Below the pieces are notes generated by a model that was not told the origin of the DNA, ran no database searches, and saw only the letters and a list, made by a program, of their open reading frames with translations. Made by a program: the position numbers and the translations under genes. From contig WGEZ01000131.1 of the NCBI GenBank assembly GCA_015492515.1, positions 1-37,470 on the forward strand: 37,470 nt of DNA, given 5' to 3'. Shown here piece after piece: positions 1 to 37,470 of the stretch. This DNA comes from Nitrospirota bacterium. GTDB lineage: Bacteria; Nitrospirota; Thermodesulfovibrionia; Thermodesulfovibrionales; JdFR-85. Position 1 is the first letter of the stretch. Each line of letters begins with the position of its first letter.

Positions 1-1338
1 ATCCGGCACCGTCCGGTTCGAGCCTGCCGGCCCGGTCCGGGTTATCTCAAAGAGCCCCACATCCCCCGTGGTCTCGCCCATATGGATCTCGTAACCCTTC
101 AGCGGGGGCACCAGGGCGGAGGAGGGGAGAAGGAATACGCCCTTCCATCTTCCCTCCCCTGCCGCCGCCGTGACCTGGCAGGTCGTCTTTCTCCTGTTGA
201 GGGTCGTGACCGTGTCAAGAAGCCCCATGCCCTCCACCTCCCTCATCTCGCTCTCCACACCGAAGGGGTCAAGGATCCTCCGGCCGAGCATCTGATACCC
301 TCCACAGATGCCGATCAAGGGTGTACCCTTCTTTACGGCAGCCTTTATGGACCTCTCCAGGCCCGATCTCCTCAGAAACAGCAGGTCACTCACGGTGTTC
401 TTCGACCCCGGTATGATGATCAGGTCTGCGCTGCTCAGGTCCTCGGGCCGAAGGGAGTATTTGAGCCCCACATCAGGCTCGTGAAGGAACGGGGCGAAGT
501 CCGTGAAGTTGGAGATGTATCTCAGCTTCAGTACGACCACTCTCACCTCTTCATCCCCCCGGAACCGTTCAGGCCGTTCAAGGGAGAGGCCGTCTTCCTC
601 GTCGAGCAGGAGTCCGGAGACGTGTCTGACCACCCCGATCACCGGTCTCCCCGTACGATCCTCGATCATCCTGAGACCGGGCCGGAGGATCTCGATCTCT
701 CCACGGAACTTGTTGATGATGAAGGCCTTTATATAATCGGCGTCGCTCCCGGAATCACTCAGGCCGTTCAACGGTGCCGAGCCGTGGTCCTTCAAGAGCT
801 CGATCGTGCCGTATATGGAGGCGAAGACCCCTCCTCTATCGATGTCACCCACGAGGATCACGGGGGCACCGGCATACCGCGCCACACTCATGTTCACGAC
901 CTCTTCTCCGCGGAGATTGATCTCCGCAGGACTGCCGGCCCCTTCGATCACTACAACGTCGTATCTCCGGGAGAGCCTCTCGTATGCTGCGGTGATCTCC
1001 CTCCATACGACGTCTCTGACGGAGTAGTATTCCCTGGCCTTCATCCGGGCGTAGACCCTGCCGTTTATGATCACCTGGCAGCCTCCGTTGCTCATGGCCT
1101 TGAGCAGCACGGGGTTTATATCGTTACAGGGCTCTATCCCCGCTGCCTCCGCCTGGAGTGCCTGGGCACGGCCTATCTCTCCACCCTCCCCGGTGACGAA
1201 GGAGTTGAGCGCCATATTCTGGGCCTTGAAGGGTGCAACCCTCACACCCAGGTCCCTCAGTATCCTGCACAGACCGGCGACGATGACGCTCTTCCCGGCG
1301 CCGGAGCCTGTTCCCTGGATCATCAAGGCCTTCGCCAT
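1..1338 (-). CDS. cobQ: Cobyric acid synthase CobQ/CbiP (C-terminus cut by window edge)
   Basis: Glutamine-dependent amidotransferase that amidates side chains b, d, e and g of adenosylcobyrinic acid a,c-diamide to give cobyric acid. The frame starts at the ATG 3 nt after the cobS stop and stays open to the left edge: 446 residues are present of the roughly 490-510 usual for the family. The N-terminus has a dethiobiotin-synthetase-like P-loop (GTGSGAGKS, residues 9-17), then FKAQNMALNS. The glutaminase domain shows the nucleophile elbow GICGGYQMLG, with its Cys encoded near position 308, and the late family motif YEIHMGET around position 80. It is the last visible gene of the riboswitch-controlled cobU-cobT-cobS-cobQ set. 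A long antisense frame over it is a composition shadow. The family call is secure; only the last several dozen residues are missing. Confidence 0.95.
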   Translation of the reverse strand, partial: MAKALMIQGTGSGAGKSVIVAGLCRILRDLGVRVAPFKAQNMALNSFVTGEGGEIGRAQALQAEAAGIEPCNDINPVLLKAMSNGGCQVIINGRVYARMKAREYYSVRDVVWREITAAYERLSRRYDVVVIEGAGSPAEINLRGEEVVNMSVARYAGAPVILVGDIDRGGVFASIYGTIELLKDHGSAPLNGLSDSGSDADYIKAFIINKFRGEIEILRPGLRMIEDRTGRPVIGVVRHVSGLLLDEEDGLSLERPERFRGDEEVRVVVLKLRYISNFTDFAPFLHEPDVGLKYSLRPEDLSSADLIIIPGSKNTVSDLLFLRRSGLERSIKAAVKKGTPLIGICGGYQMLGRRILDPFGVESEMREVEGMGLLDTVTTLNRRKTTCQVTAAAGEGRWKGVFLLPSSALVPPLKGYEIHMGETTGDVGLFEITRTGPAGSNRTVPD

Positions 1339-1341
1339 GAC

Positions 1342-2136
1342 CTAAAGGTTCAAACCGTTGAGTAGCCTCGAGCCGCCGGTGGATGAGGAGATCAACAGAA
1401 ACATCACCGCCCCCACCTCGTTGACAGCCCCGAGGGTGTCCCCGGTCATACCGCCGAAGTGTCTGCTGAACAACCAGACCAAGAGGAGGCTGAGCGTGTA
1501 GAAGAAGGCCAGGGATAAGAGGACCGGCAGGAGGGCGTCTCTCCCGAGCACCCAGAGGCCGGAGAGGGCTATCAGCAGGGTGAACAGGAGCGCCGTCACC
1601 AGCTCTTTAAGACCCGTGGCCCTGATAAAGATGCTGCCCAGCCCGTCGCCTCTTGCAGCCCTGCCGTGAAAGGCCGCTGATACCATGCCCCAGCGCGAGA
1701 GGAGGGGTGTCAGGAAGAGGGCGGAGTACAAGAGCGACGTCGAGCGGGCTGCCAGGGCGTTCAAGGCCAGGAGCTTCAGCAGTATCGCCATCACTGTGGC
1801 TGTCACGCCAAGGGGGCCGACCCTGCCGTCCTTCATGATCGCGAGCCTCTTGTCCCGGTCAGTGCGGGAGGCGAGGGCATCGAAGGTGTCCGAGAGGCCG
1901 TCGAGGTGGAGCCCGCCGTTGAGCATCACCATCAGGAGGATCAGCACTCCGCTGGTCACCCCCGGGGTGAAGGCCCTCAGCAGAAGAGACGCCGTCGCCG
2001 TCAACAGTGCCCCCTCGAAGAGGGCGACGACGGGGAAGAGGGCGGAGGCCCTCCCCAGCTCCTCCTCCGAGACGGACGAGACGCCCCTGACGGGCAGAAC
2101 GGTCAGGAACTGAAAGGCGATCAGCAATCTCTTCAT
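1342..2136 (-). CDS. cobS: Adenosylcobinamide-GDP ribazoletransferase (cobalamin synthase) CobS
   Basis: Integral membrane enzyme that joins adenosylcobinamide-GDP to alpha-ribazole (or its 5'-phosphate) in the last step of cobalamin nucleotide-loop assembly. The protein is 264 residues, usual for the family. It opens with MKRLLIAFQFLTVLPV, a CobS signature. The conserved polar stretch GGLHLDGLSDTFDA lies at residues 74-87 and DGRVGPLG at 103-110; these acidic residues bind metal and substrate in the family. Several hydrophobic helices follow. The start ATG abuts the cobT stop (TAGATG) and cobQ begins 3 nt after its own stop, so the three are translationally coupled. Confidence 0.95.
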   Translation of the reverse strand: MKRLLIAFQFLTVLPVRGVSSVSEEELGRASALFPVVALFEGALLTATASLLLRAFTPGVTSGVLILLMVMLNGGLHLDGLSDTFDALASRTDRDKRLAIMKDGRVGPLGVTATVMAILLKLLALNALAARSTSLLYSALFLTPLLSRWGMVSAAFHGRAARGDGLGSIFIRATGLKELVTALLFTLLIALSGLWVLGRDALLPVLLSLAFFYTLSLLLVWLFSRHFGGMTGDTLGAVNEVGAVMFLLISSSTGGSRLLNGLNL

Positions 2137-3201
2137 CTAACCCTGCTTACCATCGGCCACTGCGGCCTCCTCAAAGGTGGCCATCTCCCTGTAGATCCTG
2201 GTGCCTGCCTCGATGAGCAGCATTGCGAGGGCTGCCCCCGTACCCTCGCCAAGCCTGAGATCGAGGTCGAGAATGGGACGCAGCCCTATCCTTTCGAGTT
2301 GAGCCCCGTGGCCTGCCTCCTGTGACCGGTGGGCTGCAAACATGTAATGCCCTGTCCTCGGTTCGATGGCATGGGCGATAAGCGCTCCGGCAGTGGATAT
2401 GAAGCCGTCGATCACCACGGGTATCCTCTTCTCCGCGGCACCGAGTATCAGGCCGGCGATCCCCCCAATCTCTGCACCGCCCACCTTTGCGAGCACATCC
2501 ACGGGGTCTGCGGGATCGGGCCTGTTTATCGATATGGAGTCCCTCACAACCTCGACCTTCCTTCTCCAGGTCTCTTCATCGATCCCGGTGCCCCTGCCGG
2601 TGACCTCCTCTATATCCCTGCCGGTCATCACCGCTGTTATGGCGCTTGAAGGCGTTGTGTTGCCTATACCCATCTCACCCGTGCCGAAGATGACGTATCC
2701 ACGCCGGGCATACTCCTCAGCCAGTTCCGCTCCCACCTCGAGGCACCTCAGGGCCTCCTCCCTCGTCATGGCGGGCCCCTTCCTCATGTTCCTGGTGCCC
2801 CTGACGACCTTCCTCGAGACGAAGTTCGCCCTCTCTATCCCCTCGAACTCACGGGCCACCCCGATATCCACGACCACCACATCCGCGCCTGCATGGCGCG
2901 CCAGCACATTGATGCCCGCTCCGCCGTTGAGGAAATTGAGGACCATCTGGGCGGTCACCTCCCTGGGGAAGGCGGAGACACCCTCGTCGGCCACGCCATG
3001 GTCTCCGGCAAAGGTGAAGACGGCCTTCTTATCCAGTGCCGGCATCGCCCTGCCGGTGATGGCAACTATCTGCTTTGCGAACTCCTCAAGCCTGCCCAGG
3101 CTCCCCCGGGGCTTCGTGAGGCTGTCCAGCCGCTTCTGGGCCTGATCCAGAAGCCCCCCGTCGATCTCCGCTATCGATGACTTCATCTCTCTCAGGACCA
3201 T
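2137..3201 (-). CDS. cobT: Nicotinate-nucleotide--dimethylbenzimidazole phosphoribosyltransferase CobT
   Basis: Makes alpha-ribazole phosphate by transferring phosphoribose from nicotinate mononucleotide to 5,6-dimethylbenzimidazole or another lower-ligand base. It has 354 residues, normal for the family. [12 protein letters not shown] (28-39), [14 protein letters not shown] (65-78), GEMGIGNTT (175-183) and the catalytic-glutamate motif LGEGTGAA (Glu319) are all present. The start at 3201 is supported by a GAGGAGG Shine-Dalgarno 6 nt upstream; a second Met five codons in is less well placed. It is separated from cobU by 191 nt holding a palindromic repeat, then runs into cobS with no spacing. 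Confidence 0.95.
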
Positions 3202-3313
3202 CTATCTCCTCCTCAAGCAGGATGTAACCCGGATCCGGCGACAAAAGAGGCAAACAGAGACAACGGACGGCACGGTCAGGTATGAAGGATCGGACGACAG
3301 AATTCACCTCGGA

Positions 3314-3334
3314 GTCCCGACGAAATGTCGGGAC
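3314..3334. repeat. REP-like intergenic palindrome
   Basis: A perfect 8-bp inverted repeat GTCCCGAC / GTCGGGAC flanks a 5-nt loop (GAAAT), in the 191-nt space between cobU and cobT. The outer context on the minus strand reads CATTCTCGTCCCGACATTTC. There is no T-run on either side, so it is not a convincing intrinsic terminator. It resembles dispersed palindromic intergenic elements, but only one copy was noticed in this window. Confidence 0.5.
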
Positions 3335-3392
3335 GAGAATGACTGAAGACCCGTGGTGCTGACAGCTGACATCGGCTATCACTGGATCCAAG

Positions 3393-3923
3393 CTACTTTA
3401 TCCTCACCGGTATGCCCGATACCGTCAGGTAGACCCCGTCGGCGATCCCGGCCACCCTCTGGTTGAGGGAACCCGCCAGGTCCCTGAACCGCCTCGCCAC
3501 CTGATTGTCAGGCACTATCCCCATACCGACCTCGTTGGAGACGATGAAGAGTGCACACCCGGCCAGGCTGTTCAGGGAGTCAACGAACTCGTCGACGGCC
3601 CTTCCGCAGTCTTCCGCCTTGCCCCTTCCTTCCTCCGCCATCAGGTTAGCGAGCCAGACGGTCAGACAATCCAGCACAACAACGTTGTACCGCTCCTTGA
3701 TCCTCGACAGCAGGTCCGTGATCCTCAGAGGCTCCTCGAAGGTATCCCAGTCCTCACCCCTCTCCCTCCTGTGCCTCTCCACCCGCTCTCTCATCTCGTC
3801 ATCGAGGGCCTCTGCAGTGGCGATGAAGGCCTTTCTTCCTCCAAGCGCGGAGGCCTCCTCCACGGCAAAGGAGCTCTTTCCGCTCCTTGCACCGCCTGTG
3901 ATGAAGATGATCTTCGATGCCAA
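3393..3923 (-). CDS. cobU: Bifunctional adenosylcobinamide kinase / adenosylcobinamide-phosphate guanylyltransferase CobU
   Basis: Phosphorylates adenosylcobinamide and then adds GMP, giving the GDP-activated corrinoid used by CobS. It has 176 residues, as usual. The P-loop GGARSGKS is at residues 10-17. The ERHRRER segment around His51 matches the region of the guanylylated histidine in characterised CobU proteins, and VVVLDCLTVWLANLM forms the Walker-B strand. The only start that keeps the N-terminus intact is TTG at 3921-3923; no ordinary Shine-Dalgarno precedes it. The purine-rich segment upstream is the 3' arm of an intrinsic terminator whose T-tract overlaps the start codon, so initiation is probably controlled together with termination by the B12 riboswitch. 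A rarer ATT start at 3930-3932 is possible. Confidence 0.93.
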   Translation of the reverse strand: MASKIIFITGGARSGKSSFAVEEASALGGRKAFIATAEALDDEMRERVERHRRERGEDWDTFEEPLRITDLLSRIKERYNVVVLDCLTVWLANLMAEEGRGKAEDCGRAVDEFVDSLNSLAGCALFIVSNEVGMGIVPDNQVARRFRDLAGSLNQRVAGIADGVYLTVSGIPVRIK

Positions 3924-3962
3924 AACAAAAATCCCCGGCCTTCTTCAGCGAAAGCCGGGGAT
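3922..3962 (-). terminator. Riboswitch-linked intrinsic terminator overlapping the cobU start
   Basis: On the minus strand the arms ATCCCCGGC (3962-3954) and GCCGGGGAT (3939-3931) pair perfectly. The stem extends inward through TTTC/GAAG (one T-G wobble), giving about 13 bp around loop GCTGAA. A T-rich tail TTTTTGTTTT follows and contains the first bases of the TTG start codon of cobU. It lies 60 nt downstream of the cobalamin aptamer, as expected for an expression platform. A possible antiterminator pairs GCCGGGG in the aptamer 3' region (4056-4050) with CCCCGGC of the terminator 5' arm (3960-3954). Confidence 0.85.
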
Positions 3963-4021
3963 AAAAGCCGAGACCTCTATCCTCACAGCCCCACACCTCG
4001 AAGGCCTGTCGTGAGGTCTGT

Positions 4022-4212
4022 TCAGGCAGGTCTTCTGGCTTCCCTGCACCCCCGGCTCACCTTCCCCGTCATTCGATGACAAGTGGTCTCTCTTGCCTTG
4101 GCAAGTGCCAGGGGCGAACCACTTTTACACAAAGTGGTACAGGGTTACAGCGGCGGGTCCGCTCCCGATTCTCACGGGATTCCCCATTAAGCCCTGCCGG
4201 GCACCTGAACAG
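4022..4212 (-). ncRNA. Cobalamin (AdoCbl) riboswitch aptamer
   Basis: Reading the minus strand, the B12-box landmarks occur in order: AGGTGCC at the 5' end, GGGAATCCCGTGAGAATCGG, GAGCGGACCCGCCGCTGTAA, and a closing segment GCCAGAAGACCTGCC. These are the diagnostic blocks of the cobalamin riboswitch family. It is followed by hairpin material, then the intrinsic terminator at the cobU start, so corrinoid binding should reduce expression of cobU-cobT-cobS-cobQ. Boundaries are estimated from the conserved blocks. Confidence 0.95.
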
Positions 4213-4223
4213 CAGCTTCGCAA

Positions 4224-4254
4224 ATTATAACCGAAGGGCTTCGGGAAAAGTCAA
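4224..4254 (-). promoter_or_regulatory. Sigma70-type promoter of the cob operon
   Basis: TTGACT (4254-4249) and TATAAT (4229-4224) are separated by 19 nt, longer than the ideal 17. The -10 is perfect and lies just upstream of the riboswitch. The spacer holds a short inverted repeat (CCGAA GCCC TTCGG) that could be an operator or chance. Confidence 0.7.
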
Positions 4255-4304
4255 GCGATCGGGTGGGGATGAGTCCGGGCTGGAAAAGATCCGCTCTCCT
4301 TCTG

Positions 4305-4380
4305 TGGAGGCGGCGGCCGGATTCGAACCGGCGCATAAAGGTTTTGCAGACCTCTCCCTTAACCACTTGGGTACGCCGCC
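4305..4380 (-). tRNA. tRNA-Cys (GCA), CCA encoded
   Basis: The cloverleaf folds on the minus strand. The acceptor stem GGCGGCG pairs with CGCCGCC, the D-arm is CCC..GGG, the anticodon stem GAGGT/ACCTT encloses loop CTGCAAA with anticodon GCA, and the T-arm is GCCGG TTCGAAT CCGGC. The 3' CCA is genomically encoded (4307-4305). Confidence 0.95.
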
Positions 4381-4431
4381 GTCTGCAGCGGAGAAACGGG
4401 CTATCGGTTATGCAAGCCCAGGTATTATCAA

Positions 4432-4458
4432 GGCCCCTCTTGACACCCCTGAGGGGCC
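4432..4458 (-). repeat. Inter-tRNA hairpin
   Basis: A 7-bp inverted repeat GGCCCCT / AGGGGCC with a 13-nt loop lies between the tRNA-Gly and tRNA-Cys genes. A smaller CCCC TCA GGGG hairpin competes with it. The trailing sequence is only weakly T-rich, so it may be a processing element or a poor terminator. Confidence 0.35.
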
Positions 4459-4507
4459 ATCTCCGTCCAAGCCCCTTATGCCTGATCCTGGTATAACTGT
4501 TCAGAGA

Positions 4508-4583
4508 TGGAGCGGGCGACGAGATTCGAACTCGCGACCCCAACCTTGGCAAGGTTGTGCTCTACCAGCTGAGCTACGCCCGC
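4508..4583 (-). tRNA. tRNA-Gly (GCC), CCA encoded
   Basis: Cloverleaf on the minus strand: acceptor GCGGGCG/CGCCCGC, D-arm GCTCAGCTGGTAGAGC, anticodon stem CAACC/GGTTG around TTGCCAA (anticodon GCC), and T-arm GCGAG TTCGAAT CTCGT. CCA is encoded at 4510-4508. It begins 13 nt after the stop of the upstream coiled-coil gene, so it is probably cut from a shared transcript. Confidence 0.96.
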
Positions 4584-4596
4584 GGAAAGGGACCGA

Positions 4597-4863
4597 TCAA
4601 TTGACCCTCTTCTCCGATTCAAGGGAGTCGATGATCTTCAGCAGGTGCTCCGTCTTCCTCCTGTATTCCTCAAGCTCGTTCAGCCGCCTCTCGAGCTCAT
4701 AGGACTTGTACTGGATGATAAGGCCCATCTCGTTGAGCTTCTCGTTGTAGTACGACCTGAGGGACTCGACCTCGCTCTCGATCTCTCCGTGCCTCCTCCC
4801 GTAGCCGAGCAGGTCCTTCGCACTCCTCAACCACCTCACTATCGGAGACAGGGCCTTCATCAC
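4597..4863 (-). CDS. Small coiled-coil protein, function unknown
   Basis: An 88-residue product. Residues about 27-86 are a charged, Leu-rich coiled coil (LRSYYNEKLNEM, YELERRLNELEEYRR). No signal peptide, enzyme motif or family was recognised. The start is GTG 4863 or the next codon ATG 4860; neither has a Shine-Dalgarno. A promoter (TTGACA 4898-4893, GATATT 4876-4871) would place transcription initiation almost on the start codon, suggesting a leaderless mRNA. Just upstream a GGGAGG-TTT-ATG is followed in the same frame by ATA TTT TGA, a three-codon start-stop unit that probably lies within the promoter. tRNA-Gly follows 13 nt after the stop. Confidence 0.65.
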   Translation of the reverse strand: MMKALSPIVRWLRSAKDLLGYGRRHGEIESEVESLRSYYNEKLNEMGLIIQYKSYELERRLNELEEYRRKTEHLLKIIDSLESEKRVN

Positions 4864-4870
4864 ATATCAA

Positions 4871-4928
4871 AATATCATAAACCTCCCGCCACTGTCAATT
4901 GCTAAAAAGGGGTTCGTATGTTTAAAAT
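4871..4928. promoter_or_regulatory. Back-to-back promoters between the coiled-coil gene and trpE
   Basis: Minus strand: TTGACA (4898-4893), 16 nt, GATATT (4876-4871). Plus strand: TTGCTA (4899-4904), 18 nt, TAAAAT (4923-4928). The two -35 hexamers abut, so polymerases would compete. Each -10 lies 6-7 nt from a start codon without Shine-Dalgarno. No trp leader peptide or attenuator precedes trpE; there is no room for one. Confidence 0.6.
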
Positions 4929-4934
4929 ATTTGA

Positions 4935-6398
4935 ATGTTTCCGGATTTAAAGAGATTTTCCACCCTGGCATCGCAGGGAAACGTGGTCCCCGTGTACAAA
5001 GAGGTCCTGGCGGACATGGAGACACCGGTCTCGGCCTATCTGAAGGTCTTCGACACCCCCTCCTTCCTCCTCGAGAGCGTCGAGGGCGGTGAGAAGTGGG
5101 GCAGGTACTCCTTCATAGGGACGTCCATACGGAAGACCATAAAGGCACGGGGTAACAGGGTGGAGATCGTCCATGACGGAGGGCCGGTGACGGAGAGACT
5201 CTACGACGATCCCCTGAAGGCCCTGGAGGAGGAACTCTCCCTCTACAGGCCGGTCGAGGTGGAGGGGCTGCCGAGGTTCTACGGCGGCCTGGTGGGTTAT
5301 GTGGGGTACGAGATGGTCAGGTACTTCGAGCGGGTCCCTGACAGGGATAAGCCCTCGCTCGACCTCCCTGACATGTACTTCATGATACCGGACATCCTCC
5401 TCATCTTCGACAATCTCAGGCAGAAGATGATCATACTCTGCCCGGCATATGTCGACGGTTCACCGGAAAAGGCGTACAGGGCGGCGGAGGAGAAGATCGA
5501 CGCCGTGGCCGAGAAGCTGAACGGGCGGCCCGAGGCCGCAGCGCCGGAGAGGACGGCTGCAACGGACTTCGTCTCGTCCTTCGGCCCCGAGGAGGCCTTC
5601 GAGGATGCCGTGAGGAGGGCGAAGGAGTATGTAAGGGCGGGTGACGTCGTCCAGGTCGTCATCTCCCAGAGGTTCGACAGGGACTGCAAAGTAACACCCT
5701 TCAACATCTACCGGGCCCTCAGGGTGATAAACCCCTCACCGTACATGTTCTACATCGAGACCGGAGAGGGTCAGCTCGTTGGTTCATCGCCGGAGATACT
5801 CGTCAGGCTCGAAGGGAGGCGGATCGTCCTCAGACCGATAGCGGGCACGAGGAGACGGGGGCTCAGCGAGGACGAGGACAGGGCCCTGGAGAAGGAGCTG
5901 AGGGAAGACCCGAAGGAGATGGCCGAGCATATAATGCTCGTGGACCTCGGGAGGAACGACGTGGGAAGGGTCTCGGAGATGGGGAGCGTCAAGGTGACGG
6001 AGCTGATGACCGTGGAGCGTTACAGCCACGTGATGCATCTCGTCTCGAACGTCGAGGGGAGGTTGAGGGAGGGTCTGAACGCCTTCGACGTCTTCCGTTC
6101 CTGCTTCCCCGCAGGCACCGTGACAGGCGCACCCAAGGTGAGGGCCATGGAGATCATCGATGAGCTCGAACCGGTCAAGAGAGGACCCTATGCAGGAGCT
6201 GTCGGCTACATCGGCTACTCGGAGAACATGGACACCTGTATCACCATAAGAACGATCGTGGTCAAGGACGGCAGACTCTACGTCCAGGCCGGTGCGGGCA
6301 TAGTGGCGGACTCCGTGCCGGAGAACGAGTACAGGGAGACGGTCAACAAGGCCCTCGGCATGATGAAGGCGGTGGATATGGCCGAGGGAGGACTTTGA
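4935..6398 (+). CDS. trpE: Anthranilate synthase component I TrpE
   Basis: Converts chorismate to anthranilate with ammonia supplied by TrpG, the first committed step of tryptophan synthesis. It has 487 residues, normal length. The N-terminal regulatory-site region reads LETPVSAYLK-like (METPVSAYLKVF, with SFLLESVEGGEKWGRYSFIG after it), typical of the Trp feedback pocket. The chorismate-binding domain has AGTRRRG near residue 303, LVDLGRNDVGRV, and the late motif GTVTGAPKVRAME near 394. The start at 4935 matches family N-termini; it has no Shine-Dalgarno and probably sits at the transcript 5' end. A p-aminobenzoate synthase role (PabB) is less likely given the following trpG and trpD. Confidence 0.95.
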   Translation: MFPDLKRFSTLASQGNVVPVYKEVLADMETPVSAYLKVFDTPSFLLESVEGGEKWGRYSFIGTSIRKTIKARGNRVEIVHDGGPVTERLYDDPLKALEEELSLYRPVEVEGLPRFYGGLVGYVGYEMVRYFERVPDRDKPSLDLPDMYFMIPDILLIFDNLRQKMIILCPAYVDGSPEKAYRAAEEKIDAVAEKLNGRPEAAAPERTAATDFVSSFGPEEAFEDAVRRAKEYVRAGDVVQVVISQRFDRDCKVTPFNIYRALRVINPSPYMFYIETGEGQLVGSSPEILVRLEGRRIVLRPIAGTRRRGLSEDEDRALEKELREDPKEMAEHIMLVDLGRNDVGRVSEMGSVKVTELMTVERYSHVMHLVSNVEGRLREGLNAFDVFRSCFPAGTVTGAPKVRAMEIIDELEPVKRGPYAGAVGYIGYSENMDTCITIRTIVVKDGRLYVQAGAGIVADSVPENEYRETVNKALGMMKAVDMAEGGL

Positions 6399-6434
6399 GC
6401 GATAGAAGAGGGACCATCCAAGGCGGAGAGAGAG

Positions 6435-7007
6435 ATGCTGCTGATGATAGACAACTATGACTCCTTCACGTACAACCTCGTCCAGTACTTCGGCGAGCTC
6501 GGGGAGGACATCAGGGTCTACCGCAACGACAGGATAACCCTCCGTGAGATAGAGGAGCTCGATCCGGAGAGGATCGTGATCTCGCCCGGGCCCTGCACGC
6601 CGAAGGAGGCGGGGATCTCCATCGATGTGATCAGGCACTTCGGCGGCAGAAAGCCGATCCTCGGGGTATGCCTCGGCCATCAGGCGATAGGTGCCGCCTT
6701 CGGCGGGAGGATCGTCAATGCACCGCGGCTGATGCACGGAAAGACCTCCCTCATATACCATGACGGCAGGACGATCTTCGAGGGGCTGCCGGACCCCTTC
6801 GAGGCCACCCGCTACCACTCCCTGGTGATAGAGAGGGAGACCCTTCCGGAGTGCCTCGAGATAACGGCATGGACGAAGGAGGAGGAGATAATGGGGGTGA
6901 GGCACAGGGATTACGTGATCGAGGGCGTGCAGTTCCACCCCGAGTCCATACTGACCGCCGTGGGCAAGGACCTGCTGAGGAACTTCCTCAAACTGAGGAG
7001 ATCATGA
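6435..7007 (+). CDS. trpG: Anthranilate synthase glutamine amidotransferase component TrpG/PabA
   Basis: Class I glutaminase that supplies ammonia to TrpE, and possibly also to a PabB elsewhere. It has 190 residues. [13 protein letters not shown] is at 7-19 and the nucleophile motif [10 protein letters not shown] has Cys79. His168 and Glu170 in GVQFHPES complete the triad. A purine-rich GGAGAGAG precedes the ATG. It lies 36 nt after trpE and 52 nt before trpD. Dual use in folate synthesis is plausible given the folate genes in the window, but that is inference. Confidence 0.95.
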
Positions 7008-7059
7008 TCCCGAAGCACCTTTCGGGCATATCCGGTTCGCCCGGGGTAAGGAGGAAACC

Positions 7060-8070
7060 GTGATCAAAGAGGCCATAGACATACTCGTACAGGGGATAAA
7101 CCTCTCCGAGTCGGAGATGGTGGAGTGCATGAACGAGATAATGGAAGGGAGGGCGACCGACGCCCAGATAGGAGCCTTCCTCACGGCCCTCAGGGTAAAG
7201 GGCGAGACCGTCGAGGAGATAACAGGGGCTGCAAGGGTGATGAGGGAGAAGGCCGCCAGGATCAGCGCACCCGAGGGGGTCGTCGACACCTGCGGCACCG
7301 GCGGCGACATGGCCCATACCTTCAACATCTCCACGACGGCGGCGATCGTGGTGAGCGCCTGCGGTGTCCCCGTGGCGAAGCACGGCAACCGCTCCGTCTC
7401 CAGCAGGTCGGGCAGTGCCGACGTCCTCGAAGCACTCGGGGTCAGGATAGACCTCCCTGTGGAGGCTGTGGAGAAGTGCCTCTTCGAGACGGGGTTCGGC
7501 TTCCTCTTTGCACCCCTGTTCCACCCGGCCATGAAGTACGCCATAGGCCCGAGGAGGGAGATGGGCATAAGGACGATCTTCAATATCCTCGGTCCCATCA
7601 CCAACCCGGCCGGTGCGAAGAGACAGATCCTCGGCGTCTTCACTGACAGGCTCACAGAGCCCCTCGCCCGGGTACTCGGCAACCTGGGGGCAGAGGACGT
7701 GATGGTCTTCCACGGCGAGGACGGCCTCGACGAGCTCACCATCACCGACGGCTCGAAGGTGAGCCGCTTCAGGCACGGTACGGTGGAGAGCTTCATCCTC
7801 TCTCCCGAGGACTTCGGCTTCCGGAGGGCCGGTGTGGACTCGATCGCCGGCGGCGACGCCGAGGCGAACGCAGGGATCACGATGAGCATCCTGAGAGGAG
7901 AGAGGGGACCGAGAAGGGACATCGTGGTGATGAATGCAGCCGCCGCACTGATCGTCGCGGGCAGGACGGATGAGCTCAGGGAGGCGGCGGCGATCGCCGA
8001 GGAGGCGATCGATTCGGGCAAGGCCCTGCGTAAGCTCGAGGAGATCGTGAGGGTGACGAAGGAGCTCTGA
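7060..8070 (+). CDS. trpD: Anthranilate phosphoribosyltransferase TrpD
   Basis: Transfers phosphoribose from PRPP to anthranilate. It has 336 residues. The PRPP-binding loop DTCGTGGD is at 76-83, the KHGNRS motif at 107-112, SGSADVLEALG follows, and NPAGAKRQILGVF occurs in the C-terminal lobe. Translation starts at GTG 7060, chosen because GGAGG lies 5 nt upstream and the N-terminus fits the family. The remaining trp genes (trpC, F, B, A) are not in the window: a lipid A gene begins 49 nt downstream instead, so the trp set is only a half-operon here. Confidence 0.95.
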   Translation: MIKEAIDILVQGINLSESEMVECMNEIMEGRATDAQIGAFLTALRVKGETVEEITGAARVMREKAARISAPEGVVDTCGTGGDMAHTFNISTTAAIVVSACGVPVAKHGNRSVSSRSGSADVLEALGVRIDLPVEAVEKCLFETGFGFLFAPLFHPAMKYAIGPRREMGIRTIFNILGPITNPAGAKRQILGVFTDRLTEPLARVLGNLGAEDVMVFHGEDGLDELTITDGSKVSRFRHGTVESFILSPEDFGFRRAGVDSIAGGDAEANAGITMSILRGERGPRRDIVVMNAAAALIVAGRTDELREAAAIAEEAIDSGKALRKLEEIVRVTKEL

Positions 8071-8119
8071 ACTCACACCGCCTTCTCGACAGCAGCGACG
8101 GGATGAAAGGATCGGAAGG

Positions 8120-9055
8120 ATGAGCATAAGAGTGGCTGTGATAGGGGTGGGTTATCTCGGCAAGAACCATGCAAGGGTCCTCAGCGAGATCGAAGGGGTC
8201 GAGCTCGTCGGCGTTGTGGACCTCGACGTGGAGAGGGCCGAGGAGACCGCCGGGAGGCACGGCTGCAGGGCCTTCACCGACTACAGGGAGGTCCTTCCCC
8301 TCGTAGACGCCCTCAGCATCGTGACACCCACAGTCACCCACCACGGTATAGCCCTGGAGTGTCTGAGGGCGGGCAAGGACCTCTTCATCGAGAAACCCAT
8401 CACCCGGACCGTGGAGGAGGCCGAGGAGCTCCTCTCCGAGGCCGAGGGCTCCGGAAGGCTCATACAGGTCGGTCACATCGAGAGGTTCAACCCTGCGGTG
8501 CTCTGCACCGAGGGGATCATATCGGCACCGAGGTTCATCGAGTCCGAGAGGCTCTCCCCCTTCCTCGGCAGGGGGACGGACGTGGACGTCACCCTCGACC
8601 TGATGATCCATGACATCGACATCATCCTCTCCCTCTGCCCGAGCCGGATCGTCGAGGTCCGGGCGGTCGGTGCACGGGTGCTGACGGAGAAGCTCGATGT
8701 CGCAAAGGCCTGGATAGAGACGGAGGACGGCACAAAGGCGCTGATCACGGCGAGCAGGATCTCACCGGAGAGACGGAGGGTCCTGAGGGTCTTCCAGGAC
8801 GACGGATACATCCTCGCCGACCTCCAGAGCCGCGAGGTCCTGAGGCACTCCAGGAGCCCTGACGGCGGGGTCCGGAAAGAGACGATACGGACCGAAGAGA
8901 GGGAGCCCCTCAAGGAGGAGCTCCTGGAGTTCGCGGCCTGTGTGAAGAACGGAAGACGACCGAGGGTCACGGCACATGAGGGGATGGAGGCGCTGAAGGT
9001 GGCGCTGGAGATAAACAGGGTTATCAATGAGAACGAACACAGGGAGGCAGGATGA
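8120..9055 (+). CDS. gnnA: Gfo/Idh/MocA oxidoreductase, probable UDP-GlcNAc 3-dehydrogenase (GnnA-like)
   Basis: An NAD(P)-dependent sugar dehydrogenase family member of 311 residues. The Rossmann motif VIGVGYLGKNHA is at 7-18, the second conserved motif FIEKPIT at 89-95, and GHIERFNPA and HDIDI in the C-terminal alpha/beta domain. The family is broad. The specific call rests on context: it is followed by a DegT-type aminotransferase and then lpxB, the arrangement of gnnA-gnnB near lpx genes in bacteria whose lipid A contains GlcN3N. GnnA oxidises C3 of UDP-GlcNAc and GnnB transaminates it. It lies 49 nt after trpD with its own Shine-Dalgarno (GGAAGG). Family certain, substrate inferred. Confidence 0.8.
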   Translation: MSIRVAVIGVGYLGKNHARVLSEIEGVELVGVVDLDVERAEETAGRHGCRAFTDYREVLPLVDALSIVTPTVTHHGIALECLRAGKDLFIEKPITRTVEEAEELLSEAEGSGRLIQVGHIERFNPAVLCTEGIISAPRFIESERLSPFLGRGTDVDVTLDLMIHDIDIILSLCPSRIVEVRAVGARVLTEKLDVAKAWIETEDGTKALITASRISPERRRVLRVFQDDGYILADLQSREVLRHSRSPDGGVRKETIRTEEREPLKEELLEFAACVKNGRRPRVTAHEGMEALKVALEINRVINENEHREAG

Positions 9056-9093
9056 TGAAGAGGCAGACCCTCCTCGCGCAGAAGGGAGAGGCA

Positions 9094-10188
9094 ATGATTC
9101 CGATGGTTGACCTGAAGGCGGAGTACGCCGAACTGAGAGAGGAGATAATGAGGGAGATCGCCGACGTCCTCGAGAGCGGCCGTTATATCCTGGGGCCGAA
9201 GGTGGCTGAGTTCGAGAGGCTGGTGGCCGGCTATCACGGGGTGAAGGAGGCCATAGGCGTGGCCTCCGGCACCGACGCCCTCAACCTCAGCCTCAAGGCC
9301 CTCGGTATCGGCAGAGGCGACGAGGTCATAACCACGCCCTTCACCTTCTTTGCAACCATAGAAGCGATAATCTACCAGGGGGCACGGCCCGTCTTCGTCG
9401 ATATCGAACCGGATACGTTCAACATCGATCCCCGCGGGATCGAGGAGAGGATAACGGAGAGGACCAGGGCCGTCCTCCCGGTACACATGTTCGGCATGCC
9501 GGCGGAGATGGAGAGGATAGAGGAGGTGGCCTCGAGGCACGGCCTCCACGTGGTGGAGGACTGTGCACAGGCCTTCGGCGCCCGGATAGGGGACAGGAAG
9601 GTAGGAGGGTTCGGTGATGCGGGTTGCTTCAGCTTCTACCCGAGCAAGATCCTCGGTGCCTGCGGTGACGGAGGGCTCGTCACAACGGAGGACGCCTCTA
9701 TCGCCGAAAGGGTGAGGATGCTGAGGAACCACGGCTCGAAGGGCGGCTACATACACCACTCGATAGGCCTGAACAGCAGGCTCGACGAGATACAGGCCGC
9801 GGTCCTCCTGGTGAAGCTGCGGAGGATCGAAGGCTACATCGCCTCAAGAAGGGAGAGGGCGCGCCTCTACACCGAGGCCCTGAAGGGTGTGGTGGACTGT
9901 CCCGTGGAGAAGGAAGGGTTCCATCACGTCTATCATCAGTACACCATAAGGAGCCCCCTGAGGGACAGGATAAGGGCCTCCCTCCGCGATGAGGGTATAT
10001 CTTCGGTCGTGTACTATCCACTGCCCCTCCACCTCCAGGACGCCCTCAAGGGGCTGGGTTACCGGAGGGGTGAGTTCCCCGTGGCGGAGAGGGCGGCCCT
10101 CGAGGTGCTGTCGTTGCCGATCTACCCGGAGCTCGACCCCTTCTCCCAGGAGAGGATCTGTGAGGTGATCAGGAGGGCCGTCGGGTGA
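9094..10188 (+). CDS. gnnB: DegT/DnrJ/EryC1 aminotransferase, probable GnnB-like
   Basis: A PLP-dependent sugar aminotransferase of 364 residues. IPMVDLKAEY opens the protein, as in the family. ASGTDALNLSL binds the PLP phosphate, VVEDCAQAFGA holds the PLP-ring aspartate, and FSFYPSKILGACGDGG contains the Schiff-base Lys185. The start at 9094 (GGGAGAGG upstream) is preferred on homology. An earlier in-frame ATG at 9052 overlaps the gnnA stop and has GGGAGG upstream; it would add 14 residues unlike the family. In this context it would aminate UDP-3-keto-GlcNAc using glutamate, so that the next acylation at C3 is an amide. Other nucleotide-sugar substrates remain possible. Confidence 0.82.
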   Translation: MIPMVDLKAEYAELREEIMREIADVLESGRYILGPKVAEFERLVAGYHGVKEAIGVASGTDALNLSLKALGIGRGDEVITTPFTFFATIEAIIYQGARPVFVDIEPDTFNIDPRGIEERITERTRAVLPVHMFGMPAEMERIEEVASRHGLHVVEDCAQAFGARIGDRKVGGFGDAGCFSFYPSKILGACGDGGLVTTEDASIAERVRMLRNHGSKGGYIHHSIGLNSRLDEIQAAVLLVKLRRIEGYIASRRERARLYTEALKGVVDCPVEKEGFHHVYHQYTIRSPLRDRIRASLRDEGISSVVYYPLPLHLQDALKGLGYRRGEFPVAERAALEVLSLPIYPELDPFSQERICEVIRRAVG

Positions 10189-10210
10189 GGCGACCGGTCT
10201 CCTTCTGCCG

Positions 10211-11344
10211 ATGAAGAAGGTGTTCATAATCACCGGCGAGTCCTCGGGAGAGCTGTACGGCGCCCTCCTGGCCAGGGCGCTGAGGTCGATGTACAGGGAC
10301 GTGCGCATCTGGGGCGTGGGCGGTGAGAGGATGGCCTCCGAAGGGGTGGAGCTGATCGCAGGGGTCACCGGGTCCTTCGGCCTCACCGAGGCGGTCTCCT
10401 CGATGAGGTCCCTGCACGATACCTACGGGAAGGTGGTGGGGATGATCAAAGGTGAGAAGCCCCAGGTGGTTGTATTGCTCGACTTCCCGGAGTTCAACAT
10501 GAGGGTTGCGGGAAAGGCCAGGGCCCTTGGTGCAAGGGTCCTGTACTACGTTAGTCCCCAGGTGTGGGCCTGGAGGAAGGGGAGGGCGGAGAGGATCAGG
10601 GAGCTCGCCGACAGGATCGCGGTGGTCCTGCCCTTCGAGGAGGAGATCTACAGGAGGATCGGAGCGGACTGTGAGTTCGTCGGTCATCCGATCATGGACG
10701 AGATAGAGGGGAGAGAGACCGGCAGGACCTCTGTCAGGAGGTCCCTCGGGATGGAGCCTGAAGGGACCGTGCTCGGCCTGCTGCCCGGCAGCAGGCCTCA
10801 GGAGCTGAAGAGGCTCGTCCCCCTCTTCACGGCCGTGGTCCGTAGGTTCAGGGAGAGGCGTCCGGAGCTCAGCTACATCCTCCCCCTGGCTCCGAACCTC
10901 CCCGATTACCGGAGGTGGGCCGGGGCCTTCGAGGAGCTGGGGGTGAGGGTGCTGAAGGGGATGGCGACGGAGGCCCTCGCCGCATCCGACCTCGCCCTGA
11001 TCGCCTCAGGTACCTCCACGCTCCAGGCAGCGCTGATCGGCACGCCGATGGTCGTGGTCTACAAACTCTTCCCCCTCACCTATCTCATTGCCAGGCTCAT
11101 CGTGGGTGTGAGGTATATAAGCCTCGTCAACCTGCTGATGGAGAAGGAGGTCGTCAGGGAGCTGATCCAGGGGGATGCGACGGCGGAGAAGGTGACGAAG
11201 GAGCTGGAGAGGATCCTGGGAGAAGAAGGCATCAGGCGGGAGATGACGGAATCCTTCAGGGCGATCAGGTCCCTCTATGAAGGGAAGGGGGCCTCCAGGA
11301 GGGTCGCCGAGATGGTCGGGGAGCTGGCGGGATGGGAAGGCTGA
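10211..11344 (+). CDS. lpxB: Lipid-A-disaccharide synthase LpxB
   Basis: Peripheral inner-membrane GT19 glycosyltransferase that condenses UDP-2,3-diacyl-hexosamine with lipid X to form the beta-1,6 disaccharide of lipid A. It has 377 residues. It starts IITGESSGELYGA, where most relatives have SGD, a conservative Asp-to-Glu change. YYVSPQVWAWRKGRAERI and LPFEEEIYRRIGADCEFVGHP are hallmark blocks, then LGLLPGSRPQELKRL and IASGTSTLQAALIGTPMVVVYK at the nucleotide-sugar site. It lies 22 nt after gnnB; no strong Shine-Dalgarno is seen. Its end overlaps the ABC transporter start by 13 nt. Confidence 0.95.
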   Translation: MKKVFIITGESSGELYGALLARALRSMYRDVRIWGVGGERMASEGVELIAGVTGSFGLTEAVSSMRSLHDTYGKVVGMIKGEKPQVVVLLDFPEFNMRVAGKARALGARVLYYVSPQVWAWRKGRAERIRELADRIAVVLPFEEEIYRRIGADCEFVGHPIMDEIEGRETGRTSVRRSLGMEPEGTVLGLLPGSRPQELKRLVPLFTAVVRRFRERRPELSYILPLAPNLPDYRRWAGAFEELGVRVLKGMATEALAASDLALIASGTSTLQAALIGTPMVVVYKLFPLTYLIARLIVGVRYISLVNLLMEKEVVRELIQGDATAEKVTKELERILGEEGIRREMTESFRAIRSLYEGKGASRRVAEMVGELAGWEG

Positions 11345-13116
11345 GGAAAGGCGGAGACAGCCCGACGGCTTTCCTCAGGGACCTGAGGCGGCTCTTCACC
11401 CTCATAGTCCCCTACTGGAGGAGGGTGCTGCTGGCCGTCTTCCTGAGCCTGATCGTCTCCGGGATCAACGGCTCCCTCGCCTGGCTCGTGAAGCCCGCGA
11501 TGAACGGGATCTTCCTGGAGAAGGACCGGTCTCTCCTGCTGCTGATACCCCTCGGCGTGCTCCTGCTGTACCTCTTCCGCGGTGCCCTCGCCTTCGCCCA
11601 TTCCTACCTCATGACCTCGGTGGGGATGAAGCTCATAAGGGACCTTCGCAACAGGCTCTACGAACATATAACCTTCCTGCCCATCAGATACTACAACGAA
11701 AAATCTTCGGGCCTGATGATCTCCAGGATCATAAACGACGTGGGTCAGCTTCAGAAGGTGGTGGCCCACTCCGTGAAGGACCTCTTCGTGGAAGGGGCCA
11801 CGGTGGCGGTCCTTACGGCCGTCGCCTTCGCAAGGCGGTGGGACCTCACCCTGATCGCCCTGACGGTGATGCCCCTCGCCTTCTACGGCGTGGGAAGGCT
11901 CGGCATGAGGCTCAAGAGGGTGACGAAGGAGGCCCAGAGGAAGATCTCCCTCATCACCGAGCTCCTCACGGAGAGCTTCTCGGGGATAAAGATGGTGAAG
12001 ATCTTCGGGAGGGAAGGGACCCTCGTGTCACTCTTCGCAAAGAGGAATCAGGACTTCTACCGCGAGAACATGAGGGCCACGAGGATCACCGAGGCCACCT
12101 CGCTGTTGATGGAGCTGGTGGGAGGGGCGGGCATAGCCTTCGTGCTCTGGTACGGCGGGAGACTCGTCATAGAGGACGTGATCACGCCTGGAGACTTCTT
12201 CTCCTTCCTTGCCGCTATATTCATGATATACACGCCTGCAAAGCGGCTGGCAAAGGTTAACAACGGCATACAGCGGGCGAGGGCCTCCCTGGAGAGGGTC
12301 AACGAGTTCTTCACCCTCCCCCGGGAGGAGGGAGGTCATATCGAGCTCCAGCCCGTGAGGGAGCTGATCGAGTTCAGGGGCGTATCCTTCAGCTACCCCG
12401 GCACCGAGGGCTACGCCCTGAGGGATATAAACCTGAGGATAAGGAAGGGGGAGATCATCGCCGTCGTCGGCAGGAGCGGAGCGGGCAAGACCACGCTGGT
12501 GGACCTGATCCCACGCCTCCACGATCCCACGGAGGGCGTGATCCTGATCGACGGAACCGATATCAGGGAGGCCACCCTCGCCTCACTGAGGGGCCAGATC
12601 GGGGTGGTGAGCCAGGACGTCATACTCTTCAACGACACCGTGAGGGCCAACATAGGCTTCGGAAGGCCCGGGGCGGATGAGGAGGAGATCATCGAGGCGG
12701 CGAAGGCGGCCTATGCCCATGAGTTCATCATGGATCTGCCCGGAGGTTACGATTCCGTCATCGGCGAGAAGGGGGTGAGGCTCTCCGGAGGGCAGCGCCA
12801 GAGGCTATCCATTGCGAGGGCTGTGCTTAAGAACCCTCCCATACTCATCCTGGACGAGGCCACCTCATCGCTCGACACCCACGCCGAGATGATGGTGCAG
12901 AAGGCCCTCTACTCCCTGATGAAGAACCGGACCACCCTGGTGATAGCCCACAGGCTCTCGACGGTGAAGATGGCCTCCAGGATCATCGTCCTGGACCGCG
13001 GCGTCATAGCCGAAGAGGGGACCCACTCAGAGCTCATCGGTCGTGACGGTATCTACAAGAGGCTGTACGAGAACCAGCTCCTTCCGGAAACTCATCAATA
13101 TGTACCTGATATATAG
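11332..13116 (+). CDS. msbA: Lipid A export ABC transporter MsbA-like (ATP-binding/permease)
   Basis: A 594-residue fused exporter half-transporter. It has an N-terminal six-helix ABC transporter membrane domain (about residues 20-310) and a C-terminal ATPase. Walker A GRSGAGKTT is at about 380, signature LSGGQRQR at 484-491, Walker B ILILDEATSSLD at 504-515, and the switch His in VIAHRLST. It is expected to act as a homodimer flipping core-lipid A across the inner membrane. Its place between lpxB and waaA supports lipid A as the substrate; sequence alone does not separate it from multidrug exporters. It overlaps lpxB by 13 nt and waaA by 17 nt, so translation is coupled. Confidence 0.92.
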   Translation: MGRLRKGGDSPTAFLRDLRRLFTLIVPYWRRVLLAVFLSLIVSGINGSLAWLVKPAMNGIFLEKDRSLLLLIPLGVLLLYLFRGALAFAHSYLMTSVGMKLIRDLRNRLYEHITFLPIRYYNEKSSGLMISRIINDVGQLQKVVAHSVKDLFVEGATVAVLTAVAFARRWDLTLIALTVMPLAFYGVGRLGMRLKRVTKEAQRKISLITELLTESFSGIKMVKIFGREGTLVSLFAKRNQDFYRENMRATRITEATSLLMELVGGAGIAFVLWYGGRLVIEDVITPGDFFSFLAAIFMIYTPAKRLAKVNNGIQRARASLERVNEFFTLPREEGGHIELQPVRELIEFRGVSFSYPGTEGYALRDINLRIRKGEIIAVVGRSGAGKTTLVDLIPRLHDPTEGVILIDGTDIREATLASLRGQIGVVSQDVILFNDTVRANIGFGRPGADEEEIIEAAKAAYAHEFIMDLPGGYDSVIGEKGVRLSGGQRQRLSIARAVLKNPPILILDEATSSLDTHAEMMVQKALYSLMKNRTTLVIAHRLSTVKMASRIIVLDRGVIAEEGTHSELIGRDGIYKRLYENQLLPETHQYVPDI

Positions 13117-14347
13117 CCTCCTTTACATACTCGTGCTGCCCTTCATACTCCCTGTTCACCTGTTGAAGAGGCCTCCCGGCCTCAGAAGACGATGGCTGAG
13201 GGAGAGGTTCGGGTACCTACGTCTCGGAACGGAGGGGAAGAAGAGACCGGTCGTATGGATACACGCCGTCTCGGTGGGCGAGGCGATGGCGGCCAGACCC
13301 CTCGTGGAGAGATTGAGGGAGAGGGCGGATATCGCCGTCTCCACCGTGACGGACACGGGACAGAGGGTCGTCAGGGACTTCATAACCGAAGGCGAGGTCT
13401 GCTTCTACATGCCCTTCGACATCCCTTCCTCCCTGAGAAGGGCCATGGAGCTGTTGAGACCTGCTGCAGTCCTGATAATGGAGACCGAGTTGTGGCCTAA
13501 CCTCCTGAGGACCGCCGGGCGGATGGGTGTCCCCGTTGCGGTGGTCAACGGAAGGATGTCGGAGAGGTCCTTCAGGGGCTACAGGAAGATCAGGTTCTTC
13601 ATAAGGAGCGTGCTCGGGTTGATCGACTGCTACTGCGTGCAGTCCGAAGGCGACGCCGAGAAGCTGAAGTCCCTCGGTGCACCGGAAGACCGCATCTTCG
13701 TCACGGGCAACCTCAAGTTCGACCGCAGACCCCCTGAGGGGAGGCCCGATTGGTGCAGACGCCTCGGCAGGCCGGTGGTGGTGGCCGGGAGCACCCATGA
13801 AGGAGAGGAGGAGGTCATCCTCGAGGCCTTCCGTGCCCTGAAGAGGGTCTTCAGGGATGCCACACTGATCATCGCTCCGAGACACCCCGAGAGGTTCACC
13901 GCCGTCGAGGGGCTCCTGAGGGACCGGGCGGTGGACTTCACCAGGAGGTCCATCGGAGGAGAGGGCGGGGTGATACTCCTGGACACCATCGGTGAGCTGC
14001 CCGACGTTTACGGCTCCGCCGATGTATGCCTGATAGGCGGAAGCTTCGTACCCAGGGGCGGTCACAACCTCTTCGAGCCCGCCTCCTGGGGAAAGCCCAT
14101 AGTCTGCGGGCCTCACATGGAGAACTTCCCCCTTGCCGATGAGTTCTTCAAGAGGGGGGCGGCGGTCAGGGCCGGTGCCGATGAGCTCGGTACGATCCTC
14201 CTTGAGATCCTCTCCGACGGCGAGAAGGCGGAGGAGATGGGCAGAAAGGCCAGGGAGCTCTATTCGGAAAAGGGCGGTGCGGTCCTCAGGACGCTTGAGG
14301 TGCTCGAGGGGCTCCTGCCCTCTAACCCTGCTTCAGGGCGAGGGTGA
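13100..14347 (+). CDS. waaA: 3-deoxy-D-manno-octulosonic acid transferase WaaA (KdtA)
   Basis: Transfers Kdo from CMP-Kdo to lipid IVA at the inner membrane. From ATG 13100 the protein is 415 residues. A membrane-anchor helix YLIYSLLYILVLPFILPVHL is followed by WIHAVSVGEAMAARPLV, where Glu61 matches the catalytic base of characterised enzymes. ILMETELWPNLL and the CMP-Kdo-binding block GGSFVPRGGHNLFEPASWGKP are present. An upstream in-frame start at 13043 would add 19 polar residues out of line with the family, so 13100 is chosen. The 3' end overlaps the convergent HD-GYP gene by 26 nt. Confidence 0.94.
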   Translation: MYLIYSLLYILVLPFILPVHLLKRPPGLRRRWLRERFGYLRLGTEGKKRPVVWIHAVSVGEAMAARPLVERLRERADIAVSTVTDTGQRVVRDFITEGEVCFYMPFDIPSSLRRAMELLRPAAVLIMETELWPNLLRTAGRMGVPVAVVNGRMSERSFRGYRKIRFFIRSVLGLIDCYCVQSEGDAEKLKSLGAPEDRIFVTGNLKFDRRPPEGRPDWCRRLGRPVVVAGSTHEGEEEVILEAFRALKRVFRDATLIIAPRHPERFTAVEGLLRDRAVDFTRRSIGGEGGVILLDTIGELPDVYGSADVCLIGGSFVPRGGHNLFEPASWGKPIVCGPHMENFPLADEFFKRGAAVRAGADELGTILLEILSDGEKAEEMGRKARELYSEKGGAVLRTLEVLEGLLPSNPASGRG

Positions 14348-15431
14348 AGGCCCTCGAGAAGTTGTCCACCAGGACTGGATTGAACTCCCTGCCGGCGCTG
14401 TTCTTCATCAGCGCAATGATCTCCTCTATCTGCCAGTCCCTCTTGTAGGGCCTCTTGCTCCGGAGGGCGTCGAAGAAGTCCGATATGGCCACTATCTGGC
14501 TGCAGAAGTGCTGTCTTCCGTTGTGCGAGCCGAGCTCAGGATACCCCTCCCCGTCGTATCTCAGATGATGCTCGAGGGCGACCACTGGTGCGAGGGGGGT
14601 GAGGCCGTCGATCTTTGCCAGATACCTGGCACCGTGGAGGGTGTGCATCTTTATCTCGTTCCACTCCTCCTCGTCGAGGGAGCCCTTCTTCTCCAGTATC
14701 TCCCTGGGGATGAAGAGCTTGCCCACGTCATGCAGCAGGGCCGCCACACCGATGTCATGGAGCAGCTCGTCCCTGAACCCGAGGGTCTCGGCCTGGAACA
14801 TGGAGAGGACCGCCACATTGGTGGCATGGGTATAGGTGTATTCACTGTAAGCACTGACAGGGCTTATCAGCTTCAGGATGCTGGCCTCCTTCTTGAAAGA
14901 GACGATGAAGTTGAGCACGATCTCCTCAAGCCCCCTCGTGTCCAGGGGCTTGAAGGAGGATATCCCCCGGTACAGGCGCTTCACGCCCTCAATCTGCTCC
15001 GATGCGACACTATCGACGTCTATCTCGACCCCCGTCATGATCCCGCCGACTCGTACATCGACCGCGCCGGTCTTGATGTGGGGATAGGTCATCACCGGTC
15101 TGTCAGGATCGGCTATGTCGGCTATGAACTGCTTCAGCTCGATGAAGGTGATCCCCTTCAGGAAATCGACACGGGAGAGCCCCTTCCGTTTGAACCTCTT
15201 CATCAGGTTGGCGCCATGGAGCCCTAACCCCCTCACGGGGTTCCTGTTCACCACCAGCTCCCCCTCCAGCACCATCAACTCCAGCCTCTCCTTGATCAGC
15301 CCTGTCAGGATCTCATGGGCCTTCCTGGCCAGTTCCTCGACGGATGCGTGCGCCCTTGAGTAGAGCGAGCACGTGGATATGGCGGTCATGAATGTCGTGA
15401 GGAACCTCTTCGTCTCTTCCATCTCAGCCAC
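14322..15431 (-). CDS. HD-GYP domain phosphodiesterase with N-terminal sensor-like domain
   Basis: A 369-residue protein. The C-terminal half is an HD-GYP domain, a family that hydrolyses cyclic di-GMP (some members cyclic GMP-AMP). It shows YTHATNVA (His202), LLHDVGKLFIP (His234-Asp235), MHTLHGARYL, and HHLRYDGEGYP (288-298), so the metal ligands and the GYP loop are intact. Residues 20-108 form a separate domain that is clearly related to the N-terminus of the HEAT-repeat protein encoded just upstream. No transmembrane segment or receiver domain is visible, so input probably comes through that domain or a partner. The start overlaps the upstream stop by 8 nt, indicating a two-gene operon. 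The specific signal is unknown. Confidence 0.88.
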   Translation of the reverse strand: MAEMEETKRFLTTFMTAISTCSLYSRAHASVEELARKAHEILTGLIKERLELMVLEGELVVNRNPVRGLGLHGANLMKRFKRKGLSRVDFLKGITFIELKQFIADIADPDRPVMTYPHIKTGAVDVRVGGIMTGVEIDVDSVASEQIEGVKRLYRGISSFKPLDTRGLEEIVLNFIVSFKKEASILKLISPVSAYSEYTYTHATNVAVLSMFQAETLGFRDELLHDIGVAALLHDVGKLFIPREILEKKGSLDEEEWNEIKMHTLHGARYLAKIDGLTPLAPVVALEHHLRYDGEGYPELGSHNGRQHFCSQIVAISDFFDALRSKRPYKRDWQIEEIIALMKNSAGREFNPVLVDNFSRAFTLALKQG

Positions 15432-17577
15432 CCTTCATCCTCTTCACCCTCATGGCCTCTTCACGGATCCGCTCATTCCTGGACCTGAGACCCGCCTCCA
15501 CGAGGTCCCTGACATCCTCGTAGGGGTAGTTCCTCAGCGACCTGTACACCTCTTCCTTCAGCCGTTCCACGGCACCCTTGAAGATCAGCCCCCTGGTGGA
15601 GACGATCTCCCTCAGGGCGGCCACGGCACGAGGGTCTCCTATGCTTCCCAGGGCCCTCACTATGGGGACCTTGTCGTTGTAGTCCTTGCTGCTGACGGAC
15701 TTCTTCCCGAGCAACTCGAGCAGCTCGGGCACCAGTTCCCGCACCCTGTATGCGCCTGCAAGGGCCGCCGCCTGCTCGATCAGCTCCTCCTTTCCCGACC
15801 TCAGGTGCTCCCTGAGGGCGGCTACACCGTAGGCGTCTCCGGCCTTGAGCAGGCACTTGATCGCCTCGGCGCAGACCCTCCTGTTGTCGTGAAAGCAGTA
15901 GGACCTCACATGGGGAAGCACCTCCTCACCGCCGCACTCGCTCAGGATGAAGAGCATGTTCCTCTTCACGTACCACCTCGGATCACCGAGGCGCTTTATC
16001 GTCTCCGGGATGATCCCGTCACCGAAGCGGGTCAACAGACTGATGAGAAACCGTCTGTTCGCCTGGGATTCCTCCACTATCAGGGCGTCCATCAGGTACG
16101 GTATGATCTCCTTTCCGTAGTGGTCGCAGAGGCTCATCGCCTCCTCCCTCATCAGCCTCCCTATGATCCTGAGGGACTCCACAAACCGCGAGAGGAAGCC
16201 CGGGGAGCTGTAGTGCTGGAGCGCCGATGAGGTTATCTCCCGAAACCTCCCCCTCTCCGCATTCGACTCCAGGGTCTTCAGTATCTTGAGGACCCCTCCG
16301 TACTGACCCGTCTCGAGCATCTGCTCCGCCTGCCCTTTAACGATCTCGACGAAGCGTTCGTAGTCCTTCTCATTGATTATATCCGTGGAGAGGAGCTCCA
16401 GTATGGTCTGGTTGTAAGCCAGCTCCGTGTACTCGTCGCTGAACTCCCTTCTCAGCTCCTCGGCGGTCTCTCCAACGATCTTTGAGACATCGGTGTTAAT
16501 CAGCCTCTGGATCTCTTCCTGATAGGCGTCGGAGACATACCTCTCGAAGTTGCCCGAGCTCAGGAGGCTCATCACATCGGGAGAGAGGAAGACGTCGTCC
16601 GCTATCAGACTGCCGCCTAAAATGATATCCCCGACGGCGTCCTGCCGCAGCGTCGAGAGCTTCTTCAGCAGGTTCTCGAGGTTCTCCGGTATGGCGACCT
16701 TCTGTTCATTGATCGTGTTGAGCAGCCCAATGATCCTCTCCACCGGTATCTCCCGGAGCGCCTCCTCTGCGGCCTTCATGTCACTGGAGAGGGTCCTGCC
16801 CGCAGCGGAGAGGAACTGTCTCTTGACCTCCGGTCTGAGCCTGCTGATGACCACCATCAGCTTCTTCAGGTCCCTGCTGCTGAAGGAGCTCTCCGAGGAC
16901 CTCCTTATGTAGGCGGTGATTATCCTCTCGTAGGACTCCTCACGGACCTTCTCCGTAGCGGTCCTGTTCATGAACCCGGCAAGGGTCTCGGGAGGGACCT
17001 CTTGTATGGCGTCGGAGACCTCCTCGGTCTGCAACCTCCCCTCCATAAGGGCGATGGCATAACGCTCCCAGAGCGGCTGTTGCTCTTTCCCCGGCTCGCG
17101 CTCCTCCCGGACCTCGTCCTCGAAGGTGAATGCCCCGTAGTCGATGAACTCTATGTGGACGTGAGTCAACCGCTTCTCCTCCCATTCCTTGCGGACTGTC
17201 TCGGGTGAGGCGTCCCTGGCGTGCTCTGACAGGAAGCTGTGGAAGCTGTAGAGCTCGTCCTTGGTGAGTCCGCTCGAAAAGGTCACTGAAGCGATGCCGA
17301 TCCTGTTCAGATGAAGGGCGAAGTCCCTGTAGACGGGGTTCTTCTTGTCCAGGTAGGAGTTGTCAACAACGAGGGTGTCCTTTGCAACAGCGAGGGTCAT
17401 CTCAGGCCTCAGGTCCAGAAGCCCCTTCAGGAGCTCAAAGGCCCGGTTCAACGACTTCTCGACCAGGGGATGACCCCTGGGGTAGATGGCCACGTTCCTG
17501 CGCGATATGTTCAGTTCGATGATCGACTCACTGAGCAGCCTCGCATCAAGAGGAAGCCTTTCCCTTTCGTGCATCAT
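15424..17577 (-). CDS. HEAT-repeat scaffold protein sharing its N-terminal domain with the adjacent HD-GYP protein
   Basis: A 717-residue soluble protein without a signal peptide. Residues about 25-120 (IYPRGHPLVEKSLNRAFELL, DTLVVDN, FALHLNRIGIASVTFSSGLT) form the domain also found in the HD-GYP partner. A charged alpha-helical middle follows. Residues about 500-700 contain HEAT/PBS-lyase-type helical repeats (GDPRWYVKRNMLFILSECG, DNRRVCAEAIKCLLKAGD, GDPRAVAALREIV). HEAT arrays bind proteins, so a scaffold or regulator of the phosphodiesterase is a reasonable inference. A -10-like TAAACT preceded by TG ends 5 nt before the ATG and there is no Shine-Dalgarno, so the mRNA may be leaderless. Confidence 0.8.
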   Translation of the reverse strand: MMHERERLPLDARLLSESIIELNISRRNVAIYPRGHPLVEKSLNRAFELLKGLLDLRPEMTLAVAKDTLVVDNSYLDKKNPVYRDFALHLNRIGIASVTFSSGLTKDELYSFHSFLSEHARDASPETVRKEWEEKRLTHVHIEFIDYGAFTFEDEVREEREPGKEQQPLWERYAIALMEGRLQTEEVSDAIQEVPPETLAGFMNRTATEKVREESYERIITAYIRRSSESSFSSRDLKKLMVVISRLRPEVKRQFLSAAGRTLSSDMKAAEEALREIPVERIIGLLNTINEQKVAIPENLENLLKKLSTLRQDAVGDIILGGSLIADDVFLSPDVMSLLSSGNFERYVSDAYQEEIQRLINTDVSKIVGETAEELRREFSDEYTELAYNQTILELLSTDIINEKDYERFVEIVKGQAEQMLETGQYGGVLKILKTLESNAERGRFREITSSALQHYSSPGFLSRFVESLRIIGRLMREEAMSLCDHYGKEIIPYLMDALIVEESQANRRFLISLLTRFGDGIIPETIKRLGDPRWYVKRNMLFILSECGGEEVLPHVRSYCFHDNRRVCAEAIKCLLKAGDAYGVAALREHLRSGKEELIEQAAALAGAYRVRELVPELLELLGKKSVSSKDYNDKVPIVRALGSIGDPRAVAALREIVSTRGLIFKGAVERLKEEVYRSLRNYPYEDVRDLVEAGLRSRNERIREEAMRVKRMKGG

Positions 17578-17582
17578 CTAAT

Positions 17583-17591
17583 AGTTTAACA
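17583..17591 (-). promoter_or_regulatory. Possible extended -10 promoter of the HEAT/HD-GYP operon
   Basis: TGT-TAAACT (17591-17583) resembles an extended -10 and ends 5 nt before ATG 17577. No good -35 is present at 16-18 nt, so support is moderate. The rest of the 151-nt gap to asd holds a loopless palindrome CCCTTAAGGG (17689-17698) and nothing else recognisable. Confidence 0.35.
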
Positions 17592-17728
17592 TAATTGAAA
17601 CGTCTCGGTGAGCGAAACCGCAAGGCGGGAGGGGCTCCAGCCGTGTACAGCGCTTCAGCCATCTGTGACGGTCTGAGAAACCCCGGCCCCCTTAAGGGCT
17701 GTATAACGATCCCGGCTCCCCTGCCTGT

Positions 17729-18742
17729 TCACTCGATCAGCCTCTCCGCTATCTGAACCGCGTTCAGGGCGGCGCCCTTCCGGAGGTTGTCCGCCACGAT
17801 CCAGACGTTGATGCCGCACTCTATGGAGTTGTCTTCCCTCACCCTCCCGACGTAGACCTCGTCCTTGCCGGCGACATCCACGGGCAGGGGATAGACGTTC
17901 TTCTCCGGTGCGTCAAAGACGACCACACCGGGGAAGGCGGCGAGCAACGCCCTCGCCTCGTTGGCCGTGAGCTTCCTCTCCGTCTCTATGTTCACGCTCT
18001 CTGAGTGAGACCTGAAGACAGGGACCCTCACCGTTGTGGCGGTCACCCTGATGGAGTCGTCACCCATTATCTTCCTCGTCTCGTTCACCATCTTCATCTC
18101 TTCCTTCGTGTATCCGTCCTCAAGGAAGGCGTCGATGTGGGGCAGGCAGTTGAAGGCTATCTGATGGGGGTAGACCTCGCAACGGATCTCCCTGAAATTG
18201 AGCAGGTCCGAGGTCTGTGTCAGGAGCTCGTCCATGGCCTTCTTCCCCGTGCCCGAGACGGACTGGAAGGTGGTGACGACCACCCTCTTTACCCTCGCAG
18301 CGTCATGTACAGGCTTGAGCACCATCACCATCTGTATGGTGGAACAGTTTGGGTTTGCGATTATCCCCTTGTGCCGTCCGATGTCGTGAGGGTTCACCTC
18401 CGGGACCACGAGGGGCACCTCGGGGTCCATCCTCCATGCAGAGGAGTTGTCCACCACCACACAGCCCGACCTTGCCGCAACGGGCGCCCACCTCTTCGAA
18501 CGCTCCCCACCGGCCGAAAAGAGGGCGATGTCGATCCCCTTGAAGGAGTCCTCATCAAGGGTCTCGATGGTTATCTCATCCCCCCTGAAGGCCATCTTCT
18601 TTCCCCTCGACCTCTCCGAGGCGAAGAGGCGGAGCTCCCTGACAGGGAAGCTCCGCTCCTCCAGGATGGAGACCATCTCCTCTCCCACCGCGCCGGTGGC
18701 TCCCACAACGGCGACGACGTAACTCTCTTTCTTCCTGACCAT
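17729..18742 (-). CDS. asd: Aspartate-semialdehyde dehydrogenase Asd
   Basis: Reduces aspartyl phosphate to aspartate semialdehyde with NADPH, the branch point to lysine/diaminopimelate, threonine and methionine. It has 337 residues, as usual. The Rossmann motif VGATGAVG is at 13-20, the catalytic Cys133 in NPNCSTIQ, and the acid-base His246 in VFRSHSES. QSVSGTGKKAMDEL and GINVWIVADNLRKGAA complete the signature. The ATG has an AGAGAGGG Shine-Dalgarno located in the loop of a perfect 8-bp inverted repeat. A 174-nt gap with a second palindrome separates it from thyX, suggesting its own promoter and control. Confidence 0.96.
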   Translation of the reverse strand: MVRKKESYVVAVVGATGAVGEEMVSILEERSFPVRELRLFASERSRGKKMAFRGDEITIETLDEDSFKGIDIALFSAGGERSKRWAPVAARSGCVVVDNSSAWRMDPEVPLVVPEVNPHDIGRHKGIIANPNCSTIQMVMVLKPVHDAARVKRVVVTTFQSVSGTGKKAMDELLTQTSDLLNFREIRCEVYPHQIAFNCLPHIDAFLEDGYTKEEMKMVNETRKIMGDDSIRVTATTVRVPVFRSHSESVNIETERKLTANEARALLAAFPGVVVFDAPEKNVYPLPVDVAGKDEVYVGRVREDNSIECGINVWIVADNLRKGAALNAVQIAERLIE

Positions 18743-18743
18743 T

Positions 18744-18772
18744 TATTCAACCCTCTCTGATATAGTTGAATA
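18744..18772 (-). promoter_or_regulatory. Inverted repeat enclosing the asd ribosome-binding site
   Basis: TATTCAAC (18772-18765) and GTTGAATA (18751-18744) are perfect complements separated by 13 nt that include the Shine-Dalgarno AGAGAGG. The repeat ends one base before the ATG. It could be a dyad operator or an mRNA hairpin presenting the ribosome site in its loop. Confidence 0.5.
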
Positions 18773-18823
18773 CTCCGTGCCGGAGGCCTGTTTTCAGTCC
18801 TGGCCGGCGGCAGGGGATTGGAT

Positions 18824-18836
18824 GTTTAGTCTAAAC
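18824..18836. promoter_or_regulatory. 13-bp palindrome upstream of asd (putative operator)
   Basis: GTTTAGTCTAAAC is a perfect dyad with a single central base, 82 nt upstream of the asd start. A TTGATA hexamer lies 16-18 nt upstream on the minus strand, so the palindrome would cover the -10. The form resembles operators of small dimeric repressors such as DtxR-type proteins; the binder is unknown. Confidence 0.4.
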
Positions 18837-18916
18837 CAACGGGAGATCAAATATCAACGTCATGGTGAACCTCCCGGCAAAGGTGTACCGGCGGTGACAT
18901 CAGGGCGATGAGGGTC

Positions 18917-19645
18917 TCACATCCTCCTGTATCGCCGCCTCACCTCTTTTATCTTTCCGCAGGTGTACTCTCCCTCGGGGCATGGGCCTGCAATACACCC
19001 GGGTCCTGCCTTGGAGAATATGGTCGGAGCGACCTCCCGGACGATCCTGAGCATCTCCTCGGCCATCGCCCTGATCTCCCACTGCGCCCTGAGACAGCAC
19101 CGCTGCCTGAAAAAATGCAGAAGCTCCCTTGCGTTCATGGTGACCATTATCTTCGTCTCACAGGCGTTGGGAAGGACGAACCTCGCATCCTGGTTGGCGG
19201 CCTCGCCTTTGATCCTTCTCTTGTTCAGTTCTTTTACAATATGATCATAGGCTTCCTGTGCCGCTGCCATAAAATCTTCAAAATATCTTTTGAGTTTTTC
19301 ATCGCCTTTAATCGTTGGGGGAATGATGTAGTCGAATCCTCCTTCCTCGCTCACATACCTCTGGGACTGCTGGCTGTAGGAGGCCAGCCTGTGACGGACG
19401 AGCTGATGGGAACATGCCCTGGAGATCCCCTCGATCGCGAAGGTGAAGGAGGCGTGCTCGATGGGGCTCATATGACCCATCTTCATCAGTTTCTGGACGA
19501 AGGCCCTCTGGTCCCTGGCCTCTATCCTCTGCCTGAGCCCCTCGATCTCCGAGGGGCTGTAGCAGAGCTTTGCAGCCATGGCCACGGTCTCCTCAGGGTC
19601 AGGCGTGTGCTTTAAAAGAATTACCTTTAACTTAGCTTCAGACAT
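18917..19645 (-). CDS. thyX: Flavin-dependent thymidylate synthase ThyX
   Basis: Methylates dUMP to dTMP with 5,10-methylene-THF as carbon source and FADH2 as reductant. Unlike ThyA it releases THF rather than DHF. It has 242 residues. The ThyX motif RHRxxSxxxxSxR is intact as RHRLASYSQQSQR (84-96), and the C-terminal substrate block NARELLHFFRQRC is also present. The tail carries extra cysteines (GPGCIAGPCPEGEYTCG), longer than minimal ThyX. The ATG has no Shine-Dalgarno; the 78 nt before it, up to the panB stop, consist of ATG-rich 7-nt repeats. It sits among other methylene-THF-using genes. Confidence 0.95.
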   Translation of the reverse strand: MSEAKLKVILLKHTPDPEETVAMAAKLCYSPSEIEGLRQRIEARDQRAFVQKLMKMGHMSPIEHASFTFAIEGISRACSHQLVRHRLASYSQQSQRYVSEEGGFDYIIPPTIKGDEKLKRYFEDFMAAAQEAYDHIVKELNKRRIKGEAANQDARFVLPNACETKIMVTMNARELLHFFRQRCCLRAQWEIRAMAEEMLRIVREVAPTIFSKAGPGCIAGPCPEGEYTCGKIKEVRRRYRRM

Positions 19646-19663
19646 ATTTCAATTACCGTTCTT

Positions 19664-19721
19664 CATCTGTCATTCATCAATTCATCAATGGAAAATGAAC
19701 AATGAGCAATGACAAATGATA
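19664..19721. repeat. Heptad-repeat tract A (thyX/panB junction)
   Basis: Five consecutive 7-nt units, each AATGNNN, run on the plus strand from 19687 to 19721 (AATGGAA, AATGAAC, AATGAGC, AATGACA, AATGATA). The other half carries the reverse-oriented motif. TCATCTGTCATT at 19664-19675 pairs with AATGACAAATGA at 19708-19719 in 11 of 12 positions (the other is a wobble in RNA). The tract fills the space between the panB stop and the thyX start. Confidence 0.75.
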
Positions 19722-19723
19722 AA

Positions 19724-20530
19724 CTATTTAAACCCGTGCTCCTCTCCCGGGAACTCGCCCTTCTCCACCTCTTCCTTGAAGCGTTTCACCGCCTCGAGGG
19801 CCTCGCTCTTCAGGTCGGCGTAGCGTTTCACGAACTTGGGGACGAACCTCTCGAAGAGGCCGAGGAGGTCGTGAAGCACGAGGACCTGGCCGTCACAGTG
19901 AGGCCCGGCACCTATGCCGATGGTGGGAATAGTGAGCGTCTCTGTAATCCTCCTTGCCAGGTCCACCGGCATCGCCTCGAGGACTATGCTGAAGGCACCG
20001 GCCTCCTGGTGCATCCTGGCGTCTTCGACCAGCCTCTTCCGTGCCTCCTCCGTGCGTCCCTGCACCCTGAAACCGCCCATCCTGTATATCGCCTGAGGGG
20101 TGAGCCCGATATGGGCCATCACGGGGATATCGGCCCTCACCATCGCCCTGACCTTCTCCACCACCTCTGAGCCGCCCTCGACCTTTACCGCCTGGGCACC
20201 CCCCTCTTTCAGGAACCTCCCTGCGTTACGGACGGCGTCCTCGACCGACGTCTGATAGGACATGAAGGGCATATCCCCTATGACCATCGCCCTCTCTGCA
20301 GCCCCCGCCACCATCCTTGTATGGTAGATCATCTCGTCCATGGTGACAGGCAGGGTGTTTCCGAGCCCCTGGACGACCATCGCCAGCGAGTCACCCACCA
20401 GGATCGCATCCAGTCCCGCCTCATCCACTATCCTGGCGAAGGGATGGTCGTAGGCGGTGAGTATCGTGATCTTCCGCCCCTCTGCCTTCTTCTTCAGGAA
20501 ATCGTTTATGGTTACCCTGTTGTCCGCCAT
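19724..20530 (-). CDS. panB: 3-methyl-2-oxobutanoate hydroxymethyltransferase PanB
   Basis: Transfers hydroxymethyl from 5,10-methylene-THF to alpha-ketoisovalerate, giving ketopantoate for pantothenate and CoA. It has 268 residues from ATG 20530. [32 protein letters not shown] (metal-binding Asp), [14 protein letters not shown] and MAHIGLTPQ are the family blocks; IPTIGIGAG and [12 protein letters not shown] close it. A GTG at 20539 in the same frame would add three residues and lies inside a repeat tract. Neither start has a Shine-Dalgarno. No panC or panD is in the window; its placement is explained by shared use of methylene-THF. Confidence 0.95.
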
Positions 20531-20533
20531 TTT

Positions 20534-20583
20534 GTTCACTTTTCATCTGTCATTTACCATCCCTCATCTCCTGATGGTAAATG
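20534..20583. repeat. Heptad-repeat tract B with 11-bp inverted repeat (panB/metF junction)
   Basis: Minus-strand 7-nt units GATGAGG, GATGGTA, AATGACA, GATGAAA, AGTGAAC occupy 20568-20534 without gaps. CATTTACCATC (20551-20561) and GATGGTAAATG (20573-20583) are perfect complements around an 11-nt loop. The tract covers the metF-panB gap and reaches the alternative GTG start of panB. Confidence 0.75.
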
Positions 20584-20589
20584 GAAAAT

Positions 20590-21468
20590 CTACAAACCCG
20601 CCCTCTCCATGATGAGCGGGACCTTGTCCTCCATGCCGATGGCCATTATATGCACACCGTCGCAGATGCCCTCCTCCTTGAGCTGCCTTATATGCCTCGC
20701 CGTGATATCCAGTCCTGTATCCAGGGCCTTCTCCTTACCCGCGGCCTTCAGTTCATCGATCAGCTCCCGGGGCACCTTTATCCCCGGGACGAACCTGTTG
20801 AGGAAGTTCGCCATCCCCGCACTCTTCAGCACCACAAGCCCTGCCAGGACCTTCACGGGGAACCTTCTTGCATGGTTCATGAACTCCTTGAACCTCTCTA
20901 TGTCATAGACCGCCTGGGTCTGGAAGAACCTCGCCCCCGCCTTCACCTTCTTCTCGAACTTTATGAGCTGCGGCTCCAGGGGGTTCGCCTCAGGGGTGAC
21001 GACGGCGCCCTGGTAGAAGTCCGTACCTCCCTTCAGCTCGTTGCCCATCATGTCTCTGCCGTTGTTCAGGGAGTCAACTATCCTGAGCAGCTGGACAGAC
21101 TCCACGTCATACACAGGCCTCGCCCCCTTATGGTCACCTGCTGATACATGGTCACCCGTCATGCAGAGGACGTTCCTCACACCCAGGGCATGGGCACCGA
21201 GGAGGTCGGACTGGAGGGCTATCCTGTTCCGGTCACGACATGTCATCTGCAGTATCGGCTCCACGCCATGCTCAACGGCCATCCTGCAGCCGGCAAGGGA
21301 GTTCATCCGCATCACCGCGGACTGGTTGTCCGTGAAATTGACTGCGTCGACCCTGCCTTTCAGCAGCTCTATATGGTGGATCATCTCCTCTACATCGGTT
21401 CCCTTCGGTGGACCCACCTCTGCGGTTACTACAAACTTCCCGGACTCAAGTGCCTCTCTGAATGTCAT
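20590..21468 (-). CDS. metF: 5,10-methylenetetrahydrofolate reductase MetF
   Basis: Flavoprotein that reduces methylene-THF to methyl-THF, which feeds methionine synthesis and the methyl branch of the Wood-Ljungdahl pathway. It has 292 residues. FVVTAEVGPPKGTDVEEM, AVNFTDNQSAVMRMNS, QMTCRDRNRIALQSDLLGAHALG and VLCMTGDHVSAGDH are classic MetF barrel blocks; GARFFQTQAVYD follows. The ATG has AAGGAGG upstream. It is coded after metV and a 52-residue ORF, the arrangement expected of MetF that works with MetV instead of reducing NAD(P)H directly. Confidence 0.95.
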   Translation of the reverse strand: MTFREALESGKFVVTAEVGPPKGTDVEEMIHHIELLKGRVDAVNFTDNQSAVMRMNSLAGCRMAVEHGVEPILQMTCRDRNRIALQSDLLGAHALGVRNVLCMTGDHVSAGDHKGARPVYDVESVQLLRIVDSLNNGRDMMGNELKGGTDFYQGAVVTPEANPLEPQLIKFEKKVKAGARFFQTQAVYDIERFKEFMNHARRFPVKVLAGLVVLKSAGMANFLNRFVPGIKVPRELIDELKAAGKEKALDTGLDITARHIRQLKEEGICDGVHIMAIGMEDKVPLIMERAGL

Positions 21469-21519
21469 TTATGTTCCTCCTTGTCTATGATAATTCTACT
21501 CCCTTTCTCTTTGCCTCTT

Positions 21520-21678
21520 TCAGGCAGGGATCAGCCGGACATATTCGATGATCCTTTCCGCCCCTCCCATCGCCTTCTCTGCATCGGTCACGTCGAAATA
21601 CTCTCCAGGGATGGCCCATATGGTCACCGTCTCGCATGTCTTAAGTCCGCCTGTCTGAAAGTCAAGGACTCTTCTCAT
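21520..21678 (-). CDS. Small conserved-looking ORF between metV and metF (52 residues)
   Basis: A 52-residue product whose ATG overlaps the metV stop codon (ATGA), with AAGGAG just upstream. It ends 51 nt before the metF start. It has one Cys, a hydrophobic mid-segment (CETVTIWAIPGEYFDV) and an acidic-amphipathic helix (DAEKAMGGAERIIEYVRLIP). No family was recognised. Coupling to metV and placement inside a methylene-THF reductase operon suggest an accessory or assembly factor, but that is inference. A longer frame in the same phase extends into metV; that extension is a shadow. Confidence 0.6.
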   Translation of the reverse strand: MRRVLDFQTGGLKTCETVTIWAIPGEYFDVTDAEKAMGGAERIIEYVRLIPA

Positions 21679-22340
21679 TTCTCCTTCTTCTCTCTGGCAT
21701 AGAGTGACCTCGGTTTCTGCCCAGCAGACCAGTCCTTGGCCTCCACCACGGTCTCGCAGAACTCCTTCAGCTTGTCGAGCCTCTTCATCCGCTCGTATAT
21801 CCTCACCCAGGCGCACGGCAGCTCCGGGCTCACCTCGCATTGGCCGTCCTGCATGCCGCCGCAGGGGCCGTTCAGCAGACCCTTCGGACAGGTGGTTATG
21901 GGACAGATCCCCCCCGTCTTGTCGAGTATGCACTTTCCGCAGAGGGAGCACCTCTCGTCGAACATCTGAAAGCGCGTCATGTTACCGAGGAAGAGGCTGT
22001 CATTCGTGGGATACACGGCCTTGTCCTCGAAGAGCTCCACCGCAGCCTGCGTGCCGGCGCCGCAGGACATGACGAGAATGCACTCCGTCTTCTCCAGTGC
22101 GTCCTTGTAAGGCTTCAGCTCCTTCTTCGTACCGAGCACCTGGCAGCCCGTCTTCGCCACGATACCGCCTGTGACGTCCTTGCCCTCCGCCTTCAGCGCC
22201 TCGGTGAGCTCTTCCACCTCCTTCTCACCCCCCGTGCCGCAGAGGGCGGCACACTCGGAGCACCCGATGAGGAAGACGCTCCTGTAGTCCTTGATGTTGT
22301 CAAGCAGCTCCTGAAAGTCCCTCTTCTTGGTGATGATCAT
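21675..22340 (-). CDS. metV: Methylenetetrahydrofolate reductase C-terminal-type zinc/iron-sulfur protein MetV
   Basis: A 221-residue, 14-cysteine protein of the MTHFR C-terminal family, known as MetV in acetogens, where it pairs with MetF and links it to an electron donor. Residues 27-34 carry CSECAALC; Cys66, Cys87 and Cys93 follow in an alpha/beta domain. The C-terminal part has CSLCGKC (131-137), CPITTCPKG (146-154), GPCGG and two more cysteines, a ferredoxin-like cluster-binding pattern. The Shine-Dalgarno AGGAGG is clear. Presence of metV argues for a Wood-Ljungdahl type reductase rather than a purely biosynthetic one. Confidence 0.9.
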   Translation of the reverse strand: MIITKKRDFQELLDNIKDYRSVFLIGCSECAALCGTGGEKEVEELTEALKAEGKDVTGGIVAKTGCQVLGTKKELKPYKDALEKTECILVMSCGAGTQAAVELFEDKAVYPTNDSLFLGNMTRFQMFDERCSLCGKCILDKTGGICPITTCPKGLLNGPCGGMQDGQCEVSPELPCAWVRIYERMKRLDKLKEFCETVVEAKDWSAGQKPRSLYAREKKEK

Positions 22341-22493
22341 CGGTTTTTCCTCCTGGTTATACGGGAATAGGTTACACGAAAAAGATCATCCGTTGTATGT
22401 CACCTTGATATTCGGCATCGCCCAAATTCAAGCGGCGATGCTCCCTGCACACCTTCAAGCGCTCCAGCCCTGCAGGTGTCGTCGTCCATTCTC

Positions 22494-23342
22494 TTATAAC
22501 GATCCCTTTGCCGCCTGTACCGTGTTGTACATCAGCATGGCGATGGTCATGGGGCCGGCGCCGCCCGGTACAGGTGTGATCCAGCCGGCCCTCTCCTTCG
22601 CCCGCTCGAACTCGACGTCACCGACCAGCTTGCCGTCCTCCCTGACGTTGATCCCGATATCGATCACAGCCGCACCCTCTTTCACCCAGTCACCCTTTAT
22701 CATCTCCGCTCTCCCTACCGCCACACAGAGTATGTCCGCAGAGAGGCACTCGCCCCTCAGATCAGGGGTCTTGCTGTGGCAGATGGTGACGGTGGCGTTC
22801 CTCCTGAGCAGCAGCAGCGCCAGGGGCTTGCCCACGATCACGCTCCTTCCCACAACCACCGCCTTCTTGCCAGCGGGGTCTATCCCGTAGGCCTCGAGCA
22901 TCTTGATGGCACCGTGGGGTGTGCAGGGTATGAACCCGGGCTCGTCAAGGACGAGCCTTCCGAGGGAGTCCGGGCCGAAGCCGTCCACATCCTTCTCAGG
23001 GGCGATGCGGTGCATTACCTCTTTCTCGTTCATATGCTTCGGCAGCGGAAGCTGCACGAGTATACCGTGCACCCCGGGGTCTGCGTTCAGGTCGTCGACG
23101 AGCCTGATCAACTCCTCCTGTGTGGTGGACTCGGGAAGCTTGTGCCCCACGCTCTTGATGCCGAGGGCCTCGCACGTCCTCTCCTTGTTGGCCACGTACT
23201 TCTTGCTTGCAGGGTTTTCACCGACGAGCACGACCGCCAGGGCAGGGTTTATCCCCTTCGCCTTCAGCTCCTCTACCTCTTTCTTGAGACCTTCCTTGAT
23301 CTCCGCCGCCACCTTCTTGCCGTCAATGATCGTTGCCGCCAT
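22494..23342 (-). CDS. folD: Methylene-THF dehydrogenase / methenyl-THF cyclohydrolase FolD
   Basis: Bifunctional cytosolic enzyme interconverting methylene-, methenyl- and 10-formyl-THF. It has 282 residues. SKKYVANKERTCEALGI contains the catalytic Tyr and Lys. VQLPLPKHMNE, DVDGFGPDSLGRL, CTPHGAIKMLE, VVVGRSVIVGKPLALLLL (NADP loop) and TPVPGGAGPMTIAML are all present. The start has GAAGGAGG 5 nt upstream. Only 14 nt separate it from the preceding nucleotidyltransferase stop. The 153-nt gap downstream to metV holds no recognisable gene. Confidence 0.96.
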   Translation of the reverse strand: MAATIIDGKKVAAEIKEGLKKEVEELKAKGINPALAVVLVGENPASKKYVANKERTCEALGIKSVGHKLPESTTQEELIRLVDDLNADPGVHGILVQLPLPKHMNEKEVMHRIAPEKDVDGFGPDSLGRLVLDEPGFIPCTPHGAIKMLEAYGIDPAGKKAVVVGRSVIVGKPLALLLLRRNATVTICHSKTPDLRGECLSADILCVAVGRAEMIKGDWVKEGAAVIDIGINVREDGKLVGDVEFERAKERAGWITPVPGGAGPMTIAMLMYNTVQAAKGSL

Positions 23343-23356
23343 AATACCTCCTTCGT

Positions 23357-23923
23357 TCAGTGTGTAATCTCTTTCAACAATCGGGACAGTTTTTTATTCA
23401 CCCCTAATTGTTTCGCCCTTATCGACAGATACTCCCCGTCTATTCTTTCCCGGTTTATCAAGAATATCTCCCGCGCGTCCATTTCATCCAGTGGGCTGCC
23501 GCTTCTGAGTTTCATCGCTATAAGGTCTTCGGGGGAGACGACGTTTATCTTCTCCTTTCCGATCGGTATCCTCTTTCTGTTCCGCAGTATCTCCCTTTCC
23601 CAGGAACGCGTGACGATCAATATGTCGGCGATTATTCCACCGCCTTTCTTTTCAGGTATCCTCAACCTCAACATGAGCAATACGTCGTCGGATATCCCTC
23701 CACGTCTTATCTCCACCCCGTATCCACGGGATTCAAAATACCTCGATGCGGAGTCGATCCTGTCAGGATCGATATCCGCCAGTATATCGATATCCTTCGT
23801 CGCCCTGATATGCCCCCACAAACCTACCGCTATACCGCCGATGACCGCATATTCAAACCCCTCCTTCTTCTTGAGTCTATCAAGGTCTTTTAGAAACTCT
23901 CTGAACGCCTTTTGTAGATTCAC
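23357..23923 (-). CDS. Nucleotidyltransferase-fold protein (AbiEii/DUF6036-like)
   Basis: A 188-residue protein with the polymerase-beta nucleotidyltransferase core. GGIAVGLWGHIRATKDIDI at 29-47 supplies the GG helix and the first two metal-binding acids (Asp44, Asp46); IIADILIV supplies the third acidic strand. VVSPEDLIAMKLRSGSPLDEMDAREI is the usual following helix of AbiEii-like proteins. Such proteins often act as antitoxins, toxins or tRNA/protein nucleotidylating enzymes. GTG 23923 is the only start preserving the fold; it lies inside the 3' end of the preceding small gene (44-nt overlap), so the two are a coupled pair. Its position inside the folate operon is unusual. Confidence 0.8.
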   Translation of the reverse strand: MNLQKAFREFLKDLDRLKKKEGFEYAVIGGIAVGLWGHIRATKDIDILADIDPDRIDSASRYFESRGYGVEIRRGGISDDVLLMLRLRIPEKKGGGIIADILIVTRSWEREILRNRKRIPIGKEKINVVSPEDLIAMKLRSGSPLDEMDAREIFLINRERIDGEYLSIRAKQLGVNKKLSRLLKEITH

Positions 23924-24080
23924 TCCCTATCGCCGCCTCTCTCAGCATAAAACAGAAGTTCGAGAGATCAAAGACGGAATTGAGTCTTCTCTCGTACGAG
24001 AGCCTCTTGTTCATCTCCCTCAGTTGCCGTCTCTTTGATTCCCTGAGGTCTTCAGTCCCTCTTGTATCTCTCTTTATCAT
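23880..24080 (-). CDS. Small partner protein of the nucleotidyltransferase (unknown function)
   Basis: A 66-residue basic protein with a helical segment KRRQLREMNKRLSYERRLNSVFDLSNFCFMLREAA. It begins 4 nt after the folE stop and its last 44 nt overlap the nucleotidyltransferase gene in another frame. No domain was recognised with certainty. The small-gene-plus-nucleotidyltransferase pairing resembles toxin-antitoxin organisation. The overlap and the lack of any spacing on both sides argue that it is a real cistron. Confidence 0.55.
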   Translation of the reverse strand: MIKRDTRGTEDLRESKRRQLREMNKRLSYERRLNSVFDLSNFCFMLREAAIGSESTKGVQRVSKRP

Positions 24081-24084
24081 TCTT

Positions 24085-24648
24085 TCAATCCCTCTTCTTT
24101 ATAAGTTCCAGCATCTCCTCCCTCGTCGACTGCTTGCTCCTGAAGATACCCCTTACAGCGGAGGTCACGGTCCTCGAACCCGGCTTCTTGATGCCCCTCA
24201 TGCTGAGGCAGAGGTGCTCTGCATCGACTATCACCATGGCACCCTTCGGCCTCAGCCTCTCCATTATCATGTCTGCAAGCTGTGCGGTGAGCCTCTCCTG
24301 CACCTGCGGCCTCTTGGCGAGTATCTCCAGGGCCCTTGCGAGCTCTCCGATACCCACGATCCGTCCCTTCTCGGGGATGTAGGCGATATGGGCACGGCCG
24401 AAGAAGGGCAGCAGGTGATGCTCGCAGATCGAATAGAAGGGTATCTCCTTCAGCATCACCATCTCGTCGTGACTCTCCCCCTCTATCGGCTTGAGGAGGT
24501 CCTCGGGCGAGGACTCAAGCCCGGAAAAGAGCTCCTGATACATCGATGCGACCCTCTCAGGGGTCCGCCTCAATCCCGGCCTCTCGAGGTCCTCGCCGAT
24601 GCCTTCGAGTAAAAGCCTCACTCCTTTTTCAATTTTTTTTAGGTCCAA
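24085..24648 (-). CDS. folE: GTP cyclohydrolase I FolE
   Basis: Converts GTP to 7,8-dihydroneopterin triphosphate, the first step of folate (and queuosine) pterin synthesis. It has 187 residues. The zinc ligands fit Cys75 and His78 in [10 protein letters not shown] and Cys147 in [33 protein letters not shown] and [15 protein letters not shown] are family blocks. Translation starts at TTG 24648, chosen because GGAGG lies 6 nt upstream and the N-terminus [19 protein letters not shown] is typical. The start lies 20 nt inside the end of the upstream MNT-HEPN gene. Confidence 0.95.
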
Positions 24649-25318
24649 AAACTGCCTCCATCTGCTTTAATATCTTCTCCGCTATCTTTACGGCCTTTCT
24701 GGCATCTCTCTTCGTGGGCACACCAAGAGGTAAAAGCCCCTCTTCAGCTGGATATCTGCCCCTGTAAATACCGTCAATAAAGTCTATCTCTTCATCTTTT
24801 AGCCTGATCTTGATTCCGTAATCATCAGCAATAGCTGATAGTCTTCTTATGCTATGCGTTTTTTCAAGTTCCCATCCCTTTTTCAGAAGCGCCCATTTTA
24901 TTATCTTCTCAGCCGCCTGCTGGGAACTGTAACATGCCCCCCTGAAAAAACCGCCTTCGTAGAGATATTCAGCCTGTCTAAGGTCCTCTTCTGCACCTTC
25001 CAACCATTGTTTTAAAGGGTTCTTCATATAGATTATCCTCCCCTCCTTTTGTATAAGCCGCAAAAAAGGGCTACCCCTGAAGTATAGTTCTTTAAGCCTG
25101 CCTTTCGATACCGTGAAAGCATCTATTGAGTATCTCCGGTAAAAGGGTTTCAGAGAGTTTCTGATTCTCGCTTCTCCCTTCCTGTTACTAACTATCAGCA
25201 GGTCTATATCCTGGCCTTCGCCCTTCCTGGCAATTGAACCAAAAAGGATTATTGCCTCAGGTTTGCTGACCTGTTTTATTGTATCAGCTATCTCATATAC
25301 TTCCTTCAGCCCTGGCAT
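24629..25318 (-). CDS. Fused MNT nucleotidyltransferase - HEPN protein
   Basis: A 229-residue single-chain fusion of two domains usually encoded as separate genes. Residues 1-98 are a minimal nucleotidyltransferase ([18 protein letters not shown]: Gly27-Ser28, Asp37, Asp39). Residues about 103-220 are a HEPN domain ([37 protein letters not shown], then RGRYP). The RNase motif Rx4-6H of toxic HEPN proteins is not visible, so nuclease activity is doubtful. MNT-HEPN pairs form toxin-antitoxin systems in which MNT AMPylates HEPN; a fusion may be self-regulating or domesticated. It overlaps the cyclo-ligase gene by 26 nt and folE by 20 nt. Codon use is more AT-rich than in its neighbours, suggesting acquisition. 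Confidence 0.82.
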
Positions 25319-25892
25319 GCCCTACCTCTATCACCCTCTTGTCCGTAACGATCTTGTCAACCCTTATGTCATGGTCTGTGACAGGGACTTCCCTGACGAT
25401 CTGCTCTTCATAAGCCACTGCAACAAGGGGTGGTCTGCTCTTCAGCCCGCTGATCAGGCGGTCGTAATAGCCGCCTCCGTAGCCGAGCCTGCCGCCCCTT
25501 TCGTCAAAGGCGACCCCGGGCATCATCACGAACTCGACCTCCTCTGGAGGGACCTCCCTCTCCTCTCCGACGGCAGGTTCGGGGATCCCCATGAAGCCGG
25601 GTCTGAGTTCGCCGGCATCGATGATCCTGTAGAGCCTCAACCTCTTGTTCACTGCATCGACCTTCGGCAGTACGACCCTCTTCCGTCTCCTCAGGGCGTC
25701 CTTGATGATCCCTTCCGTATCCACCTCTGTCCTGAAAGAGGCGAAGAGCAGCACGGTCCCTGCCCTCCTGTACTCATCCAGTGCAGTCAGCCGCTGCCCT
25801 ATCATCCTGTCCTTGGCTTTGCGTACCTCTGGAGGTATCGAGTCCCGTCTTCTGGTGATCTCCTTTCTGATTTTCCATTTGTCATCTACCAT
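25293..25892 (-). CDS. fthC: 5-formyltetrahydrofolate cyclo-ligase
   Basis: ATP-dependent conversion of 5-formyl-THF to 5,10-methenyl-THF, recovering a dead-end folate. It has 199 residues from ATG 25892. IRKEITRRRDSIPPE starts the fold. TVLLFASFRTEVDT, RRKRVVLPKV, ELRPGFMGIPEP and the substrate/nucleotide block VMMPGVAFDERGGRLGYGGGYYDR are present. The open frame extends to 25973, but those residues belong to a neighbouring broken gene on another frame. The first eight codons (MVDDKWKI) come from a 7-nt repeat tract, so the start codon itself is supplied by the repeat. No Shine-Dalgarno is seen. Confidence 0.93.
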   Translation of the reverse strand: MVDDKWKIRKEITRRRDSIPPEVRKAKDRMIGQRLTALDEYRRAGTVLLFASFRTEVDTEGIIKDALRRRKRVVLPKVDAVNKRLRLYRIIDAGELRPGFMGIPEPAVGEEREVPPEEVEFVMMPGVAFDERGGRLGYGGGYYDRLISGLKSRPPLVAVAYEEQIVREVPVTDHDIRVDKIVTDKRVIEVGHARAEGSI

Positions 25893-25907
25893 TTGCCGTT
25901 TGTCATT
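25873..25907 (-). repeat. Heptad-repeat tract C (inside the start of the cyclo-ligase gene)
   Basis: Minus-strand 7-nt units AATGACA, AACGGCA, AATGGTA, GATGACA, AATGGAA run 25907-25873 without interruption. The first supplies the stop of the truncated four-helix-bundle gene; the third supplies the cyclo-ligase start codon. Confidence 0.8.
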
Positions 25908-26100
25908 CGGCTCCCCCTGCCTCCCCATAGTTTGGAGCAGGTGATGTGCCCGAGCGCAGAATCTGTCCTGCAACGTGGACCCCAGCGGGAGTCTTAGGCA
26001 ACAAACCCGAAAATTTAACGATTCTTACAGCAAAGTTGATCAGTCTATCCTGAATCTCATCCGCTTCTTCCCGGCTTCTGTTCTTCCTTCTGTCTTTCAT
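25903..26100 (-). pseudogene. Truncated four-helix-bundle (S23/IVS-type) protein gene
   Basis: A 65-residue frame ending in IVKFSGLLPKTPAGVHVAGQ-ILRSGTSPAPNYGEA, the signature of the four-helix-bundle family related to 23S rRNA intervening-sequence proteins. Those are about 115-125 residues. Here the chain stops seven codons after the RSGTS motif, so helices three and four are missing. No continuation was found downstream in any frame. The stop codon lies in the first unit of repeat tract C, and the ATG abuts tract D, so the fragment is bracketed by repeats. No Shine-Dalgarno precedes it. It is probably a remnant rather than a functional short form. Confidence 0.75.
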
Positions 26101-26101
26101 A

Positions 26102-26129
26102 AATGAACGATGGCAAATGGTAAATGAAC
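26102..26129 (+). repeat. Heptad-repeat tract D (cooC / four-helix-bundle junction)
   Basis: Four perfect 7-nt units AATGAAC, GATGGCA, AATGGTA, AATGAAC on the plus strand, followed by a decayed unit AATCTCA. The tract starts one base from the broken gene's ATG and ends 5 nt before the cooC stop codon. Confidence 0.8.
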
Positions 26130-26133
26130 AATC

Positions 26134-26910
26134 TCAACAGATTCTCCTCTCCAGCTCCCTCTTCAGCTCCTCCACCTCCTTCACCGTCTCCGGGCTCTTC
26201 AGATACGGCGGCACACCGGAAAGGTCCGCCTCCATGATCTCGGACCTGAACCTTATCGTGCCCAGGAGTGTCATCTCTCCGATCGCCGAACGGATGAACT
26301 CCGCGTCGCTGTCGTCCCTCACCTTGTTTGCGACTACATAGACCCGTCTGATGCCGAGTGAGGCGGCCATCTCCTCCACGGCCCTTGCGGTCTGGAGGCT
26401 TCTCTGCCCCGGCTCAACAACGACCAGGAAGGCGTCGACCCCTTCTGCGGTCCCCCTTGTGAGGTGCTCGATCCCGGCCTCCATATCCACGATCACCACC
26501 TCGTCCCTCTCCACGACGAGGTGTCTCAGCAGCCTCCTGAGAAATACATTTTCAGGGCAGTAACAGCCTGATGCCGCCTCCTTGGACTTCCCCATCACAA
26601 GCAGGGTTATCCCATCGATTCTCTTACCAAATTCCTCAGGGATATCATCCACCCTCGGGTTCAGCTTGAAGACCCCGCCCATGCTGCCCGGCCTTGCACC
26701 AGTCCTCTCCTCGATCACGTCCGTCAGCTCCGCTATCGGCCGGAGCCCCTCTATCTCCTCCTTTGAGAGACCGAATGCCTGGGCAAGGTTGGCGTCCGGA
26801 TCGGCATCCACGGCCAGCACCCTCCTGCCCTCCCGTGCATAGAGATGGCTCAGGAGAGCAGAAAGGGTGGTCTTACCCACCCCGCCTTTACCTGTTATGG
26901 CGATCTTCAT
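26134..26910 (-). CDS. cooC: CooC-like CO dehydrogenase maturation ATPase
   Basis: A 258-residue MinD/ParA-class ATPase. The deviant-type P-loop GKGGVGKTT is at 7-15, DADPDANLA at 36-43 and the nickel-dimer motif CYC (Cys116, Cys118) in SGCYCPEN. VIVDMEAGIEHLTRGTAEGVD and VVEPGQRSLQTA are blocks typical of CooC/AcsF proteins that insert nickel into CODH/ACS. No CODH genes are in the window, but adjacent folate C1 genes fit that pathway. A promoter (TTGACT 27037-27032, TAAAAT 27013-27008) gives a leader of about 90 nt; the ATG itself has no Shine-Dalgarno. AcsF versus CooC cannot be resolved here. Confidence 0.88.
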   Translation of the reverse strand: MKIAITGKGGVGKTTLSALLSHLYAREGRRVLAVDADPDANLAQAFGLSKEEIEGLRPIAELTDVIEERTGARPGSMGGVFKLNPRVDDIPEEFGKRIDGITLLVMGKSKEAASGCYCPENVFLRRLLRHLVVERDEVVIVDMEAGIEHLTRGTAEGVDAFLVVVEPGQRSLQTARAVEEMAASLGIRRVYVVANKVRDDSDAEFIRSAIGEMTLLGTIRFRSEIMEADLSGVPPYLKSPETVKEVEELKRELERRIC

Positions 26911-27007
26911 GTTCGGGATGAGGTTGCACTTACAGGCTGAAATACAAGGGGTCTGTAACGTACAACCGGTTAATCCGTACCTGAGCTGAGGTGAAACTGG
27001 TAGGGAA

Positions 27008-27037
27008 ATTTTAACATTTGGGGCTGGTACGAGTCAA
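27008..27037 (-). promoter_or_regulatory. Promoter of the cooC / C1 operon
   Basis: TTGACT (27037-27032) and TAAAAT (27013-27008) are 18 nt apart, about 98 nt upstream of cooC. The leader contains AACCGGTT, an 8-bp palindrome, but no recognised riboswitch. This is the likely main start for the long minus-strand run of C1 genes. Confidence 0.6.
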
Positions 27038-27056
27038 AAGTATGGGATAATATGGA

Positions 27057-27416
27057 CTATTTCCGCAATTCAGCGAGCATATGCATGATTTGGTCCAGTC
27101 TTGTATGAATCTGATCTATACGGGCATTGATCGATTTGAAGTCATCCTTGTATTCGGTCCTCACCTGTCCCATCTCGGTCCTCATCTGTCCCATCTCGTC
27201 TCTGAGGTCCTGTCTCATCTGGTCCATCCGGGCATTGACGGCCCTGTAATCATCCCTGTGCTCTGCCTGTATCCGGTCGATGCGCGAATTGAGGGCCTTA
27301 AGCTCGGCCTTTATCTCTTCTGTACGTTCGTCCACCACCTCATAGATGAGCTCCAAGGTGACCTTCTTCACAACATGTTTCATGGTGGTTTTCATAACAA
27401 TCTCCGAGAGCCTCAA
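27057..27416 (-). CDS. Coiled-coil protein with internal repeats, function unknown
   Basis: A 119-residue protein. After a basic N-terminus (MKTTMKHVVKKVTLELIYEVV) residues 35-118 are one long coiled coil. Two segments repeat at DNA and protein level: SRIDRIQAEHRDDYRAVNAR-MDQM and VRTEYKDDFKSINARIDQI, with MGQMRTEMGQVRTE between. No catalytic motif is visible. It lies just after the porin terminator and before the cooC promoter, so it is probably monocistronic. Similar short all-helical proteins are common, and no function can be assigned. Confidence 0.7.
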   Translation of the reverse strand: MRLSEIVMKTTMKHVVKKVTLELIYEVVDERTEEIKAELKALNSRIDRIQAEHRDDYRAVNARMDQMRQDLRDEMGQMRTEMGQVRTEYKDDFKSINARIDQIHTRLDQIMHMLAELRK

Positions 27417-27442
27417 CTAAGTTTATCAAAAACAGGACCAAA

Positions 27443-27483
27443 ATGCAAACAAAAAGGCGGGTCCCCTGAAGGGGACCCGCCTT
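27443..27483 (-). terminator. Strong intrinsic terminator of the porin gene
   Basis: A 13-bp perfect stem AAGGCGGGTCCCC / GGGGACCCGCCTT with tetraloop TTCA (minus strand), followed by TTTTTGTTTG. It ends the porin transcript 31 nt after its stop codon. Confidence 0.93.
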
Positions 27484-27513
27484 GGAGTCCTTGCGTGATT
27501 CGCTGCAGCTCTT

Positions 27514-28767
27514 TTAGAACTTCACTATGATACCGTGCCTGATCGCCCAGGCGTCGTCGGCATCGGGGCCATAGAAATCGCCTGCAAAGAGGTAACCGCC
27601 CTCGACGTAGTACTTCAGGTTCTTCGCAAGCTTGTATGTCACCTTGCCGTCTAACTCGACACCGATCTGGTCCTCGCCGTTGACGTCCTCGGTGGCCTTG
27701 AGCCATACGAGCTGGCCGGAGAGACCGAGCCTCTTGGTCGCCTTCCCTTTGGCAGAGAGCTTGGCGAAGGTGGTGTTGCAGAGACCCACGTTCTTGCCGC
27801 AGTTGCTCTTGACACGATAGTCGTAGACGAAGGTCTTGAGCGGTGCGTTCAGGTGGGCTCCGAGGGTCGTGATGAAGCTCTCCTCCTTGTCATCGGCAGG
27901 GTCATCGTCACCGGAGCCGATTCCACCCTCGATGCCGATCTTGGCCTTGCCGACCTTGAAGTCAGCGCCGAGCACCACTGCATAGCCCTCGAAATCTATG
28001 TTGGCGTCCTCGATCTCACCGGTCTGGAGCTCGACGTCACCCTTTATCGTCACGCCGCCGAGCTTTGCCTTGGCCCTGAGGCCGATGTTCCAGAGGTGGG
28101 TGGCATCAGGCTGGTCGTCCAGATAGGTCACGTCGCCGCCGACGGTGAGCGCACCAGCCTTGTAGCTGGCCAGCGCCACATAGGCGGTTGCGTCATCGCT
28201 CTTGCCGCTGCTCCTCTCGTTCAGCTTGATCGTGAGGGCCGCGAGGTGGGTCTGCTTGTTCGGGTCAGCGAAGAGGACGATGGCATCATCGCCGAACTTC
28301 TTGTGGTTGAAGAATATGCCGCTTCCGAGGGTGAGGGGCATGTGACCGACCTTGATCCCGACCACACCGGGGTCATACTGGAGCCAGGCCTGGCGGATCA
28401 TCACCTGTGCCGGTCTGGTGTTACCCTCTTTGTAGACACCCTGGGCGCTACCCTGGATCTGACCCCACTTCCAGTTCTCGGTGCCGCCGCCCTGACCGTC
28501 GATGTCACCGCTGTCGGACTCGAGCTCAACCACCGCCTTCACGCTCTTGGAGATCTTTGCAGAGAGCTTCAGCCTCACCCTGGCGTCATAGTATGACTTT
28601 GGGTTTGAATCTGAATCAAAATCAACCTCTTCCATCATGCCCCTGAACCTGAGCGAGCCACTAAGGGTGACCTTCGTGTCGCCCTTTGCTACCACTGTGG
28701 CAAGGGACGGGGCTGCAAGACCTAAGACGAAAAGCAAGCCGACTATTATAGCTAAATATCTGTTCAA
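27514..28767 (-). CDS. Outer-membrane beta-barrel porin
   Basis: A 417-residue exported protein. Residues 1-24 form a signal peptide (NRYLAIIVGLLFVLGLAAPSLA, cleavage after the ALA-type site). The mature chain alternates short amphipathic strands such as VTLSGSLRFRGMM, ARVRLKLSAKI and AVVELESDSGDI. It ends in WAIRHGIIVKF, with the terminal aromatic residue recognised by the BAM complex. Two Cys (SNCGKNVGLCNT) may form a disulfide in a loop. Substrate is unknown. Translation starts at TTG 28767, supported by AGGAGGG 8 nt upstream. It has a strong terminator and a leader of several hundred nt that includes a probable 6S RNA. Confidence 0.88.
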   Translation of the reverse strand: MNRYLAIIVGLLFVLGLAAPSLATVVAKGDTKVTLSGSLRFRGMMEEVDFDSDSNPKSYYDARVRLKLSAKISKSVKAVVELESDSGDIDGQGGGTENWKWGQIQGSAQGVYKEGNTRPAQVMIRQAWLQYDPGVVGIKVGHMPLTLGSGIFFNHKKFGDDAIVLFADPNKQTHLAALTIKLNERSSGKSDDATAYVALASYKAGALTVGGDVTYLDDQPDATHLWNIGLRAKAKLGGVTIKGDVELQTGEIEDANIDFEGYAVVLGADFKVGKAKIGIEGGIGSGDDDPADDKEESFITTLGAHLNAPLKTFVYDYRVKSNCGKNVGLCNTTFAKLSAKGKATKRLGLSGQLVWLKATEDVNGEDQIGVELDGKVTYKLAKNLKYYVEGGYLFAGDFYGPDADDAWAIRHGIIVKF

Positions 28768-28865
28768 TTCCTAACCCTCCTTGATCAAGGTTAGCATTCT
28801 GCCCTGTAAAACAGGGGCTGAATAAATACTGCAGGACTTCTTGTCTCCTGAAACTTCTTACTCCT

Positions 28866-29078
28866 TTATCACCTCCCCGCGTTCAGATTAGCAGTTTCTT
28901 TTCCTGCCATAGTTTATAAACCTGATAAGACTTCTCTGAATACGAGCAGACCGGGCAACCACGGAGAGCCTCGGTTGATGCCTACAACTCCGGGAGAACA
29001 GGCCTCAGGCCTCCGGCGTTCGAGGCCTTCCGATCTCCCCGCGCTATCCGTCTGATGCACTGCGATACCAAGGGGCCT
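28866..29078 (-). ncRNA. ssrS: Probable 6S RNA (SsrS)
   Basis: On the minus strand CTCCGTGGTTG (28966-28956) is followed after 19 nt by GAGAAGTCTTA (28936-28926). Escherichia coli 6S RNA has CTCCGCGGTTG, 21 nt, GAGAAGCCTTA in its apical hairpin. CCGTGGTT pairs fully with AACTATGG (8 bp including G-U). The ends can close as CCTT-(GG)-TATCGC with GTGATA-AAGG. A nested hairpin GGCCTC/GAGGCC lies in the 5' arm. The length of about 200 nt is right for 6S, which binds sigma70 RNA polymerase. The exact ends are estimated. The alternative is a structured leader of the porin mRNA. Confidence 0.62.
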
Positions 29079-29119
29079 GCTCAAATATTATCTGCTTCAG
29101 GATATAATATTATGCAGAA

Positions 29120-29148
29120 GTTATATCATTATCTGTCAAATTTGTCAA
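29120..29148 (-). promoter_or_regulatory. Strong sigma70 promoter of the 6S RNA / porin unit
   Basis: TTGACA (29148-29143), 17 nt, TATAAC (29125-29120) on the minus strand. A run of eight A's lies directly upstream and resembles an UP element. A second TTGACA (29139-29134) repeats 9 nt downstream. The start point would be near 29113, about 40 nt before the 6S-like RNA. Confidence 0.75.
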
Positions 29149-29338
29149 GTTTTTTTTGCTCAGCGTTGTTCCAGATGGATCCAGGTTAATGCCTGCAAAA
29201 ATCAGACCAGTTCCTTCATCCCTGTATTAATGGGTTTTAATTTTGTCGGTGTATCCTTTTTGCCACACCCCTGTGTAGTAACTTCACACCGTCGCCGATA
29301 AGCTCCGGACCGCCTTTACCGCCACATGTGCTCGCAAC

Positions 29339-29367
29339 TTGACGGCGAGGTTCTGTTAAAATACTAT
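29339..29367 (+). promoter_or_regulatory. Promoter of lptFG
   Basis: TTGACG (29339-29344), 17 nt, TACTAT (29362-29367). The -10 ends only 4 nt before the lptF ATG, which lacks a Shine-Dalgarno, so the transcript is probably leaderless. Confidence 0.55.
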
Positions 29368-29371
29368 CTCC

Positions 29372-30427
29372 ATGCTCATATACCGGTATATAACGAGGGA
29401 ACTCGGCCTCACCTTCCTGGTCTGTATAGCAGGGCTCAACATGGTGCTGATGATGGAGAAGGTGCTGAGGCTGAGCTTGCTCATGTCAGGGATCGGGGCC
29501 TCCCTCGGAGAGGTTGCATGGATGATCTTACTGGTACAGCCGAAGTTGCTCGTTCTCACCGTGCCGATGGCCTTCCTCCTCTCCGTGCTCCTCACATACG
29601 GCAGGCTCGGCTTCGACAACGAGCTTACGGTGCTGAGGGCCTCCGGCATGAGGTTCGGGGAGATCTTCAGGCCCGTCTTTTTGATGGCCGGTGCTCTCTT
29701 CCTCCTCTCGGTCGCCGTCAGCTTCCATCTGTTGCCCCGGGCGGAGAGGGCGCTGAGGACCGAGATGAACCGCCTCTTCAGGGAAAAGGCCCCCATCTCG
29801 ATCGAACCGGGGATCTTCTTCACCTCCTTCAGGGATATCGTTCTCCTGGTCAACGAGAAGACGGACACCGGCGCCTTCAAGGGGATTTTCATATACGACA
29901 GCAGACGATCCGGATCGGAACGGGTCATCACGGCGAGGGAGGGAAGGCTCTCGGTGGGAGAAGAGATGCTCCCGGGGCTCAGCCTGAAGGACGGAACGGT
30001 CCATCTCGTCGACGGCGACGACAGCACGGTGATCAGGTTCTCCGAGTACAGGTTCAGCATGACCCTGGCAGGCAGACCTCCTCAGAGGAAGAAGGGCGAG
30101 ATGACGCCGATAGAACTCTACAGAAACTCCCTCTCCGACAGCAAAAGGAAGACGGAATTCCTCATCGAGTTCCACAGGAGGCTCACTTTCCCGGCCCTCC
30201 TCATATCCCTCGCCTTTCTGGCCCCCACCCTCTCGCTCAGGGCCGGAAGAACGGGCAGGATCGGCGGCTTCGTGATCGGCCTCCTCGTCTTCACACTCTA
30301 CTATGCAGCCCTGATCTCCATCGAGAACCTGGTCAGGACGGAGAGGCTCCACCACTCAGCCTGCTGGACACCCTTCATTGTCCTGACAGTCCTCGGGGTC
30401 TTCCTGTACAGGAGGGCCGACGGATGA
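29372..30427 (+). CDS. lptF: LPS export permease LptF
   Basis: Inner-membrane subunit of the LptB2FG ABC transporter, which extracts LPS from the inner membrane and feeds the LptC-LptA bridge. It has 351 residues, family range. Three N-terminal membrane helices (ending around residue 115) are followed by a periplasmic beta-jellyroll (about 120-255). Three more helices form the C-terminus (LTFPALLISLAFLAPTLSL onward). RYITRELGLTFLVCIAGLN is the typical first helix. lptG follows 19 nt downstream. lptA, lptB and lptC are not in the window. Confidence 0.9.
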   Translation: MLIYRYITRELGLTFLVCIAGLNMVLMMEKVLRLSLLMSGIGASLGEVAWMILLVQPKLLVLTVPMAFLLSVLLTYGRLGFDNELTVLRASGMRFGEIFRPVFLMAGALFLLSVAVSFHLLPRAERALRTEMNRLFREKAPISIEPGIFFTSFRDIVLLVNEKTDTGAFKGIFIYDSRRSGSERVITAREGRLSVGEEMLPGLSLKDGTVHLVDGDDSTVIRFSEYRFSMTLAGRPPQRKKGEMTPIELYRNSLSDSKRKTEFLIEFHRRLTFPALLISLAFLAPTLSLRAGRTGRIGGFVIGLLVFTLYYAALISIENLVRTERLHHSACWTPFIVLTVLGVFLYRRADG

Positions 30428-30446
30428 GGAGAGAACGGAGGGGAGG

Positions 30447-31508
30447 GTGAACAGGCTTCAGAGGCTCTACGTCAGGGAGTTCGCCCTGCTGCTTATCGTT
30501 GTATCCGTGATGCTGTCAGGTCTGTTCGCGGTGCTCTCCATCGCTGAACAGTTCGACGAGCTCCTCCCAGGCATCCGGAGTCCCGGGACGATCACGCTCC
30601 TCCTCATCCTGAGGATCCCCGAGTATCTGAGATACCTCCTTCCCGTAGCCGCCCTGATGAGCAGCATCTTCGTGGTAAGCCTCGCATCGAGAAGGAACGA
30701 GATCGTGGCGGTGAAGGCCTCGGGAGTGAACCTCCGGACCTTCTTCCTCCCCTTCCTGGTGGTGGGAGGCCTCCTGGTCTGTGGAGACTTCGTGGTCGCA
30801 GAGCTTCTCAACCCGGCCTCGATGAAGAAGACGCACGAGATGATCTACTCCTCGGAGGAAGGTAAGGGGCTCTCCCGTCAGGGGGACAACATCTGGTTCA
30901 GGGGGAGGAAGGGGGTGATCGTCAGGGCCGGGCTCTTCATCCCTCAGAAGACGGAGCTCCACGGCGTATCCATCTTCTACATCAGCGAGGGAAGGCTGAT
31001 CAGGAGGATCGAGGCCGAGAGGGGGGTGTGGTCAGGCCGGGACTGGAGGCTCCTTCAGGTGAGGGAGTTCGACCTGGAGAGGGAGAGGGTCCTCCGCTTT
31101 CCCGAGAAACGCGTCAAGGGGATCGGAGAGCCCGATGTCCTTGAAAGGGAGAGAAGGAGGCTGCTGCAGATGAGTGTATTCGAGCTGATGGACTACGCAG
31201 AGAGGTTGAAGGAGGCGGGATACGGCACCAGAAAGATCACCGTAGATATCCACTCCAGACTCTCCTATCCCCTCACCAACCTCTTCATGGTCGTAGCAGG
31301 GATATTCCTCTCGCTGAAAAGCAGGAGGGGCAGGGGCCTGGTGAGCGCCGGCGCCGGGATACTCATCAGCCTTGCTTACTGGTTCATCTACACCTTCTCC
31401 CTCTCTCTCGGATATGCTGGGGTGATACCCCCTGTCGCAGCCGCCTGGGGTGTGCCGCTGGTCTTCCTGGCAGCGGGTGGGTACCTTTATGCCAGGATGC
31501 CCTCTTAG
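30447..31508 (+). CDS. lptG: LPS export permease LptG
   Basis: Second permease of LptB2FG, 353 residues with the same topology as LptF: three helices, periplasmic jellyroll (about 125-260), three helices. LRIPEYLRYLLPVAALMSSIFVV and SRRNEIVAVKASGVN carry the coupling-helix region that contacts LptB; HSRLSYPLTNLFMVVAGIFLSL is the late conserved helix. It starts at GTG 30447 with GGAGGGGAGG directly upstream. The stop codon TAG overlaps the stop of the convergent deoC gene. Confidence 0.92.
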   Translation: MNRLQRLYVREFALLLIVVSVMLSGLFAVLSIAEQFDELLPGIRSPGTITLLLILRIPEYLRYLLPVAALMSSIFVVSLASRRNEIVAVKASGVNLRTFFLPFLVVGGLLVCGDFVVAELLNPASMKKTHEMIYSSEEGKGLSRQGDNIWFRGRKGVIVRAGLFIPQKTELHGVSIFYISEGRLIRRIEAERGVWSGRDWRLLQVREFDLERERVLRFPEKRVKGIGEPDVLERERRRLLQMSVFELMDYAERLKEAGYGTRKITVDIHSRLSYPLTNLFMVVAGIFLSLKSRRGRGLVSAGAGILISLAYWFIYTFSLSLGYAGVIPPVAAAWGVPLVFLAAGGYLYARMPS

Positions 31509-32176
31509 AGAACCGACAGCGCCTCCTCCATGATCCTCACGCCGGAGGTCGTACCGATCCTCTCCGCACCTGCCCGGAGAAAGGTGAGGAGCTCATCAAG
31601 GCTCCTTATCCCGCCTGCCGCCTTTACCGCCGCCCTGCCTGAGACGGCCTCCCTGATAAGCTCGACATCCCTGACGGTTGCACCCCTCGGGCCGAACCCC
31701 GTTGAGGTCTTTATGAACTCCGCTCCCGCCTCCGCCGCCGCCGCCGAGGCCCTCTTGATCTCTTCGTCAGTGAGGCACCCCGTCTCGAGGATGATCTTGT
31801 GCACCCTGTCAGGAGTAGCCATTACAACGGACCGGATCTCCCTCTCCAGCTCCTCCCATGAACCCCTCTTCGCCATCCCGATGTTCATCACGATATCGAG
31901 CTCGTCGGCTCCGAGCAACGCCGCCTCGATCGCCTCGTAGACCTTCACCTCCGGGAGGGTGGCACCGAGGGGGAAGCCGACCACCGTACACACCCTGACG
32001 GTGTTGCCCCTGAGGCACTCCTTCGCATCGGCTACGAAGGAGGGGTTGACGCAGACCGAGTGGAAGCCGTATCGCACGGCCTCCTCACAGAGCCTGTGTA
32101 CCTCCTGCAGCACCGCATCAGCTCTCAGGAGGGTGTGGTCTATGACCCGGGCGATCCTCTCCGGCTTATATCTCAT
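31505..32176 (-). CDS. deoC: Deoxyribose-phosphate aldolase DeoC
   Basis: Class I aldolase cleaving 2-deoxyribose-5-phosphate to glyceraldehyde-3-phosphate and acetaldehyde in deoxynucleoside salvage. It has 223 residues. The Schiff-base lysine is in EFIKTSTGFGPRGAT and the proton-relay lysine in AAVKAAGGIRSLDELL. IDHTLLRADA and VCTVVGFPLGA are further signatures. The ATG overlaps the stop of the upstream aminotransferase by 4 nt (ATGA). Its stop overlaps the lptG stop (TTAG), a tail-to-tail overlap of 4 nt with no terminator between. Confidence 0.95.
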   Translation of the reverse strand: MRYKPERIARVIDHTLLRADAVLQEVHRLCEEAVRYGFHSVCVNPSFVADAKECLRGNTVRVCTVVGFPLGATLPEVKVYEAIEAALLGADELDIVMNIGMAKRGSWEELEREIRSVVMATPDRVHKIILETGCLTDEEIKRASAAAAEAGAEFIKTSTGFGPRGATVRDVELIREAVSGRAAVKAAGGIRSLDELLTFLRAGAERIGTTSGVRIMEEALSVL

Positions 32177-33060
32177 TCATCCAGCACCTGACCGCCGGTC
32201 CGGCTCTTTCCGAGGATCTCCTCCTCGACCATCTCCCTGTAAGCGGTCCCCAGCCTCTTTGTGACAGCACCCACCTGATACCTCCTCCCGTCGATCTCTG
32301 CAACGGGCATTATCTCCATCACGGAGCTCGTCAGGAAGACCTCCTCTGCCCTGTAGAGGTCTTCCCTCCCGAAGAGACCCTCCTCCACAGGGATCCCCTC
32401 ACGCTTCGCAGCCTCAAGAACCACCTCCCTCGTCACCCCTCTCAGTATCCCCGCCTCGACGGAAGGGGTGCGGAGCACCCCTCCGGTGACGAAGAAGAGG
32501 TTGCTCACCGTCCCCTCCGAGAGGTGGCCGTCGTGGTTGAGCATGAGGGCCTCGAAGGCGCCCTGTCCGGAGGCCTCGGCCCTGGCGAGGATGTTGCCGA
32601 GGAAACTGAGGGGCTTGATGTAGGAGTCCCCGGGTGCCCTGCAGCTCCTCCTCTCCTCACAGATGCGGAGCCTCACGCCTTTGCTGTACAGCTCCGGGGG
32701 GTGAGGGCTGAGCTCCCTTGCGAAGGCCGCCACGGTGGGGCTGCCGCAGCCCTTGATCTCTATCCCCCTGCCTCCGGTGCCCCTGCTGACGGTCAGTCTC
32801 AGATAGGCGTCATCGAGTCCGTTCACCTCCAGCAGCCTGTAGAGCACGTCATGGAGGTACTCAGGGGTCCAGGCCATCCTGATCATGAGGGCATCGAGCC
32901 CCCTGAAGAGCCTCTGAAGGTGGGCACCGAGCCTGAAGATATGCCCCCTGTAGGCCCTCATGGTCTCAAATACCCCGTCTCCGTAGAGGAACCCCCTGTC
33001 CATGACGGAGACCCTCGCCTCCGTCTCGGGCAGGAACTCACCGTTAAGAAAGAGATACAT
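32173..33060 (-). CDS. Class IV (fold-type IV) PLP aminotransferase, branched-chain or D-amino-acid type
   Basis: A 295-residue enzyme. VSVMDRGFLYGDGVFETMRAY is the family N-terminal block. The PLP lysine fits Lys in SYIKPLSFLGNILARAEA. LSEGTVSNLFFV and GVTREVVLEAAKREGIPVEE bind the cofactor phosphate region. IlvE (branched-chain), D-alanine aminotransferase and aminodeoxychorismate lyase (PabC) share this fold, and residues visible here do not decide; PabC would fit the folate theme. The ATG 33060 has no Shine-Dalgarno. An extended -10 TGGTATTAT (33078-33070) lies 9 nt upstream. A TTG at 33066 is an alternative start. Confidence 0.88.
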   Translation of the reverse strand: MYLFLNGEFLPETEARVSVMDRGFLYGDGVFETMRAYRGHIFRLGAHLQRLFRGLDALMIRMAWTPEYLHDVLYRLLEVNGLDDAYLRLTVSRGTGGRGIEIKGCGSPTVAAFARELSPHPPELYSKGVRLRICEERRSCRAPGDSYIKPLSFLGNILARAEASGQGAFEALMLNHDGHLSEGTVSNLFFVTGGVLRTPSVEAGILRGVTREVVLEAAKREGIPVEEGLFGREDLYRAEEVFLTSSVMEIMPVAEIDGRRYQVGAVTKRLGTAYREMVEEEILGKSRTGGQVLDE

Positions 33061-33069
33061 GTTCAACGT

Positions 33070-33078
33070 ATAATACCA
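33070..33078 (-). promoter_or_regulatory. Extended -10 promoter of the aminotransferase-deoC pair
   Basis: TGG-TATTAT (33078-33070) is an extended -10. The -35 is poor. The predicted start point is within a few nt of the ATG, suggesting a near-leaderless mRNA. Confidence 0.45.
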
Positions 33079-33135
33079 GAATCGGGATCATGCGGGAAAT
33101 CAGCCCACTCTTTGTATCTTCAGTGTCGATTCTTC

Positions 33136-33141
33136 TATAAT
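33136..33141 (+). promoter_or_regulatory. -10 element of selD
   Basis: A perfect TATAAT lies 34 nt before the selD ATG, with a weak TTGTAT 18 nt upstream. It would give a leader of about 28 nt. It is divergent to the aminotransferase promoter. Confidence 0.45.
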
Positions 33142-33175
33142 TACAGGAGACGAACCCCGTGGAGCCGACGCGCAG

Positions 33176-34189
33176 ATGGACTGGAGACTGACAGAGAGGG
33201 TGAGGGCCGCCGGCTGAGCCGGAAAGCTGGGTCCGGGAGACCTGGAGGAGATACTATCCGCCCTCACACCGCCTGAGGACAGGAGGGTCATCGTGCCGCC
33301 CGGTGACGACGCGGGTGTGTTCCTCCTCCGTGAAGGCCTCGCCCTGGTCGAGACGGTGGATGTGATCACCCCCCTTGTCAACGATCCCGTCACCTTCGGA
33401 GCGATAAGCTCCGCGAACTCACTGAGCGACGTCTACGCCATGGGAGGCGAGCCCTGTACCGCATTGGCCATCGTGGGCTACCCCTCCTGTGACTACGGAC
33501 CAGAGGTCGTGAGGCTCATACTGAGCGGGGCGACGGCCGTCCTGGAGGAGGCAGGGGTGAGGCTCATCGGCGGACACTGCTCTGAAGACCCTGAGCTCAA
33601 GTTCGGCCTCTCCGTGACGGGTACGGTGGATGAGACGAAGATACTGAGGAAGGAGGGCGCAAGGCCCGGCGACGTGCTGATCCTCACCAAGCCCATCGGC
33701 ACCGGCATCCTCACGACGTCGCTGAAGGGGGGCAAGCTGACGGAGGAGGACCTCCGGGAGGCCGTCAGGTGGATGACCACGCTCAACGCAGAGGCGGCAG
33801 GGCTCGCCGTCGAGGCCGGCGCCCATGCATGCACCGATATCACAGGGTTCGGGCTGCTGGGTCACGCGTTCAACATGGTGAGGGGATCGGAGCTGGATTT
33901 CGTCATCACCCTCGGGGACGTCCCTGTCATGGAGAGGGTGAGGGAGATGGCGACGGCGGGCATGGTCCCCGAAGGCGCCTACAACAACATGAAACACTCG
34001 GGCGGAAGGGTGGAGTTCAAGGACGGTGTTCCCGAGGAGGAGAGGCTGATACTCTTCGATCCCCAGACCTCCGGCGGTCTGCTGATATCAGCAGATGAGG
34101 GGATCTGCTCCCGGTTCGACAGGAGCGGCGTCTATGCAAAGGTGATAGGCCGGGTGGTGGAAGGCAGGGGCAGGATAGTCGTTGATTGA
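33176..34189 (+). CDS. selD: Selenide, water dikinase SelD, a selenoprotein (in-frame TGA = Sec14)
   Basis: Makes selenophosphate from selenide and ATP, the selenium donor for selenocysteyl-tRNA and selenouridine. From ATG 33176 the protein is 337 residues if TGA 33215-33217 is read as selenocysteine. The segment then reads MDWRLTERVRAAG-U-AGKLGPGDLEE, matching the SelD active site where Sec or Cys precedes the essential Lys17. PPGDDAG, ANSLSDVYAMGG, IGGHCSEDPELKFGLSVTG, DITGFGLLGH and DPQTSGGLL confirm the family. Ordinary gene callers would start at GTG 33293 and lose 39 residues including the active site. A hairpin right after the TGA fits a bacterial SECIS. Confidence 0.93.
33215..33245 (+). 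promoter_or_regulatory. Sec codon and SECIS-like hairpin in selD
   Basis: TGA 33215-33217 is followed 9 nt later by CTGGGTC (33227-33233) pairing with GACCTGG (33239-33245), 7 bp including two G-U pairs, around loop CGGGA. The loop lies about 16-20 nt from the TGA and contains consecutive Gs, as in bacterial SECIS elements bound by SelB. Confidence 0.75.
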
Positions 34190-34196
34190 ACAAGGT

Positions 34197-35120
34197 TCAC
34201 TCACTCTCGGGCAGGAGTTTCTCGTAGGGGTAGTTCTTGAGGTAGCCGAGGAACTCCTCCACGGCATGGGAGGAGACGGAGTGCTTCTGGGAGACGAGTG
34301 AGAAGTCCCTCATCATCTTCTCCTCCCTGAAGCTCAGCAGCTTCAGCGTACCGAACTTCACCTCCTTCAGTGCAGCCCATCTGGAGAGGATCGAGACACC
34401 CATGCCGCTCTCCACGGCGTGCTTGATCGCCTCCGTACTGCCCAGGACCATCGATATCTTCATGTTCTGGGTGGTGATGCCGTGTTTGGCGAAGTACTTC
34501 TCGATCACCTGCCTGGTGCCGGACCCCTCCTCCCTGAAGATGAAGGGCTCCTTGGTCAGCTCGAAGATGGAGACGTCACGCCTCTTGGCCCATGTATGCT
34601 GGGTGGGCACGATCAGACAGAGCTCGTCGTCTATGAGCTTCTCCACCTCTATCCTCTGCTTTGAGACGTCCCCCTCGACGAGCCCGAGATCTATATTCCC
34701 CGCCTTCAGCAGATCGACGATCCTCTTCGTGTTGCCCACCTGGAGGTGGATCTTTATCCTGGGACGGGTCTTTCTGAAGTCGGCTATCACCTTGGGCAGG
34801 AAGTAGTTCGCTATCGTGGTGCTCGCTCCGAGGGCGATGCTCCCCTTCACCAGGCCCGTCAGATCACCTATCTCCTTCTCCGCCTCGGCGTAGAGGCCGA
34901 GTATCTGCTTCGCGTACTTGTAGAGGAGCTCTCCGGCGGGCGTGAGGGTGACGTTGCTGCTCGAGCGGTCGAAGAGCTTGGTCTCGTAGAGTTCCTCGAG
35001 GGCCTGTATCTGCAGGCTCACCGCCGGCTGGGTGAGATGGATTATCGACGAGGCCTTCGAGAAACTCTTGGTCTCCGCTACGGTGCAGAAGACCCTCAGT
35101 TTGTGATCATCCATGGCCAT
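34197..35120 (-). CDS. LysR-family regulator, selenium-metabolism-associated type
   Basis: A 307-residue LysR-type transcriptional regulator. The N-terminal winged helix-turn-helix (KLRVFCTVAETKSFSKASSI, LTQPAVSLQIQALEE) is followed by the linker helix and a periplasmic-binding-protein-like effector domain (IALGASTTIANYFLPKVI; FREEGSGTRQVIEKYF). It resembles CysB/CbbR-like members often encoded beside sel genes. It lies tail-to-tail with selD (7 nt), which supports that role. An extended -10 TGCTATAAT (35135-35127) ends 6 nt before ATG 35120 and there is no Shine-Dalgarno. The open frame to 35138 runs through the promoter. An ATG at 35114 is also possible. Confidence 0.88.
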   Translation of the reverse strand: MAMDDHKLRVFCTVAETKSFSKASSIIHLTQPAVSLQIQALEELYETKLFDRSSSNVTLTPAGELLYKYAKQILGLYAEAEKEIGDLTGLVKGSIALGASTTIANYFLPKVIADFRKTRPRIKIHLQVGNTKRIVDLLKAGNIDLGLVEGDVSKQRIEVEKLIDDELCLIVPTQHTWAKRRDVSIFELTKEPFIFREEGSGTRQVIEKYFAKHGITTQNMKISMVLGSTEAIKHAVESGMGVSILSRWAALKEVKFGTLKLLSFREEKMMRDFSLVSQKHSVSSHAVEEFLGYLKNYPYEKLLPESE

Positions 35121-35126
35121 TAAACT

Positions 35127-35135
35127 ATTATAGCA
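35127..35135 (-). promoter_or_regulatory. Extended -10 promoter of the LysR gene
   Basis: TGC-TATAAT (35135-35127) is a perfect extended -10 in an AT-rich stretch; the -35 is poor. Initiation 7 nt downstream would coincide with the A of ATG 35120. Confidence 0.6.
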
Positions 35136-35193
35136 CAATGATAATAAATTAATAAGGAATGGTAATAGCCTGAAGGGGGTCCCGTCACGGCGG

Positions 35194-37470
35194 CTATCCG
35201 CGCACTGCGCCGCCTCTCTTCACCGGGATCACGAAGGTGAACCTGCTGCCCCTGCCGTATTCACTCTCGGCCCGGACATCTCCTCCATGGAGCTCGACTA
35301 TGTTCTTGACCATGGCGAGGCCCAGGCCTGTGCCCTGGTATCGCTTCTCGTACGTGGACTCAAGCTGCTGGAAGGGCTCGAAGAGCCTGTGCATGTCTTC
35401 GTCCCTTATCCCGATCCCAGTATCCTGGACCGTCACCTCCAGGAGGTCTTCTGCAGCCGGTCCCCGCCTCCTTCGGGCATGCACGGTGATGGAGCCGCCG
35501 TCAGGGGTGAACTTCACCGCATTGCTGAGCAGGTTGACCAGGACCTGCTTCATCCTCTTCTCATCCATCTCGACGGTGCCCACGTCTTCAGCTATCCGGG
35601 AGGTGAGGCTCAGCCTGTGCCTCAGCGCCTTCTCCTTGAAGAAGACGAGGCTCTTCTCGATGAGCTGGGCCACGTCCACCTCGCTGTAGAAGAGCTCCAT
35701 CTTGCCGGCCTCTATCTTGCTGAGGTCAAGGATGTCGTTGATGAGGGAGAGGAGCTGGACACCGCTTTCGTGGATATCCCTGAGGAACTCCCTCTGCTTC
35801 TCCGTCAACCCACCCGCCATCCCCTGAAGCATCATCTCCGAGAAGCCCATTATGGCGTTCAGAGGGGTCCTCAACTCATGGGACATGTTGGCCAGGAACT
35901 CGCTCTTGGCCTTGCTTGCCGACTCCGCGCTCACCTTCGCGGCCATGAGGTCCCTCTCGTACTCCTCCTTTATGAACTCGAACTCCAGGCGCTTGCTGAT
36001 GAGGGAATGGATGATCGTGTCGTCTCCGGTATACTCATGGGGGGTCTTGCTGAAGGTGGCCAGAACACCGAAGAACCCATCCCTGATGAAGATCGGGACC
36101 CCGAGGTAGGAAAGGACCCCGAACTCCCTCACGCAGATGTCGTCACCGAGCTCTCCCGCCGACCTTGCGTCATTGATCACGAGGGGACTCTCCGTCTCCT
36201 TGATGATCCCGCAGTAGGTGTTCTCAAGGGGGATGCGCATCCCTTCCTTGATATCGATCTCCTTCCGGTCCGCGACGACGAGGATCTCGCATACATCCCC
36301 CTCGATACGGCATATCATGGCTGCGTCGACATCGAGCATCTCCGTCACCCCGCTCAGTATCCGCTTTGCATGCTCCCGCACCCCCGACGTCACCGCATAA
36401 CTCAGCTCGTAGAGCTTCCGGAGCCTGTAGCTGTATGTCATGAGCTCACGGGTCCGCTCCCGCACCTTCTCCTCGAGCCCCTCGACTAATCTGGCGTTGT
36501 TGATGGCCGTGGCTGCGTGGTTGGCGAAGGACTGGAGGATCCTCACCCTGTCGTCGTTGAAGAAGCCTGGCTCGCTGCTGTAGAGGCTCAGGTGGCCGAT
36601 GACCGTGTCACCACCATAGATGAGAGGGATGGCGGCGACGGAACGGTAGCCCCGCTGCATGGCCCTCTCCCTCCACTGCGCGAAGACGGGATCCGCCTCG
36701 ATGTCGTTCATCACCACAGGGGTCTTTACCTTTATGGCCTGCCCGATCGGCCCGCTCCCTTCAGGGGAGTCGTCCCACCTGATCACCAGACCGGAGAGGT
36801 AGCCCTCCTCGTAACCGCTCACCGCAACGGGTCTCACATCGAAATCACCCTCCTCGATCACGCCGAGCCAGACCATCCTGAGTCCGAAGGCCTCGAGGGC
36901 TATGTCAGAGATCCTCTGGTAGACGTCCTTGACCTCGTCGATCTCCTTGATCTCCATCAGGGAGTTGGAGGCCTCGTTCAGCGAGAGGAGCTGATTGCTG
37001 TATGACTTCAGCCTCTCCTCGGCACGCTTGTGCTCGGTGATGTCGTAGGCATAGATCCTTACCGTCTCCCTGTCCTCGAGCAGATGGACGTACTCGCCGA
37101 AGACGGTGTCCTTCACCCTCACCTCGGCGTAGGAGAGCTCCCTGCCCGATGCTCTCAACCCCTGCACGATCTCCCTCAGGTCAGCTGGCAGGAGGCTGCC
37201 CGCTTCGAGTCTCAGCTGGGTTACGAGGTGTCTGGCCGCGGGGTTGAGGTAGGTTATGGTGTAGTCCGCTCCACACTCGATGACCGGGTAGGGGTTCTTC
37301 TCGGGGAAGGTGGCTAGGGCCTTGATCGTCCGGTAGTTCATGGCATTGTGGATCCCCACGGTGATGATGTCCGCCACGGCCAGGTAAAGACCCCTGGACT
37401 CCTCAGGGAGCCTCGCCCCGGCAGTGACGTAGAGGCAGAGGACGCCGTGCAGATCCGTCTTGGACTTCAG
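35194..37470 (-). CDS. Multi-sensor hybrid-less histidine kinase (PAS-GAF-GAF-HisKA-HATPase), N-terminus cut by window edge
   Basis: At least 758 residues; the frame is open to the right edge, so GTG 37377 is not its true start. The first visible residues (LCLYVTAGARLPEESRG to VGIHNAMNYR) look like the end of a GAF domain. A PAS domain follows (NPYPVIECGADYTITYLNPAA to YDITEHKRAEERL). Two GAF domains come next (ALEAFGLRMVWLGVI...; SGVTEMLDVDAAMICRIEG...). The kinase core has H-box FLANMSHELRTPLNAIMGFSE, N-box QVLVNLLSNAVKF, DTGIGI and GTGLGLAMVKNI. There is no transmembrane segment or receiver domain in the visible part, so it probably senses a cytoplasmic signal. Its response regulator is not in the window. 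Confidence 0.92.
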   Translation of the reverse strand: MKSKTDLHGVLCLYVTAGARLPEESRGLYLAVADIITVGIHNAMNYRTIKALATFPEKNPYPVIECGADYTITYLNPAARHLVTQLRLEAGSLLPADLREIVQGLRASGRELSYAEVRVKDTVFGEYVHLLEDRETVRIYAYDITEHKRAEERLKSYSNQLLSLNEASNSLMEIKEIDEVKDVYQRISDIALEAFGLRMVWLGVIEEGDFDVRPVAVSGYEEGYLSGLVIRWDDSPEGSGPIGQAIKVKTPVVMNDIEADPVFAQWRERAMQRGYRSVAAIPLIYGGDTVIGHLSLYSSEPGFFNDDRVRILQSFANHAATAINNARLVEGLEEKVRERTRELMTYSYRLRKLYELSYAVTSGVREHAKRILSGVTEMLDVDAAMICRIEGDVCEILVVADRKEIDIKEGMRIPLENTYCGIIKETESPLVINDARSAGELGDDICVREFGVLSYLGVPIFIRDGFFGVLATFSKTPHEYTGDDTIIHSLISKRLEFEFIKEEYERDLMAAKVSAESASKAKSEFLANMSHELRTPLNAIMGFSEMMLQGMAGGLTEKQREFLRDIHESGVQLLSLINDILDLSKIEAGKMELFYSEVDVAQLIEKSLVFFKEKALRHRLSLTSRIAEDVGTVEMDEKRMKQVLVNLLSNAVKFTPDGGSITVHARRRRGPAAEDLLEVTVQDTGIGIRDEDMHRLFEPFQQLESTYEKRYQGTGLGLAMVKNIVELHGGDVRAESEYGRGSRFTFVIPVKRGGAVRG

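What the first reader, a model, noticed from the sequence alone, without database searches (positions are those of the whole stretch)
33176..33245. selD is itself a selenoprotein gene: in-frame TGA at the active site plus SECIS-like hairpin
Seen: ATG 33176, 13 sense codons, TGA 33215-33217, then an open frame to 34189 in the same phase. The TGA falls at the SelD catalytic Cys/Sec position, three residues before the essential Lys. A 7-bp hairpin with a G-containing loop starts 9 nt after the TGA. Known: SelD occurs in Cys and Sec forms. Inference: the organism reads UGA as Sec, and default annotation would truncate this enzyme and lose its active site.
Basis: partly seen in the sequence, partly recalled or inferred. 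Interest (0 to 1): 0.62.

Follow-up and report, generated by a model that had tools for sequence, protein, structure and literature searches.

The report
Selenocysteine-type SelD gene, correctly spotted
This bacterial gene makes the enzyme that activates selenium, and it almost certainly uses selenocysteine at its own active site by reading an internal "stop" codon as the 21st amino acid; this is real and deeply conserved, but it is a well-known phenomenon.

Summary
ATG 33176, 13 sense codons, TGA 33215-33217 and an open frame to a TGA stop at 34187-34189 encode full-length SelD (TIGR00476, 351.7 bits, cut-off 125). The TGA aligns with the catalytic Cys/Sec, three residues before the conserved Lys. 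The genome has selA, a tRNA-Sec with UCA anticodon, selB (split over two contigs) and a second selenoprotein gene, fdhA, with TGA in its Sec motif. All 56 SelD genes found in 61 genomes of the same order (Nitrospirota) carry TGA at this codon, as do 77 of 80 SelD loci from many phyla; the other three have TGT (Cys). The hairpin meets the published bacterial SECIS model. It is not remarkable in one sequence (z -0.5), but across the order it is far more stable than synonymous recodings of the same peptide (mean z -3.2; about 0 elsewhere in the gene). Sec-type SelD at this position was described long ago, so this is a new member of a known kind. In passing: other Sec-type selD lineages carry a second, distal constrained hairpin that the window's lineage lacks, and a selenium-associated LysR gene lies beside selD.

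The parts
33176..34189 (+). selD, selenide water dikinase (selenophosphate synthetase), 337 aa with one Sec; terminal stop is TGA 34187-34189
   Evidence: TIGR00476 351.7 bits, cut-off 125; 2yye phmmer E 3.5e-77
33215..33217 (+). in-frame TGA read as selenocysteine (Sec14, catalytic position)
   Evidence: TGA at this codon in 56/56 SelD genes of the order and 77/80 others, TGT in the remaining 3
33224..33226 (+). AAG, the conserved Lys17 three residues after Sec14
   Evidence: Alignments (Lys in 38/38)
33227..33245 (+). bacterial SECIS hairpin: 7-bp stem, 5-nt loop CGGGA at 33234-33238, 16 nt between the UGA and the loop
   Evidence: -8.4 kcal/mol; consensus structure of relatives; synonymous-recoding test; codon constraint GGT 36/36 Gly, GAC 36/36 Asp, CCG 33/38 Pro
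34197..35138 (-). convergent LysR-type regulator of the selenium-associated subfamily (LysR_Se)
   Evidence: NF040786 292.7 bits, cut-off 250; next to selD in 18 of 30 same-order loci checked, 60-86% identity in relatives

Best explanation
The gene encodes selenophosphate synthetase whose catalytic residue is selenocysteine. While translating the mRNA, the ribosome meets UGA at codon 14. SelB, carrying Sec-tRNA-Sec, binds the hairpin whose loop begins 17 nt downstream of the UGA and delivers Sec instead of letting the release factor act. The completed enzyme uses Sec14 and Lys17 to make selenophosphate from selenide and ATP, which SelA uses to charge tRNA-Sec, so the only SelD of this genome is both a producer and a consumer of Sec. 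Shown here: the reading frame, family, TGA position, machinery, conservation and RNA-level constraint. Inferred: actual Sec insertion, SelB binding and catalysis. Without Sec insertion translation would stop after 13 residues.
For: SelD family match over the whole length; active-site alignment; selA 606 bits, cut-off 268; selB in two contigs that share a 30-nt end; tRNA-Sec 71.9 bits, cut-off 47, anticodon UCA; FdhA with TGA in its Sec motif VDHCARYUHS and a GGUCU-loop hairpin; TGA at the SelD codon in 56/56 genes of the order; selA in 60/61 of those genomes; synonymous constraint on the hairpin; no second SelD in the genome, the other two hits being weak partial ones like ThiL/AIR-synthase relatives; selenium-type LysR neighbour.
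Against: The hairpin is not exceptional in the single-sequence fold, and an alternative register competes with it. Compensatory changes are few, because the peptide GPxDL fixes most paired bases. Five same-order genomes have selA but no recognisable SelD, and one has SelD but no selA; this may be due to incomplete assemblies. The ATG start is inferred. No protein data.
Confidence: 0.97

Rival explanations
1. The TGA is a mutation or a sequencing or assembly error in an otherwise Cys-type selD, which would then be a pseudogene or an artefact.
For: The window comes from a draft assembly in 148 contigs.
Against: The same TGA occurs in 56/56 SelD genes of the order and 77/80 elsewhere, with intact frames after it; a conserved RNA hairpin follows it.
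Confidence: 0.01
2. The real protein starts downstream (GTG 33293) and the TGA-containing stretch is an untranslated leader or a short regulatory ORF.
For: Standard ORF calling gives a 298-aa ORF from GTG 33293.
Against: The peptide before and after the TGA is conserved in relatives (LTEKVKAAG-U-A-A/G-K-L-G-P) and aligns with the catalytic loop of solved SelD structures. A product without it would lack the catalytic Sec/Cys and Lys; in a trypanosomatid SEPHS2 an N-terminal truncation lacking these residues does not complement SelD deficiency in E. coli (PMC7595633).
Confidence: 0.01
3. UGA is reassigned genome-wide to another amino acid, or read through non-specifically.
For: An in-frame TGA is read through.
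Against: The same gene ends at TGA 34187-34189; a complete Sec system is present; the internal TGA sits where other bacteria have Cys.
Confidence: 0.005
4. The gene is Sec-SelD, but the functional hairpin in this species is the competing register 33232-33237 with 33241-33246 (loop AGA, G second).
For: It is the minimum in the longer fold; relatives L111 and L113 fold in the same register with 7 pairs.
Against: It is paired in 75% of cells against 87% and shows no excess over shuffles. Its advantage depends partly on a second small hairpin next to the UGA that a ribosome would probably occupy (inference).
Confidence: 0.15

Closest known systems
Sec-type SelD/SPS2 of prokaryotes (Mariotti et al. 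2015, PMC4561486)
   Same: Same enzyme, same single Sec position, bacterial SECIS immediately after the UGA; that survey found Sec in 19% of detected prokaryotic SelD genes, always at this position.
   Different: Only lineage. A text search of the main paper for 'Nitrospir' found no occurrence.
Aquifex aeolicus SelD (2yye/2zod)
   Same: Closest solved structure by sequence; near-identical catalytic loop VRSSG-C-AAKVGPGDL.
   Different: The PDB chain carries Cys at this position; the window encodes UGA.
Bacterial SECIS model (review, PMC13188914)
   Same: Stem 4-16 bp (7 here), loop 3-9 nt (5), G in the first two loop positions (CGGGA), spacing 16-37 nt (16), energy <= -7.5 (-8.4).
   Different: Spacing is at the lower limit. 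Without flanking-base terms the energy is -7.1. The first and last loop bases (C, A) do not pair as in most models, whereas most relatives have C-G there.
LysR_Se subfamily (Lin et al. 2015, PMC5322559)
   Same: The gene beside selD matches NF040786, the selenium-associated LysR; the paper reports such genes next to selA/selB/selD.
   Different: Convergent with selD here and conserved through much of this order.

Membership tests
SelD (selenide, water dikinase), TIGR00476 | Whole-protein score above the curated cut-off | tested here: met
   351.7 bits against 125
SelD (selenide, water dikinase), TIGR00476 | Glycine-rich N-terminal loop with Cys/Sec and Lys three residues later | tested here: met
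   AAG-U-AGK; Lys in 38/38 relatives; alignment to 2yye and 3u0o
SelD (selenide, water dikinase), TIGR00476 | Makes selenophosphate from selenide and ATP | not testable with these tools
   Needs an enzyme assay or complementation of an E. coli selD deletion
Sec-type SelD | In-frame UGA at the catalytic codon, with Cys in other homologues | tested here: met
   TGA in 133 loci, TGT in L021, L087, L095
Sec-type SelD | Genome encodes SelA, SelB and tRNA-Sec | tested here: met
Sec-type SelD | Sec present in the protein | not testable with these tools
   Mass spectrometry or 75Se labelling required
Bacterial SECIS element | Hairpin with 4-16 bp stem, 3-9 nt loop, G in first two loop positions, 16-37 nt from the UGA, <= -7.5 kcal/mol | tested here: met
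   7 bp, CGGGA, 16 nt, -8.4 kcal/mol with dangling ends; borderline at -7.1 without them
Bacterial SECIS element | RNA-level constraint beyond the encoded peptide | tested here: met
   Mean z -3.2 in 37 genes against synonymous recodings; -0.3 to +0.4 at 14 control positions
Bacterial SECIS element | Compensatory base changes in the stem | tested here: inconclusive
   Two pairs with changes on both sides, 3 cells; the peptide fixes most bases
Bacterial SECIS element | Binding by SelB | not testable with these tools
   Needs a binding or reporter assay

The most novel reading that the evidence does not exclude
Across bacteria, Sec-type selD genes use one of two SECIS sites: a proximal hairpin (loop about 16-21 nt after the UGA, as in the window) or a distal one (loop about 33-34 nt after). 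Many lineages keep RNA constraint at both sites, so the element may have relocated through tandem-hairpin intermediates, or the proximal hairpin may have a second role such as slowing the ribosome or blocking release. The window's lineage would be the proximal-only state, and the same order also contains a distal-type SelD lineage.
Probability: 0.3. Interest if true: 0.42.

Novelty: new member of a known kind. Interest (0 to 1): 0.2.

Why it matters
Standard annotation would cut this enzyme at codon 14 or restart it without its active site, so genomes of this group could look as if they lacked a working SelD. The enzyme that supplies selenium for selenocysteine itself needs selenocysteine, and here it is the only SelD in the genome, so the loop is self-dependent. 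Both points are known from other bacteria. What is added is order-wide conservation in one Nitrospirota order and a clean RNA-level test of the SECIS.

Tried and rejected
Single-sequence folding as proof of a SECIS: not significant (z -0.51), replaced by synonymous-recoding tests. Covariation as proof: weak, because the peptide fixes the stem. Pattern scan for a promoter: none found; a TATAAT at 33136 with TTGTAT 17 nt upstream is visible by eye only. A first multiple alignment mixed strands and was discarded. Selenouridine synthase (SelU): no match, so the SeU trait is not indicated. FlpD/MvhD: one match, no internal stop. The tRNA-Cys in the window (4305-4380) matches the tRNA-Sec model below its cut-off and is not tRNA-Sec.

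Full report
Observation. The frame opens at ATG 33176, has 13 sense codons, TGA at 33215-33217, and runs on to TGA at 34187-34189. Read with TGA as a residue it is a 337-aa SelD: TIGR00476 351.7 bits against a cut-off of 125, covering profile positions 1-307 of 311. The alignment with Aquifex SelD 2yye puts the TGA on the catalytic Cys and the conserved Lys three residues later. Ordinary ORF finding gives only the 298-aa stretch from GTG 33293.

Machinery. The genome (2.19 Mb, 148 contigs, 100% complete by the tool's estimate) has selA (606 bits), a tRNA-Sec with UCA anticodon, and selB. The selB gene is cut by an assembly break: one contig holds profile positions 1-40 and another 31-575, and the two contig ends share 30 nt when one is reverse-complemented. 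A formate dehydrogenase gene has one internal TGA, at VDHCARY-U-HSATVVGLA, followed by a hairpin with loop GGUCU, which from general knowledge resembles the E. coli fdhF element. UGA therefore has a Sec meaning in this genome, while the same selD still ends on a TGA.

Conservation. In 61 genomes of the same order every SelD found (56) has exactly TGA at the aligned codon, and selA is in 60 of the 61. Of 80 further SelD loci from the GTDB collection 77 have TGA and three TGT: Halolactibacillus, a Treponema and Blautia parvula. The order belongs to Nitrospirota: locus L016 from a named Nitrospirae MAG and same-order genome G050 give identical rows. The two other weak hits in the window's genome are partial and like ThiL/AIR-synthase relatives, so the Sec form is its only SelD.

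The hairpin. The comparative test is decisive. Gly at the fifth codon after the UGA is GGT in 36 of 36 cases although GGT averages 25% of Gly codons elsewhere in these genes; Asp at the eighth is GAC in 36 of 36 (42% elsewhere); Pro at the sixth is CCG in 33 of 38 (19% elsewhere). Against random synonymous recodings the region is more stable with mean z -3.2, with 33 of 37 genes at p<=0.05, while 14 control positions in the same genes give means between -0.3 and +0.4; the window's own value is p=0.02. Rows are related, so these are not independent trials. The element meets the consensus model quoted in PMC13188914, with spacing at the lower limit and energy borderline depending on how dangling bases are counted.

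Mechanism. SelB with Sec-tRNA-Sec binds the hairpin and inserts Sec at UGA-14; the full enzyme makes selenophosphate, which SelA uses. This follows from the known bacterial Sec pathway (PMC13188914; PMC9312934). Here the sequence, machinery and RNA constraint are shown; insertion and activity are inferred.

Known or new. Sec-type SelD is long known. PMC4561486 reports that 19% of detected prokaryotic SelD genes have Sec, always in the same position, and that a bacterial SECIS is predicted in the Sec-containing ones. This gene is a new member of that kind. The neighbour at 34197-35138 is a LysR of the selenium-associated subfamily, already linked to Sec genes by PMC5322559, and it stays beside selD in 18 of 30 same-order loci checked.

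Seen in passing. Sec-type selD genes elsewhere often have a second constrained hairpin with its loop about 33-34 nt after the UGA (8-9 bp, loops GUU, GUG, GGUCU), in Bacillaceae, Tissierellia, Lachnospiraceae and in a second SelD lineage of the same order (L133, L135, L137-L141, L143-L149). The window's lineage shows no constraint there. Genes classed as distal still show constraint at the proximal site (mean z -2.5, n=49) although they were chosen for lacking a strong G-loop proximal hairpin; the values for the hairpin by which a class was chosen are biased. The three Cys-type genes show neither. One text search did not turn up an earlier description, which is weak evidence.

Noticed in passing
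L133, L135, L137-L141, L143-L149 and Bacillaceae/Tissierellia/Lachnospiraceae loci among L017-L095, 24-48 nt after the Sec UGA: A second, distal hairpin under synonymous constraint (loop 33-34 nt after the UGA) that the window's SelD lineage lacks; many of these genes also keep constraint at the proximal site.
   Followed up: partly
window 34197-35138 (-): Convergent LysR gene of the selenium-associated subfamily NF040786, beside selD in 18 of 30 same-order loci and more conserved than selD itself in the nearest relatives (about 85% against 70% identity).
   Followed up: partly
L096-L124, L131 against L125-L130 against L132-L149: SelD sequences of one order fall into several distant lineages in the tree, although all have TGA; replacement or old horizontal transfer is possible, not tested against a species tree.
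   Followed up: partly
G003, G014, G016, G035, G055; G046: Five same-order genomes (two at 98-99% completeness) have selA but no recognisable selD, and one has Sec-type selD but no selA; probably assembly gaps, not resolved.
   Followed up: partly
G000 contigs C69 and C117: selB is split by an assembly break with a shared 30-nt end.
   Followed up: yes
L153 (G000:C125): fdhA is a second selenoprotein gene of this genome, with a GGUCU-loop hairpin after its UGA.
   Followed up: partly
window 33159-33191 (+): A ten-codon ORF GTG-GAG-CCG...GAC-TGA preceded by AGGAG overlaps the selD start in another frame; probably chance.
   Followed up: no
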